DNA of 64,000 bases, from assembly GCA_963377175.1 (NCBI GenBank), contig CAUJNA010003322.1, positions 10,833 through 74,832 of the forward strand. The letters are read 5' to 3'. The notes under the pieces are model-generated. The model did no database searches. It saw nothing but the letters and a program-made list of their open reading frames with translations, and was not told the origin of the DNA. The position numbers were made by a program, and so were the translations under genes. The stretch's first letter is position 1. Each line of letters starts with the position of its first letter. This document shows positions 1 to 64,000 of the stretch, in pieces. This DNA comes from Effrenium voratum. Its lineage: Eukaryota > Sar > Dinophyceae > Suessiales > Symbiodiniaceae.

Positions 1-941
1 CAAACACACAAACACACAAACACACAAACACACAAACACACAAACACACAAACACACAAACACACAAACACACAAACACACAAACACACAAACACACAAA
101 CACGCAAACACGCAAACGCGCAAACACGCAAACACGCAAACAAACACGCAAACAAACACGCAAACAAACACGCAAACAAACACGCAAACAAACACGCAAA
201 CAAACACGCAAACAAACACGCAAACAAACACGCAAACAAACACGCAAACAAACACGCAAGCGCGCAAACACGCAAACACGCAAACACGCAAACACGCAAA
301 CACGCAAACACGCAAAGAGGCAAACACGCAAGCACGCAAGCACGCAAGCACGCAAGCACGCAAGCACGCAAGCGCGCAAGCACGCAAGCACGCAAACACG
401 CAAACACGCAAACACGCAAACACGCAAACACGCAAACACGCAAACAGGCAAACAGGCAAACACGCAAACACGCAAACACGCAAACACGCAAACACGCATA
501 CACGCAAACAGGCAAACAGGCAAACACGCAAACACGCAAACACGCAAACAGGCAAACACGCAAACACGCAAACATGCAAACACGCAAACACACAAACACA
601 CAAACACACAAACACACAAACACACAAACACACAAACACACAAACACACAAACACACAAACACACAAACACACAAACACACAAACACACAAACACACAAA
701 CACACAAACACACAAACACACAAACACACAAACACACAAACACACAAACACACAAACGCACAAACACACAAACACACAAACACACAAACACACAAACACA
801 CAAACACACAAGCGCACAAACACACAAACACACAAACACAAACACACAAACACACAAACACACAAACACACAAACACACAAGCGCACGAACACACAAACA
901 CGCAAACACGCAAACACGCAAACACACAAACACACACACAA

Positions 942-972
<31 letters not shown>

Positions 973-1020
973 GACAAACACACAGACAAACACACACACA
1001 GACAAACACACACACACACA
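1..1020. repeat. 8-bp CA-rich tandem repeat
   Basis: The stretch is built from 8-base units of the form CAAACACA or CAAACACG, with local changes (CAAGCACG, CAAACAGG) and a 12-base CAAACAAACACG subarray near 140-260. It runs off the left edge of the window, so its full length is unknown. Because 8 is not a multiple of 3, every frame repeats every 8 codons and long Lys-His-Thr-Asn open frames appear that are not genes. Confidence 0.97.
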
Positions 1021-2012
1021 CACACACCACACACCACACACCACACACCACACACCTACACACCTACACACCTCACACCTCACACCACACACCACACACA
1101 CACACGCGCACACACACACACACACACGCAAGCACAAACGCACACACACAAACACAGACACGCAGAGACACACAGAGACACACACAGAGAGACACACACA
1201 CACACACAGAGACACACGCACCGAGACACACACACACGCACAGAGACACACACACACACACACGCACAGAGACACACACACAGAGACAGACACACAGAGA
1301 CACACACACAGACACACATTCACAGACACACACACGGACACACACACAGACACACACACACACAGACACACACACAGACACACACACAGACACAGACACA
1401 GACACACACACACACACACAGACACACACACACGGACACACAAACACAGACACACAGAGACACACACACAGACACACACCCAGACACACAGACTCACATA
1501 GGCGCGGAGAGACACACACACACTGGCACGGACAGGCACGGACAGACACGGACAGGCACGGACAGACACGGACAGACACGGACAGACACGGACAGACACG
1601 GACAGACACGGACAGACACGGACAGACACGGACAGGCACGGACAGACACGGACAGATTCACACAGACACACAGACACAGAGACACACAGACACACACAGA
1701 CAGAGACACAGGCAGAGGCACAGACATTGACACAGACAGAGACACAGGCAGAGACGCAGACGGAGACACAGATAGAGACACAGACAGACACACAGACAGA
1801 GACACAGACAGAGACACAGACAGAGACACAGAGAGACACAGACGCAGAGACACAGACACAGAGACGCAGAGACACAGACAAAGAGACACAGGAGACGGAC
1901 ACAGAGACAGACACAGAGACTGACATAGAGACAGACACAGAGACAGAGAGACACAGAGAGAGACACAGAGACAGACACAGAGACAGACGAAGAGACACAC
2001 ACAGAGACAGAC
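1021..2012. repeat. CA/GACA microsatellite with a 10-bp subarray
   Basis: CACACA dinucleotide DNA grades into CAGACA and GAGACA units. A cleaner array of GACAGACACG (10 bases) fills about 1,525-1,660. A near-identical GGACAGACAT run recurs at about 39,585-39,630. Open frames on both strands (Thr/His/Asp-rich on +, Cys/Val-rich on -) are products of the repeat. Confidence 0.95.
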
Positions 2013-3190
2013 ATCCGCCCAACCACCCAACCACCCAGCCTAACCCACCCAATTCCTCAAGCCACACAACCACCACCAACCAACCAACCCGCCAAACCCA
2101 CACCCAAACCCACTTGTTACAACCCGCCCGCCCCAACCCGCCCCAACCCACCCAACCCAGCATCCAGCCAACCAACAAACCAACCAATCGAACCAAGCCA
2201 ACCAAACCAACCAACCCAACCAAGCCCAACCAACCAAACCAAATCAACCAAACCAGTCACACCAACCAGACTAACCCAACCAATTCAACCAAAGAAACCA
2301 ACAAAGCCAAGCCGAAATAACCCAACCAACCCGACCAGCGCGACCAACCCAACCAACTCAACCAACCCCGCCAACCAACCAACCCCAGCAAGCCAACCCA
2401 GCAATCGATTTAATCAACTCGACCAAACCAACCAACCCACCACACCAGCCAAGCCAACCACACCAACAACCAACCAACCCAACCAACCCAACCAAGCCAA
2501 CCAACCCAACCAACCCGACCAGCTCGACCAAACCCCGCAAACCAACAATTCAGGAAACCAAACAAACCAATGCAACCATACCAGCCAACCAATCAAACCA
2601 ACCATGCCAACCAACCCAGCCAAGCCAACGAACCCACCAACTCGTCCAACTGGAGCAACCCGCAAAGCCACCAAACCGGCCACACCAACCAATCTAAACC
2701 AACTCTACCAACCCTACCAACCCACCAAACCAGCCACACCGACCGAACCGCACCAACCCAACCAACCCGGTCAACCCAACCAAACCAACTAAACCAACCG
2801 AGCCAACCAACCCAGTCAACCCAGTTATCTTGACCAACCCCGCAAACCAAACAAACCAACCGTACCAACCAAACCAACCAAACCAACCCAGCCAACCGCA
2901 CCAACCCAAACAAACGCCCAACCCAACCAAGCCAACCAACCCAAGCAACCTGAACAACTCGACCAACCGGACCAGCCAAACCAACGAAACCAACGAAACC
3001 AAACCAACCCAACCAACCCGACCAATCCGACCAACCCGGCCAAATCGACCAAACCAACCAACCCAACCAAGCCAACCAACACAATCAACCCGACCAACTC
3101 GACCAACCCCACAAACCAAACAAACCAACCAAACCAAAGCAACCACCAACCAACCCAACCAACCCAACCAACCCAACCAACCCAACCAAT
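2013..3190. repeat. CCAA/ACCAACC simple-sequence block
   Basis: About 1.2 kb of degenerate CCAACC, CCAACCAA and ACCAAACC units, almost free of T on this strand. It is too irregular to be telomeric and lacks TTTAGGG-type units. Frames such as Pro-Thr-Asn-Gln on + and Trp-Gly-Leu-Val on - are artefacts. A short stretch of ordinary sequence begins near 3,190. Confidence 0.93.
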
Positions 3191-3194
3191 GCAG

Positions 3195-3545
3195 CCGTCG
3201 GCGCTGACAGTGTCCGTGACGGCAGCAGGCGCATCAGCAGCAGCGACAGCAAATGGCCAGAGCAATAGCAACATGCCAGCAGCAACAAGCCAACAGACAC
3301 GAAGAAGCTGACCGCTTCAACTGCAGCGCAACACGTGCGAGCATTGGCACTCACTCAAGAGCTTTCAGCAGTGTGCCACTGACAAACCTACTGACAACTG
3401 CGTGTTGAGTCCGCCAAAATTGAGAAATTGCATCTTTTTGTGCCCTTCTCAAGGTATTGCTGCAGCTCAAAGAGGAGCAGACGCGGCGCGAGGAAGCCTT
3501 GGAACGAGAGGCACTGGGACACCAACTTTGCACTTCGCCGACTTT
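3195..3545 (+). CDS. possible upstream exons of the SH3 gene (Ala/Gln-rich and coiled-coil)
   Basis: Two exon-like pieces sit directly after the simple repeats. Around 3,300-3,380 one frame reads an Ala/Gln-rich helix ([19 protein letters not shown]). Around 3,450-3,530 another reads [19 protein letters not shown], a strongly charged coiled-coil-like stretch preceded by an AG acceptor at about 3,449. They share strand and order with the SH3 exons downstream and could be its N-terminal part, but I could not phase them to that gene. They may equally be chance frames. Confidence 0.3.
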
Positions 3546-4544
3546 TCAGAGTAGTAGAAAGGGCAATACTTTTCAAACACTTGTAGTACTTTCTTAAACG
3601 CATAGATCACGGTTTCCTCTCAATGCCATTTCTTTCGATGCCTGTCACTTGCCCGTAGCAGGCTGGAGCAGCTGAGCTTTCAGTGCTGTCAGGATCCTTC
3701 TCGGCAATGTCTCTCTAAGCTTTGTTCACTTCTATTGAGTGCATTGTGGTTTGGTCATACGCCGTGGATATTCTGCAAATGATGGCTCAAGATGCATCAG
3801 CTAGCTGCTCACCTGATTCATCGGAGAGGCTGATTCTCCACTTTTGCGGTTGGCATTTTTTTGGCAAAAGACATCTAACCTGGCAATCAGCAAGCGTCAA
3901 GATAGGCTGAGCTGTCTTCCCAGCCGAATGTCCCCGCCGGGCTTTCATGTGGTTGCCCGGACCAGTTCCTTGGCTGCCTCTTTATGTATATCACTCTTGT
4001 CCATTCTGAATGAACTGCAAGTTCTGACAGGTTCGTTCAAATTTACCAGTCTACACAGACTTGATGAAGTCACTGCAGCTTCATGCTGGTGTTCCATGGG
4101 TGTTTCGCGCATTTGGGGCAATCTGGCGCCAGGTTGGTGGAGCGTTCTTGCATACTGCGTTTCATGGGGTTTGCTTCCTTGCCAAGGCTGAACAACTCTG
4201 TGTTGTTCCCTGGCAGTAACTTGTGTTCCAGGGTTATTTTGCAGTTTGACCGCTTGGTTTGCATGCAGTTTCACTAACACGATGATGCGTTCCATGTGGC
4301 CAAGACTTGGCGGTGACCTTTTGACTTCATAGATGGGCTGCGTTCCATGCAGGGTAACCTCGCCAACTGGCGGTGACTTCGATTGCTGTGTGTGTGGTCC
4401 ATTTGGGAGGGACGCGGGTCACTAAGTCCCCTCCCCCCAAGAAAACAGGGCAAAGTGTTGGACTTTGTAACTTTCAACTCTGCCCAAATCTGACATTTTA
4501 ACCCCCTGCAAAGAGTCAACACGAGTCAACACAGAAAACAGCAG

Positions 4545-5446
4545 GCTTCAGCGGCACCTTTGAGCATTGTCTCAGCTTCGAATCGGACGAGGAGTTCCAG
4601 GTGCTTCGCTGGAGCAAGGCTGGCTGGTGGTGGGCTCAGCGCCCGAATGGTGAGCAAGGCTGGATTTATTCGGCGCAGATGCGCCCAAAGATGTGCAGCG
4701 CTTGCCATGACAAGGCTGGGTGAAAACAACGGCTCTTTGAGTTGTTGGTATTTTCCTGGTTGGGCCGCTTTTTCGGTATGCTGACTGTTGCAGGACAACC
4801 CCATTATGCTGCAAACAAGCACCTCTTGAACGGACACGTGGATCCGGTAATAGGAAATTTGGCATTTTGCAAAACTGCGCCATGCTTTATGGCGACTTGC
4901 TTTTTGGTTCAGCGATCTCAGGCGCAGAACCTCCCCCCTCAGCCAGAGAAATCAGAACCTGAGGACGCCGATGCGCAAGGCAAGTCTAAAGAGCGCCCTG
5001 CAATGGCGTTGTGACGTAGTCCTTTGAGCAATCTCGCACTGTCCGAACGTTTTCCTTTGCGCAGGCACAGAAGCGGAGCCTTGGCCTCCGCTGCCTCCAA
5101 CGCAGGAGGAGGTTTGGCCTCCTTTGCCATCAGGGGCGCCACCCCCGCGGAAGCGCGAAGATGAGCCTTCTGCTTTCGACGGGGACTACACACAGACCAT
5201 GACCTTCCGGCTGGACGGGAAGGTCTGTGACTTAAAAAAGCTATTTGTTCGGAAGACTCGTGCTGTGTGAGGCAGTCGTTGACCCCCGAGGTGGTGACGG
5301 AGCCGACAAATCACGACCGGGTTATGCGCCAGTGTGACTACTATTTCAATTATCAGAACTGGATCGACGGACAGAACACTGCCGTGGCAAGCAAGAAGCG
5401 GCCCGGGAAGACCACTGGGGATGGCGGCTTCAAGCGCCGCCGCTGA
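4545..5446 (+). CDS. multi-exon gene with SH3-like domain and proline-rich linker
   Basis: Proposed exons are 4,545-4,714, about 4,820-4,846, 4,922-4,979, 5,065-5,222 and 5,276-5,446. The first reads an SH3-like domain: CLSFESDEEFQVLRW, then AGWWWAQRPNGEQGWIYSAQM, matching the SH3 ALYDY-to-GWW-to-G-x-(I/V)-P order, followed by CSAC. Exons 3 to 5 join in phase: the third ends AAG with a GC donor (GCAAGT), the fourth has a Pro-rich run (WPPLPP repeated) and RKRED, and the fifth contains RQCDYYFNYQNWID and ends in a basic tail FKRRR before TGA. SH3 domains bind proline-rich ligands, so the Pro-rich linker may be a self-ligand or partner site. The join between the first two exons is the weakest. 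I do not recognise the full protein. The 53-bp intron at 5,223-5,275 is unusually short. Confidence 0.6.
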
Positions 5447-5693
5447 TGTTGCTTTCCTGAAAGATCAGACAGCCGGATGTGACTCAAAGCTTGAAAAAGC
5501 AGCAGCTGCATTTGTGACACTGCAGTAGCTGAATGCATAATCTTTGTATCCAGCCAATGTCCGTGCAGCCATTTCCTACTGAACGCTGATAGTCTTGCAG
5601 GAACAGTTGCGACTGAAGCAGCGGCTTGTTGATCTCCAGGCCAGCCTGGGACTGCTTAGCTTTGTTCAGAGCGCAAGAGAAGAAAAACAGTAA
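5447..5693 (+). CDS. coiled-coil C-terminal exon(s), alternative end of the SH3 gene
   Basis: A frame that overlaps the end of the previous exon reads VAFLKDQTAGCDSKLEKAA up to about 5,525. After an AG acceptor, 5,601-5,693 reads EQLRLKQRLVDLQASLGLL and SFVQSAREEKQ, then TAA. Both parts look like amphipathic helices. The apparent intron between them has the same bases TGCAG at each end, so its edges are ambiguous and no GT donor fits. Either this is the true C terminus reached through alternative splicing or an indel, or it is a separate small gene. Confidence 0.4.
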
Positions 5694-6009
5694 GGGGTTG
5701 GCTGGTTTTGGCTGGTGATTCTGACATGCATTGGTCGATTCCTATTGAGGCACGGGTTTCCTCCTCAGAAGCTCGGCAGAAAAGCGCGGAGGAGCACACA
5801 GCCACTTGGCCGCAGCCAGGAACGAGTTAGGGAGCGGCGATTGCCGCAATACCCGCATATCAAGTAATGGGCGAGTGGGTGAGTGGGTGAGTGGGTGAGT
5901 GAGTGCGTGCGTGTGGCGCCTTCATTTCGCAGGATGGCCCCGAACTTCAGCCAGCGGAGCCAGCGGGAGGAAGTTCCAAAATGTAAGAGCTGTAGGTTTA
6001 AGCGCTGCT
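5694..6009. other. no gene seen
   Basis: Mixed-composition DNA with a short GAGTGGGT repeat near 5,868-5,905. No exon-like frame with family motifs was found. Confidence 0.5.
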
Positions 6010-6026
6010 TTTGTTTTTTTGTTGTA

Positions 6027-6058
<32 letters not shown>

Positions 6059-6332
6059 TGCCTTTCGCGCCTTCTCTCTTTTTCTTTCCTTCTTTGTCGG
6101 GTTTCTTTCTCTTTCCATTCCTCTCATTCTGTTTGTCTGGCAGTCTTTCTCTTTCGTTCTTTTCTTTTCCATCTTGTGTTTTTTCTTGTTTCTTTTGTTT
6201 TTTTCTCTTTTTTTGTATTGTTTTGTATATATGTTTGTTTTTTCTCCTTTTCTCCTTCTCTCTTTCTCTCCTTCTCTCTTTCTCTCTTTCTCTCTTTCTC
6301 TCTCTCTTCTTTCTTTCTCTTTTCTTTTTTTT

Positions 6333-6365
<33 letters not shown>

Positions 6366-7965
6366 TTTCTTCTTTCTTCTTTCTCTTTTCTCTCTTTCTC
6401 TCTTTCTCTCTTTCGCTCTTTCTTCTTTCTCTCTTTCTCTCTTTCTCTCTTTCTCTCTTTCTCTCTTTCTCTTTCTTTTTCTCTCTTTCTCTCTTTCTCT
6501 CTTTCTCTCTTTCTCTCTTTCTCTCTTTCTCTCTTTCTCTCTTTCTCTCTTTCTCTCTTTCTCTCTTTCTCTTTTTCTCTCTTTCTCTCTTTCTCTCTTT
6601 CTCTCATTCTCTCTTTCTCTCATTCTCTCTTTCTCTCTTTCTCTCTTTCCTGTTTCTCTCTTTCTCTCTTTCCTATTTCTCTCTTTTCTGTCTTTCTTTT
6701 TTCTCTCGCTCTCTCTGTCTTTCTGTCTCTTGTCCATTTCTCTTTCTCTTTCTGTTTTCTCTTTTCTCTTTCTCTTTTTATTTTTCTTTCTTTTTCTCCT
6801 TTCTCTTTTTCCATTCTTCCTTCTCCTTTCTCCTTTCTCCTTTTCCACTCTTTGTTCCTTGCTCTTTTACTTTCTCTTTTCCATTCTTCCTTCTCCTTTC
6901 TCCTTTCCCCTTTCTCCTTCCTCCGTTCTCCTTTCTTCTTTCTCCTTTCTTCTTTCTCCTTTCTCCTTTCTCCTTTCTCCTTTGTTTTTTCTCCTTTCTC
7001 CTTTCTCTTTCTCATTTTTACTTTCTCCTTCCCTTTTTTTTATCCTTTCTTCTTTCTCCCTTTTCCTTTCTCCGTTCTTGTGTTCTCCATTCGCTGTTCT
7101 CCGTTCTCCTTTCTCCGTTCTCCGTTCTCCTTTCTTCTTTCTCCGTTCTCCGTTCTCCTTTCTTTTTTCTCCTTTCTTCTTTCTCCTTTGTTTTTTCTCC
7201 TTTCCCCTTTCTCCTTTCTCCTTTCTCCTTTCTCCTTTATCCTTTCTCCTTTCTCCGTTCTTCTTTCTCCTTTCTCCTTGCTCTTCCTCTTTCTCTTTCA
7301 CTTTCTCTCATTCTCTGTCCGTCTTCTCTTTCGCTCCTTCCTTTTCTATATTTTTCTTCGTTGCTCTTTCATCTTTTTCTGTTTTGTCTTTTTATCTTTT
7401 TCTTTTTCCTGGTTTTATTTTGTATCGTTTTGTATTTTTCGCTTCTGCTCTTTTTCCTTGTCTCTTTCTCCCTTCCTCTTTCTCCATTCTCGCGTTGTCC
7501 GTTCGCCGTTCTCCGTGCTCCTTTCTCCTTGCGTCTTTCTCCTTTCTCCTCTCCGCTTGCTCCTTTCTGCTTTTTCCTTTCTCTTTCTTTCTTCGTTCTC
7601 GGTTCTTCTTTCTCCTTTCCCCTTTCTGCTCGGTCTTTCTCTTTCTCTTGTCTTTTGCCTTTTTCTTTCCTTTCCCTTTCCCTGTCCCTGTTTCTCTGTC
7701 TTTCCCTTTCCCTGTCCCTGTTTCTCTGTGTTTCCCTTTCCCTGTCCCTGTTTCTCTGTCTTTCCCTTTCCCTTTCCCTTTCCCTTTCCTTCTCCCTTTC
7801 CTTTCGCGTTCTCTTTCTTTTTGTCTTTCTCATTCTCCCTCTCTTTCCATTTCCCTTTCCTTTTCTCTTTCTCTTTCCTTTTTTTCTCTTTCTCTTTCCC
7901 TTTGTTTTTCTCTTTGTCTTCCTCTCGCACTTTCACTTTCTTTTGTTCTTTTTCCTTCTTATCCC
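6010..7965. repeat. 2 kb polypyrimidine tract (TTTCTC/TTTCTCC units)
   Basis: Almost two kilobases in which nearly every base on this strand is C or T. TTTCTCTC units dominate to about 6,700, CCTTTCTCCTTT units to about 7,300, then TTCCC-rich units at 7,670-7,790. The complement is polypurine, so the tract could form triplex DNA. Long Phe/Ser/Leu frames on + and Arg/Lys/Glu frames on - come only from the missing purines. The tract ends in an AGCTGAAAGC tail that is echoed elsewhere in the window. Confidence 0.96.
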
Positions 7966-8300
7966 AGCTGAAAGCTAAAGGGGGCTGAGCCCAGACAAGG
8001 TTTGGGGGGCTCGGAAAACCAAGGTTCAGGAGGTTCCGGGTGGTCTGGTTCAGGGTGTAAGGTTCCTGGAAGGTTCCTGGAAGGTTCCGGAGGTTCTGGG
8101 GTGGGTTTGCGAAGGTGCTCGGGCGGGCGTAAGGTCAAGGAAGGTTCCGCAGGTTCCGTGGACTGGCGCAGGCCAGGTGTATCGCCGTATGCTGTAGGGG
8201 CATCGGTTGGGATTATTTGTTATTTTCCTTTTACTCCAACAGCTCAAAGCCAAGGGCTTTCAGCCCAGATAAGGTTTGGGGGGTGGCTTGGCAGAGCTGT
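7966..8300. repeat. GGTTCC repeat and two copies of a CAGCTSAAAGC...TTTGGGGGG tail
   Basis: About 7,966-8,012 and about 8,240-8,285 are diverged copies of one roughly 45-base sequence. Each starts AGCTSAAAGC, has a GAGCCCAGAYAAGG or CAGCCCAGATAAGG middle and ends in TTTGGGGGG. Each follows pyrimidine-rich DNA. Between them lie repeats of GGTTCCTGGAA/GGTTCCGGA (about 8,023-8,160). A third, weaker copy follows the TTTC tract at about 14,570. Confidence 0.6.
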
Positions 8301-9307
8301 TAAGTTATGCTGCATCGACAATGTGTTTGGACAAGCCGCATGAATGAGAGCATGTGCACCGCCCCACCGCCCCCCCTGCGGCTGCCAGGTGGCTTGGCTC
8401 ATCTTCAAGGCCAACTGCCAGGCTACTTCTTTCTGAGGGGCGACGAGAGCCTTCTTTGAGGGGGGAAGGCTTCCTTGACGACGCAGTCGATGCCGCCCTG
8501 AATTGTAGTTGGGTTTGAAAGAGGCCCTGACACACTCAGAGATCGCGAGACACACCGCAGCGAACCAATGTTTTTGACTTGGATTGATTGGTTGTTCTTG
8601 GTCTTTGCGTGACACGGATCGACGTGACCGGGCCCGCCTGTTTGTGGTGCAGGCTGCGAAGACCCATCTTGGCGGCCGGCAGAAGACCCGTCACAAGAAT
8701 AAAAAGACGGAAACACCAAGATTCGGTGCGTCTCGTCGTAACACGGTGCTCAGTTGCATCAGCTTCGTCCTGTAAGGCGTACAGTCTCAAGCCTTTGCGC
8801 GCCAGTCTGCGGGCAAGACGCACGGCCACGCAGTCCCTACTTAGCCGGACATTTGGTGTCGCCGCCTGAAGCTGATGCATCCCAATTCTGTGCGAGTGAA
8901 GCGCAGGACTGTGTCGGCGCTCTTTGTCACAAATACGACAACTTCCTGCGTTGAAGCATGACCTTGTAGCGAGCCTTGGATCAGTGCGACATTGGGAAGC
9001 TATGAGTCCGGATGACTGCTAATCATGGATCGATGCGCTGCTGAAAACAACCCCGGACACAGTTGCCCGAAGACAGGACTGAAGGAAAGCAGAGGCAGCC
9101 ACCTAAAGAGTGCTGCGCGCATGACTTCGCATCAATGCGGCGGCGGCGCGAACGCAGAGACTTTTTGGAGGTTTGGTGAAGGACACGTGTCTCACCCAAC
9201 TTGATTTCATGGAAAACATGACTTGGCCCTGTGAGTGACTTGTTCTGCACGACTAGCCGGGGCTCCTTCTAAAAGAATTACCACACATCTCTCGCAAGTG
9301 TTGGGTC
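8301..9307. other. no confident gene
   Basis: About 1 kb of mixed sequence. Several short open frames exist on both strands but none shows a motif, phased splice sites or clear bias, so nothing is called. Confidence 0.5.
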
Positions 9308-9697
9308 ATGACAGCGCATTTGCCTGCCAACGCTTGCAGCTTGCCGGAGTTAGATTATGAGGAAGACATTGCCCAGTTTAGCAAAGTTTTGCAGCTCGAT
9401 GCAGGGGTGTGCGTGCAGGGGTATCGGCTTGGCATTGCCAAGGAGCAGAGTCTGCAGCGCTATTGCGCGAACCTGGAAGCCCTGGCGATGCGCAGTGCAG
9501 GTTGCAACTCGCCCTCGTACCAGGTACACATTGCATGCCTTGGAATAATGCTGCAGGCTTACGGGGCACGGGCGATTTCACCCTCAGACGTCGGCCAGCG
9601 GTGCCCTGTTGGCAATCAGCGCAAGTTGGATTTGCTGCAGATTGTCGCTGCGTCGGTCAACGATGAGACCAAGCTGTTTGGCAGCAGCCAGCGGTAA
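9308..9697 (+). CDS. hypothetical protein or exon, unidentified
   Basis: An ATG-started frame of 129 residues whose first 70 look like ordinary protein (PELDYEEDIAQFSKVLQL, then CVQGYRLGIAKEQSLQRY). A CAG/GTACAC junction at about 9,521 could be a splice donor, in which case the coding part ends there. I recognise no family. It lies upstream of the GCAGAAGCTG repeats with no clear partner gene. Confidence 0.35.
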   Translation: MTAHLPANACSLPELDYEEDIAQFSKVLQLDAGVCVQGYRLGIAKEQSLQRYCANLEALAMRSAGCNSPSYQVHIACLGIMLQAYGARAISPSDVGQRCPVGNQRKLDLLQIVAASVNDETKLFGSSQR

Positions 9698-9879
9698 GCC
9701 TCAACAAGCCGGGAGAAAAAGGGAAATTGCCAGCTCATGAGCTGATGTTGGGCTGAGCTACAGCCAAGACGCAAGAGCATGCGGAGGCAGCTCATCGGGG
9801 CATTGGCTTGAGCATGAGCTGCAGAGGGCGCGGAAAGCAGGAGGCACGCTGCAGGGGAGCGCCTGGAACATTGCGGGGA

Positions 9880-10045
9880 ATGGAGCTGAAGCAGCGAGAG
9901 AGGCAGAAGCTGGAGAGAAGCTGCCGCTGCCGAAAGAAGAAGAAGCTGGAAAGAGGCAGAAGAGGCATAAGCTGCCAACAGGCAGAAGCTGACGAGAGAG
10001 GCAGAAGCTGTCGAGAGAGGCAGAAGCTGCCAGAAGAGGCAGAAG
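9880..10045 (+). repeat. GCAGAAGCTG-type minisatellite, copy 1
   Basis: Degenerate units around GAGAGGCAGAAGCTGCCGA, 14 to 20 bases long, are repeated in purine-rich DNA. The same family forms a longer array at 11,640-12,115 in the same orientation. Confidence 0.8.
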
Positions 10046-10054
10046 GTGTTGAGG

Positions 10055-10116
10055 GCAGTTGCAAGTTGCCATTGCTTGCTTGGCTTCGGCCTCGGCTATG
10101 CCCACACACAGGTCTC
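10055..10116. repeat. dispersed repeat, inverted copy of 23,792-23,855
   Basis: About 62 bases ending in CCCACACACAGGTCTCTAG. Its reverse complement matches 23,792-23,855 with few differences, including a shared GTGTGTGGGCA, GCCGAAGCCAA and CAATGGCAACTTGCAAC. Two copies in opposite orientation 13.7 kb apart suggest a dispersed element rather than a local duplication. Confidence 0.7.
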
Positions 10117-10154
10117 TAGTTCTTTAGCGGTTTGGAGTTGGAAACAAAGCTCCA

Positions 10155-10400
10155 TTCCTTCTAGGCCCCTTCAAGCCCAGACACTGTCCAGCGACGACAA
10201 CGCAGGAGTTTTGGATTGGTTGAAGCTTTACGGTTCAAGAACCGACTGTAGCAAGTTCGTTGGTGCAATGAACGAACTGTTGGTTTTGACCAGATTTGAT
10301 TACGTTAGGTTTTGCTTGCAGGGCAGTGCGACAAAGATATTGCTGCTGTTGAGCCTTGAATTCTGAGTTCTGAGGATAAAGCAACTTGAGTTTTGCAAGT
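10155..10400 (+). repeat. dispersed repeat, direct copy of about 23,025-23,385
   Basis: Shared blocks occur in the same order at both loci: CTAGGCCCCTTC, CTGTCCAGCGACGACA, GTTTTGGATTGG, ACTGTAGCAAGT, GCAGTGCGACAAAGA, ATTGCTGCTGTTGAGC and GAGTTTTGCAA. The second copy is longer in the middle. No terminal repeats or coding capacity were seen, so the class is unknown; a non-autonomous element fits. Confidence 0.65.
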
Positions 10401-10482
10401 GAAAGGTCAAACACACAAAATGCTACGTCAGTGAAAACCTGCCGCAAGCAAAGCCCAAACCACTCAGGTTCCAATTTCTAGT

Positions 10483-10767
10483 TTGTCACCCCTGCTGCAG
10501 GAGAACAAACTGCAGTGGGAAAACCGCCCAAAAGGAGGCCAAAACGGGAAAATTACGGACAAGGTCCTTTTTGAACTTGCAAAGCACCTTCAACAGATGA
10601 AAGGGCGGATCTGTTCAGCACCAAAGATGAAGCCGGCGCACCTGCCGCGTATCAAGAACTCGGAGCGGGTTTATATTCTTCAGGCGGGCGGGCGAACAAG
10701 ACTTTCTTTCAGGGGCCCAGGGAATAGCTTTGGGCTGAAGTCCTACCCATTGGATGGTTTTTTGTAA
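10483..10767 (+). CDS. hypothetical exon-like frame
   Basis: After a CTGCAG acceptor at about 10,500 the frame reads ENKLQWENRPKGGQNGKI, TDKVLFELAKHLQQMKGR and LPRIKNSERVYIL before a stop. The composition looks protein-like and unlike the repeats around it. No family is recognised. Confidence 0.3.
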   Translation: MSPLLQENKLQWENRPKGGQNGKITDKVLFELAKHLQQMKGRICSAPKMKPAHLPRIKNSERVYILQAGGRTRLSFRGPGNSFGLKSYPLDGFL

Positions 10768-11639
10768 CTAAAAATTTGAATGAAAAGACATGTAAGAAAG
10801 CGTGAGTCTGGGAAAACGAACAACAACCCTTCAACGGTCAGGTGATGCTGGCGAAGCTTCAAGCTTTGTGTCTTTGGGCCTGCTCACCAAAACCAATCAT
10901 CTAAAGCTTTCCCACGCTCATGCTCTCTCACACGTTTCTTAATCGAGAAAAGAGTGCTTCAGACGCCCAAATTTGAGAACAAGACTGTGAATAAAGTCTT
11001 GTGAGCTGCCCCGCTGGAAAAACGAGCGCGTAGTATAAACCCAGATGGAACTTCAATCCCGGTTCTGAGCCCCATGCCTTGCGAGGGCGTCAAAAGAACA
11101 AGTACTCGCACGCGCCTACCCCAGTAGCCTGCAAAAGCTGATGGCTACGCTGCCGACGTCTTTTGCAAGCTGAACAGTGCTTGCGGCGCGAGCGGCTTGG
11201 AAGTGGTGCTCCGATGTAGTGCGACGAATCTCCCGTGGCTCACTGGTTGAAGAAGCCAGTTTGCCACTTCCTTGTGTGTGACCTGAGCTAGACGAACATC
11301 CTCAACGAGCAGGTCTGCCACTCTGGCGCGTGGAGTAGATGCGACGCACCAGTTGGCAACTTAACTTGGGTAAGCTTAGCGAAGCTAGGGTGAAAGATAA
11401 AGGTAACTTACAAGTTTATCGTAAGTTGTGTTTGCAATAAAAAAAAACTTGCGTTCCCACCTCGGTGCCAATAACCTGTTGTTTTACGGTTTGCGAAGAC
11501 AGCAGCAAAGGCTGTTTTGTGCGCAAGCGCGCAATGGTTTTGTCAAATTCCGCCCGCCATGCCTAGACTTGACGCGGAACTTGCCTGCGGCCGTTCTGAG
11601 CGCGGCCTTTTGCTTCCAGGAGGCTCCGAGTCGAACATA
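10768..11639. other. no gene seen
   Basis: AT-richer mixed sequence with short frames only. Nothing supports a gene. Confidence 0.5.
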
Positions 11640-12115
11640 AGCTGCCGAGAGAAAGAAGCTGGAAAGAGCGCTGAGAGGCAGAAGCTGACGAGAGAGGCAG
11701 GAGCTGTTGCAAGAGGCAGAAGCGCAGAAGAAGGGGCATAAGCTGCCAAGAGAGGCAGAAGCTGTTGGGGGAAGCAGAAGCTGACGAAAGAAGCAGAAGC
11801 TGTGGAAAGGGGCAGAAGAGGCAGGCATAAGCTGCGAGAGAGGCAGATCTGCCGAGACAGGCAGAAGCTGTTGCAAGAAGAAGCAGGCAGAAGCTGCGGA
11901 CGGAAGCTATCGAAAACGGTAGAGGCTGACAAAAGAAGCAGAAGCTGCCGAAAGCTGCCAAGAAGGCAGAAGCTGAAGAGAGAGGCAGAAGCAGGCAGAA
12001 GCTGCCGAAAGAGGCATGAGCCAGACAGAGGCAGAAGAGGCGCAAGCTGTCGAGCGAGGCAGAAGCTGCGCAGAGAGTCAGAGGCTGCCAAGAGAGGCAG
12101 AGGCTGTTGAAAGCG
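11640..12115 (+). repeat. GCAGAAGCTG-type minisatellite, copy 2
   Basis: About 475 bp of degenerate GAGAGGCAGAAGCTGCCGA units, 14 to 20 bases each, in the same orientation as the copy at 9,880. Open frames through it (Ala/Ser/Leu-rich on -, Arg/Lys-rich on +) come from the repeat. Confidence 0.88.
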
Positions 12116-12634
12116 AGCTGCCAAAAGATGCAGAGGCCGGGGCTTTGCAACTCCTTGGAGCTGCTTAAAAAAGTCAGGATTGTCGCAGGGGCTTCTCAGT
12201 CTTTCTTCTGCAATCTAGGAGGCGGCGTGTTAAGCAAATCCACCAAAACATTAGCTCGGAAAGGTGATGCGTTAAGCAGCAACATTCTCGGCGCAGATTG
12301 CGGGAGCGCCCTGTTGTCAGAAGTATTTTTGGGCCGCTCGGCATGGCGCGTGTGTTCCTGTATTGGAAGGGGCGTCTTTAATTCGTCAGCTGACAACGCA
12401 TTTTTGCTCTCCAGGGTAGTATGAACAGGTTTCTCTTCCCTTTGTCTCTTTTCTCTGCTTTTCTTCTCCCGCGCCTCTTGAGACTGACTAACACTCCGTA
12501 GAACAATCAGAGCCTCTCGAAACTGATGCCTTCAGAGGCGCGGCTGCTACGGAACTTCTTGTCAAACTTGCTTTGCAGAGTTTGACCTTTGTCTTGGGCG
12601 CGCCGCGGCGAACTCAGCTGCCCATTTGTAGAGT

Positions 12635-12695
12635 CTCTTCTCGGACAAGGTCAGCGCGTTGGACGCCATCATGAACGGGCTCGGCTGCGAGGCCA
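12635..12695 (+). CDS. tentative N-terminal exon of the RCL1-like gene
   Basis: After AAG at about 12,650 the frame reads VSALDAIMNGLGCEARV, up to a possible donor AGA/GTGACT. RCL1 proteins have a similar position (FLRLLDKITNG followed by a hydrophobic strand). The match is short and the exon is 450 bp upstream of the better exon at 13.14 kb, so this is a guess. Confidence 0.25.
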
Positions 12696-13130
12696 GAGTG
12701 ACTCTTCTTCACAGGCTGCAAACCTATAAAGTCAAAGGAAGCGGCGGGCTGGCTGACGCAAAGAAGTTTGTGTCCGGGAATAGTCGCGACCCCTCTCTCC
12801 GTGCCCGCAAGGGGAGAAAACGCAAAGGTTGAAAACTTAGCTGGGCCCGGGCACTTCACACGCGAACACATGAGGCGGTTCGCTTCTTCAATTGCTACGC
12901 GTGCTGCCCGTATCAGGATCGCTTTTTTGGTGTGGGATTGCGGGCCGAAAAGCATCAAGGGCTGCCAACACAATCGCCACGCTGCCGAAGACGATGCAGG
13001 TTTGATGAACGCAAAATCAGACGACCTTCTGAGAGCTTCAGTGTCCATCATCTATCATTTCAAACGGAAATTTCGTCTTTGAAAGGAGCGCGAGACTTAC
13101 ACGGTGCTCACAAAGACATCCCGCCTGCAG

Positions 13131-13208
13131 TCCTGCAGCGCCTTCTTCACGGCCACGCTGCCGCTGATGGCCAAGTTTGGCGTCGAGGAGCTGAGCTTCA
13201 AGGCCCGA
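13131..13208 (+). CDS. exon of RNA 3'-terminal phosphate cyclase/RCL1-like gene
   Basis: The frame reads FFTATLPLMAKFGVEELSFKAR, bounded by a CAG acceptor and a CGA/GTGAGA donor. In RCL1 the same place has a VDTxRxxxLPLLxxFGV-type helix followed by a strand (ELKI) leading into the RRGxxP loop. That loop is found in the exon at 31,517. RCL1 is a nucleolar protein needed for 18S rRNA processing; RtcA relatives cyclise RNA 3'-phosphates. Order and strand agree with the two later exons, but 18 kb separates them. Confidence 0.5.
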
Positions 13209-13554
13209 GTGAGATAAGGGCCGCCGGGGAGAGATGGTTTTTCCAGGTTCCTGTTTAACTCAGCTGAAAGGGTAGCCTCAAGAAGCACACGCGCGCTCGA
13301 TCAGACGTGGTAAGACCCAGGAACATGTTTTGCGAATCTCAACTCTGTCCAGCGAGACTGCCGCGCTGTGTCATTCGATGTGTTTAAGATCAAATAGTTC
13401 CAACGCAGAATATGTTTAGAAAAATGCTTAAGTGTTGGCGCAACTCACGCAACAACCGACCAACAGAAAAACGAGGGACACAAACTCCCAAGAGAGGGTG
13501 CCAGCTCGTGCCACAATGCTTGACAACAGCAAGCCACCAGAACCACTAGATACC

Positions 13555-13870
13555 AGCTCCGTCACCGCCACCGCCACCACCGCCACCGCCGCCAAAACCG
13601 CCCGCTTGCAAGGGCAGTAGCGATGAAGACGAGAAACATCTCAAGGCGGGAAAACATGGAATAAAAGTAGCAGATGCAACACTAAGCGTAAACTTTTAAC
13701 AACATAAGTTGCAGATCTAGTGAGATGATGACAGGCGATGAAAAAGGAACAGTCGCGCTACCAGAGGAAGTAGCAGTAGTAGCAGTAGTAGCAGTAGTCG
13801 TTGTAGCAGTAGTAGCAGCTGCAGTAGCGGCAGCAGTAGTAACCCAAGTAGTTCCAACAAAGTCACAAGC
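13555..13870. repeat. triplet repeats (ACCGCC and GTAGCA)
   Basis: A CCGCCA/CCACCG run at about 13,560-13,605 is followed by a GTAGCAGTA run at about 13,768-13,850. Frames reading Thr-Ala, Val-Ala or Ala-Thr are repeat products. Confidence 0.85.
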
Positions 13871-14279
13871 GTTCATCCTTCACCAGCGTTTACATAGTGT
13901 GAACAGTTGTTGCGGCAACTAGCCCAGCAGAAGCACCAGCGCTGGCAGATGAAGAAGAAACAGAAGAAGTACAAACCGAAACCAATCTCGATCAAGTAAA
14001 ATGCGCCTGATGATTTGCAACTGGGACAAGTAACTCGGGCAAACAGTTGACACGAATTGTGTAGAACAAAGTGAAGAACATGGTAGACCAGATTTGTCAT
14101 TGGTGAAAGCTGCAAAACGACTAACGAACAGACTTGAACACTTAGAAGCAGAGAAGAAAGACAGTGGGCGTATCCTAAAAACCATTCCATGGATGAATGT
14201 GCGCATTTTTCCGTTTAGACATAACATAGAGCCAACGAAGTCTGTGGTTTTTTGAACGTCAACACTCTAGCTGTTCGTT

Positions 14280-14406
14280 TTTCTTTTTTCCTTTGTTTTC
14301 TCTTCTTCCTTCGTTCTTTTTGATTCTTGGCTTTGCTTCTTTTCTGTCCGTCTGTCTGTTTTTGTGTTTCTTCTTTGTTGCCTTTAGACCTTTGCTTTCT
14401 TTTTGT

Positions 14407-14450
<44 letters not shown>

Positions 14451-14454
14451 TTAT

Positions 14455-14515
<61 letters not shown>

Positions 14516-14565
14516 TTTATTCCTTTTTTGTTTCTTTCTTTCTTTCTTTCTTGCCTCTTTCTTTG
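14280..14565. repeat. TTTC microsatellite
   Basis: Uninterrupted TTTC units fill about 14,405-14,515 inside a wider pyrimidine-rich stretch. It is followed by a diverged copy of the AGCTSAAAGC-type tail seen at 7,966 (GCTGATAGCTTTGGGG...CAGATAGG). Confidence 0.93.
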
Positions 14566-15099
14566 TATTGCCAACGGCTGATAGCTTTGGGGTCTCAGCG
14601 CAGATAGGCTTCGGAGTGGTTCTTTTTTTTGGTTAGTGGCCCCCTGAGCGGGACTCACCTATGGAAGCGGAGCGGGTTTCCCGACAAGAACTATCAGGAT
14701 GTCATCGAGCGGAGAAGGCTTCACGGCGGCCACCACCAGCGCAGGCCGACCTGAAGAGAGGGCAACGCGCTCACGTGTCGAGAGTCGCTTGACAACACTT
14801 TGCTGAAGGGTGCAACCGCCGTGTATTTTTATCGACTCCTCAGTTTCGTCACACACAGGAGACACAACGCGGAGTCAGCGTTTCAAGCTCCAGAGCTTGC
14901 TACGTGTATATAACCAGGGTGGAATGACCTGATGCCCGTCATCACGCAACTGCCAGATTATCTCCAACCAGTGCAAGATGCTAATAGCAGAAAACCTGCG
15001 CAGCCCCAGCAACCGACCCGGGCTGGAGTGCTGCGTGTGCAACTCCTGAACCTGGTAGCTCTTCATCATTCAGGGTGAACTATCAGACCAAGGCTGATC

Positions 15100-16770
15100 A
15101 GCGCAAGGTCTTTGAGGAACAATCGGCTAGAGCGTTACTCATACGAGATGCTGAAGACGCAGCGTCAATCTCTTCATCGCAGCCAGAAGATCCAACACTC
15201 CGACCGCCAGGAGGTTCATGCCAGAACATCTTTTACATTCTCGAGCAAGGGGAACACGAAGGAGAAGAAGGTTAAGTCAAAAGGAGCAGCGACCTGGCCC
15301 ACAAACATCAGGATCCTTACGGACAGGCGTAAGGGAGGCGCAAGTGTCAGAATCCTTTCGGTGGAAACAAAGGCTTTCCAACAGGAACGCGGAAAAGACA
15401 GAGGAACGCCCAAAACATTCGCCGCCGTCACGATGCTTTCCAAAACCAGTGACGCCTCCACGAAGGTACAGTTCTGCTCGCAACCTCGCAGTCACGACCA
15501 GTCATGGCGCCGGTCATGAGCCCGCGAGACCATCCCACCATTGCAATCCATGACAACCGACGCCAGGTCAACAGCGACCCACACCGGCCATCGAGCCGAC
15601 GAAGAACCTCATCTTTTTACGCGTGTGCTCTGGTAGACACTCATAGTTCGTTTTTGCCAGTGGAGAACCAGATGAAATCGCACGACGCTTCCAGCTAGCA
15701 CCAACATCAGCATTCTGGAGCAAGGCGCCGCACCAACGCTCCTCAGCGTTGGGCAAACGAAGAACTTGCGCATGAGCGTTGAGCGCGCTCCTCAGTGTGG
15801 CAAAATGACACGCGAAGACTTTGGCGTGTGTCGACAGCCAGACCCAGTATCAGGCGCGGGACATGCTCTTGTCGATCTTGCAGGCGTGGCAAAGTGGAAG
15901 AATCGTGGAGATCGCTGCGAAAGGCGTCGGCCATTCTTTTCATTGTTTCGACGAAGCATCAAGTTTCCTCGCGCGCGACACCAGAAGTTGCATGTGCTTC
16001 CGAGCCATCATCATCGAAAGAGAACTCCAAGGATCATCGGATCAGTGCAGCAGGACCGTCGGATATAATATTTGATAAGAAGAACACAACTCAGTCGCAT
16101 TCGCGCCACGCCTCGAAAGGCATTGTTCGCACCGACAGATCTGAAGGAATGGCGAACTGATCCAGATAAGCCCAGCCGTGAATGCGCCACACTTTTAATT
16201 GACGCAGGCAAAGGTGGAGACGCAGACAAACCGAGAAGCGGTGAACCTGTGGACGGGTGAGGCCGTCTTCACATGTGCGGACAACAGGATACCAACAAGA
16301 AGGGCCGGTCGACCACTGAGCCAGATCCTCCTATGGCAACAGCTGACAAGCCAACGACACTTCCACTTGCCTCAGGCAGAGCCCACCAGCGATTGTCACG
16401 CAAATGAGTCGAAGAAGCTTCGCCTCACAGCGTCATCGCATGTCGAACCCGAGCACATCACTTACCAAAGCCAATCTACGACCTCTGCGAGAAGGTTCGC
16501 AAGTGTGAAATTTGCCTAGCAGCAAAACAAGCAAGACAAGTGGACTTCGACCAGACATTTGGCGACATGACTCACTGTCAAGCTCCCCTCGGAACTGGAG
16601 AACACACATCCATCTTGGGTGGAGCAACAACATTGCTCACTGCAGAGAACATTGCGAAGTTCAGATCAAGCAGCTGTCAAAACAATCAGTCGGAAGACAT
16701 CAAAACCGATCTTGCGCAGAATCTCAGAAAGAGCCCCAAGCCTCCTGACGCAGGAGACAAGGTGTTTATT
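15100..16770 (+). mobile_element. possible degraded retroelement (protease- and integrase-like traces)
   Basis: Two weak motifs occur in order on +. At about 15,620-15,655 a frame reads YACALVDTHSSFLPV, like a retropepsin ALVDTGSS site with His for Gly. At about 16,460-16,560 a frame reads HHLPKPIYDLCEKVRKCEICLAAK (an H-H...C-x2-C pattern), like the zinc-binding start of an integrase. Many frameshifts and stops lie around them, and no RT motif or LTR was found. The evidence is thin. Confidence 0.3.
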
Positions 16771-17464
16771 TTCCATGTCATGTCATGTTTTTTGTATGAG
16801 AAACGTATCCCGTGCTATGATCTGGCTGGTTAGGTTATGCGTGTTGCCCGCCCCAAACCCAGATGATGCCGGGGATGCCAGCTTTCTGAGCCCCAGCCAG
16901 GCCCCAACCCAGAAGGCTGACATGGGGTTGCGCGCGCGCGCCAGAGGCCAGAAAGAGCAGCTCAAAAAGAGCAGCGCGCAAGCCAGCCTGGAAACGCACA
17001 TGCAGTGTTTTGTGGCTGGGGTCGCGCGCGCACGCCAGAAGGCCCGAAAACCAGCGGGAAAAAGCAAGAACCGCACAGCGCGCGAGCCAGCCACAGCAAA
17101 AGCAAAACGGACAGAACAACAGCCCGCCGCTCAGCGCAGCAGTTTTTGACGGTATTTACAGCGTTTTGTAGAGCGAGGACCCAGCTTCGCCGGCATGCCC
17201 GCCAGTGCTTGGCGCAAAAATGCGCGAAAATGAGCCTTGCTTAAATCCCTCCGATACCTTCTAAAAAACAGTCCTTCATGGGCTGAGAGGCTTTTTGGAA
17301 GGAAGTGTTGATGATGCAGACCAAGCCCCGCTGAAGCATCACCCAGGCCCACCCCAGACCCTGATGATGTCAGCCACATGGCCCAAACCCTGCACACACG
17401 CGATGTTTTGCAAGGGTTTCCCAAAAAGGCGCAGCAGGATTTACACGCGACGCGATACAGCCGC
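16771..17464. other. no gene seen; GCGC-rich stretch
   Basis: GCGCGCGCGCCAGA-like runs at about 16,935 and 17,025 give Arg/Ala/Lys-rich frames. No domain was recognised. Confidence 0.45.
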
Positions 17465-17604
17465 CCACCGCGATGATGATTGACTACGCATCGCTTGCAT
17501 GCCAAGCCGGGTCTAACGGGACACTTGAAATGTGTACAGAAAAGACTTGACAGGACGAAGCAGCCGAATCATCACGAGGATCATGAGGATGCGTCATAAG
17601 CACC
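17465..17604 (+). repeat. first unit of the CATCACTACGCATCC / CCGGGTCTAACGGGACA satellite
   Basis: This copy carries CTACGCATCGCTTGC, CCGGGTCTAACGGGACACTT, AAAGACTTGA and TCATGAGGATG. It is separated from the other copies by the hairpin array, which therefore sits inside the satellite. Confidence 0.85.
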
Positions 17605-18412
17605 GCCCTGTGGCTGCCTTCGCGCTGTGGCTTTGGTCACAGCTTCGGGCTGTGGCTTTGGTCGCGCTGTGCCTGCCACATGGCTGCCGCAGCCTTCGTG
17701 CTGTGGCTTTGGTACAGTCTTCGGGCTGTACCTGCCACAGCCTTCGGGCTGTGGCTGCCACAGCCTTTGGGCTGTGGCTTTGGTACAATCATCGGGCTAC
17801 AGCCTTTGTGGCTGCCACAGCCTTCGGGCTGTGGGTTTGGTGCAGTCTTCGGGCTGTAAAGCCACAGCCTTCGCGCTGTGGCTTTGCCACAGCCTTCGCG
17901 CTGTGCCTTTGGTACAGTCTTTGGGCTGCACCTGCCACAGCCTTTAGGGGTGGGGGGGGGCTGTGACTTTGCCACAGCCTTCGGCCTTCAACCTGTGGCT
18001 GGCAGCCTTCGGGCTGTGGCTTTGGTGCAGTCTTCGGGCTCTACCTGCCACAGCCTTTGGGCTGTGGCTTTGCCACAGCCTTCGCGCTGTGGCTGCCACA
18101 GCCTTCGGGCTGTGGCTTTGGTACAGTCTTCGGGCTGTACTGCCACAGCCTTTGGGCTGTGGCTGCCAGCCTTCGGGCTCTTTGGTACAGTCTTCGGTCT
18201 CTACCAGCCACAGCCTGCGGGCTGTGGCTCCAGCCTTCGGGCTGTGGCTTTGGTGCAGCCTTCGGGCTGTACCTGCCACAGCCTTCGGGCTGTTGCTTTG
18301 GTACAGTTGTGGCTGCCACAGCCTTCGGGCTGTGGCTTTGGTACAGTGTTCGGTCAGCCTTCGGGCTGCTTCGGGCTGTGCCTGCCACAGCCTTCGGGCT
18401 GTGGCTTTGGCA
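17605..18412 (+). repeat. tandem array of TTCG-loop hairpins
   Basis: About 800 bp is built almost entirely of 20-base perfect or near-perfect palindromes, roughly 25 to 30 of them. The commonest is CCACAGCC-TTCG-GGCTGTGG: an 8-bp stem and a C(TTCG)G loop, which in RNA is the very stable cUUCGg tetraloop. A second type is GTACAGTC-TTCG-GGCTGTAC. Examples lie at 17,712-17,731, 17,736-17,755 and 17,759-17,778. Spacers are short (CTTT, CTGC). Both arms change together between types (CCACAG/CTGTGG versus GTACAG/CTGTAC), while loops vary (TTCG, TTTG, TGCG). Cys/Leu/Ala-rich open frames here are by-products. Confidence 0.95.
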
Positions 18413-18414
18413 AC

Positions 18415-20345
18415 GATCGTAATGATTATCCCGGCATCTCCAGCAGCGCTGATGATAATCATGCTTACGCATCGCTTGCGCGTCAAGCCGGGTCTAACGG
18501 GACACTTGAAATGTATACAGAAAAGACTTGAGAGGACGAATCAGGCGAATTATCACGAGGTTCATGAGGACGCATGATAAGCATCACTAGCAAAATGGTG
18601 ATAACCATCACTACGCATCCCCGGCATGTCCAGCAGCGAGGATGACAATCATCACTACGCATCCAGAACAGCTCCAGCACCGATCCTTTTGGTGATGGTA
18701 ATCATCACTGAGCATCCGTGACATCTCCAGCAGCGATTATGACAATCACGCCTACGCGTCGCTTGCGTGTCAAGCTGGGTCTAACGGGACACTTGAAATG
18801 TATATAGGAAAAGACTTGAGAAAACGAATCATCACGAGGATCATGAGGATGGAAGATAAGCATAACTACGCATCCCCAGCATCCCTAGCAGCGATGATGA
18901 TAACCATCTCTACGCATCCCCGGCATGCCCAGCAGCGATGATGACAATCATCACTACGCGCCCCCAGCATCTCCAGCAACGATCATAATGATGATAATAA
19001 TCAGCACTACGCATCCCCGGCATCTCCAGCAGCGATGATGATACTCATGCCTACGCATCGCTTGCGTGTAAAGCCGGGTCTAACGGGACAATTGATATGT
19101 GTGTAGAAAAGATAAAGACTTGAGAAGACGAACCATGACGACGATCACGTGGGTGGATGATAAGCGTCACTACGCATCCTAGCACCCCTAGCAGCGATGA
19201 TGACATCCGTCACTACGCATCCCCGATTTTTAGCAGTGATGATGATTGACTACGCATCGCTTGCGTGCCAAGCCGGGTCTAACGGGACACTTGAAATGTA
19301 TACAGAAAAGACTTGAGAGGACGAATCAGGCGAATTATCACGAAGTTCATGAGGATCCCCGGCATGTCCAGCAGCGATGATGACATCCAGAACATCTCCA
19401 GCACCGATCCTTTTGGTGATGGTAATCATCACTAAGCATCCGTGACATCTCCAGCAGCGATTATGACAATCGCCTACGCGTCGCTTGCGTGTCAAGCTGG
19501 GTCTAACGGGACACTTGAAATGTATATAGGAAAAGACTTGAGAAAACGAATCATCACGAGGATCATGAGGATGGAAGATAAGCATCACTACGCATCCCCA
19601 GCATCCCTAGCAGCGATGATGACAACCATCGCTACGCATCCCCGATTTTTAGCAGTGATGATGATTGACTACGCATTGCTTGCGCGCCAAGGCAGGTCTA
19701 ACGGGACACTTGAAATGTATACAGAAAAGACTTGAGAGGACGAATCAGGCGAATTTTCACGAGCTTCATGAGGATGCATGATAAGCATCACCACGCATCC
19801 CTACGCATCCCCAGCATGTCCAGCATGACGACGGTAATCATCACTACGGATCCCCGGCATCTCCAGCAGCGATCATGTCTATCCCCTGCCTGTCAAGCCG
19901 GGTCTAACGGGACACTTGAAATGTATATAGAGTAGATCGAAAAGGCTTGAGAAAACAAATCATGACGACGATCATGATGGTGGATGATAAGCATCACTAC
20001 GCATCCCTAGCAGCGATGATGATACCCATCACTACGCATCCCCTGCATCTCCAGCAGCGATGATGATAAGCATGACTTGGCGTCGCTTGCGTGCCAAGCC
20101 GGGTCTAACGGGACACTTGAAATGTATATCGAGAAGACTTGAGAAAACGAGTCATGACGAGGATCCTCAGCATGGATGATAAGCATCACTACGCATCCTG
20201 CGCATCCCTAGCAGCGATGATGATAACCGCCCCCAGCTTCTCCAGTAGCGAGAACCCATCGCTTGCATGTCAGGCCGGGTCTAGCGGGACACTTGAAAAG
20301 CAACTCTGATGATATTCCCAACATCTTTAGCAGGGATGATACTGA
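18415..20345 (+). repeat. 200-300 bp satellite, nine direct copies
   Basis: Copies of CCGGGTCTAACGGGACACTT lie at about 18,487, 18,774, 19,072, 19,270, 19,492, 19,691 (variant), 19,897, 20,096 and 20,275. Each is followed by GAAATGTATAYAG and AAAGACTTGAGA. Between them are 40-45 base subunits such as CATCACTACGCATCCC with CAGCAGCGATGATGA. Copies differ by small changes and losses. No coding frame is credible. Confidence 0.95.
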
Positions 20346-21950
20346 CTATCGCTGCGTATCCCCAGCATCTCTGGCAGGGACATTGCCGATTCTTGCCACC
20401 TTCACGTGCGCCTCCTTCTTTAGGTGAAGGGGTCGGCGGATTTGGCAGGAAGACAAATTGCAAAGTAGGCATTTTGGCCAAATGGAAAGTTGTTGTTCTT
20501 GAGAGAGCAATGGTAAGTCTTGACCTGAGAACATTCTGTTTGGGTCATCAGGAGTTGACCTCATTGTTACCAGATGAGAGGGAGGCGTCGCAGATGGAAC
20601 AAGGAGGAGCCCGTCAGCCGATGAGCCATCAGCCTCCCGTTGCGAATTTACGAGAAACAGCTCCTAGGCTTGCAGCGAAGCCACTGGCAGAGAACGTGGA
20701 AGACCTCTCTTCCACTCCAGAACAAGCGCGTTCGAGCTGTGTCAGAGAATGGAAAACTCCCGTTCTAGCTGCAAGAGCCAGGCCGCAACTTGGTCCCAAC
20801 ATGAGCAACATGCGCAACATAGGAGCTGCGGGCTTGGTCGAAACTCCCGGTCCCGGGTTTGATGTCGTGATTTACCAGGGACGATGCGTGGTCGAACAGG
20901 GCTCCTGATGTCACCCTTCTGGCGCCGCGGGCCATGGTCCAACGCGCGCAACATCCAACAACACCCTCAGAAAGCTTTGGACCAGCGTCAGCGCTAATAT
21001 CCCAATGGTTGAGCTTGTGGCGCCAACTACAAGATATTTGTTGAAGCACAATCAATACTTCATCGTTGAGAAATGTCAGACATCCATCAACAGCCGAATC
21101 AGAAACTCAATGCGCAAGGGTCACTAGAAAAGTAGCCGACGCTCAAGGAGAAGGGCGACGGTTGCAAATCTTCCAAACGCTTGCCACACGTGCGCACTTT
21201 GCGCTGCAGCAAGCCGGGCTGGTGAAATTCTTGCTTGGTCTAAAAAACTGGATGCGTCGGGAGGTGAGTTATGGAGCAGGCTCGTCGGCTTCAGGCTTCT
21301 GAGCCCTGACTAGGGTCTTTCAGCCCGTAAGCAAAGAACTAGCTACTTATTTTGAATTCATAAATTCGGGATTGATTTGGCTGCATCTTGGCCTGAAACT
21401 GCGTAAGCCTTGGTGTAAAGGGCGCCCGTCCAGCCCGAGCGCTTGACAACGGGCGGGGTGCCACCTCGACAAGACAATTTGTCACAAAGCAGGCTTTCCC
21501 CCAAGGCCGCGCGAATACCCAAGCTCGGAAAGACCCTGTTCCGGTCAATTATTCAGGATGCGGCGAGAAGATGGTCAGACCAAGGATGCAGCCAACCAAG
21601 CAACCAACCAACGAGCCGCCCAAGCAAGCGCTTATTCACTGCACGCCTGCAACCAAACCAATGATAAACAAAGAGACAGACGAACAAACTTCCAAACACA
21701 CAAAGAATCTTACCAAACCATCAAACAAACAAAGCCAATGCGCGCACAGACACACAAACACACAAAACAGCGCGCGCGCAATAGAGCAAGTAGCGTCCAC
21801 GCGAAACAAGCTAACCGGACAGACGCTCAACAGAACGACAAAAAGCCTGTCCACCGCCAATGCGCCGGTTGTTTCAGAGTTTTTTGCACAAACTGTGCTT
21901 ACAAAGTTCCAGGACCGTGGGCGAACGCTCCTGTTACTGGTTAGTTTGGA
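20346..21950. other. non-repeat spacer between the satellite arms
   Basis: About 1.6 kb of mixed sequence with a possible + frame at 20,460-20,908 (VVLERAMVSLDLRTFCLGHQ) of unknown nature. A small CACACAAACA run lies at about 21,690-21,770. No family motif was recognised. Confidence 0.4.
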
Positions 21951-21952
21951 AT

Positions 21953-22745
21953 TTGGACATGCCGGGGATCCTCATGAACTTCGTGATAATTCGCCTGATT
22001 CGTCCTCTCAAGTCTTTTCTGTATACATTTCAAGTGTCCCGTTAGACCCGGCTTGGCACGCAAGCGATGCGTAGTCAATCATCAGCACTGCTAAAAATCG
22101 GGGATGCGTAGTGATGGATATCATCATCGCTGCTAGGGGTGCTAGGATGCGTAGTGATGCTTATCATCCACCCACGTGATCGTCGTCATGGTTCGTCTTC
22201 TCAAGTCTTTATCTTTTCTACACACATATCAATTGTCCCGTTAGACCCGGCTTTACACGCAAGCGATGCGTAGGCATGAGTATCATCATCGCTGCTGGGA
22301 GATGCCGGGGATGCGTAGTGACGATTACCATCATCATGATGATCGTTGCTGGAGATGCTGGGGAAGCGTAGTGATGATTGTCATCATCGCCGCCGGAGAT
22401 GCCGGGGATGGGTAGCGATGGTTGTCATCATCGCTGCTACGGATGCTGGGGATGCGTAGTGACGCTTGTCTTCCATCCTCATGATCCTCGTGATGATTCG
22501 TTTTCTCAAGTCTTTTCCTATATACATTTCAATTGTCCCGTTAGACCCGGCTTGACACGCAAGCGTCGCGTAGGCGTGATTATCATCATCGCTGCTGGAG
22601 ATGCCGGGGATGCATAGTGATGATTATCATCATCATTACAATCGGTGCTGGAGATGCTGCGGATGCGTAGTGATGATTGTCATCATCGCCGCCGGAGATG
22701 CCGGGGATGCGTAGTGATGGTTATCATCATCGCTGCTAGGGTTTT
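21953..22745 (-). repeat. inverted copy of the satellite
   Basis: Three reversed copies of the CCGGGTCTAACGGGACA motif lie at about 22,040, 22,239 and 22,540. 21,953-22,320 is close to the reverse complement of about 19,010-19,385, including the same ATTTTTAGCAG, CACGTGGGTGGATG and AAAAGATAAAGACTTG variants. The match continues to about 18,600 on the other arm. Confidence 0.92.
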
Positions 22746-24830
22746 GCTAGGGGTCAGCCTGAATGAACATCCAGGATGTTTGTTCTTGCCGGGGCGTCCC
22801 CAGATGAAAGCAAATCTTGGAGATCTAGCTCGTGAACAGTAGACCTCTCCACTTTAGTGCTCCACCGTTTGGTTTGCTCTCCTGCGGCGGGGGTGCCAAA
22901 CTGGAAAACCAGAAGGTTTCGGGAAGGGGCGCGGGCCTGGATTTCCACCGCGGATCTTCGGCAAAGTGGCAAAAACTGAGCGCGATTTCAGGAGTTGGTA
23001 CTTCGGTTAACGGTTCTGCGGATCCGGGCCCTCTAGGCCCCTTCCAGCCTAGGCGCTGTCCAGCGACGACAGCGCTTCAGTTTTGGATTGGCTTGTTGTT
23101 CCTTGCAAGGGCAACCGCAAGCAAAGTGAATACTGCCCAATTGTTTAAGCTTCACGACTGTAGCAAGTCTGTTGGCAAAATGAACAAAGTCGTGGTCAGG
23201 CCCCAACCAACCAACGCCGCGTCACGCCTGATCAAATCTGATCACACAGCTTCTGACCAAACCGTGGTCGAAATTCGCACAGTTGACCAGGGCTGATCAG
23301 AATTGATCAGCAGTGCGACAAAGAGATTGCTGCTGTTGAGCAGTCAACTCTGGATTCGAGGGTCAAGTGACTCGAGTTTTGCAATGACAGGGCTCTGGGA
23401 TGGCTCTTTGGGAATGCCGTGCAGATCAATCACGAAGCTGTGAAACAACTGCCACGTGTTTTCAATCATTATTCCGCCGCCCTCCTGCCAACAGGTAGAA
23501 GAAGTGTCTATGATACTCAAAAACTGGAAGCTTGCAATTCAACAGGGTGCAGTTTTGTAGTAGCCTGGGTTTGTTCGTTTTCATTTTGCATGGCGCCCCC
23601 CCTCCTCTTGCAAATGAAGCGCAGACCGCGCGGGGGGCTGGCAACAAAGCAATCTGACAACCCAGGCCACTTGAAAGGCCAGTTGCAAAGATGTGAGGCG
23701 AAGCGAATGGCCAAAAACACAAGACGCAATGCCAGTGGCCATCTGCCGCACGCAAAGTTCCAACTTTGAACGGAAACGGGAGGGGTGGGCTGCTAGAGGC
23801 CTGTGTGTGGGCACAGTCGAAGCCGAAGCCAAACAGGCAATGGCAACTTGCAACTGGACAGGGCGCAGTGTGTAGGTGTACCGTGCCACGAACACATAAT
23901 CGGCCGGAACACCAAACTTCTGTTTTCGCTCGACCTGCCCAGCCGCTCAAAATCTAGCAGCTTGCCAACGGGTTCGAGTCTTTAAGCGGCGCAAAACACT
24001 AGAGCCTTGCAAGTGCGCAGGGTTGTTATTCCAAGCCGCCTGGATCTTGTTTTTCATTTATTGCTTGAGATGACAACACGCAAGTGGACTGATTTTTGCA
24101 CGCCTGCCCCAACCCCGTCGTTCAACATCTCGCCACTAGACAGGGTCTTCTACTTGTCTTCGCCCACACCTTTCGTCGCGGGCAGAAATGAACTCCCAAC
24201 CATGCAAAAGCACGTGCGCCTTGCAAATGGACAGGGCCTAGTTTTTGCGAAGCCTGGGGCAACCCTGGCCACGCGCCATCGCCATCTTCTGGCCTATCTA
24301 CTCGGCGCACGTGCTACTCGTTTCGGCGCGTTACACATTGACAATTGGTTTCTTCTTGGTTGTGGCTCGACCCTTCCAGCGTTTTCCTTTGCCAGGCGAA
24401 ACGCTGGTGACTAAAGGGGCCTATGACAAAAAGCAAATTTTCGAAAAGGGTTAGCCGTGTCACAAGTATTGAGTGCGTGTTGGTGAGAACCAGAAACACG
24501 CAGCTCTGGCAGAAAGGGCCTGGTAGCACCTTCTGCCCTCACTTGGCCCAGCTGGCATGTACAAGAAACGCTATCAGAGTGCTTGCGCTTGTTGAAGCCT
24601 TTGCTTTTAGTCATCATTGCGATAGTTGATTTGCCATTTGAGGAAGAACCTAAACAACCAGGACAAACATATACATCAGTGCTCCCTCAATAGAACACAA
24701 CTTCCTGTTGATTGCAGCCAATAGCCGACGCTCCGGGGGCATAACTCACAGTACGGGCTGTTACACTGCAGTCCCAGCCCCAACACGGTTTTGCCACGGC
24801 TCCAGTTGAACTAGGGCGGGGGACTACTCA
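22746..24830. repeat. dispersed-repeat-rich intergenic DNA
   Basis: This holds the partners of the repeats at 10.06 and 10.16 kb (23,792-23,855 inverted; about 23,025-23,385 direct). A TAGTTTTTGCGAAGCCTGGG...TCTACTCGGCG stretch near 24,238-24,380 recurs in diverged form at about 25,555-25,700. No gene was found. Confidence 0.55.
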
Positions 24831-24839
24831 ATCTGCCGA

Positions 24840-25290
24840 CCTCGCAGTTTGACACGGCCTGACACACTTTTGCAGGGAGTGGCTCGGATTCGGGCGGCGA
24901 AAAGGGCTCAGCTTGTCCAACCGCTCCGTGACACGACCGGACATGCTTTCTTGTGTGCAAAAGGGTCCGGTGACACGGCTTGACACGGTTTTGCAAATGA
25001 GAAAAACTTTCAAATTGTCGACCCTGCGCCCGGCACGGTTTTCGTGTAAATAAGGTCCGGTGACATGGTTTGACACGTTTTGACACGCTTGTGCCAAGTT
25101 GCGGATCGGAGTAGCAAGGAGAAGGCAACTGTCGACCCTGACACGTTCTGACACGGCTCTGAAACAAACGCACCTTGCAAACCACCATGAAACAACGGCA
25201 AATCTGTACAAGGTTGACGAAAATGGACCTTGGACAAAACGGTGTCAAACCGTGTGTGTCACCGGACCCTATATTCCATGAAACAGTGTC
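24840..25290. repeat. degenerate GTGACACGG repeats
   Basis: Motifs like GGTGACACGGTTTGACACGGTTTTGC recur in variant form about every 40 to 130 bases. Order and spacing are irregular. Confidence 0.6.
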
Positions 25291-25834
25291 AGACCATTCT
25301 GGGAGGGGGCCGGCGCGCCCCTGGCGAACGCTCGGCAGCGCAGCGGCCGATTGACCGCAAGCAGTCGGCGCTTTGTTCTGCTGAAGGTGGTCGTGTTTTA
25401 TGTGCTTTGTTGATTATGTAGGTTCCTCCTCAAAAACCAGAACCAATTATCACAACTAACTAAAAGCAAGCGGCTTCAACAAGCGCAAACAAATAAAAAA
25501 CCGGTAGCTTGGTGAGGGCTGCGTGTTTCTGAATCTCACCCCAACACGCACTCGGTCTAGTTTTGCAGCAGCCTGGGTGTTTTTCATTTGTGTGGGGCGC
25601 CACCTTCCAGACTAGCCGCGCGCCACCTTCCAGCCTACCTACTCGGCGTTCCGGCACATTACGCATTGACAGTTGATTGCTTGTTTGTTTTGGCTCACTG
25701 TGAAACTTGAACTCTGTACATTGGCAAGGCTCCAGTCTTGGAATGTCTTGGGTTGGATTTGTGCTCGAAGCGCGTTTGAAGACTAGAAAAGTGGCCTGGC
25801 AAGCCGCAAGTTGTCTTTTCGGTACTGGTTGTGA

Positions 25835-26261
25835 GCCCGCTCTCGCTCTCGCGCTCTCGCGCTCTCGCGCTCTCGCGCTCTCGCGCTCTCTCGCTCTCGC
25901 GCTCTCTCGCTCTCCCGCTCTCCCGCTCTCCCGCTCTCCCGCTCTCCCGCTCTCCCGCTCTCCCGCTCTCCCGCTCTCTCGCTCTCTCGCTCTCTCGCTC
26001 TCTCGCTCTCTCGCTCTCTCGCTCTCTCGCTCTCTCGCTTTCTGGCTCTCTCGCTCTCTCGCTCTCTCGCTCTCTCGCTCTCTCGCTCTCTCGCTCTCTC
26101 GCTCTCTCGCTCGCTCGCTCTCTCGCTCTCTCGCTCTCTCGCTCTCCCGCTCTCCCGCTCTCCCGCTCTCCCGCTCTCCCGCTCTCTCGCTCTCTCGCTC
26201 TCTCGCTCTCTCGCTCTCCCGCTCTCCCGCTCTCTCGCTCTTTGGCTCTCTCGCTCTCTCG

Positions 26262-26310
<49 letters not shown>

Positions 26311-26903
26311 GTGTCTGTTTCGATCTCTGTTTCTCTCTTTGTTTCCTTCTCTGTTTCTCCTTATTTTAACATTTCTACTGGAGAACCTAGTCTCTCTCTG
26401 CGTCTCTTTCTCACTCTTTCTCGCTCTTTCTCGCTCTTTCTCGCTCTTTCTCGCTCTTTCTTCTTTCTTGCTCTTGCTCGCTCTTTCTCGCTCTTTCTCG
26501 CCCTTTCTTTTTGTTTCTCTGTCTCTCTCTCTCTCTCTCTCTTGTCTTGTCTTGTCTTGTCTTGTCTTCTCTTCTCTTCTCTTCTCTTCTCTTCTCTTCT
26601 CTTCTCTTCTCTTCTCTTCGCTTCGCTTCGCTTCGCTTCGCTTCGCTTCGCTTCGCTTCTCTCTCTCTCTCTCTGTCTCTGTCTGTCTCTGTCTCTGTCT
26701 CTGTCTCTTTCTTTGTCTCTGCTTTGTCTCTGTCTCTATTTCTTTCTCTCTCATTCTCTTTCTTTCTCTCTCTTTCTCTTTCTCTCTTTCTCTCTGTTTC
26801 TCTTTCTGTCTTTCTTTCTCTTTCTCTTTCTTTCTCTCTCCGTGTCTCTGACTCTGTGTCTGTCTCTGTCTTTCTCTTCTTTTTTTCCTTTCTTTTCTTC
26901 TTT

Positions 26904-26990
<87 letters not shown>

Positions 26991-27000
26991 CTCTCTCCTG
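25835..27000. repeat. second polypyrimidine/CTCTCG tract
   Basis: Runs of CTCTCG and CTCCCG hexamers (25,835-26,260), CT dinucleotides, a CTTTCTCG stretch (26,410-26,510), TCTTG then CTTCT and CTTCG pentamers (26,540-26,660) and TTTC units (26,900-26,990). Long Leu-Ala-Ser-Arg or Arg-Glu-Arg frames are artefacts. An ordinary frame continues after it to 27,888. Confidence 0.95.
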
Positions 27001-27419
27001 AGCTGTCTGCTGAGTACAGCTTTCCCCTTCATCCCTTCATGTGCTTTCACGTTTCCCATGATGTCCTGGTCATGTCCCCTGTCAACTTCTCCTTCCTGTC
27101 CCTGTCATTTGCTCGGTACGTCCGCTTCATTTTGCATTTGTGTCCCGTTCTTTCGTTGCCAGTCATTTTTTGCTCCCCAGTATTTCCTGCAAAAAACACT
27201 GTTTTTCCAGCGTTTTCACAAAGACGCTAAAAACACAGTTTTTCCAGATTTTCGTCTTTGGAGGCAGGAAACCGCAACCGGGATTCGAGGCTCCCCGAAG
27301 ACTACGTTTAGTGACGTCGTCAATCCACCGCGCGGTACGTGGGGGACCCCCCCCCAACCCTACGTACCAAACGTCGGGGGGGGGTCCTCCATTCTTTTAG
27401 GTATCCGACACGCCTCCAC

Positions 27420-27888
27420 AATGTCGGCGGATTTCCCAATAGTGGCCGAAGTCTGGCGTTGGTGGTGGCGCGCCTTTGTCCAACTGCTTGAGAAAATGGT
27501 GCATATTATTCCGGCGGGCGCAGTTCGAAGAAAGCCTCTGCCTGTTCTATCTTGCTGTGTTGTTTCCGAAGGACAAGACAAGTGCTGTGTTTGTCCTGAT
27601 GCTGCTGATGAACCACCGTCTACTAGCGCTTTACCGCCTGTTCCAACCTGGCGCTTTTCTAGCTACGAAGATTTGACTGTGGGGCAGCGAGCGCGCTGTC
27701 GCACGGCCTCTCAGCACGAGTGTAGCTCGAAGCTTCAGTGCGTGTGCGGCGTAACATTGAGTTGCCATGTTAGCTCTCTAAGGTTTACGAAGAAATTGCA
27801 CGTGGACGGGACACTTAACAGATACATGAAAGGGCTCATGTCTGGAAGTGAGACAATGACTGCGGTTATTTTGCATTACTTTGGCTGA
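27420..27888 (+). CDS. unidentified coding-looking frame
   Basis: From an ATG at about 27,421 the frame reads MSADFPIVAEVWRWWW, AFVQLLEKMVHIIPA, CCVCPDAADEPPSTS and LQCVCGVTLSCHVSSLRF before TGA at 27,886. The Cys pairs could bind metal, but no family is recognised. It may begin upstream, since the frame stays open back through the pyrimidine tract. Confidence 0.35.
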
Positions 27889-27957
27889 AGATGCGGCGCG
27901 CTGCGTGTGTGATGTTGCAGGGAGTGGCCAAGTTTTTCACGTGCTGAGGTTCAGCGC

Positions 27958-28632
27958 ATGAATGCGGACTTCCTGCGTCAAAGTCGCAAAAAAGACATTC
28001 GCCCACTCAGAAGCTTCTGCAAAGTCTCTCGCGGGCCGTGGTCTTTTTTTTGCGACCTTGATGCTGGTCTTGAGCGAGGCAACTGTGTAGAACCATTGAT
28101 TGTTGCCGCAGATAAAAACAAACCCGAAACGTCGGAAAGCTGCTCAGAAATTCCTTGAATCAATCCGCGATGAGGTGTGTTGTCAAATGGCAATGATGGC
28201 GGACGCGGCCCGCGAGGAGATTCAGCTCTTGAGTTCTTTGATAGAAGCCGCATGAAAATCAGTGAGGCGCCATGGCCTTCACCTAAAAACTGCACATTCT
28301 GCAGAAGATGGCACAATTTCCTGTGGTCTAAGCCAGTGATAACTTTCAGCACCAACCCCAGGATGTTGATCGAAGTGGCTGGAAAGGCCTCGGCTGATTC
28401 AACTGGGCGCCCGACACAGGAGTGCGGGGGCAGTGTTTTGCCTGTCGTTCTGAACAGGTGCTTTGCAAGGATGGCGGCCTGGCTCGCCATGGTGAGGAAA
28501 CAAGAGTTTCCGGATATTGAATCAATCCACAACTTGTCTGTCTTTTCCCTAAAACAGCGTTGCGGAAACACAGCGCTGCCGCACGCGACTCTCCTAAATG
28601 TGCGCCGACGTGAACGCTCGCCAGCGCTATGA
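27958..28632 (+). CDS. unidentified coding-looking frames (two)
   Basis: 27,958-28,158 reads NADFLRQSRKKDIRPLRSF and CDLDAGLERGNCVEPLIVAA. 28,177-28,632 reads SKPVITFSTNPRMLIEVAGK and LAMVRKQEFPDIESIHNL. The opposite strand is also open for about 590 bp (27,978-28,571), so even the strand is uncertain. No domain was identified. Confidence 0.3.
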
Positions 28633-28918
28633 ACAGTTCCAAGACTTGCAGCCTACTGCCCTTCGCCGCCGTCCGGTTCCTAGCTACTCTTTGACACACT
28701 TGGCATGCCCCTTTAGCGTTTTCTCTGCCCAGGCAAAGATTTTCAGAGTCGGAAGCCTTGGTTGGTTTGACAGCCTGGGCCTTGGCGGCCTCCAGTTTCA
28801 GTTGCCGCTGCCCGGACATGAAGAAAGCGTCTGCGGCTGGAACTGCGATGAACGAACGGGCTTTGCTGATCTCAAGTATCACACTAGGCGCGACAGAGAA
28901 TTCCTAGTCTTTTTTTAA
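28598..28918 (+). CDS. unidentified frame starting MCADVN
   Basis: A 106-residue frame with ordinary composition (ARQRYEQFQDLQPTALRRRP, FRVGSLGWFDSLGLGGLQF). Its first 19 bases recur exactly at 29,866-29,884. No family is recognised. Confidence 0.35.
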   Translation: MCADVNARQRYEQFQDLQPTALRRRPVPSYSLTHLACPFSVFSAQAKIFRVGSLGWFDSLGLGGLQFQLPLPGHEESVCGWNCDERTGFADLKYHTRRDREFLVFF

Positions 28919-29231
28919 AGCTTTGGCTTCCTTCGCAAACGTGACTGAGCGAGTCAGTGGGAGGGAGGAGTGAGTGAGGGAGCGAGGGCGTGAGGGAGTA
29001 AGGGGGTGAGGGGACGAGGGAGCGCGGGAGCGGGGTGAGTGTCGGTGCCTCGGTTCTTTTGCTCTGCAACTGCAAGATCATGTCCATTGGCAAGCCCGTG
29101 TTCAATGTTCACCCTGAAGACCGTGGAGACGAAAACTTCCGAAGAAGCGAAAGCGGAAGAACGTTTGTGAAAGTAGCAAAACGCGAAGGTGTTCGCCGAG
29201 GAGAAGTTCAACCAAGGTGAAGAGCGGATGA

Positions 29232-29374
29232 AATGCGTGACGGCGGCAGGTTCATTGGTGGCGAGGCGATGGACGTGATTGACACCCAGGGCTATGCTGT
29301 TGCCTTCTTTGCAAAGCAGGGCGGAAGCGTTATCGGCTTCCTCAATGTCTCTCGGCTGCCGCGCACTGACGACT
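29232..29374 (+). CDS. short exon-like frame, unidentified
   Basis: The frame reads MRDGGRFIGGEAMDVIDTQG, then FFAKQGGSVIGFLNVSRLP, before TGA at about 29,372. It looks strongly protein-like for its length. Upstream it meets a stop, so it needs an acceptor near 29,225 or starts at its ATG. Purine-rich GAGGGAG repeats precede it at 28,945-29,040. Confidence 0.35.
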
Positions 29375-29489
29375 GACCCAATGAAAAACACACGCAACTT
29401 GTTGCCAAAGTCGATGTCCCTCCAGTGGAAAGTCACATACCTGCAGCGCTTGTGATTAAAGGCAAAGCCAATAATACAGTACAATGATG

Positions 29490-29915
29490 TCCCAGACCGG
29501 CATGAGACCGTCCGCCTTGTAGTGGCACAAGTGCGCGCGTTGATTCGCAACGCTTTCGCCGCAAGGCTCAACTTGTATAGGTTGTGTTGTCCAATAAGGC
29601 GATGATATTTGGCTTCTATCTGGTCGAACAATACATCAGCTGACGCAGCGCCCCATTCTTGAACTATTTCTGAAACGACAACCTCCTTGCGCGTTGGGAG
29701 TAGAACAACACCATCGTCCCTCCGATTTAACGGCATCTTCGTTTGCGCAGCGCTGCAGTAGTTGAACCACAATCCCCCAGTCGGGCGGTACTTCTCTATG
29801 ACTTCAGTGCTTTCGTTCCTCTTGAATGGTTCAATAGGGATAGAACGCTTGAGCGATAAACCCGGAAATGTGCGCCGACGTGAATTGCATGGTAGGAAGA
29901 AGTCCGTGAGTTCCC
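29490..29915 (-). CDS. unidentified exon-like frame
   Basis: On the minus strand, after an ACAG acceptor at about 29,916, the frame reads GLSLKRSIPIEPFKRN, EVIEKYRPTGGLWFNY, RDDGVVLLPTRKEVV and DQIEAKYHRLIGQHNLYKL. The pattern faintly recalls the zinc-binding region of retroviral-type integrases, but the His/Cys ligands are not evident. It stays open to 28,954, where quality falls off in GC-rich repeat. Confidence 0.35.
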
Positions 29916-29998
29916 CTGTCCGTCATCGAAGAAACTAGCGAGTCAGCAGACAAGGGAGGGGCTTGACAAGGATTGCCCGCTGAGGGCTGCCAAGTTAG

Positions 29999-30797
29999 AT
30001 GAGCCTGGAAACAGCGGAAGCTATTCGTTCTGCCTTTCCTCGTTTCAATATTCGCTGGCGCTGCGCAATGGAGTACTTTGGATGCATATACATTTGCATG
30101 GGTTTACTCAGTGGTGGATGAATGGAACGGGGTGGACAAGCGCCCTGCTACCGTGGATCTCTTAAAACTATCGTTCAGTGCTTTGAGAGCGCGACATGCG
30201 TTTCCATGTTACGGTCTTGCGTTTCCATTAAAGGTAGGCTTCGCGTGCAGCTTTCCAGCATTCCAGTTATTTGCGAGGTGTTATTACCCTTTTTGTGATA
30301 CGACTACGATCATGTCCTGCGTGCAGGCCACTGATGATGCGCAGTGATTGTTTATTATTTGCAGCGGCGAGGTGTTATCCTCGGTCAATGTTGTACCCAA
30401 TATTATAGCCAGACGGATTTACTATATTTCAGTGACGGTCGGGTGGAATACCCAACGCTTCTGGATACTGGGAAAGAACAGTGGATGCATTTCTTTCCAT
30501 TGATTCCAGCCCGTTACGATGTGTCTCACGTAAATGGATCGTTGGATGTGTTTCAGATACAGATCAAAAAATGGCCCTGGAGCAAATGAACGTGGCCATG
30601 ATGAGCGACCAATTCTATTGCTTTGTGACTTGCAGCCACATCACGAGCCTCTGTTTGCAACGGGGGATGTGTCAATTCAGAGAAGCATCCTGGTTACCGA
30701 GTCCAGCTACCTTACATGGTTGTTCCTCCTGCCAACTTTTAATGTGTTTTTTCAAGTGGCTATACCGAAGAAACGTACGGTGATCAGAGCTTTCTAA
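29999..30797 (+). CDS. cluster of exon-like frames, unidentified, AT-richer than neighbours
   Basis: Three pieces look coding. 30,078-30,233 reads VDKRPATVDLLKLSFSALR and ends AAG/GTAGGC, a good donor. 30,362-30,589 follows a TTTATTATTTGCAG acceptor in the same phase and reads LLYFSDGRVEYPTLLDTG and FFPLIPARYDVSHVNGSL. 30,585-30,797, in another frame, reads RPILLLCDLQPHHEPLFAT and LTWLFLLPTFNVFFQVAI, then TAA. The last step needs an intron or an indel. I do not recognise the protein. Confidence 0.4.
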
Positions 30798-31516
30798 CAC
30801 GTTGGGCAAAATAGGAGTTCAGCCCATGTTTATTAAACATATCATGACACTTTGCAAACTTATGTTGTACATTTTGTAGAACCGTTTTCGAAATGTGTAA
30901 AAAAGCCTCATTTTTTATCTGTAAACGTTCATGTTCAAGTTTTGACACATGTTTGTTTATGGCAGTGACAATAGGCTAAAAAGCGTGCGGGGGGGGGGGG
31001 ACAAATATGCGACGCGCGCCCTTCCCTAATTAGGTGCCGCGGCAGTCTCGCGAGTGCATCCCAAACGCAAGACCTGAACTGGAACCCATGGGGACCACTT
31101 CGACGCTCTGTCACTCTCGCGGTTTTCTCGCCCCTTTCCCACGGTTGATCGCTTTCGCTCTCCTGGAGCCCCTGAACAACGGAGGAGCGTCCTATGTCTA
31201 TCACAAGTGTTGACCAGCATGTCCAGCGATCATGATACTCTGGCACCACCACGGCTGCGGGAACTGTGCCCCATCTGTACTACAAACGGCGTCAAGTCTG
31301 GGCTTGGGAGCAAATGTGGTTTTGAACTTGGCTTTGGTTTCTCGCGTACGGTGTTGCAGGTTTCATTGGGACCCAGGGTTGGCGTTGCGGAAGGGTGAGG
31401 GACTGCAAAGAACGTCATGAGAGCGGGGCAGAAAAAATCCGAGAAAAGGAGTTTGCGCCTGAGACAGGCTCCAATGTGTGTTTGCCCCTCTGGGAATCAC
31501 ATTTTGCCTTTTACAG
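30798..31516. other. no confident gene
   Basis: An AT-rich stretch, a run of G at about 30,990 and mixed DNA. A + frame at 31,218-31,398 contains LCPICTTNGVKSGLGSKCGF, with one Cys pair but no recognisable domain. Confidence 0.4.
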
Positions 31517-31618
31517 GAGAGAGCCGAGCTCGCGCCTCGATCTTGAAGCGCGGAGCGCCAGAGGGCGGCGAAGTTACCTTTAGCACTCGAGTCGCCTGCT
31601 CGCTGGGGGACTTGCAAG
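31517..31618 (+). CDS. exon of RNA 3'-phosphate cyclase/RCL1-like gene
   Basis: After TTTTACAG (or the AG at 31,521) the frame reads SILKRGAPEGGEVTFSTRVA, then CSLGDLQ and a CAAG/GTTAGA donor. RCL1 and RtcA proteins have a conserved (V/I)xRRGxxPxGGGEVxF loop here, so this is the best single match of the gene. One Gly of the GGG run is missing. It follows logically from the exon at 13.1 kb. Confidence 0.65.
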
Positions 31619-32001
31619 GTTAGAGGTAAGGCCTGGCGCAAGCGGCTCACTCGCAGACCAAGAAAACGGTTTGAGCGCTTGACGCATTTTCGAGTATCAG
31701 ACGCAGGTGGTCAAACTTTCGTTTTGTTTCTTTTTACCCTGGCCGTTCTGCCGGTTGAGGGAGGCAAAAATGCAAGCCGAGTCGTCGCGCGCTTGAGCAT
31801 CCCAGGCCACCAAGCCAGTGGAACTTCTGAACGAGGGCAAGGCCGGTGCCCCTGTCTTCACCTGTCAAATGTTGCCAGGGCTTTACCCGGTGCTTGGTGC
31901 CAGGGTAAAGCGAGCGCGGGGCGTGGCCTGCCCAAGTTAGCCCGCAGGCACGTAGCCCAATGTTTTTTTTCGCTTCGGGCCTTTTGCTCCATGACTTCCA
32001 G

Positions 32002-32116
32002 CACCCCGCTCTCCCCGCTCGCCCTGTCCGAGTTCTCCGCACGCATGGTCGACGCTGCGCGGGGGACCCTCAACGACTTCCTGCCAGATGTCTGGGTCTA
32101 CACGGACCACTGCAAG
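32002..32116 (+). CDS. exon of RNA 3'-phosphate cyclase/RCL1-like gene
   Basis: After GACTTCCAG the frame reads PLSPLALSEFSARMVDAARG, then TLNDFLPDVWVYTDHCK, ending AAG with a GC donor (GCGAGT). RCL1 has the same order: R(V/I)SPxxxxRxVDxARxxLNxFxPDxYIYTDHxKG. That makes family membership likely. The C-terminal third of the family was not found downstream; a GAGLSFAGYGRF stretch at about 32,175 may or may not belong. Confidence 0.72.
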
Positions 32117-32542
32117 GCGAGTCATCTTCTTGGCTCAAAGCAGAGTGCGCCCGTCAATTCCAAAGCAATCAGGGGCAGGCCTGTCGTTTGCTGGCTATGG
32201 TCGCTTCAGTGGCAAAAACTTAGCCCGGCTAAGACATCTCCTTGGTGGCGAAAAACGTTGCCCAGAGTCCCGGTGCTGTAGACAGTGTGGGCGACCAGAG
32301 TACGCCTTGCGCTTCAAAGGTTTGCGAGTTGCAGGGCTTGGGTCGGCGCGTTTTTGCATTAGCCCGAACAGTTGCAGCATGTTTCTGTGTGCCGCGTGCC
32401 TGCAACTAATTCGATTCTTGGATTCATGTTGCCCTGTAAGGTCATCGGATGCATCTGCTGGCATCGGTGCGGAAGCTGATGTGGATGAGGAGATGCTGTG
32501 ATTGATTCATTTCAACCAGAGTTTTAGGATAAGGGGAGCCAC

Positions 32543-32897
32543 ATGATGCGACGCGTGGAAATGCCTGAGCTGTTGGGGAGCAGGTCATCAAAGGATTCGC
32601 AGGAATTCGTGGCAATAAAGGCTTACACACTTCTTGGAGAAGAAGCTACAGAGTTGCGAAAAAGGTTTCATTGCAAAGATTCACTTTGTGGCGCATTTTC
32701 TGGAAACTGGTGTGGGTTGCAAGGCAGCCTGGCGTCTCCTGGCAGAGGAGGCGGGCTTGCGTGCTGCGAACGCCTGCAAGCTGCAAAGGCGATTTGATTT
32801 TGACGTCAGAGCGGTTCGCATAGCCTTTTCGTGCGTCGTGCGCAGATCGACCTTGACGGAGTGGCACCTCCGCCAGAGCTTATTCCCGAATGCGTAG
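32543..32897 (+). CDS. unidentified overlapping frames
   Basis: One frame reads MPELLGSRSSKDSQEFVAIK. An overlapping one reads KIHFVAHFLETGVGCKAAWR, then LLAEEAGLRAANACKLQRRF. The second vaguely resembles a small-terminase-type helix-turn-helix, which I do not trust at this length. Neither is assigned. Confidence 0.25.
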
Positions 32898-33529
32898 CGA
32901 AGGGTTCCCGTTTATAAGTGGGGGTCTGGGGGTGGAGGACGTGTTCGCAAGGAGTTGCTCCAGAGTCGCAGCCGTGCGCAGCCATCCGCAACCGTTCGCG
33001 GTGAGGCGATAAGCGTGTGCCATTGGGGTTCGTCGTGGAAGCGTGTTTTTGATGGATCGTCAAGTGCTGTTTTCATTGGCCCTGTGCGCGAATCGTAGCT
33101 TCTCAAGCTCGACGTGTCGTTTCGCGCGCTGCGTGTTCTCGTTGCCGTGCCAGTGAGATTTACGATCCAGGGGTGGTCGCTTTGATGTCCTGCTTGGCAG
33201 GCGCGTGATGGTGTTTGCGCCGGCGCCGTTTTTGTTGGCCCTGTCGTACATTTGCTCGCTTTTGGCGGGCCTGACACATGTCAAAATTGGTCGAAATCAT
33301 TCTGGCGCCACAGTCCCGTGCTAGTTTTGGATGCGTGCCCTAAACGTGTCAAAGTTGGATTTCGTGGCAGGTCCAGCACTTTGGATGACAGGCGCAGCAG
33401 TTTCGAGCGTTTTGGTTGAATTTCGTGGCAGGCGCGGCACTTTGGAGCTTGTCGTACAGATTTCGTTGCAGGCGCAGAACTTTGCTGCCTGGGTGTGCAG
33501 GCACGTCACGTTGACTCAGCGAGATCGCT

Positions 33530-33848
33530 CTGGCTGTGGCACGGTGCGCATTTTGCGAGCGCAAAGCGAACCCTCTGCGCGCTCAAGTCGCTCTCGCTGT
33601 GGCCCGGCGCGCTCTCGCTGTGGCGCAGTGCGCATTTTGAGAACGCGAAGCGAACCCTCTGCTCACTTTGGGTGGGTCAAATCGCTCTCGCTGTGGCGCA
33701 GTGCGCATTTTGAGCATGCGATGTGAACCCTCTGCGCACATTGGGAGTCGAATCGCTCTCGCCGTGGCGCGGTGCACATTTTGAGCGCGCAAAGTGAATC
33801 CTCTGCGCACTTTGGGTGGCTCGAATCGCTCTCTCGCTGTCGCGCCGT
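33530..33848. repeat. about 75-bp tandem repeat
   Basis: About four units containing GCTCTCGCTGTGGCGCAGTG, GCGCATTTTGAG, CGAAGCGAACCCTCTGCGC and ACTTTGGGTGG. Open frames on both strands follow from it. Confidence 0.85.
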
Positions 33849-33849
33849 G

Positions 33850-35475
33850 CGCGTTTGGAGACAGAAGTGTCGTTCAGAAGTGCCGTTCACAAGTTTCCAT
33901 TAGAAGTGTCGTTCAGAAGTGTCGATTAGAAGTGTCGTTCAGAAGTGTCAACCAAAAGTGTCGCTCAGAAGTATCGGTCGGAAGTGTCGACAGATTTGTT
34001 GCTCGGAAGTGTCGATCAGAAGTGTTGCTCAGAAGTGTTGCTCAGAAGTGTCGATCAGAAGTGTCGAACAGAAGTGTTGCTCAGAAGTGTTGCTCAGACG
34101 TGTCCCTCAGAAATGTTGTCAGAAGTGTGGATCAGAAGTGTTGCTCAGAACTAGACTGTTGATCAGATCAGAAGTGTGGATCAGACGTGTTGCTCAGAAG
34201 TGTTGCTCAGAACTGTCGATGAGAAGTATGGATCAGAAGTGCTGCTCATCAGTGTCAATCAGAAGTGTGGTTCAGCAGTGTTGCTCAAACTGTCGATCAG
34301 AAGTGTCAATCAGAAGCGCGGACCAAAATAAGTGTTGCTCAGAAGTGTCGATCAGAAAAAGTGTCGCTCAGAAGTGTTGCTCAGAAGTGTTGATCAGAAA
34401 AATGTGGTTCAGAAGTGTTGATCAGGTGTCGCTCAAAACTGTCGCTCAGAAGTGTCAATCAGAAGTGTTGCTCAGAAGTGTTGCTCAGAAGTGTCGCTCA
34501 GAAGCGTCGATGAGCAGTGTGGATCAAAAGTGTTGGTCAGAAGTGTTGCTCATCAGTGTCAGTCAGAAGTGTGGTTCAGCAGTATTGCTCAAACTGTCGA
34601 TCAGAAGTGTCAAGCAGAAGTGCAGATCAAAAGTGTTGCTCAAAAGTGTCGATCACAAGTGTTGCTCACAAAAGTCGATCAGAAGTGTGCATCAGAAGTG
34701 TTGCTCAGAAACGTCGATCAGAATAAGTGTCGCTCAGAAGTGGTGCTCAGAAGTGTCGATCAGAAAAAGTGTGGTTCAGAAGTGTTGGTCAGGTGTCGCT
34801 CAAAAGTGTCGCTCAGAAGTGTCAATCAGAAGTGTTTCTCAGAAAAGTCGATCAGAAAAAGTGTCGCTCAGAAGTGTCAATGAGAAGTGTGGGTCGCAAG
34901 TGTTGCTCAGAAGTGTTGATGAGAAGGGTTCCTCAAAAGTGTCGGTCAGAAGTGTCGCTCAGAAGTGTCAATTCAGCGGTGTTGCTCAGAAGTGTCGTTC
35001 AGAAGTGTCGATGAGCAGTGTGGATCAGAAGTGTTGGTCAGAAGTGTTGCTCAGAACTGTCGATGAGAAATTTGGATCAGAAGTGTTTGCTCATTAGTGT
35101 CAATCAGACATGTGGTTCAGCAGTGTTGCTCCAACTGTCGATCAGACGTGTCAGTCAGAAGTGCGGATCAAAAGTGTTGCTCAGAAGTGTCGGTCAGAAG
35201 TGTTGCTCAGAAACGTCGATCAGAATAAGTGTCGCTCAGAAGTGTTGCTCAGAAGTGTCGATCAGAAAAAGTGTGGTTCAGAAGTGTTCATCAGGTGTCG
35301 AAGTGTCAATCAGAAGTGTTGCTCGGAGAAGTCGAGCAGAACAAGTGTCGCTCAGAAGTGTTGCTCAGAAGTGTCGTTCAGAAAAAGTGCGGTTCAGAAG
35401 TGTTGATCAAGTGTCGCTCAAAGGTGTCGCTCAGAAGTGTCAATCAGAAGTTGTGCTCAGACGTGTCGCTCAGAA
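33850..35475 (+). repeat. 13-bp minisatellite (TCGATCAGAAGTG type)
   Basis: About 1.6 kb, or some 120 units, of 13 bases such as TCGCTCAGAAGTG, TTGCTCAGAAGTG and TCAATCAGAAGTG. Variation is concentrated in the first five bases, while CAGAAGTGT is nearly fixed. Thirteen codons form a protein repeat (Ser-Val-Ala-Gln-Lys-Cys), so one frame stays open for 392 codons without being a gene by any other sign. Confidence 0.96.
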
Positions 35476-35479
35476 GTCT

Positions 35480-36680
35480 AGTACGCGCTGGAAAATCGCA
35501 ACTTTGAAGTGCAAGTCTAGTGCACGAAGTACAGGTGTCCAGCTCCAGCTCGAGAATCGCAACTTTGTAGTACCAGTCTAGAGGCTTCCAGCTCCAGCTG
35601 GAAAATCGCGACTTTGTAGTACAAGTCTAGTACGCGAAGCACAGGTACGCGAAGTCCAGCTCTAGCTGGAAATCACAACCTTGTAGTACAAGCCTAGCGC
35701 ACGAACGAAGTACAGGTTTCCAGCTCTAGCTGGAAAATCGTAACTTTGACAAGTCTAGTACGCAAAGTACGGGTTTCCAGCTCCAGCTGGAAAATCACGA
35801 CTTTGTTGTACAAGTCTAGTACGCGAAGTACAGGCTTCTCTAGCTCTAGCTGGAAGTCTAGTACGCGAAGTACAGGGTTCTAGCTCTAGCTGGAAAATCG
35901 CGACTTTGTAGCACAAGTCTAGTGCGCGAAGTGCAGGTTTCCAGCTCCAGCTGCAAAATCGCGACCTTGTTGTACAAGTCTAGCACGCGAAGTACAGGTT
36001 GCTGGAATATCACAACTTTGAAGTGCAAGTCTAGTGCGCGAAGTACAGGTTTCCAGCTCCAGCTCGGAAATCGCAACTTTGTAGTACCAGTCTAACGCGC
36101 GAAGTTGAGGCTTCCAGCTCCAGCTGGAAAATCTCGACTTTGTAGTACAAGTCTAGTACGTCCAGCTCTAGCTGGAAGTCACAACCTTGTAGCACAAGCC
36201 TACGTACAGGTTTCCAGCTCTAGCTGGAAAATCGCAACTTTGACAAGTCTAGTACGCAAAGTACGGGTTTCCAGCTCTAGCTGGAGAATCGCAACTTTGA
36301 AGTACAAGTCTAGAGCGCGAAGTGTGCAGGTTTCCAGCACTAGCTGGAAAGTCACAGCTTTGTAGCGCAAGTATAGTACTTGAAGTACAAGTTTCCAGCG
36401 GCTGGAAAATCGCAACTTTGAAGTGCAAGTATAGTACTTGAAGTACAAGTTTCCAGCTCTGGCTGGAAGATCGCAACTTTGAAGTGCAAGTCTAGTACGC
36501 AAAGTACAGGTTTTCAGCTCTAGCTGGACAATCTCAGCTGTGTAGCGCAAGTCTAGCGCGCGAAGTACCAGCTCCGGCTGGAAAATCGCAACTTTGTAGT
36601 ACAAGTCTAGCGCGCGAAGCGCAGGCGTCCAGCTCCACATTAAAAATCGTAGCTTTATAGCAACAAGTGGATCACGCAAA
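35480..36680. repeat. about 60-bp tandem repeat carrying two hairpins per unit
   Basis: About 20 degenerate units reading AAATCGCAACTTTGTAGTAC, AAGTCTAGTACGCGAAGTAC and AGGTTTCCAGCTCTAGCTGG. One palindrome is TTTCCAGC-TCTA-GCTGGAAA. The second is GTAC-GCGAA-GTAC, which also occurs as GCGC-GCGAA-GCGC and GTAC-TTGAA-GTAC, so both arms change together. Units are lost or fused in places. Confidence 0.93.
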
Positions 36681-38340
36681 GTACAGTTTTACAAGCTGAA
36701 AAACATAGTTTGCGCAGTAGGCTTGATTGCGAGCCCCGTTGGCTTATAACGAAAAATGTTCTCTCTAATGATTTTCTTGGGTTTGCGCAAAGTGATGTGC
36801 ATTCGGGTTCGTGGGCTGTGTTTTTTTTTCCTCGGTGCCGAGGGAGTCCAATTTAGGACTAGATTGCTTAGCGTGGGAAAGGCCACAACCACAACTGTTC
36901 AACTTCTAGCCACTCCTGCCAAAGTTTGCTTCCCGTCTGTTGGTGCGATGTTTTCCTCAGAATCATTGCAGTGGGACCTGGCCCGGCATCCCGTGATATG
37001 TTTCTTGAGGGAGTGTTTTGGTCATGCCGCTGACTTCATTGTTCTGTTCAAAGATGGATCCTCGCCATGGGCTGATGTGACCTCTGCGAGAATGCCAGCC
37101 CGTGGCTGAGAATGTCAGGAGCGTGTCAGAGTTCCGTCTATGGGCCCGAGGCAGCCTTTGAGCCGACAATGGTGGTGCCAGGCTTGCGTCGATGAGACAA
37201 TCCGCACGCTTGCATTGGTCGTGCGCGAACTTAGAGAGGAGAGACCGTGCAAGGTGATGCTGATCCAGCGGCGCCTGTCAGCCCAAGGACTCAGAGAATT
37301 GTAACTGTTGGCTCACACGTTACGGTGCGGTGCAGGAGGGAATCCTTGCATCAAAAAGAAAGAGGTTCAGTAATCGCATCGGTGACCTCAGCGGACAGAC
37401 AGGCGGAGGCAAGACAAAGGTTCGGGGCTTAGCATTTTTTCTGCAATCCACAGAGTCTACTCAGTTCGGGACTCAATCGACAGAGTCGCAATCCACAGAG
37501 TTGGACTGAGGAAGCCTGGTGTCACGGGGGCCATTGCCCACGTGAGAGGAGCCCTGGCTTCCAGCAGCCGGCAGCTTGGAGAATGGGGTTTTGCTGCAAT
37601 TTTACTTTAGGTCTTGAACTTGCCACTCAAAGACAAGAGAAGACTCTGACGGACTCCAGACTCTTCCACTTGCATTCAAGCCATAAACAGGTCACCTTTC
37701 GTGTTGAGAGCTTAGCCATGGATCCCGATTCTAGGCCGACCTAGCTAAGAGCTACGTGTGCGCACTGCCACCAAACATTCGGTGCACTGGAGCAAAGCCA
37801 ATCCTGGCCTTCAGACTTCAGACAGCTGGAGCGGTCAAGACTTTTTTTTGATCGGCAGGTTGGTACAGTAGCTCTGTGGCAGTGGCTTTCCGTGCCTAGC
37901 TGAGCTTCCTCTCCGTGGCTTTCCGTGTATTCTTGCCAGTTCACAGCCTTCCTCTTCGAGCCAGTTTACAGCCTTTTGCTTTGAGCCCAGGCAGCATGTT
38001 GCAGGGGAGGAATTGGGCACTGCTAATGGCCAGCTTCTCAGCTGTTTGAGGCTCTTGGGAGCCGTGAACCCCCCTTGTAATTCCGGGGATTGCTCCTTCA
38101 GCCTACCTTGGCATTTGCAGCCACTGGTTGCTGAATTAAAGACAAAGACCATGTTCAGGTGCTCGCGTTGCTGATAGCCTTGTTTATGCCGGACCTTTGG
38201 GTTCTGGCCGGCGTCAATGACGTCCTCTTCATCGACGTGGCCGGATCACTAAGTGACTAAGTCAATGCAATGGCAACTCAGTGACTGACTTGGCAAGCTG
38301 ACTGACTGACTCTTGCGAAATGTCAATGACACGTGAAAGT
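36681..38340. other. no confident gene
   Basis: A + frame at 36,756-37,109 contains FLRECFGHAADFIVLFKDG but no motif. GAGTC-rich repeats occur near 37,450-37,510 and a GTGACTGACTT run near 38,240-38,320. Confidence 0.4.
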
Positions 38341-38468
38341 CACTCTGTAGAGTCTTGGCTCAAGCTTAGAGGCCAGCAGCGAGCAGATTCCCGAGCATCG
38401 TATTTGCACAATGTGGCAGATTGCAGCCGTTCTTTGCGTGGCGGCTCAGGCATAGGATGCGAAAGAAA

Positions 38469-38588
38469 GTGCGAAGCTGAAACAGATGCTGCAGGACACG
38501 CTCGATGGCATCTCCCCCATGGTGGCCTGTATCTGGCAAGAGCTGAGCAACGGAGTGACACAGATTTCCCAGATGTCAGAGGAGATGA
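38469..38588 (+). CDS. exon-like helical frame, unidentified
   Basis: The frame reads AKLKQMLQDTLDGISPMVA, then CIWQELSNGVTQISQMSEEM and TGA. It looks like a helical segment of a real protein. With the hydrophobic frame at 39.2 kb it might be an upstream part of the phosphodiesterase gene, but nothing ties them together. Confidence 0.3.
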
Positions 38589-39172
38589 CATGATCCAGGC
38601 TCAAATGTTCACCGCCAAGATGACGTTTGGCTCGGAGTTGGCTGACTTAAAGTCGAAATGGTGGGCCTGAAAGAGAAGCTGCGTGAGCAGGTGAACACAA
38701 GAACACGCTCGGAAAGAAGACAGAGAAGGAAGGGTCCAAGGTCGAGGCAAGCTACGGTGCGATCAGCCAGATTATACAAAACTCTATGAAGGATTCCAGC
38801 AAAAGTTGCAGAAGTCAGAAGACACCACGATTGCTTCCTATTTGCCGAAGTTTCAAGCTCTGAGGAACATTGGAGGCAGTTATGAGCACCAAGTCGATTC
38901 CAGGATTGGGTGCAAGACTCTTGAGGCCACAAAGCTTTATGACCACGCTGTCACTTTCCATCAACTTTACTTGGCGGGATAGTTTGGATTTGGACTCTAG
39001 CGCGTGCCAAACTCGCCTTGTCACGAGTAGGCAGGAAAAAATAGTGAAAAGTGACAGTCTCAAGTGGAGACATATTTCAGCTCAGAACACAAACAATGGA
39101 AGATGCACTGATTAATTTGCACAAGTTGATTGCCGCTGCAATGTTTGTGGTTTTGAGGCTCTCACGCTGGTA

Positions 39173-39529
39173 ATGGCACTGTTCACCATTGAGCTGATAT
39201 TGCTTAGTGTTGTTGCCCAAGCCTCAGCACAAGCGATGCCTGAGTGTTTGCACGCGTTGCATTCAGACCTTGCACTAGGACTCTCACTACTGCTTGAGTT
39301 TCTTCCAGCTGATGGACATATTTGGCTGGAACCTTGGCAGCTGCTTGCCTTTTACTGCATTCACCGCCAAGGCACAATCTCAATGATTTTTGACATCTCC
39401 TTCATGTTGGGCGTTGCTGCTGACCAGCAGCAAGTTGCGGGCTGCTCAGGGCGTTGCAGTGTTGGCTGTTTCCAGCGTAGCTATCTCCGGGGCAGGCCTC
39501 AAACAACGCGGACGCGACTGCAAACCTGA
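39173..39529 (+). CDS. hydrophobic frame, possible membrane segments
   Basis: The frame has long hydrophobic stretches (LFTIELILLSVVAQASA, ALGLSLLLEFLPA, MIFDISFMLGVAA), which could be membrane helices. The start and frame are uncertain and a second frame is also open over 39,390-39,640. Confidence 0.3.
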   Translation: MALFTIELILLSVVAQASAQAMPECLHALHSDLALGLSLLLEFLPADGHIWLEPWQLLAFYCIHRQGTISMIFDISFMLGVAADQQQVAGCSGRCSVGCFQRSYLRGRPQTTRTRLQT

Positions 39530-39639
39530 TGCTCCTCAGGGCTGCAAGAGCTGCCAAGGACTGGAAGAGCCATCCATATGGACAGACAGGGACAGACATG
39601 GACAGACATGGACAGACATGGACAGACTGGAAGATTTGT

Positions 39640-42143
39640 GACAGGTTTTTGGTCAGAGTGCGTACCTCTCGAGGTTGGTGCGAGGGCAGGCCGACTTTCT
39701 CGGGCAGCAACCCTATCCAAACCCTTTCAGCCACATTTGTTGCTCACGGCACGGAGTGAGGTGCTTAGGTTCCTGCGTTTCCTGCCCTTTCTCTCTGGCG
39801 GGGACAAGGGAGACCAAAGCCAGTGCAGGGCTGAAGGGAAAGGGAGACTCATAGTCCGAAGGACCTAGTCTCCTAAGGCCGTGACTTGCAAAACCTGCAG
39901 TTTGCGCAGTCCGAGGACCGGCATTGCCTCGATGATTTCTGGGCAGCTTGCCAATTTGCCAGCAGCTCACAGAATTTCTCTGGTCTTGGGATACCTTGAG
40001 TGCTAGCGGCTAGCAACACCATTGCCTGTGCAGTTCAGGGTAGCCACACGAGTTGCTTGTCTGACTATCATCCTGGTGATGGTCTGCCACTGAGCTTCTC
40101 GTTTGAAGGGCCGTGCAGATGATTCGGGCTCCGTTATCTGTGCTACACCCAGCGCAAGGGGGGTTGCCAGGTGATTCCGCTTTTCGACATTTGGACGTTC
40201 CCGCAGACGGACTGTGGGGAGTTCCTTCTTTGCACGGCACGTGCAATGCAAACGATTTGGATTGAAGTGATCGAGAGAGCTTTGTACCAACATGGTGCAG
40301 GATTACTCACTGCAGACCTGGGTCAATCGCTTGTCCGTGGATGTCAATGAGTCGAGGATGGGAGCGGAGGGGACCTGTTTGACATAAAGTTGCTTTCAGG
40401 AGCGGAGGGGTTTGTTGCCTTCCGATCATCAGTCTGTTCCACATGCGACTGAGCCAGCAGGTATGCTGATTGCATGGCAGAGCTTGACCTCATGAAGGAG
40501 CATCTGTCTACACGCTTGCATACAAATACAGAACCAGCGATGTGTAGTGTCTCAAGGAGTTTTATTCGCGCTACGTCCTACACTCAATTCCGCCTTGTGT
40601 TCTTTGCCCCTGAGCGTGTGGAGCGTAAAGCACAAGGCATATGGACCATACTCCGCCTGTTTGGGGACTTTGTCAACAGATTCAGGCCACATATCACAGC
40701 GACTGGGTGTGTGCTTCGAGAGAACAAGTTGTGAGTGCCTGTTTGGATACGTCGTATGTTTTTTGGGAGGCCCTTTTGTGGTGGTTTTAAAGAGCACAAA
40801 GGACGCCGTTGAGATGAACCGGTCTTTTCAGAAAACAATGTACTTTGCCTGGTGCCAGGTGTTGCGAGCTTTACTTGCACAACAAACCTCACCGGCATAG
40901 CCGCCCAAGTGGTGGCATGGAACTCTGGCAGAGAAGGCCATTCAGCCTGCAATTCAACAATCCTTGGGGAATTCGCTTCTCTCGAAATTTTGTTCCGATG
41001 GTTCAGAGCAGTGGGATGTGCGCAAGAGTTCTTTGCAAATAGTTTCTTGCTTGCACATGTCTTTGATGTCTTTGATGTCTTTGCACGTGTCTTGCTGTAA
41101 AGCAACTTGCTGTGCCAGCCCCACCCCGCCTCTCCTCATCGCTGATTGTGCACACCACCTCCTTCATGGCTGGAAGCTTACGTGAAAGAATCCAAGGCCT
41201 GCGAGTCTGAGCCAAAGTTGTTTTGGGAGAACGCCCTTTTGATTTTGAAGGGAAATCAATAGAATAGTTTCCACGTAAGTGGTCCCCTCCTTTTGAGGCA
41301 GACCCAGGAGTGGACAAAAGCTGAGGTGGAGGTGAATATGCACTCCACGAAGCAGGTAGAGGTGGGAGTGGGTTTTTGTTTTGTTGAGGGTACCCTTTCG
41401 AACCGATCCGGATCTTGAGACTCACCAGAACTTTGCCAAAGACCGAAACTTTGTCCGCTGAAGCCTCCTTTCTTCTCAGAGGTCAAACACATGCCGCTTG
41501 ACGCACAAATGAATTTTGAGCCTTCCGTGAGCAGGATTCATTTTAGCATGGGAGCACTTCTTGAGTCATTCCCCTGCCTTTCTCAACTTGTCCAAAATTG
41601 CCTTCCTGCCATCCTGCTATTCGCCTCCTGAAACAGCCATGCAAGCAATTGGTAAGCGCCATTTTGAATACCTTTGGCGGGATTGAGGCTGCCTTCAGCA
41701 TGAGCACTATGTTGTTCATCATACTCATCATGGCGAGGACCTCAAATGACATAGTGCTATGATAGGATCGCACGACAGATTGCGTACAGCCTTTGGATAC
41801 CGCAGCCGAGGTGTTCTGCGGACTTGCGCTTTCCAGTGTTGTGACCGACCTGGCAGTGTTGGGCTCAGCGTGCTCAGCCAGGCCTCGCCTAAGAACTCAT
41901 GGTGAGAGCTGGAGCATGATGGAGTTCTCACACTGAACACCTATGAATACCGCCAGATGTCCGTAGATTTCCCTTTTTTGTTGTTGCCGGTTTGAGACAT
42001 CGCCGTGGTGACATTTTTCAGCTTAGAAACCTGTCCGTTGAAAGCCATGCGCATATGCGCGGGCACAAGAGAGCTGTTTAACAGAGGAACTGAAGCGTGC
42101 CCAGCCACAGAAGTAAGTCTTGCGCAATGCGCTTGGGCGGAAG
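39640..42143. other. no confident gene
   Basis: Several short frames on both strands (for example 40,474-40,734 and 41,003-41,425 minus) lack motifs. Near 42,080-42,110 a frame reads AQESCLTEELKRAQPQK and may be an exon end. The retrotransposon begins at 42,149. Confidence 0.4.
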
Positions 42144-42148
42144 CAATG
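42144..42148. repeat. target-site duplication CAATG (left)
   Basis: CAATG directly precedes the left LTR and is repeated directly after the right LTR at 53,164-53,168. Five bases is the length expected for Ty1/copia integration. Confidence 0.9.
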
Positions 42149-42308
42149 TGTAGTTTGCAACGTGATGTATTTATCAACCATGATAACCCCAAATGCATGA
42201 GTGTCTCACCAGCGCAGCTTCGATACACCGGCTGCGCATGGCTCAAGAAAAGCGCGCTTTGGGCAGGGTTCATTGGTGACCCCTCCTGGTTGTTTAACCT
42301 GTTCTATA
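42149..42308 (+). repeat. 5' LTR, 160 bp
   Basis: It starts TGTAG and ends CTATA, a near-perfect inverted pair, and matches 53,004-53,163 at 156 of 160 positions. All four differences are C/T. It is short for an 11 kb element. It contains GCATGGCTCAAG, whose last nine bases equal the 3' end of the dinoflagellate spliced leader. Confidence 0.93.
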
Positions 42309-42322
42309 GGTTATCAGCCGTA
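42309..42322 (+). promoter_or_regulatory. candidate primer binding site
   Basis: GGTTATCAGCCG follows the LTR directly. It resembles the TGGTATCAGAGC complement of initiator tRNA-Met used by many copia elements, but with an extra T and mismatches. The true primer is not established. Confidence 0.4.
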
Positions 42323-42350
42323 AGCGGCTCTTTGTACAGAGTTGTACGCC

Positions 42351-44184
42351 ATGGATGGCAATCCTGGACTACCTCCTACCGAGGTGCGTCCCACACCTGA
42401 TGAGCATGCGGGCGATGAGGACGCCTCGCAATACGAACCAACTAGTCGCAAGTGGCCAGGGAGCTCATCAGGAAGGGACAAGCTTTGAGCAGTCAGGGCC
42501 CCGAATCGCTTCGATCTCGGAGCGACCGTGGGAGGACTGGGCGGTCTGGCGCTCGATCTCCTTCACCTGTTGGATCAGATCGGCATCGGCGTGGTGACAT
42601 CGTCATGTATGACCCCCAGGCCGACCTCGCAAGGGGAAACCCTATGCCACAGTCCATGACACAATTTAATCAACATCTTGCGAGCGTTCGCCTCGATCCT
42701 TCAATGACGGTCAACCAGGAGGTGACGCACTATCAGCAAATCAACGCTACTCAGAACAATGCCCAGTTCAACCAGTTCGTGAATCAGGACACCGGTCCCA
42801 TGGTCGCCCAATTGGCGGAGGCAAGACATGGCCAGATCGTTGCCGGACTTCAAAGCCAATCGGAGGCCATGAGGCGCGAGATCCAAAAGAATGCGGAGCA
42901 GCAAGCGAACACCGTCAAATCAGAAAGAGAAGCCGAGGTGAAATATCACAGCGCCATGAATACGATCAGCGAGCAGGAGAAGCAGATCAAGGAGCTGAGG
43001 GCAATGGTCGAGCAGATGATGCAGAACCAACAGCAACAGCCTGCCCAACCTGCTCCGGCTCCTCACCTCCTGTTCAGCAGGCGCCAGCGACTCCCTTGGC
43101 CACACCTCCAATTCCTTTGGCCGCATCTCCACCCGGACTTTCGAATGCTTCCTCACATAGTTGGACGAAGTCTACGGCAAAGACGGACCCATTCCCGCCG
43201 GGGCCGTGGATGATGCCGCTACCGGAGACGGTTGGCCTGGTGATGATGGAGATGGTGGAGGTGACAAGGACAAGAAAAAGAAGAAGAAGAAGAAAAAGAA
43301 GAAGAAGGGCCGAAGCCGACGCAGGCGACGAGATCCATCATCTTCTCCCTCGTCATCCTCATCGTCAACATCGACAGCGTCAGATGAGTCGTTTCGACGA
43401 AAGCTACTGAAGCACTTAGGGAATTCAAGCGATCCGACCACGGAACGTGTTCGTGTAAAGGAGGCAGAATTCAGATTCCCCGTTTCCCGAAGCCCGAACA
43501 GTACCGTAATTGGAGGATCAAAGTTAGGGATGCTGTTGTCGCTACTTCTGATCAACCCGAGAAGGCATTTGAGTGGATTGAGGCAACTTGGATCCCTGGT
43601 CAAACTGTGAAAGGTCCTTCGTGATTCAGGCATGTTTGTTCATCTTGACGCAAAGCTGGCATCGGCGCTGACGAACATCTTGGAGGGCGACCTGGCGCGG
43701 CAAGTCGACATTTTCAAGGAACAAGAAGCAAAGGGGAAACGATACGCGAGGGGACGCCAGATTCTTTTGATGATTCACAAGCACTTCAGCACGAACGTCA
43801 AACATGGTGCAATTTACGATTTTGAGGATTTGCTTTCTGTCCAGCTCATCAACGAGGACCTCAAGAATTTCATGACGAGATGGGAGACGGTCATCGCTGG
43901 AATGGGCAATGAAGGTGCTGTTCCACCGCCAGATTCGGAAATTTCGTCCTCTCAGTCACGATCTCAATGAATACGAGCGGGCTGAGGAAGGGACGGAGAA
44001 GCACTCCTATAAATTCTTGATTGACGCATCGAGGAATTATTTGGAGCGGAAGCGGCTTGTTCACATGTGGGATGCTATGTCGAGCAACACGACGGGACGT
44101 GGCCGGACTCCATCGAACAATCCTGCTGTTCCTGGAATCCCTAAGGGTGTATGTGTGAAATTCCAAACTGGCCAATGCACCTAA
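42351..44184 (+). pseudogene. gag region, frame-broken
   Basis: An ATG at 42,351 in a GCCATGG context opens MDGNPGLPPTEVRPTPDEHA but stops at 42,486. From 42,452 a second frame gives a Gln-rich, coiled-coil-like segment (KYHSAMNTISEQEKQIKEL). 43,161-43,610 gives an Asp/Gly stretch, a poly-Lys run and an Arg/Ser-rich stretch. The conserved part lies across 43,485-44,184: EQYRNWRIKVRDAVV, then LDAKLASALTNILEG, LKNFMTRWETVIAGM and YLERKRLVHMWDAM, typical of copia Gag capsid. It ends CVKFQTGQC followed by TAA, so no intact zinc knuckle is present. At least three frame changes break it. Gag would form the virus-like particle. Confidence 0.7.
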
Positions 44185-44294
44185 TGCGACTCTGATTTCG
44201 GTTGTGATTCCTGCATCCCCGCAGGCCTAACGGCCGAGCCAGAGAAGCCTGACATTCCCCCAAAAAGGGAAATTCTGCTGTTGCTTATCTACCA

Positions 44295-44600
44295 ATGGAT
44301 TCTTCTCACATTCCATGGATCGCGGACACAGGTGCTCAGGATTTGCTGTCGAGAATGGATGCGGAGACGGGAAGTATTTACGAATCGTCTCAACCGCTGA
44401 AGTTTTCCACTGCCAATGGGAATATTTTCGGTACTGAGCAGGCCAACGTCAAGATCAAACAGACCGATAGCGTTGTTCGGCCATATGTTCTTGATAAGAC
44501 TCCATCCGTGTTGTCCGTGGGTATGAGATGCCTCAAAGACGGGTATGACTTCGTTTGGAGAGCACACAGCAGACCTTATTTCAGACTTCCGGATGGTTGA
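44295..44600 (+). CDS. retrotransposon aspartic protease
   Basis: HIPWIADTGAQDLLSRM carries the DTGA catalytic motif at 44,325-44,336. The segment ends with VLSVGMRCLKDGYDF, as in copia proteases. Retropepsins act as dimers to cut the Gag-Pol polyprotein. A TGA at 44,598 interrupts the frame, which otherwise continues without shift into integrase; a CGA-to-TGA change would explain it. The frame probably began upstream as part of Gag-Pol. Confidence 0.8.
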   Translation: MDSSHIPWIADTGAQDLLSRMDAETGSIYESSQPLKFSTANGNIFGTEQANVKIKQTDSVVRPYVLDKTPSVLSVGMRCLKDGYDFVWRAHSRPYFRLPDG

Positions 44601-45735
44601 CGCATCAAGCTCGAGGTCAAAGATAATGTACCGTTTATCCCTTCCGAGACCCAAAATGTTGTTCCAGCTTTGTCGCAGAGCATTCCAAAGGTTACAACTT
44701 TGCCATCAGCTCCTATTGAAATTGAGGATGAAGTTTCAGTCATTGACGAAGAACCAGAAGCTGTGGAAGAAGTATTTGTGACCAATGAGGATGATGGCGA
44801 ATTGGGAAACGACGATTTCTTGCTTGAAGATGCTACCAGCCAACCGGAAGGTGAGGTCATTGAAAAGTGCCCTGACATTTCTTCTGAAGATGCGCCTAAG
44901 GTCATCGCTTCCGAGTTTGTGTCTAAGCCCGTTGTGAAGGATGCTCCTCACGAACGCGGTGAAGCTGCTTTTCGTGATGAGGCGACCTCGCTCCAGCACT
45001 TGATGTGTCACACTCCCAAGAACCCCTTTTGCGAAACTTGTAACAGGGCGAAGATGTACAAATATCCATCAAGACAAAAGGGAGGTTCCACTCAAGTCGA
45101 GGCTAAGAAGTTTGGTGATCACCTTACGGCGGGCCATCTCATAACTTCAGATGATCGTGAGATCGGCGTTGATCAATCCAGGGTGGCACTTGTCGTTCGA
45201 GACGTTGCTACTGATTTCCGTTATGTTTACCCAGCAGCGCGGAAAACCTCTCATCAATGCGTAATGGCCTTCAAACACTTTGTTCGTACCGGGGAAACCG
45301 CGAACATATTCTACAGTGATCGGGCTCCTGAACTTGTGAAAGTAGCGGATCAATTGGAATGCCATTGCTGAGAGGAACGTCAGGGCAATTATCGAGGGCG
45401 CAAGGACCAACCTGGAACAAGCTGGTTTGCGCCATTCGTATTGGCCACATGCGGCCAAACACTATTGCATGGCGCACAACATCACGGATCGCCCAGATTA
45501 TCATTCACCTTGGAAGGTACGTTTTGGCGAAAATTTTCCCGGACCATATTTGCCTTTTGGTTGTCAAGTCAACTTTTGGACTGGCCCGAAGAATCGACCC
45601 AACAAGCCTTTGAAGTTTGAGCCTACTTCCAGGGCTGGAATATTTCTGGGGTATCCTATTCATCCTGACTTTCTTTGGCGTCACGAATTTCTTGTTATTC
45701 CTTTACGGGATTTGATCAACCCATTGCTCCGCTGA
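44601..45735 (+). CDS. retrotransposon integrase
   Basis: After an acidic linker (44,670-44,960) comes the zinc-binding motif HLMCHTPKNPFCETCNRAKM. The catalytic core follows, with first Asp near DHLTAGH, second Asp in YSDRAPEL, and Glu in AIAERNVRAIIEGAR just after a frameshift at about 45,360. Further on are GLRHSYWPHAAKHYCMAHN and FLGYPIHP, matching copia integrase. It would insert the cDNA and is consistent with the 5-bp target duplication. Catalytic residues appear kept, but one frameshift splits the core and another follows at about 45,700. Confidence 0.85.
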
Positions 45736-46869
45736 CAGTAAATCAGATCAAATGTCCGGATGGCGAATTCTCTCTTCCAATGGTTGAACGGCATTTAATG
45801 CACATGAATGGCGTACTGCCAGGGCTTGAATACGCTCCTGAAACGCCTGATCCAGCTGCGTTAGACGCGCCGCTCTTGGAGGAGGATCTGCCGGCAGAAA
45901 TGCCAGGTCAGGAGGAAATCAGTGATGCTCAGGAACTCGCCGAAAACCTCGGAAAGCTAATCAAAGTTTCTCCCGAAAAGGGACCCGCGTCGGAAGAAAT
46001 GGTCAAAGTCATCGATTTAAAGACCAATTGATGCTTATGGAGCTATGCCTGGAAATTGCACCCAACAATCCGATGGGCGACAGGCATATACGCAGGCGTT
46101 ATACAAGGGAATCAAGACATGGGTGCGCCTCCCAAAATATCGCTGGCCGAAAGGTTGGGCCTCGAAGTTCAGCGATCCGGTGGTGCAACTTGTTCTTGCT
46201 CTCTACGGTCACCCGGATTCGGGGGGCCTGTGGGAGAAGCATTGTGAAGACATTCTTTTATCCCTTGGTTTCCGTCTTATATACCCTGGAGCCTGGCCTT
46301 CAGTTTTCTGGCATCCAAAACTTCGACTCCTGCTCGCAGTGTATGTCGACGACTTCAAGATGTCGGGTCCGGTTCAGAATGTTGCAAAAGGGTGGGAACT
46401 CATTTCTTCCAAAATTGACATGGATCCACCTTCGGCAGTCGGTAGGTACCTCGGATGTGAACACGTTGTCACGGAGAAGGTTCATCTTTCACCGGAACAT
46501 CATCCTTTCGCGCATGTTTTCAATCATGATCTGGAGGACCCATCCGACAAGACTGCAGCTGCAGCTCGCCGAGCTCAGGGTTACTGGGAACACTATCCAG
46601 AACATGGCGTGGTTGTTTGTCAACACGAGCAGCCAAGGCGCAAATTTCGCCGCACGCCGAACGGTGTTGCCAAAGAGATTGGGTTGGGCGGGACGCGGTA
46701 CACAGAGTGCAGTCCATGTTTTGACAAAGATGGTGCTGCTCAACAGTATTGGCATTTCGATGAAGACGAAAGAAAGCCAATCGAGCCAAAGGTTTTTCAT
46801 ATCTCGATGAACTGTTTCAGCATCAACCTTGCATGGACAAGCCTGTCACGCTGGTTACCTACGACATGA
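45736..46869 (+). CDS. reverse transcriptase, N-terminal part missing
   Basis: An acidic linker (APETPDPAALDAPLLEEDLP) is followed, after a shift near 46,015, by SDGRQAYTQALYKGIKTWV, ALYGHPDSGGLWEKH and LLLAVYVDDFKMSG (YVDD at 46,342-46,353). The Asp in SDGRQAY and the DD pair are the catalytic triad. Copia RTs normally have about 100 more residues before this (fingers, with a K-R-LVA-type motif). Those are absent, so the linker joins straight to the palm. The enzyme may be defective, or part may be lost by deletion. Confidence 0.85.
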
Positions 46870-48085
46870 CCGGCTTCCTCAAACAATGCCTTGACAGATA
46901 TGTTGAGCTTGCGGGGGGCAATGTTCAATTCAAGAAGGTATCCACTCCATTTCAGGATGACCGCATTGCAAGACCTACCAAAGATGACACGGAGAAGAAG
47001 GGCATTTTACAACCAATCGCCTCCAAAATTCTCATGAAGGTTCTGTTTGCTGCGCGGATGGCCCGTTTTGATCCGTTGAGAGCGACCCAGGGGCTGGCTT
47101 CTCGCGTCACAAAATGGTCCGTTGATTGTGACCAAGTGCTCTTCCGGTTCATGTGCTATATTCATACCACTGTTGATCGTAAGATGCACGGTTTCGTAGG
47201 TGACCCCTCATCGCGAACTCGACTTTGGTTATTTGCGGACTCAGATCATGCTGGCGAACACGATTCCCGCAGTACATCAGGATGTTTTCTTGCATTGATT
47301 GGTCCTAATACATTCTATCCTTTGACTGCGTTCTCCAAGAAGCAGACTTCCACTGCGATGTCATCCACCGAAGCTGAGGTGATTGCAGCCAATGTTGCAT
47401 TGCGTGCTGTTGGACTTCCGTCTTCCTGCCTCTGGGAGATCATACAGTCGGCGGGGGGTGGTAAAGAAAACCCAACATGCACTCTCACCCCATCAAGAAC
47501 TTCCGATTATTGGGTCAGCGACACAGTCAATGGATACATATTCAGAGTTCACAATAAAAAGAGAACCCAGTTGTTTGTTCCATCGAACGACGAGCCTTGT
47601 CCAGCACAAGATATACGGTTCAACTCTTTGGTGATGGCAGTGTTGACCTGAACGTGTCCCGAATTTGCTCAACCGGTTCAGAATACCAAACCGACTCCGT
47701 ATGGACAGGCAAGACGTACTTCTTCATGCGGGGGGCCGGCGAGGCCAATCTTGAAATCGAGGCCAAAGAGATCAGGGGCAACCTCACGGACTTTGATTAT
47801 GTTGGGAATGAACGTATCGGCAACGAGAATGTAACTCTAATCAACAACGGTTCTTTTGAAGGCGTCTTCCTCGAGGACAACCAGGCTGCTTTCCGCATTC
47901 TCGAAAGTGGTAGGTCCCCGGCTTTTCGTCACACTGACAAGACTCAACGTGTTAATCTTGCTTGGTTGGCGGAACAATTCAGGCGGAAACATTATAAGCT
48001 CACACACGTGTCTACTGAACTTCAGGCTGCAGATATTCTTACGAAGCCTTTCACAAATGCTGAGAAATGGCAAGGAGGGCTCAAG
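46833..48085 (+). CDS. RT connection and RNase H
   Basis: One frame gives MDKPVTLVTYDMTGFLKQ, then the RNase H core LWLFADSDHAGEHDSRSTSG and KKQTSTAMSSTEAEVIAAN, the copia ADxD and SSTEAE motifs. A spacer (DYWVSDTVNGYIFRVH, FVPSNDEPCP) crosses a frameshift at about 47,610 and continues WTGKTYFFM. It then completes RNase H with EDNQAAFRILESG and HVSTELQAADILTKPF, where the last Asp lies. RNase H removes template RNA during cDNA synthesis. The roughly 130-residue insert between the second and last RNase H motifs is much longer than in plant copia. Confidence 0.85.
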
Positions 48086-49264
48086 CTCATGAATATTGCT
48101 AGCAAAATTGATGTCTCAGGCGTGCCGGCTGCTGTGTCGCCACGCCTGGAGAAATCCGAGGCCAGGAACACGGGGGGTTCCCCTAATCGTATTCTGGTCG
48201 AAGTTTGCTGTTCACACGAGTCCAAGCTTGGTGATACTTTACGCCGCCCCGCCGTCGGTTGCCACGTGATTCGGATTACACAGGATGATGATATTCTTTC
48301 TCACGCCGCTCGAAAACGTGTCGTCGATGAGATGAAGCGCATCCGCTCTATTGGCAACAAGGTTTCCATTCCTGTTTTGATGTGGGCAAGCATACCTCGC
48401 ACTGGCGGCACTGCGTGGTCTCATATTAATATGAATCATGACACGGCGAAAGAGAAGGTGAAGCGACATCGATCCATTTACAAAAGAATTTGGTCTGCCT
48501 TCGTTGATCTCGTGAATTCCATGGAGTTTGCCAAACCGTTGATTGCTATTGAATGGCCAAGGAGTTGCACTTATTGGAATGAGATTGCTGTGGACAAGTT
48601 CGTAATTCGAAACAACATGACTGCTGTTAAATTTGACGGTTGTGCTGTTGGTGTCAAAACTAGTGAAGGGGTTCCTATGAAGAAACCGTGGATTAGAAAG
48701 ACCAACATGCATTGCCTCCACAATTACTTTGATGGAAGGGTGTGTTCTTGCACTGTTCAACGTGCTGAAGGTAGGGGACGAAATCTTAAGAACACTGAAT
48801 CCTACACACACATCATGACCGACTTGATTCACAAGGCCTTTGCTTATGCAGTGTCGGTTCAAGAAAAAGTTGCGGGTGCTTTAGTCGCAACCATGGCTGA
48901 ATCAATGCCTGTCAAGAAGGCCTTGAAGACGGTGCGATCTGCATTCAACGCAAGGTTCTACAAAGATGTGCCGCTGGCTCGGGTGGACTATGGCTCGGAC
49001 TACCTCCTGCACGACGGAAAGGTACAGGCCGAGGTCATTCCCGATCAGCTGAGCGTCGCCAACCGAGAGGCTTGGTCAGAAATGTTCCGTGATGCGGCAA
49101 CGCAATCATTCATCGTCAAAGACGTGAACTCCGGCGTCGACCTTGCAAAGATGAGTGAGCGAACCGATGCTCTGGCTCTCGCCAAGAACGCCATGACATC
49201 GTTGACAGGTGCTGCGGGTATTCTCAAAGAGGCTCCAGTTGAGGCATTTGATGTCCTCTTCTGA
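48086..49264 (+). CDS. accessory module with Rossmann/methyltransferase-like motifs
   Basis: In the same frame as the end of RNase H follows a new module. NRILVEVCCSHESKLGDTL looks like a first beta strand and loop, CHVIRITQDDDI like a second strand ending in acidic residues, VLMWASIPRTGGTAW like a motif-IV (S/N)PPxxG position, and IAIEWPRSCTYWN a late strand. This order resembles an SAM-dependent methyltransferase, but no canonical GxGxG is present. From memory, similar ASIPxTGGxxW modules follow RNase H in other dinoflagellate copia elements. Helical sequence follows to a TGA at 49,262. Function unknown. Confidence 0.6.
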   Translation, partial: LMNIASKIDVSGVPAAVSPRLEKSEARNTGGSPNRILVEVCCSHESKLGDTLRRPAVGCHVIRITQDDDILSHAARKRVVDEMKRIRSIGNKVSIPVLMWASIPRTGGTAWSHINMNHDTAKEKVKRHRSIYKRIWSAFVDLVNSMEFAKPLIAIEWPRSCTYWNEIAVDKFVIRNNMTAVKFDGCAVGVKTSEGVPMKKPWIRKTNMHCLHNYFDGRVCSCTVQRAEGRGRNLKNTESYTHIMTDLIHKAFAYAVSVQEKVAGALVATMAESMPVKKALKTVRSAFNARFYKDVPLARVDYGSDYLLHDGKVQAEVIPDQLSVANREAWSEMFRDAATQSFIVKDVNSGVDLAKMSERTDALALAKNAMTSLTGAAGILKEAPVEAFDVLF

Positions 49265-50233
49265 CCGGGGAAACCCGCTGTCAACTATATGTTTTTCGGC
49301 GATTCCTTCAACGCGTTGGTCAAAGATGGATCCAAGACAGATGTTGGCACCACCATTAAGGAGAACAAGAGGACTCTCTTCGGCCACAAGCATGAGGTGT
49401 GGTCTGAGATGACGTGGGGAAAAGGCCTATCTGAGTCGCTTGACGCTGCTGAACGAGCCATGATCAAGCTCGCCGAAAGGCCCGAGCCCAGACCCTATGT
49501 CATTGTCGTTTCGTGGTCCGGAAACGACGTTGTCGGTCGTACTGGTTACATCGACAACCCCGCCGCCCTAGCGGTCTGGGCCACGGATTCAGAGGCAAAG
49601 CGGAAAGCGGCAATGGACATCATCGAAAGGAATGCCAAGGCTGTGATGACAGTTCGTGACCGACTTCGTCACATCGCATTCAGGAGTGATGTCATCCAGG
49701 TCGTCCTAATCGTGCCGAGAGACTTCGAGACCTATGGGCTGAGCGAGTCGTACAAGGTACAGATGGACGGGCATTCCCGGCTTCTTCACCGATCAGCCGG
49801 GAGAACCGTGCTGGATCCGCAGACTCTTATTTCCAACACGTCACGGGCCGACAGGATTCACACGGAAGACAGTGAGCGGAACCGCAAACACTACATTAAT
49901 TATTCTGTAGCGGCCGCCAAGCTCGGTTACTCCATCGGTCAGATCACAAGGTTTGAGACTGCCATGAACTGGTTTCGCCTCGAAAGGGAGTACTTGGAAA
50001 TCGACACTTCAATCCCGATCGTTGGCGCAACACCCCAGGAAACTGGCGGTCCGGCAACTGCAAAGAACCCTGAGGACCCATTCGACAACGGGGTCCGTGA
50101 GAAGGAGCTTAAGGCGGTCAAGCAGATTGCTGCGCAGGAGCCGAAACGTGAAGTTTTCCTGGAGTGCGAGAAGGAGGCGAATCCTTTGTTTCCTCTCGAC
50201 ACCGTGAAAGAAGAGGCGGAATCCTCCACATGA
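49265..50233 (+). CDS. SGNH/GDSL hydrolase-like domain in the retrotransposon
   Basis: Beyond one in-frame TGA the same frame continues. Counting from Met 49,289, all main SGNH blocks appear in order: FFGDSFN (Ser 6, block I), a Gly-containing stretch WGKGLSES (possible block II), VIVVSWSGNDVVG (Asn 79, block III) and ADRIHTEDS (Asp 188 and His 191, block V DxxH). Length and spacing fit a small SGNH esterase/lipase. These enzymes use Ser-His-Asp with Gly/Asn as oxyanion hole to cut esters. Some LINE-type retrotransposons carry such an esterase in ORF1, but I know of none in copia. The substrate cannot be inferred. Its stop codon overlaps the next ATG (ATGA at 50,230). Confidence 0.7.
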   Translation, partial: PGKPAVNYMFFGDSFNALVKDGSKTDVGTTIKENKRTLFGHKHEVWSEMTWGKGLSESLDAAERAMIKLAERPEPRPYVIVVSWSGNDVVGRTGYIDNPAALAVWATDSEAKRKAAMDIIERNAKAVMTVRDRLRHIAFRSDVIQVVLIVPRDFETYGLSESYKVQMDGHSRLLHRSAGRTVLDPQTLISNTSRADRIHTEDSERNRKHYINYSVAAAKLGYSIGQITRFETAMNWFRLEREYLEIDTSIPIVGATPQETGGPATAKNPEDPFDNGVREKELKAVKQIAAQEPKREVFLECEKEANPLFPLDTVKEEAESST

Positions 50234-51411
50234 TGCAGCCGGACATCCATGCTGCAACCGTCAGCGGCCACAATGATGTGATCGATTGGTCTTCTTCGGA
50301 CGAGGAGGGTCAGGTGATCAGCTTCGACTTGCCCCCTGGCTATCAGCCAAAATCAAACCGGCCGAAAGGCCAGGCCGTTGAGGTTGCGGCAGTTGATCCA
50401 AATGACATTGGTGAGGATGGACAGATCAAGCTCATCCTCACCTCCAAGCCAACGAGTCACAACAAGATGACCGCAGCCCTCGGTGCTGCAACCCCGAAGA
50501 TGAAGGCAAAAGCCATGCCGAAGCAGGCTGCTTCGTCCAGTGATCAGGCAAAGGCGTCCGAGGCTGGAAGTAGCAAGACTCAGCCCGGAGAGATCCGTGG
50601 CCCGGAGATTTTCCCCAAGGCGAAGGCGGCCCCCAAGGCTGCTGGAAAGCCCGGGGAGACCCGTGGCCAAACAACGGAGCCGAAGCGAGAGTGGATCAAG
50701 TGCTCGGGAATCAAGATCCCCCAGATCCAGAATTTCGGCCGGAGGACCTTCCTGAGCAAAAAGATCTCGTATCTTGTCCGTGGACATGCCCATGAGAACG
50801 CGACACGGTCCATCCCCGAGATCAACCTCAAGGATAATTCTCTAGCTTATGCGGCCGTTGCGAAATGGATCCAGCGCCGGTACGACTGGAACTGTTCCCG
50901 GTACACCCTGCTGCAGGCCGTGAGCTTGTCCACCAGATTCGAGGTCTACGTGGAGTATGCTCCGGCGCGACAACAGTGGAATGGCCTCAATTTCATGCCA
51001 CTGAGAATCCGAGCATTTCCTGGGCACAGTGACTGGGTCACTGAGGCAAGCGGTTTCGACAATATCCCCGGCGAGCCCATCGCCATGGACGTGAACTACA
51101 CGATCAAGCATGCCAAGAAAGGGGTGCGGCCTGGATTCTGCAAAGATTTCACGGACGCACGCCGAAAGGCGCTGCCCAAGATCGCGTACCACACATGTAG
51201 CACGCAGAACTTCTTTGACATCATCTACATGGGCATCTTCCCTGGTGGAATGGGCGCCTACCTAGCGGTAGTGCCTCCTTGGGACAGGCGCGGCCGAAAG
51301 GAGGGGGGTGCGCGAGCTGATCGGCCCGTCAACATCGCCGTGGATGTCGAGATGTTGATCCAATTGGGCTGTAGGCTTTACGCACCCGGAGACGGGGGGA
51401 AGCCCTGGTGA
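50230..51411 (+). CDS. Tpt1/KptA RNA 2'-phosphotransferase-like domain
   Basis: The first 155 residues are disordered-looking (Lys/Ala/Pro-rich) with two PGE(I/T)RG repeats. A Tpt1/KptA-like domain follows: FLSKKISYLVRGHAHE (family: LSKxLSYxLRH), LSTRFEVY, LRIRAFPGHSDWV (family: IRAxQGHS), IAYHTCSTQNFFDIIYMGIF (family: xxHGTxxxxxxxIxxxGL) and RPVNIAVDVEMLIQLGCRLY (family: GxRxxRPVVLxVDxxxMxxxGxxFY). Tpt1 removes a 2'-phosphate from RNA splice junctions using NAD+, through ADP-ribosylation. The RH pair is changed to RGH, so activity is uncertain. The frame ends at TGA 51,409 just after a run of six G, and coding continues in another frame. Confidence 0.75.
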   Translation: MMQPDIHAATVSGHNDVIDWSSSDEEGQVISFDLPPGYQPKSNRPKGQAVEVAAVDPNDIGEDGQIKLILTSKPTSHNKMTAALGAATPKMKAKAMPKQAASSSDQAKASEAGSSKTQPGEIRGPEIFPKAKAAPKAAGKPGETRGQTTEPKREWIKCSGIKIPQIQNFGRRTFLSKKISYLVRGHAHENATRSIPEINLKDNSLAYAAVAKWIQRRYDWNCSRYTLLQAVSLSTRFEVYVEYAPARQQWNGLNFMPLRIRAFPGHSDWVTEASGFDNIPGEPIAMDVNYTIKHAKKGVRPGFCKDFTDARRKALPKIAYHTCSTQNFFDIIYMGIFPGGMGAYLAVVPPWDRRGRKEGGARADRPVNIAVDVEMLIQLGCRLYAPGDGGKPW

Positions 51412-52016
51412 CAGAGGATTGGATCACGAACAAAGTGATCATCTATGCGTATGATGCTGAATACGCGAGACTCATTTGGTCCAATCGCATGTACGTCAGC
51501 GTGCGGAGGAACTATCAGGACAGCGTCAAAAAGTTTCGTGAGGAGACTCAGAAGGGCGTGAGCGGAACCCCGGTGCTTGAGTCATGTATGGCCAAGACGG
51601 ACCGAGAGTGCAAACTCTACTACAAGCAATGGGCCCCGACTGCTTGCCGTGATATGATGAGGCCTCACCGGATCGGAAACGTGACCAAGGTCAAAAACGT
51701 CTATGATGAAAACCTCCCCAAGGGGGAACAGGTCGCCCTCGAGTTTGAAACTGCTTGGTACGGTCTTTATAGGAACTGGGCTCGTGCGGTACAGCAGCAG
51801 CCCGGGGAGACCCGTGGCCAAAGCGGACTTTGGCAGGACGCGGAGGTCATGCACATCCCTGATGTCGAGTGTCCTCGCTGTAAGATCATGATCCCTGAGG
51901 GCACAATCAATTGCTATCAATGTGACAACCTCATCGAGCGCATGCCCGACATCAAAAAGATCGCAAGGGTCATTCGATTGCAAGAGATGGCCACAGTTTG
52001 GGCGTGCCGCTTTTGA
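51408..52016 (+). CDS. zinc-ribbon segment following the Tpt1-like domain
   Basis: One frame back from the previous segment, the sequence continues DWITNKVIIYAYDAEYARLI, a helical part, a third PGETRG and a four-Cys ribbon CPRCKIMIPEGTINCYQC (C-x2-C-x10-C-x2-C). It is most likely the same polyprotein, reached by an indel or slip in the G run. The zinc ribbon may bind nucleic acid. A further one-base shift at about 51,990 leads to the last segment. Confidence 0.6.
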   Translation: MTEDWITNKVIIYAYDAEYARLIWSNRMYVSVRRNYQDSVKKFREETQKGVSGTPVLESCMAKTDRECKLYYKQWAPTACRDMMRPHRIGNVTKVKNVYDENLPKGEQVALEFETAWYGLYRNWARAVQQQPGETRGQSGLWQDAEVMHIPDVECPRCKIMIPEGTINCYQCDNLIERMPDIKKIARVIRLQEMATVWACRF

Positions 52017-52741
52017 TGGACCAGGTTGAGACCCAGATCTTGACGCAGCGAAAGGATGCAAGGGGCGACAGTAGCGCCAGAGGGGGACTCGGTATCATGA
52101 AGGATATCGCGAAGAAAGCCGTTCTCCGAAACAAGGAATACAACACCTTGTATGAACGCCTGATCAATGACCCCTTCTACGCTTACACGGCCGCGCGGGG
52201 AGACCTGACGCCTTCTGCTCTCGAGTTCATCGAGAAGGTTGCACGCTGTATCATCCCAAGCTTCGAGCGGACAAAGGAGATGATTCAGGGCAGTGTCGCC
52301 GTGCCCAAGTACTCCGCACGGCTAACGCTGGTGCCACCGAGTGAAGACGTCAAAGAGATCGACCCCAAGGATGTGTACGTTGTGCATGGAGGCAGATTCT
52401 TTGAGACCGAGCAATTTGCCGCCTTGTATGGGAGCTTGGACAAGAACGATCGCTACCCGGTGATGGGCTGGAGCCGTGATTTCACATCCATTGGCGATCC
52501 TGAAGCCGTCCTGGTCGAGTTGCTCTGTTTCGTTGAGATCCCCGGCATCCAAATCCCTGGTCGAGCCACTCCTCTCCCTGCAGTTGTTGGGGTGACGCGC
52601 AAGCCCATCCCTCAGCTCCGGGAGAGTGGTGGCCAATGGCAAGATCAGCAATGGAGCCAATCGTACTGGAGAGCCTGGGACTCATGGTGGTCTGATGATC
52701 AGCGCCCGTGGAAGAGCTCCCGCAATTGGGACTGGCGATGA
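51998..52741 (+). CDS. C-terminal segment with Trp-rich tail
   Basis: The frame reads LLMDQVETQILTQRKDARGD, a helical middle (YNTLYERLINDPFYAY, LEFIEKVARCIIPSFER), a possible globular part (DVYVVHGGRFFETEQFAALY) and a tail rich in Trp, Gln and Ser (SYWRAWDSWWSDDQRPW). It ends at TGA 52,739. No family is recognised. Its place suggests it is the last domain of the element's polyprotein. Confidence 0.55.
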   Translation: MGVPLLMDQVETQILTQRKDARGDSSARGGLGIMKDIAKKAVLRNKEYNTLYERLINDPFYAYTAARGDLTPSALEFIEKVARCIIPSFERTKEMIQGSVAVPKYSARLTLVPPSEDVKEIDPKDVYVVHGGRFFETEQFAALYGSLDKNDRYPVMGWSRDFTSIGDPEAVLVELLCFVEIPGIQIPGRATPLPAVVGVTRKPIPQLRESGGQWQDQQWSQSYWRAWDSWWSDDQRPWKSSRNWDWR

Positions 52742-53003
52742 GTGAGCAACCTCCTCGGCTGACATCCAATTACACCTCAAATCCACTATTAATTATACTT
52801 GTCATTTTATGTTGGCCGAGGAGCAATGTACAGGTATGAGTACGCCTCGCGAGAGCGATGGTCAGTAGAGGCGGAAGACCTTAACTGGCTGTTGCTTGTA
52901 CTTGAGTGCTTATATCCTGCAAAATGACCTCATGCCGCTCGGGTTTCTTTGGTTGTTTCATCCCTTTCATTTGTCCTCCTGTTTCACATACGGGCACGGG
53001 GGG
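52742..53003 (+). other. 3' untranslated region and short polypurine end of the element
   Basis: Non-coding stretch between the last stop and the right LTR. It ends in GGGCACGGGGGG, a short G-rich run that could serve as polypurine tract for plus-strand priming. Confidence 0.5.
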
Positions 53004-53168
53004 TGTAGTTTGCAACGTGATGTATTTATCAACCATGATAACTCCAAATGCATGAGTGTCTCACTAGCGCAGCTTCGATACACCGGCTGCGCATGGCTCA
53101 AGAAAAGCGCGCTTTGGGCAGGGTTCATTGGTGACCCTTCCTGGCTGTTTAACCTGTTCTATACAATG
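53004..53168 (+). repeat. 3' LTR (53,004-53,163) and right target duplication CAATG
   Basis: Same 160 bases as the left LTR apart from four C/T differences, with TGTAG and CTATA ends. CAATG at 53,164-53,168 repeats the left flank, which fixes the element ends to the base. Confidence 0.93.
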
Positions 53169-53210
53169 CTTTGGGTTGCCGGTGAAGCGTGTGCATCATG
53201 ACATAGTGAG

Positions 53211-53351
53211 GTGCGTCCGCTGGAACGGATGTTGGGCACGGTGCGGAAAATCGCCTCGACTGTTTTCAAGTTCAGCGCAGAGGCGGACGGCTGAGCTGCC
53301 TCTCCCAGTTGCGCAGATATCTTGTCCATTACATCAGAACCTGGCGACAAG
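53211..53351 (+). CDS. cyclic-nucleotide phosphodiesterase gene, N-terminal exons
   Basis: Exon 53,211-53,289 reads VRPLERMLGTVRKIASTVF, then KFSAEAD plus one base, with a GC donor (GGCTGAG). Exon 53,317-53,351 starts in the matching phase and reads ILSITSEPGDK; its donor looks like GA. The PLExxLxxxRxI...ILS pattern resembles the helical segment ahead of class I phosphodiesterase domains, and the gene continues downstream on the same strand. The first exon starts 43 bp after the retrotransposon target duplication. Confidence 0.55.
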
Positions 53352-53478
53352 ACTTGACGCACCTCACAGCTTGCTATTTTGTAAAAGCATTTGCTGGGTC
53401 GGCCCGAGGTCACCGCAGAGCAGAATGACGAAGAGGCTTGGCAGGTTTTGATTTGCTGGAAGAACTGCGCATGCCAAG

Positions 53479-53935
53479 GTGAAGGACATTGATAGCTCCA
53501 ATGAGATGAAGCTTCTCGAGAAGGCTCACCCAGCTCCCAACCTGGCAACTGGAATCGAGTCCGTTCAGCCGAGTACTGTGTGGCAAGTGTTTGCGCTCGC
53601 CAGCGGAAGGTCGTGCAGAAGCTGGCAATCATCGCCGATCTTCAAACGGCAAGGAATGTGCCAGACAAAACAGAGGACTATGTGCTGTTGGAGAACGAGC
53701 CCTCGATACTTGGTCCGCAGGACATGAGAGATGAGGATCTCGGCATCCTCAGCATGATGCACGGAGCCAACATCACAAAGAGCAAGGCCAGCCTGCCCAT
53801 GGCCCTTTGCCCCTGCGTCCTTCTCGTCCTTCTCGTCCTTCTCGCCCTTCTCGTCCTTCTCGTCCTTCTTGTCCTTCTCGTCCTTCTCGTCCTTCTCGTC
53901 CTTCTCGTCCTTCTCGTCCTTCTCACCGAATGCAA
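53479..53935 (+). CDS. probable phosphodiesterase exon(s) and 9-bp repeat
   Basis: After AAG the frame reads VKDIDSSNEMKLLEKAHP. In a shifted frame from about 53,600 it reads RKVVQKLAIIADLQTARN, then DYVLLENEPSILG and DEDLGILSMMHGANI. A frame change near 53,600 is unexplained (tiny intron or indel). From about 53,815 a CTTCTCGTC 9-mer is repeated about 13 times; it would read Leu-Leu-Val here or Lys-Asp-Glu on the minus strand, so the exon likely ends before it. Confidence 0.45.
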
Positions 53936-54718
53936 ACTCAAAGACATGTCCAAGTTTGCAGCAAGGGGCGATCCACGAGAAGGGTCTCAAACTCCGGCCG
54001 CAAGAAGGTCCGAACCCCGGAGCACATGGTGAGCAAGGGGCAAAGCATGCACCTCACTCCGAATAGGCGATGCCATCCTGTACGTTGACTTAGGCGATGC
54101 CATCGGTGCGACTTGAAGACTTTGGAGTATCACAAGAGGCTCAGTGCAGCGCATGACATGCCAGAGTGAGCTGCAAGCGAGCACGTTAGCCCATTCATGT
54201 CATACAGAGATTATCGCACAGCGCGGCCAGATGGTCAAGCGGACCAAGTGCGTAAGCACACTCACGGTGAACGGTTATGCAGGTCTTCAATTCTTGGTCT
54301 TTCAATTCTCTGAATCTGTCCAAGCCCGGGCCTTGGCAAATCAGAGTCTCGTGTCGCATGCAACGTGCAATGCCAGTATACTTGAGAGGGAGTTGTGGGC
54401 GGCAGGACTGCTTGAGGTGTCCTTTCGTTCTCCTGTCAAGGAGTCAGCGGGTGAACCTCGCAGTTTTCACCGTCTGCAAGTTTCATGAAGATGGCGAAGG
54501 CTTCGTCAACACCGGAGATGAGGCAGTTGATGGTGTGTTTTACCTTGGCACGCCTCATGGACAGAGCGGGCGACCCCAAACCATGCGCGCTACATTGGTC
54601 TTGCTGCTGAAATAGGCGTGCTCATTTGCATGTTTCAGGTGTGGACAGCATGCTTGAGAGGGTGAAAGGAAGACGCGCGTGCTCCAGGGGCGAATGCTCC
54701 AGCGCTTTGTTTTGCAAG

Positions 54719-54903
54719 GTGGGAATGCTCCAGCGCTTTGTGGCGGCAGTCGAGAAGGAGTACCTGCTGCCGGCTCAGTGAACACTGGAGCAACTTGGTG
54801 CCAGGTCAGCGGATTTCGATTGCATTGCTAAGGCCTGTGCCCTTCCACAGCTTCGCGCACGCGGTGGATGTGCTCCATGCTGTGTGGCGTCCTTGGTGTC
54901 AAG
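54719..54903 (+). CDS. phosphodiesterase exons with first metal-binding His
   Basis: Exon 54,719-54,778 reads VGMLQRFVAAVEKEYLLPAQ. A second exon from about 54,833 to 54,903 reads VPFHSFAHAVDVLHAVWR. The HxxxxHAxDV pattern is the start of the class I PDE catalytic domain (FHNxxHAxDV). It ends AAG with a GC donor. A 19-base repeat, GAATGCTCCAGCGCTTTGT, lies just before and just inside the first exon. The next exon found is 3.2 kb downstream, so one small exon of about 20 residues is probably missing from this model. Confidence 0.75.
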
Positions 54904-57900
54904 GCCTAGGCAAGACGCATTTGAATGCGCTCTCCCTTTACAGCAACTGAACATTGCATGATTATTGAAGCCAGCAAAGCCGTTAGCCATTTGTAGGTGA
55001 GCAGAGCTTGTCAGTCGAGGTCAAAACCCTGAGGTTCTCCGACCCATTGTTACCATGATGCCATGAGAGACCAACATAGCCCTGTCAACCTCATAGAGCG
55101 GGGCACAAGTCCGCGCAGATGAACGACAACGAAAGACGCAGGCATGAAGGCCAATGTACGGTGTTGGAAAATTTCGTTGGGGGGACGATGTTTTGGGGAC
55201 CCCTAGAATTTTGATTCTTGGTTAACAAGCAGGTGCCTGGCTGTTCTGGCACTCAGCTGGTTCGCTGTTTAGCAAGTTAGCTGCTAGAGATAGCAGCTGG
55301 TTTGCTAGTTTGCTGATTAGCTACTTAGCTGATCAGCCTGGTAGCTACCTGCTGGCTAGTCGTGCAGTCAGCTACTAGCCAACAAACTAAAGACGAGCTG
55401 GTCGACTGCCTAGTCAGCTTCAATTGGATAAGGTATTTTATTTTCTTTTGTCAACGACTTTGGTAGTTAGAAAACTTTCTTCGTATGGTGACTTTTGACT
55501 TTGGGTTTGCGCAGCGAGGAGTCTGTGTCCCTTGCGCGGCATTGGGCCAGGCTTCCGGAAGCTGTGAATGCATCTCTGGTGGTTTCCACCCGTATAACCT
55601 AGCAACGCCAGCAGACCTTATCCTGCCAGCGTGTAATCTGGCCAGACAGTTAGAAGAAAAGCCAGAGCGTGCTCCAGCGCTCCAAGAGGAACACATATTA
55701 GCACGAAGCAGAGCGAGGAAGCATGCCCGGTTCTTAAACGCCAAAATCGGGTGCTACTGAGACGCGCATCGCGCCGCGTAAGTTGCCGGGTTGATCCGCT
55801 GCAGGCCCGCTTTGGGCTGCCATCTGGGTGTGGCTCAAAAAACCGGTACCAAAATAAAACCCTGGTAAGTGGAAGCATGGACCAAAACCCTGGAACTGCT
55901 AAACTCAAACTCAAGGCAGTCAGCTGCAGGGATGCCTGCCGCAGCGCGATTGGCCCGCGTAGCTTCGCAGCACCCTCGATACTAGGCGCAGGGGTTTTTC
56001 GCCTCTTGACAGTAAGGTTGGTTTTTGCGACCTAAGAGTTTCTCCCATAAGCGCGCAAAGGGTCGGCAAGGAAACGATCTCACTCGTTTGTGAGCCCCCC
56101 GAACGCGACGTACACGCTTTAGGACCTAGCTTGCCTTCCGTCTTGCTCTTGTAGCCAAGTTGTAACAAGGGGCAAGAAGAGCTGCCCCAATGCGAGCGGC
56201 GACTAGCGCTGCAACCGCGCCACCCAGCCGGTCCAAACCAGTAGAAGGCTGTCCGTGAAAGCTGAGAGTGCGCTCCTGTCAAGTGTCGGCTCGCATAGTT
56301 GTGGGGCCTGCGGCTGAAAAGCACATATATCTGGGGGACCGTGCGGCGCGACCGGGAAAACTGCTGACCCTCCCAAGCCAAGACAAGAAGAGGTGTCTTA
56401 TCATTCTTCCCAAATTTGCTCTACCCGGGTGATAGATTAGAATGCACGCGGACACACACGCGCAGGTGCGAGCAGAAACAAACTTGGCTTCCCTTCCAAG
56501 GGGTCCGTAGCCAGAATCCGTTTTGAGGACAAGGAGAGCTCCGAAAGCTGGATTCAAAGTCTTCGACTGCAGGTCCTGTCAGTTGCCCTGCGTGCGCCCG
56601 AAGAAACTGATTGTGGCTGACCCTGGGCCGTTCCAAGCCACCGCGCGCGAAACCCGCCGCCCGACGCCCGCGCGAAACACAGACCAGACAAGACCGCCCG
56701 CAAAACCCACGCAAACCCGCCAGACCCACGCCCGCAAAAGCTGCAAAACCGAAGCTCCTGCGCCGAAGCTCGCGCGAAGCGCCCAGGCAACAGACCCACC
56801 GCCGCATCCACACATTGGCGGCCAGAGCGATGGACGCATGTGCAAACGCAAGCCTTGGCCAGATCGGGCCCGACCGACTGGGCAGCCCCGGCCTCCGGGC
56901 GGCTTCCGCTCATGATCAGCGCTCCCTGTCAAGCCCATATAAATATTCCTGATAAATGTGTCATCCGCCAAATGGTATCCAGGCGGCCAAGCCCCCCCCC
57001 CCCCCGGGAAGTCGGCGAACTCCCGCGGTACCAAGATGCCGCGCGCGACAATTTTCGCCGCCAAGTCCAGGTAGTAACCAGCTTTCGACAGCAGGGAGGT
57101 TGACGCAGCGAGCGCCGCCGGCGCAGCCGCCGCTGGCACGTTAGCCTGCTGTCACACCTGCAAGGGCGCCCGCAAGTGCAAGACCAAGTGCCCAATTCAA
57201 ACATGTCGAAGATCTCCGTGCCGAAAGTCGCGACCACCATTGGCGCTGACACACTTGCGCTGACCGCTACCTGCTGTATACCAGGGAATACCGGAAGATT
57301 TCCAAGCGTCGGCGCCCAACGGGGCGGGCGCTTGCACACAGTCGACGCGGGACAGGCTCGGGCAGTGGTGCTTAGTGAGTGAGTGCGAGGCGAGGCAAGG
57401 TGAGAGGTGAGGGAAAGAGTAAAGAAGGGAGGAAGGGAGGAGGGGAGGGAGAGCTGCGTAGTGACGGGTGATAGCTGAAGTTGCTGTCAACTTCCTTTCG
57501 CGCATTCTGTTTCACGTCAAGGCTAACTTTGCACCATCAGTTGATTAAGTTGTTCTACTGGAAGGTGCAGTCAATGTCAATGCAGCTAATGGTTGAGTAG
57601 CTGCCCTCTTTCTCACAATCGGACATATTACGCATTGATCGGACAAATTAATATGACCTGGATCCTTCCTGAGTCCGAAGTTGTCGCAGCCAGGCCTGAA
57701 GTTGATTTTTCGAAAGCATGCGCAGCGCACGTTTCTGTGCAAGGTCTCGGGTGTTGAGATGCATCTCCTCCGGCTCATTCCTCTCGGAACTGGAGGAGTG
57801 CGCACGCTTAGAGGGCGCGGAGAGTAACAATGCAGCACGAGAAGTGTCAAGGGCAACTTGTCGAACAGACACGTCTCGGATAGCTTGAAATGTGAGCAGC

Positions 57901-58067
57901 CAGCCAGACAGATACATGGATATGTGTAAAACACAGGTCCCCCCAAAACGTTGTTTTTCCTTTTTTTGGTTTTCCCAAAAAGGGTACCCTTAAAGGAATC
58001 CACACACGCCTCTAAAGTCGAGTCCGCTGGGTCAGGTCAACATCCGATCGCGCAAGCCAGCTTTCAG
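54904..58067. other. 3.2 kb phosphodiesterase intron
   Basis: Holds AGCT-rich DNA (55,235-55,400), GC-rich frames around 56.6-57.1 kb and a run of C at about 56,993. A purine-rich GAGGTGAGGG stretch lies at 57,380-57,450. An unseen exon likely lies somewhere here. Confidence 0.4.
56930..57139 (-). CDS. minus-strand frame inside the intron, unidentified
   Basis: The frame reads LAASTSLLSKAGYYLDLAAK, then IVARGILVPREFADFP, GYHLADDTFIRNIYMGL. It looks protein-like, but further on it becomes Gly/Arg/Cys-rich and may be spurious. No family is recognised. Confidence 0.3.
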
Positions 58068-58250
58068 GTTCTCGCTTCTAATCGCATCCCTTGGCCACGA
58101 CATTGGCCACCCTGGCGTGAACAATGGTGCACCCCTCGAATTGTTTTCTTCGAAGTGGCTGACAATTGAGTGTCTCGTCTGAGGTTTTCTGTCCGAAGTT
58201 GGCCATGAGCTGGCCATGCAGTACAACGACCGCTCTCCCTTGGAGAATAT
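58068..58250 (+). CDS. phosphodiesterase catalytic exons (HD motif)
   Basis: Exon 58,068-58,126 follows CTTTCAG and reads FSLLIASLGHDIGHPGVNN plus one base, with a GT donor. Exon 58,199-58,250 completes the codon and reads GHELAMQYNDRSPLEN. HDxxHPGxNN supplies metal ligands of the PDEase_I active site, and LAxxYNDxSxLEN is the following signature. The phase match across the 72-bp intron supports the model. A small exon from about 58,308 (MICRLLNARIGDLQ) may follow. Confidence 0.88.
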
Positions 58251-58507
58251 GTCCAGCTCTCAGGGATGGAGGGGGGGGTTGCATAGCCAGCATGTATTTT
58301 GTTCAAGGATTTGCCGATTGCTCAACGCAAGAATCGGAGATTTACAGAGCTGCATACATCTTCATGGATTCTCGCAAGAGGTGCATGAAAGCAGCGCACC
58401 TCCTTTCTGTGCGCATCTAGCACTGCCCGCGGCAGCCCAGGCACTGTGCTAAACTGTACACTATCACAGGGAGGCAAGAAAGCAATGCTACTGCCTTATC
58501 GTTGCAG

Positions 58508-59031
58508 AAACATCTGACTGAGTGCGAGCAAGTTGAGACTGATATTCACAGGTTGTCAGCTGAGGATGATCTTAGAATGGAGAAGGCAAGCACTCAGCAA
58601 TTCACTGAGGTGTTCTATCATCTCAGCAAGGAGCAGCATAAGGAGGTCAGGAAAAACTGCATCGAGACCATCCTTCACACGGACATGATGGCCCATCAGG
58701 CAGCTTCTGTAGTAACGTACTTGTGCATTTCATTTGATTGAATCGGAAGCCGGAGTAGTCTCCCAATTGCTTCTGGTTCTGTACCCATGATCTGCCACTG
58801 CAGGCTTGTGTGAGGTTGCTAATCGTGCAGCGAGGCAAGAGCGCATACCAAGCCGGGTCGAGTTGTCAGGCAATGGTGAAGGATTTGCAGATGCTCTTTC
58901 AGATGAACACAGAGGTGCAGTTCACATGTACAAGAGGGCTATTCCATGAAGTGACCAACATTCAAAAGCCTCAGCCCTTTGACACAGAGGTTGAGAGCCA
59001 TGTATCCGCGTCTCGTGAGCCACTCAGCCAG
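58508..59031 (+). CDS. phosphodiesterase catalytic exons (HTDM region)
   Basis: Exon 58,508-58,699 reads FTEVFYHLSKEQHKEVRKN, then CIETILHTDMMAHQ, matching the PDE VIxxILATDMxxH region, with a GC donor (CAG/GCAGCT). Exon 58,870-59,031 continues in phase as AMVKDLQMLFQMNTEV and ends CAG/GTGTTC. All boundaries keep phase 0. Confidence 0.88.
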
Positions 59032-59288
59032 GTGTTCATGGCAGAGCCAGAGAGCCACACGCTCAGCCAGAGGATTTGAACTGCTCAACTATGATGAAGA
59101 AATGCAGCCAACTTGTGCCACTTGTGTCGATCGAGCGGCCTCCAGGTGATGACAAGGGCCAGTTGATCATCAGCCCAGCAGAGGTTGATATTTTTTCCGA
59201 GCCTGAGACGAAAACAAAGGCAGGGACACAGTGTTCCGAGGGGATAAACATGTGGTACTCGGCTTGATTGCCTGGCTGCAAGACTGAG

Positions 59289-59619
59289 GTTCTAAATTGC
59301 GTCCTGCACTCTGCGGATGTCTCCAATCCATGCCGCGCATGGGAGGTGACTCATGTGCCCTCCTTGGCAGACACTTCCTAGAGGTCCACCTAATGTCGAT
59401 CTCGGAAGGATAAATCTAGTGGATTTATAGGGCGAGATGTTCCCCCAAAAGTCAAGCATCCCGGCAATGGGCCATACCTCTGTTTATCAACCAGCCAACA
59501 TTCCTCAATACCAGGGTCAAAAGCGTTGAGACTTTCAAGCCCAGGCCTGGGCGCTGGTGTGCCTTGAGGAGTTCTTTGCCCAGGGTGACCAGGAGAAAAT
59601 GCAGGGGATTCCAGCACGG
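59289..59619 (+). CDS. phosphodiesterase catalytic exons (SADVSNP and EEFFAQGD)
   Basis: Exon 59,289-59,354 reads VLNCVLHSADVSNPCRAWEV; its Asp is the conserved metal ligand of the LHxADxSNP motif. Exon 59,545-59,619 reads AWALVCLEEFFAQGDQEKMQ and GIPAR, matching the PDE EFFxQGDxEKxxGIP block, with a GC donor (CGG/GCCTTG). Class I PDEs hydrolyse cAMP and/or cGMP to the 5'-monophosphate. Confidence 0.88.
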
Positions 59620-59717
59620 GCCTTGCTCATTTGAAATTCTTGCTTCAACCTCAGTGTTCAGCTTCCATGGTTCCCTCATGTCAACTCTCTGCTTTTGGTG
59701 GTATGCTTGAGGTCCAG

Positions 59718-60300
59718 TTTCTCAACGACAGAGACAAACTTAACAAGCCTAACTCGCAGATCGGCTTCATTGAGCCGCATCCTCAGACGCCAAGTAGTGG
59801 TGCGTGTGTGTGTGTGTGTGAGATTACCCTTTAACCTTGGTTTAGGAAACTAGAAGGAAAACCAGGGCCCCTATTTTGGCATTCTTCACGCTTTAGCAAA
59901 GAAGCACCCCCTAGGTGTTTGGGCAGGGTGACGAAGCCTCGTGGCGAGGTTCATGATCTCGCCCTTCTTCGTTGCCCAGATCCGCTTGTGGCCCAATCTG
60001 CATGAGCCAGGGGCTTGGTGCTTGTGGAGCAGGTGCCATGAGGAAGGTAGCCAGTCTGAGTTGCGAATTCAGGATGGGTGGAAACCTTTCGCGGAACATA
60101 TACAACTGGCAGGAGCGAGCCCGTGCTTTTGCATGCCTTCACACGCTTTTGGATCTTGCAAAGCGCTTTGTGCCGCGACGCAGGACATGTGGGAGAAGGA
60201 GGTGAACCCTGCGGAAGAAGAGCGGGCTAAGGTCAAGGCAGGGCTCAAGCACTCGAAAAAGAAGCGGGTCGGAAGATGTGTTTTGGGCTTTTTGACTGCC
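59718..60300 (+). CDS. phosphodiesterase C-terminal exons (SQIGFIE)
   Basis: Exon 59,718-59,773 reads FLNDRDKLNKPNSQIGFI plus two bases. Exon 59,949-60,005 completes Glu and reads FMISPFFVAQIRLWPNLH. Exon 60,073-60,118 reads MGGNLSRNIYNWQER. The exon from 60,184 reads DMWEKEVNPAEEERAKVKAG. Together they give the LNDRDKxNxPxSQIGFIE block; the Gln is the invariant nucleotide-binding residue. Three introns start GC and are 175, 67 and 65 bp, all phase-consistent. The true end of the last exon is unclear; the frame runs to 60,591 into G-rich repeat. Confidence 0.88.
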
Positions 60301-60439
60301 GGGAAGGCAATGTATCCTTTTTCTATCAGACTTGATGTTTGTTTCTCGCCAACGAACTTCGTAGGATGCGAGCAAATCAATGTCAATAGGTATACATATA
60401 TGAACATGAAAGTCTACCGCATGCACATGTGTACGTGCG

Positions 60440-60760
60440 TGTGTATATATGTTCCAGGCCGTGGACCCAACCCCCCCCCCCTGTGGGGGTGGGGGTGGGG
60501 GTGGGGTGGGTGGTGGGGTGGTGGGGTGGTGGGGTGGTTGGGTGGTTGGGGTGTGGTTCGGAGTTGGTTTAGGCTTGGTGGGTTGGTTTAGGGTTGGTGG
60601 GTTGGTTTAGGGTTGGTTCAGGGTTGGTTCAGGGTTGGTTTGCGGTGGGTTTCGGGTGGGTTTGGGGTTTGGGTTGATTTAGGCTTGGGGTTGGGGTTAA
60701 GGAGGGGTTGCAGGGTGGTTTGGTTTAGGGTAGGATGTTGCGAGAGGTGCGGGGGTGTTG
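60440..60760. repeat. G-rich GGGGTGGG/GGTTGGTT repeat with C run
   Basis: After a run of C at about 60,472, the + strand carries four G5/G4 runs separated by single T (about 60,484-60,507), a strong G-quadruplex pattern, then GGTTGGTTTAGG units to about 60,720. Confidence 0.9.
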
Positions 60761-61205
60761 GTTCACGGGGTGAAAGGGGGAGTCTGGGACCGAAGCTGCA
60801 GGGCTCACACGGTACTGGACAGCATCCCCAGCATTGCCAGCATCATCCCCAAGATGCGGATGATGCGGGGGAGTGGGGGGACCATACCATTGGGGGGGGG
60901 GGTACGTGGCCCAGGGACTGGTACATATATATATATATATATAAGTATATATGCTTATCCAAAAAAAACAAACAATCAAACCGTGTTTTTGCATGCCTCA
61001 TTGTTTGCCAGACGCGCGTGCAGAACGCAGTCTCACAGTATTTGAACCAGCGCCCCAAGAAACATCAAACTCACTGGGAAGGCTTGTTCATGAACTTGGT
61101 AAGCAGCCATTCGCGCAGTGTCCCAGATGCAACCCACAAATCATGGTTCCTATTTTAACACCTCCGGCTCAGGCCGCCGACATTACAGGCCTGCTTTCTT
61201 ATTTG
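60761..61205. other. no confident gene; TA microsatellite
   Basis: A run of G at about 60,893 and a TA run at about 60,926-60,942 lie in mixed DNA. No domain seen. Confidence 0.5.
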
Positions 61206-62130
61206 CGTCCCTTTGGAATTGTCCCCTTGCCCCCCTTCCCCTCTAAGATCTTTGCCCCCCTTTCCCTGTTGAGATCCTTTCCCCCTTTCCCCCCTAAGGC
61301 CTTCCCCCCTAGATGTTCTCCCTTTTCCTCCCGAAGATCTTTTCCATCCTTTCCCGTTTGAGATCCTTCCCCCCCTTTCCCCCCTAAGCCCTGAGAAAGA
61401 TGTCCCTTTTCTCCCGAAGATCTTTTCCATCCTTTCCCTGTTGAGATCCTTTCCCTCCTTTCCCCGCTAAGGCCTTTCCCCCCGCTGAGATCTTCTCCTT
61501 TTTCCTCCCTAAGATCCTTTGCCCCCTTTCCTTGCTGAGATCGTTTCCCCCCTTCCCCCTAAGGCCTTTCTAGATCTTCTCCCTTTTCCTCCCTAAGTTC
61601 TTTTCCCATCTTTCCTTGTTCTTCTCCCTTTTCCTCCCTAAGATCTTTTCCCCCCTTTCCCTGTTGAGATCCTTTCCCCCCTTTCCCCCCTAAGGCCTTT
61701 CCCCCCCTGAGATCTTCTCGCTTTTCCCCCCCAAGATCTTTTCCCCCTTTCCCGGTTGAGATGCTTTCCCCCCTTCCCCCCTGAGGCCTTTCCCCCCTGA
61801 GATCTTCTTCCTTTTCCTCCCTAAGATCTTTCCCCTCTTTCCTGGTTGAGATCCTTTCCCCGCATTCCCCCCTAAGGCCTTTTCCTCCCCAGATCTTCTC
61901 CATTGTCCTCCGTAATGTTTTTTTTTTTGATCCCCTTTTCCTTGTTCAGATCCTTTCCCCCCCTCTCCCCCCTAAGGCCTTTTCAGATCTTCCCGCTTTT
62001 CCTCCCTAAGATCTTTTGCGCCCTTTCCCTGTCGAGATCGTTTCCCCCTTTCCCCCCAAAGGCTTTCCCCCCCCCCCCGAGATCTTTTCGCTTTTCCTTT
62101 CTAAGATCGTCTCCCACCTTTCCCTGCAGG
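61206..62130. repeat. pyrimidine-rich tandem repeat, about 90-100 bp units
   Basis: About nine units built of CCCCCTAAGGCCTTTCCCCC, GAGATCTTCTCCCTTTTCC, CCTAAGATCTTTTCCCCCC and TTGAGATCCTTTCCCC. GATC occurs in most subunits. Lys/Gly/Glu frames on the minus strand are artefacts. Confidence 0.92.
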
Positions 62131-62685
62131 CACCTTGGTCTTGTAGAGTCAGTGTGCAGGATCACCTTCTTGTCCTGCAACCACTTCTTTGCCAAAGGAG
62201 CCCGCTCCACCTTTCTACTGGCGCCAGGCCCGGGAGTCTCCTTGAAAAACAGCCTGCTCAAGACAAATGTCTCCGGGTGGTCTCGTTGGACTGCGCCACA
62301 CGATCATTTTGTGGTTGAAGAAGACGATGGGTCTGCAAGGGCTGTGCAGCAGCGCCACGACCATCCACGAGAAGAGGGTGCAGGTGCTGCGGGTTGATGT
62401 AGACACGGCGTTTCCAATGGGAGCACTGGTGCTTTGGCATGCCTGTGCAGCATCGACCTTCAGCCCAGACAAGGTGCCCAAGGGGGTAGCTGCAAGCAGC
62501 TGAGTGAAAGACCCCGCCCGCTGGAAGCGGTCCATGCGCTCCGCTAGGCCCAGCTGCCTGTGAAGTTGTCCTGGTGTACTTCACAGCGTCGCGCGTCTTG
62601 TTCTTCTTCCTAGCAGGCCTCTTGAGCAGTGTGCTGCCTTTGCCCTTCTTCGGACCAGGGAACGGGTTGAACCCAGCCACTATTG
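62130..62685 (-). pseudogene. frame-broken coding sequence, possibly transposase-like
   Basis: On the minus strand pieces in different frames read NPFPGPKKGKGSTLLKRPAR, then GLKVDAAQACQSTSAPIG, CTLFSWMVVALLH and IVFFNHKMIVW, then APLAKKWLQDKKVILHTDS. The last block (strand ending HTDS) resembles a DDE catalytic strand of IS1595/ISXO2-type transposases, which is a weak clue. At least two frame changes separate the pieces. Low certainty. Confidence 0.3.
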
Positions 62686-63068
62686 GGGAGAGCGAGCTGA
62701 GCAGTATGCGTAGAAAGCCAAAAGACCTGAACGCGTGTGGGTGTGAGGGAGACGCGTGACAATTCTTTTTTCACAGGCGTAGGCACTATGCAGACTGCAA
62801 ATGCAAGCGCCTTTTTCCTGACGAGAGCCGTGCGCAGTAGTCTGTGTTAATTAACGAAAGAGCCCTTGTGCTATATGTGTCAAGTGCGCACTAGTTTGTG
62901 CATTCGTACCGCTCTGATGAGGTCGGGTCACCCATACCCTTTCAAACTCAGGTGTGCAAAGCCAATGGTGACATTCAAAGAGCTGCTTGTTCCGCCTGCG
63001 CTGAGCCATCAGGACACTCCCAAAGGACTGCTCTCCTTGAACAGCACCAAGGAAGGCTTGCCGAAGTT

Positions 63069-63803
63069 TCACACAGCGTCAAGAATCTTGAGCGCCCAGG
63101 GCAATCGAATTCCTTTCTCGGCAAGGGCACCATCAGATGACAAAGCGCGAAGAGCTTTGTCCACCAGTGCTTGGGGCCAGCCGAAGACTGGGGAATCCTT
63201 CTTGCGCAACTCCTTTGTTTGCCAACGAAGTTGCTGAAGATCAGACCCACTTCTTGGGCCATGCTTGGACAGGAAGTCGAAGCCTGCATTAAGCTCCTCA
63301 TCTTCTAGCTCTTCAAAGGCAGCCTGCTTGCGCGGGGCGGTGGCTTGCATGGCTAGCTGGAAGCATCTGAATTGCCCCCCCATGCTCTCCAGCAGGCAGT
63401 GCTGGAGAACCTTCCGGCCCACACAGCGGGCTGCTGCCTCACACACAGCAGCCTGTGGACCTGGCCATAGAAGACTGTTTCAACCAAGTTGGCTTTGCGC
63501 TTTTGGGGGAAGAGAAAGCGCTTGAGGACAGTACGTGTTCCATCCGACTCTCCCGGATGACCATCTGCGCCTTCGTGTAGCAAGGCACCTCCGTTTTCAC
63601 ACCAGAGGGGAAGCCGAAGATCACATTGAGTTACGGCCGTCGGACGTGGGCAGGTCATCAAAATGGGTTGGCCTGCGCGCCGCCTGCCTCCGACATGGGG
63701 AAATTGACGTGGTTGAAGATGCCAACTGGCAGCGAGGAGGACAAAGGGTGATGGCAAAGTTCTTGAGGTCAGCAAAGTTCATATCCTCCGGCTCCTTGGC
63801 CAT
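63069..63803 (-). pseudogene. frame-broken minus-strand gene, unidentified
   Basis: From an ATG at 63,803 the minus strand reads MAKEPEDMNFADLKNF and RRPTHFDDLPTSDGRNS. Shifted, it reads VIFGFPSGVKTEVPCYTK and AQMVIRES; shifted again, TRTVLKRFLFPQKRKANLVE and TVFYGQ. Finally, from about 63,446, it reads RKVLQHCLLESMGGQFRCF, FDFLSKHGPRSGSDLQQL, WPQALVDKALRALSSDG and a stop at 63,069. The pieces follow one another with no room for introns, so one-base indels are the simplest cause. Family unknown; it could be the first half of the same unit as 62.1-62.7 kb. Confidence 0.5.
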
Positions 63804-64000
63804 GACAGGACAGGAGCAGAACAAGGGGCAGAAGGGGAGCAAGGAAGCAATGGCAAATGCGGGCTCGGTTCCGCTCAGATGTCCAGGAAAACTGAACAAC
63901 TGAAAAGCTTAAAAGATTGAAAGAACTGAAAAATTGAAAAACGAACTCTGAAGGACACGAGGGCCGCCCCCCCCCAGGCATGTCCCCCCAAATCCTTGGT
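63804..64000. other. no gene seen
   Basis: AAAGATTGAAAGAACTGAAA-like purine-rich DNA and a run of C at about 63,967. Confidence 0.5.

Follow-up and report, generated by a model that had tools for sequence, protein, structure and literature searches.

Canonical Ty1/Copia retrotransposons (Pseudoviridae) range from 4 to more than 9 kb and combine LTRs, a primer-binding site and a polypurine tract with one gag-pol frame encoding protease, integrase and reverse transcriptase-RNase H (RT-RH), which is followed only by a separate env-like ORF where anything follows it (PMC8515867). Cytosine-methyltransferase domains have been described in other dinoflagellate retrotransposons, SymbioLINE-Dnmt and SymbioDIRS-Dnmt3, lying within the Pol polyprotein in SymbioDIRS, and the text of the same study states that the Copia superfamily has no DNMT domain (de Mendoza 2018, PMC5890265). 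SGNH/GDSL hydrolases are carried as an added ORF3 by the Vesta LTR retrotransposons of bdelloid rotifers (PMC5408684) and as an ORF1 esterase by some LINEs (PMC3905857), and a Tpt1/KptA-family domain is embedded in the polyproteins of Beihai picorna-like virus and a few other RNA viruses (PMC9503650).

The window, i.e., the whole 64,000-nucleotide stretch of Effrenium voratum DNA analysed here, contains at 42149-53163 a Copia-order LTR element in which coding continues for about 4.5 kb beyond RNase H (Table 1). Paired LTRs together with a short target duplication are found in this copy and in nine of the ten relatives examined, the exception being C1114, where an LTR pair was looked for and no match was obtained. 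Each of the nine LTR-paired relatives lies on a different contig and has its own 5-bp duplication. As the first-pass annotation held, the LTRs and the CAATG duplication mark a cassette that moved with the element.

Table 1. Features of the Copia-order element and its flanks, in window coordinates
Feature	Position	Strand	Remarks
Target site duplication CAATG, left	42144..42148	.	read from sequence
5' LTR	42149..42308	+	160 bp, 97.5% identity to 53004-53163
Primer-binding-site candidate GGTTATCAGCCGTAAGCGGCTC	42309..42330	+	adjoins 5' LTR; inner hairpin AGCCG-TAAG-CGGCT
Gag region, broken frames	42446..44184	+	ORFs; CCCH zinc fingers in Gag of one intact relative
Aspartic protease region, broken	44253..44600	+	weak Asp_protease_2 match, E 0.14
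Integrase region, broken	44601..45735	+	SH3_retrovirus E 7e-4, below Pfam cut-off
Reverse transcriptase, partial	46021..46869	+	RVT_2 E 3e-5, below Pfam cut-off
RNase H, two overlapping frames	46764..48090	+	ORFs 46764-47651 and first part of 47558-49264; also relatives
DNMT-fold domain (predicted)	48180..48878	+	motif-IV-like Pro-Cys is Pro-Arg in window copy
SGNH/GDSL hydrolase-like domain (predicted)	49271..49990	+	blocks GDS, WGKG, GND, DxxH
Low-complexity linker	50233..50736	+	ORF; 63% identity between two intact families
Tpt1/KptA-like domain	50737..51384	+	PF01885 E 1.3e-3; window copy lacks 24 bases of core
D5 region	51408..51980	+	zinc-ribbon-like CPRC...CYQC at ~51864-51935; DZR E 0.07, below cut-off
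C-terminal domain D6	52004..52741	+	dN/dS 0.06 to intact relative C3146
Polypurine tract GGGGGG	52998..53003	+	read from sequence; also present in relatives
3' LTR	53004..53163	+	160 bp, pairs with 42149-42308 at 97.5%
Target site duplication CAATG, right	53164..53168	.	read from sequence

Many relatives of this element are present in the same genome. In six of the ten examined, Gag, protease, integrase, RT, RNase H and the cassette form one frame of 4065-4089 codons, within 12.9-kb elements bounded by 5-bp duplications and by LTRs that are identical or almost so. The order of the core is clear in intact relatives, with integrase preceding RT, and single Pfam matches to it fall below cut-off (gag-asp_proteas E 0.007 in one intact relative; RVT_2 E 3.3e-5 in the window copy and 1.4e-4 in C3146, both below the curated value). 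The window copy itself is decayed: its frames are broken and, compared with one intact relative, it lacks 717, 791 and 121 bases as well as smaller stretches. Its coding after RNase H is distributed over five open pieces (47558-49264, 49265-50233, 50152-51411, 51375-52016 and 51926-52741), which are not chance frames, since database searches with three of them matched 81, 18 and 19 proteins. The two limits proposed earlier, canonical Copia domains stopping near 48.1 kb and coding inside the LTRs up to 52.7 kb, thus agree with the end of RNase H near 48.1 kb, in the order given by intact relatives, and with open pieces up to 52741. A dinoflagellate origin is supported by exact matches to the spliced leader, which number 251 in the genome and 0 in a reversed control; the window contains none.

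The cassette consists, in order, of a C5-cytosine-methyltransferase-fold domain, an SGNH/GDSL hydrolase-like domain, a Tpt1/KptA-like domain, a zinc-ribbon-like segment and a C-terminal domain. For the first of these a C5-cytosine DNA methyltransferase fold is predicted. A Pro-Cys pair and a Glu, which we take to be motifs IV and VI of these enzymes, are present in 23 and 24 of 26 non-redundant rows, respectively, and 19 of 20 loci in the same genome have the Cys; both Cys and Glu are gone from P0077 and P0078, and P0077 retains its SGNH-domain blocks for Ser, Gly and Asn. The label DNMT-fold is used rather than DNMT because PF00145 matches none of 43 relatives at E <= 1, no Pfam model being convincing for this domain among them (one member, DNM3A_N E 0.13, at chance level). 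With a profile of RNase H plus the DNMT-fold domain (A3), no PDB chain was retrieved at E <= 10, and a scan of viral contigs matched 30 stretches, none confirmed as a relative. Neither PHROGs nor NCBIfam yielded an informative match to the methyltransferase-fold domain or the SGNH domain. In a comparison with BFVD models, the top matches were hydrolases and a phage methylase.

An SGNH/GDSL hydrolase fold is likewise predicted for the second domain, whose blocks are widely kept (Ser in 11/11 rows reaching it, Gly in 9/12, Asn in 13/13 and the His of DxxH in 8/9), the Gly after WGK being Asp in P0047-P0049. It is termed SGNH-like because no Pfam SGNH/GDSL model matches among the 43 relatives at E <= 1; the ZfL2-1 esterase structure 4c1b was matched at E 0.22.

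The third domain is matched by PF01885, which reaches E 4.4e-11 and 43.6 bits in a second family (C2888) and 26.3 bits in P0017, against a cut-off of 26; within the window's own family the window copy, P0004, P0006 and C3146 score 13.9-19.3 bits, below that cut-off, and P0008 gives no match. A profile of the domain retrieved the tRNA 2'-phosphotransferase 7kw8 from the PDB at E 0.0065, a search with the single protein L042:1-690 placed TRPT1 chains no higher than ribosomal L11, at E 0.03-0.05, and P0017 alone as query found no Tpt1 chain. The tetrad of Tpt1/KptA is Arg-His-Arg-Arg, in which the His contacts only the junction 3'-phosphate (PMC6333775). In our mapping from alignments, the first Arg is kept in all four aligned rows and the other two in three (Lys in P0017), and the His is Gly in all four; because the full tetrad is not present, we call the domain Tpt1-like and not a Tpt1 enzyme. 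It is 72% identical between the two intact families, versus the lower value of the preceding linker. The D5-matching region of the second family has C-x4-C and C-x2-C, D6 has no match in Pfam, and a predicted model of the Tpt1-like/D5 part (pLDDT 38) was left out of the fold search.

The same cassette order recurs in the second family, whose Pol is 46% identical, and among the matches listed (77 of 4840 and 150 of 569 candidates were scored in the two genome lists compared) 75 of 78 methyltransferase-fold matches are followed, at most 4.5 kb downstream, by a Tpt1-like one. Between the two intact families, dN/dS is 0.07-0.17 by cassette domain where dS is computable, faster evolution than that of RT-RH (0.04), the values being approximate because dS between families is high or saturated. 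Within the reach of these comparisons, both checks suggested by the first-pass annotation, for copies lacking the cassette and for purifying selection, came out on the side of a maintained cassette, and its count of at least three enzyme-like domains is matched by the predicted methyltransferase-fold, SGNH hydrolase-like and Tpt1-like domains. This is an old and mobile cassette under selection. It is almost certainly a conserved working unit, and the domain types, assigned by fold prediction and sequence matching, are very probably right.

The 22-nt primer-binding-site candidate directly follows the LTR in all nine LTR-paired relatives and is kept even in C2524, where LTR similarity to the window copy falls to 75%. 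A primer fragment would end in the complement of GGTTATCAGCC. In Ty1/Copia elements this site is complementary to initiator tRNA-Met, whole or half. When a half initiator tRNA was examined as candidate primer, the canonical pattern had 0 matches across the genome, and an 11-nt site plus B-box pattern occurs at two places (one in the reversed control), at both of which ARAGORN finds 0 tRNAs.

On balance, we lean towards the window copy being a decayed giant Copia element whose single Gag-Pol frame, in intact relatives with identical or nearly identical LTRs, runs into a conserved cassette; in the particle, this cassette would likely act on the nucleic acids of the element itself. The polyprotein from the single Gag-Pol-cassette frame would be cut and packaged; the methyltransferase-fold domain would mark new cDNA before integration, as proposed earlier for other dinoflagellate retrotransposon methyltransferases; the Tpt1-like domain, with NAD+, would remove 2'-phosphates from cut RNA ends, e.g., where a tRNA primer has been cut or genomic RNA nicked, making them extendable; and the SGNH domain may deacylate a lipid or RNP partner in the course of assembly or transport. 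Since undamaged relatives encode the whole set of domains in one giant frame, a retrotransposon can carry a toolkit predicted to process its own nucleic acids. That cDNA marking and 2'-phosphate removal would both occur is a tentative proposal, somewhat less likely than not. A still more specific scheme is rather unlikely in its entirety: healing of RNA ends, on nicked genomic RNA or a primer made of half a tRNA, for RT extension, combined with cDNA methylation by a methyltransferase that Pfam models miss. The giant Copia lineage in which this would take place would have relocated its methyltransferase-fold domain within Pol, one clade having it before RT and the other after RNase H.

The domains may instead form a counter-defence module directed at host processes and not at particle replication, the methyltransferase-fold domain hiding element DNA from silencing by the host while its Tpt1-like partner helps to mend tRNAs or element RNA that host RNases have cut. 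KptA has been reported to act in RNA repair against tRNA-cutting defences in phages, besides being embedded in RNA-virus polyproteins (PMC9503650), and accessory domains of retroelements have been proposed as antiviral tools; however, the cassette pieces scanned include no RNA-ligase match, D5 and D6 remaining without assignment, and fusion to Pol in one frame would fit a particle role better. Counter-defence is thus rather unlikely. More unlikely again is an env-like or membrane-handling module in which the SGNH hydrolase works and the other two domains are non-catalytic RNA or DNA binders. GDSL ORF3s downstream of Pol in rotifer LTR elements offer a parallel (PMC5408684), and the loss of the DNMT-fold Cys and Glu from P0077 and P0078 and the changed Tpt1 His agree with it, but the Pro-Cys counts given above and the retention of three of the four tetrad positions in three of the four aligned rows speak against it.

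Retroelement accessory genes can be captured host genes, and the cassette could in principle be a passenger of recent transduction with no transposition role; this is very improbable, being contradicted by the cassette order shared across two such divergent families, the 75 of 78 co-linear matches among those listed and a dN/dS well below 1. An assembly artefact, or chance neighbouring genes between unrelated repeats, is scarcely credible: nothing but the decayed state of the window copy favours it, and the independent duplications of nine LTR-paired relatives on nine contigs contradict it.

If the preferred reading of a giant element with a nucleic-acid-processing cassette is true, the published view that dinoflagellate Copia elements have no methyltransferase domains would be revised, retroelements would gain an NAD+-linked RNA-repair-type domain, and a Pol frame exceeding 4000 codons would be maintained under selection; the small size of the cassette domains lends them to direct biochemical assay. 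The description of the system as undescribed stands in part. Earlier publications cover the methyltransferases of dinoflagellate LINE and DIRS elements and the GDSL enzymes of rotifer LTR elements, whereas the domain combination, the Copia host and a Tpt1-like domain in a retroelement were not found in the literature searched, so that, as far as these searches show, the Tpt1-like domain is the first in a retroelement. The RNA viruses with KptA polyproteins are not retroelements, and the main text describing them does not use the word 'retrotransposon' (PMC9503650). The LINE esterase occupies ORF1 of non-LTR elements, a gag-like position, as opposed to the SGNH domain after RNase H in the window family; in Vesta, which is retrovirus-like, GDSL lies in a separate ORF3 outside the Pol frame, and the text on it does not mention 'methyltransferase' (PMC5408684), while the window family, a Copia lineage, has its SGNH-like domain in the Pol frame. 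SymbioLINE and SymbioDIRS are LINE and DIRS elements found by PF00145 (PMC5890265), in contrast with the Copia family of the window, which that model does not match. Finally, the Pol position of the methyltransferase-fold domain is shared with SymbioDIRS, and the LTRs, candidate primer site, polypurine tract and single gag-pol frame with canonical Pseudoviridae, from which this family differs in being 12.9 kb long and in keeping its frame open for about 4.5 kb beyond RNase H.

The first-pass annotation had proposed that coding in this Copia element continues past RNase H inside the LTRs, and this holds in the window, where open cassette pieces run from about 48.1 kb to 52741 between the paired LTRs and the sequence CAATG flanks the element on both sides, outside the LTRs. 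Open reading frames and Pfam matches place Gag, protease, integrase, RT (RVT_2, E 3e-5) and RNase H between the LTRs, all as broken frames, while over the window cassette Pfam gave nothing worth naming except a weak Tpt1/KptA match (E 1.3e-3). Elsewhere in the window, a short Copia remnant (10537-10688, plus strand; 58-64% over 22-26 aa) matches P0091, a database protein from a lineage in which the DNMT-fold domain precedes RT, and long simple-repeat arrays at 5.8-8.0, 25.4-27.9 and 53.8-53.9 kb produce spurious long frames.

Terminal features of the window copy
Feature	Position	Description
5' LTR	42149-42308	160 bp, 97.5% identical to 53004-53163
3' LTR	53004-53163	160 bp, 97.5% identical to 42149-42308
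Primer-binding-site position	directly behind left LTR	GGTTATCAGCC...
Polypurine-tract position	directly before right LTR	GGGGGG

Further copies with the cassette, to which the annotation had looked for confirmation, were found in the same genome: no fewer than 78 matches to the first cassette piece lie in the window's own assembly (1.156 Gb; best 77 of 4840 candidates scored), six of them with open frames of more than 4000 codons. Among ten relatives taken for full reading, each as two halves, six have a stop-free frame that spans the interval between the 5' and the 3' LTR (4083 codons in three, and 4089, 4067 and 4065), a full stop-free reading being absent in C2280, C113, C2 and C1114. Paired LTRs occur in nine of the ten, and a 5-bp duplication accompanies every pair (one base off the assigned coordinates in C2524, an intact family of the same kind). 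Main-family LTRs are 81-84% and those of C2524 75% like the window's, which makes the window copy a relative rather than part of the same young burst. LTR pairs are identical in seven of eight main-family copies, with one difference in 161 in the remaining copy, and the C2524 pair differs at two end positions only, both flank bases included by the assigned coordinates; these families thus moved recently. The motif-IV-like Cys of the DNMT-fold domain is kept in 19 of 20 own-genome loci, the window copy being the sole exception.

The Gag of an intact copy (L023:3796-5595) contains zinc fingers of the CCCH type (zf-CCCH, E 2.5e-5; zf-CCCH_4, E 8.8e-7), the Pfam CCHC knuckle not being among its matches. 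The dinoflagellate spliced-leader sequence has 251 exact matches in the assembly (reversed control, 0), which makes a dinoflagellate origin very likely, and none within the 64-kb window; exact copies form a tandem array at 109-123 kb of contig C722 (assembly G000).

A more distant family emerged with the Tpt1-like query, at no fewer than 17 further genome places of 31-32% identity; the open frames measure 4207 aa at four of them, 5161 and 5056 at one each, and less at the others. Its example C2888 (14 kb; the stretch starts inside the frame, and no LTRs were seen for this copy) encodes Gag with CCCH fingers, protease, integrase, RT and RNase H, followed by cassette domains in the main family's order, i.e., DNMT-fold (with LPCTGG), SGNH (GDS/GND/DxxH), linker, Tpt1-like, zinc-ribbon-like and C-terminal. 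Identity to the main-family reference C3146 is 46% in Pol, 48% in the RNase H end plus DNMT-fold, 26% in SGNH, 31% in the Tpt1-like part and 22% in D5-D6 (24% to C2524), with no match between the linkers. The objection that other copies might lack the cassette is countered by co-linearity: among the matches listed, 75 of 78 DNMT-fold matches have a Tpt1-like match on the same strand, at most 4.5 kb further downstream (based on 105 of 158 Tpt1-like places, and with two of the 78 coming from one element), those without one lying on C216, C1114 and C3310.

The cassette also evolves under purifying selection, a point that the annotation had asked to be checked. Counting between intact C3146 and C2524 gave dN/dS of 0.073 for DNMT-fold, 0.137 for D2, 0.134 for SGNH, 0.167 for D5 and 0.168 for D6, compared with 0.039 for RT-RH and 0.077 for Gag; with dS at 1.4-2.3 where computable these ratios are rough, yet all are far below 1. 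In the Tpt1-like part and the linker dS is saturated (dN 0.19 and 0.30). The window copy against C3146 gave dN/dS of 0.045-0.14 across the cassette, with dS saturated in D5, and near-identical main-family copies hold too few changes to use (second half, dN/dS 1.4 from 35 changes and 2.1 from 8). Relative to C3146, dS in the window copy is 0.37-0.54 over 44601-49264 (integrase to DNMT-fold) and 1.15-1.75 over 49265-52741, saturated in D5; by this inequality, the copy may have arisen through recombination between two lineages.

Database searches with three of the cassette's five pieces yielded 19, 81 and 18 proteins (109 different in all). In the local domain map the first cassette domain lies behind RNase H in most proteins showing both, and before RT in P0069, P0071, P0091, P0095 and P0097. 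These five fall within one clade of six in the midpoint-rooted RNase H tree (support 1.0), and four of them in a clade of six (0.93) in the tree of the domain itself, the 'after' label covering 24 rows, including four hand-labelled halves of two own-genome elements. Map and trees together indicate a long history of this domain in these elements and a change of its place within Pol, most simply in one event. In the pair P0077/P0078 the DNMT-fold domain is without its Cys and Glu; P0077 still has three SGNH blocks, those of Ser, Gly and Asn.

PF01885 scores 13.9-19.3 bits in the window's family, under the cut-off of 26, with no match in its member P0008, 26.3 in the database relative P0017, and 43.6 (E 4.4e-11) in the second own-genome family. 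Tpt1 has an Arg-His-Arg-Arg tetrad, called essential as a whole in the available text of PMC6333775, where the His touches the junction 3'-phosphate only and its Ala mutant slows step 2 just threefold. Mapped from alignments, all four Tpt1-like rows have the first Arg, three of them also have the other two (Lys in P0017), and all four read Gly at the His position. Absence of this His would suit a predicted enzyme for RNA ends lacking a 3'-phosphate. Structure prediction of this part gave no usable model. The rest of the cassette comprises a Cys pattern resembling a zinc ribbon and a C-terminal domain with no Pfam match in the window, an intact relative or the second family.

The 22 nt following the LTR are identical among families with differing LTRs, and 10 of the first 11 pair with the plant initiator tRNA anticodon loop. 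Neither a match to the canonical initiator tRNA pattern nor a tRNA carrying the site was found in the 1.156-Gb assembly. A second place complementary to the site, on the minus strand of record L043 near 1500, reaches 16 nt (CTTACGGCTGATAACC), past the 11 nt used as query, and is possibly the primer site of another element family.

The claim to an old, selected cassette function is strong, and that on its mechanism weak. The single frame would yield a single polyprotein, which the protease probably cuts and which is probably packaged. The DNMT-fold domain could mark retrotranscribed DNA, as de Mendoza et al. suggest for other retrotransposon methyltransferases (PMC5890265, in the part available); the Tpt1-like domain might heal cut RNA ends, KptA being placed in RNA repair and present in a few RNA-virus polyproteins (PMC9503650, as excerpted); and the SGNH step could be lipid-linked, by analogy with LINE esterases, for which the accessible portion of PMC3905857 records such a proposal.

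The view of the cassette as undescribed stands in part. In the literature searched, with subscription papers mostly outside its scope, we found no Tpt1/KptA domain in any retroelement, no SGNH or DNMT-fold domain in Copia, and no combined DNMT-fold, SGNH and Tpt1-like cassette. Its single components, however, have known counterparts, according to the available portions of the sources: methyltransferases in Symbiodinium LINE/DIRS elements (PMC5890265), GDSL as ORF3 in rotifer LTR elements (PMC5408684), an esterase ORF1 in LINEs (PMC3905857) and KptA in RNA viruses (PMC9503650).
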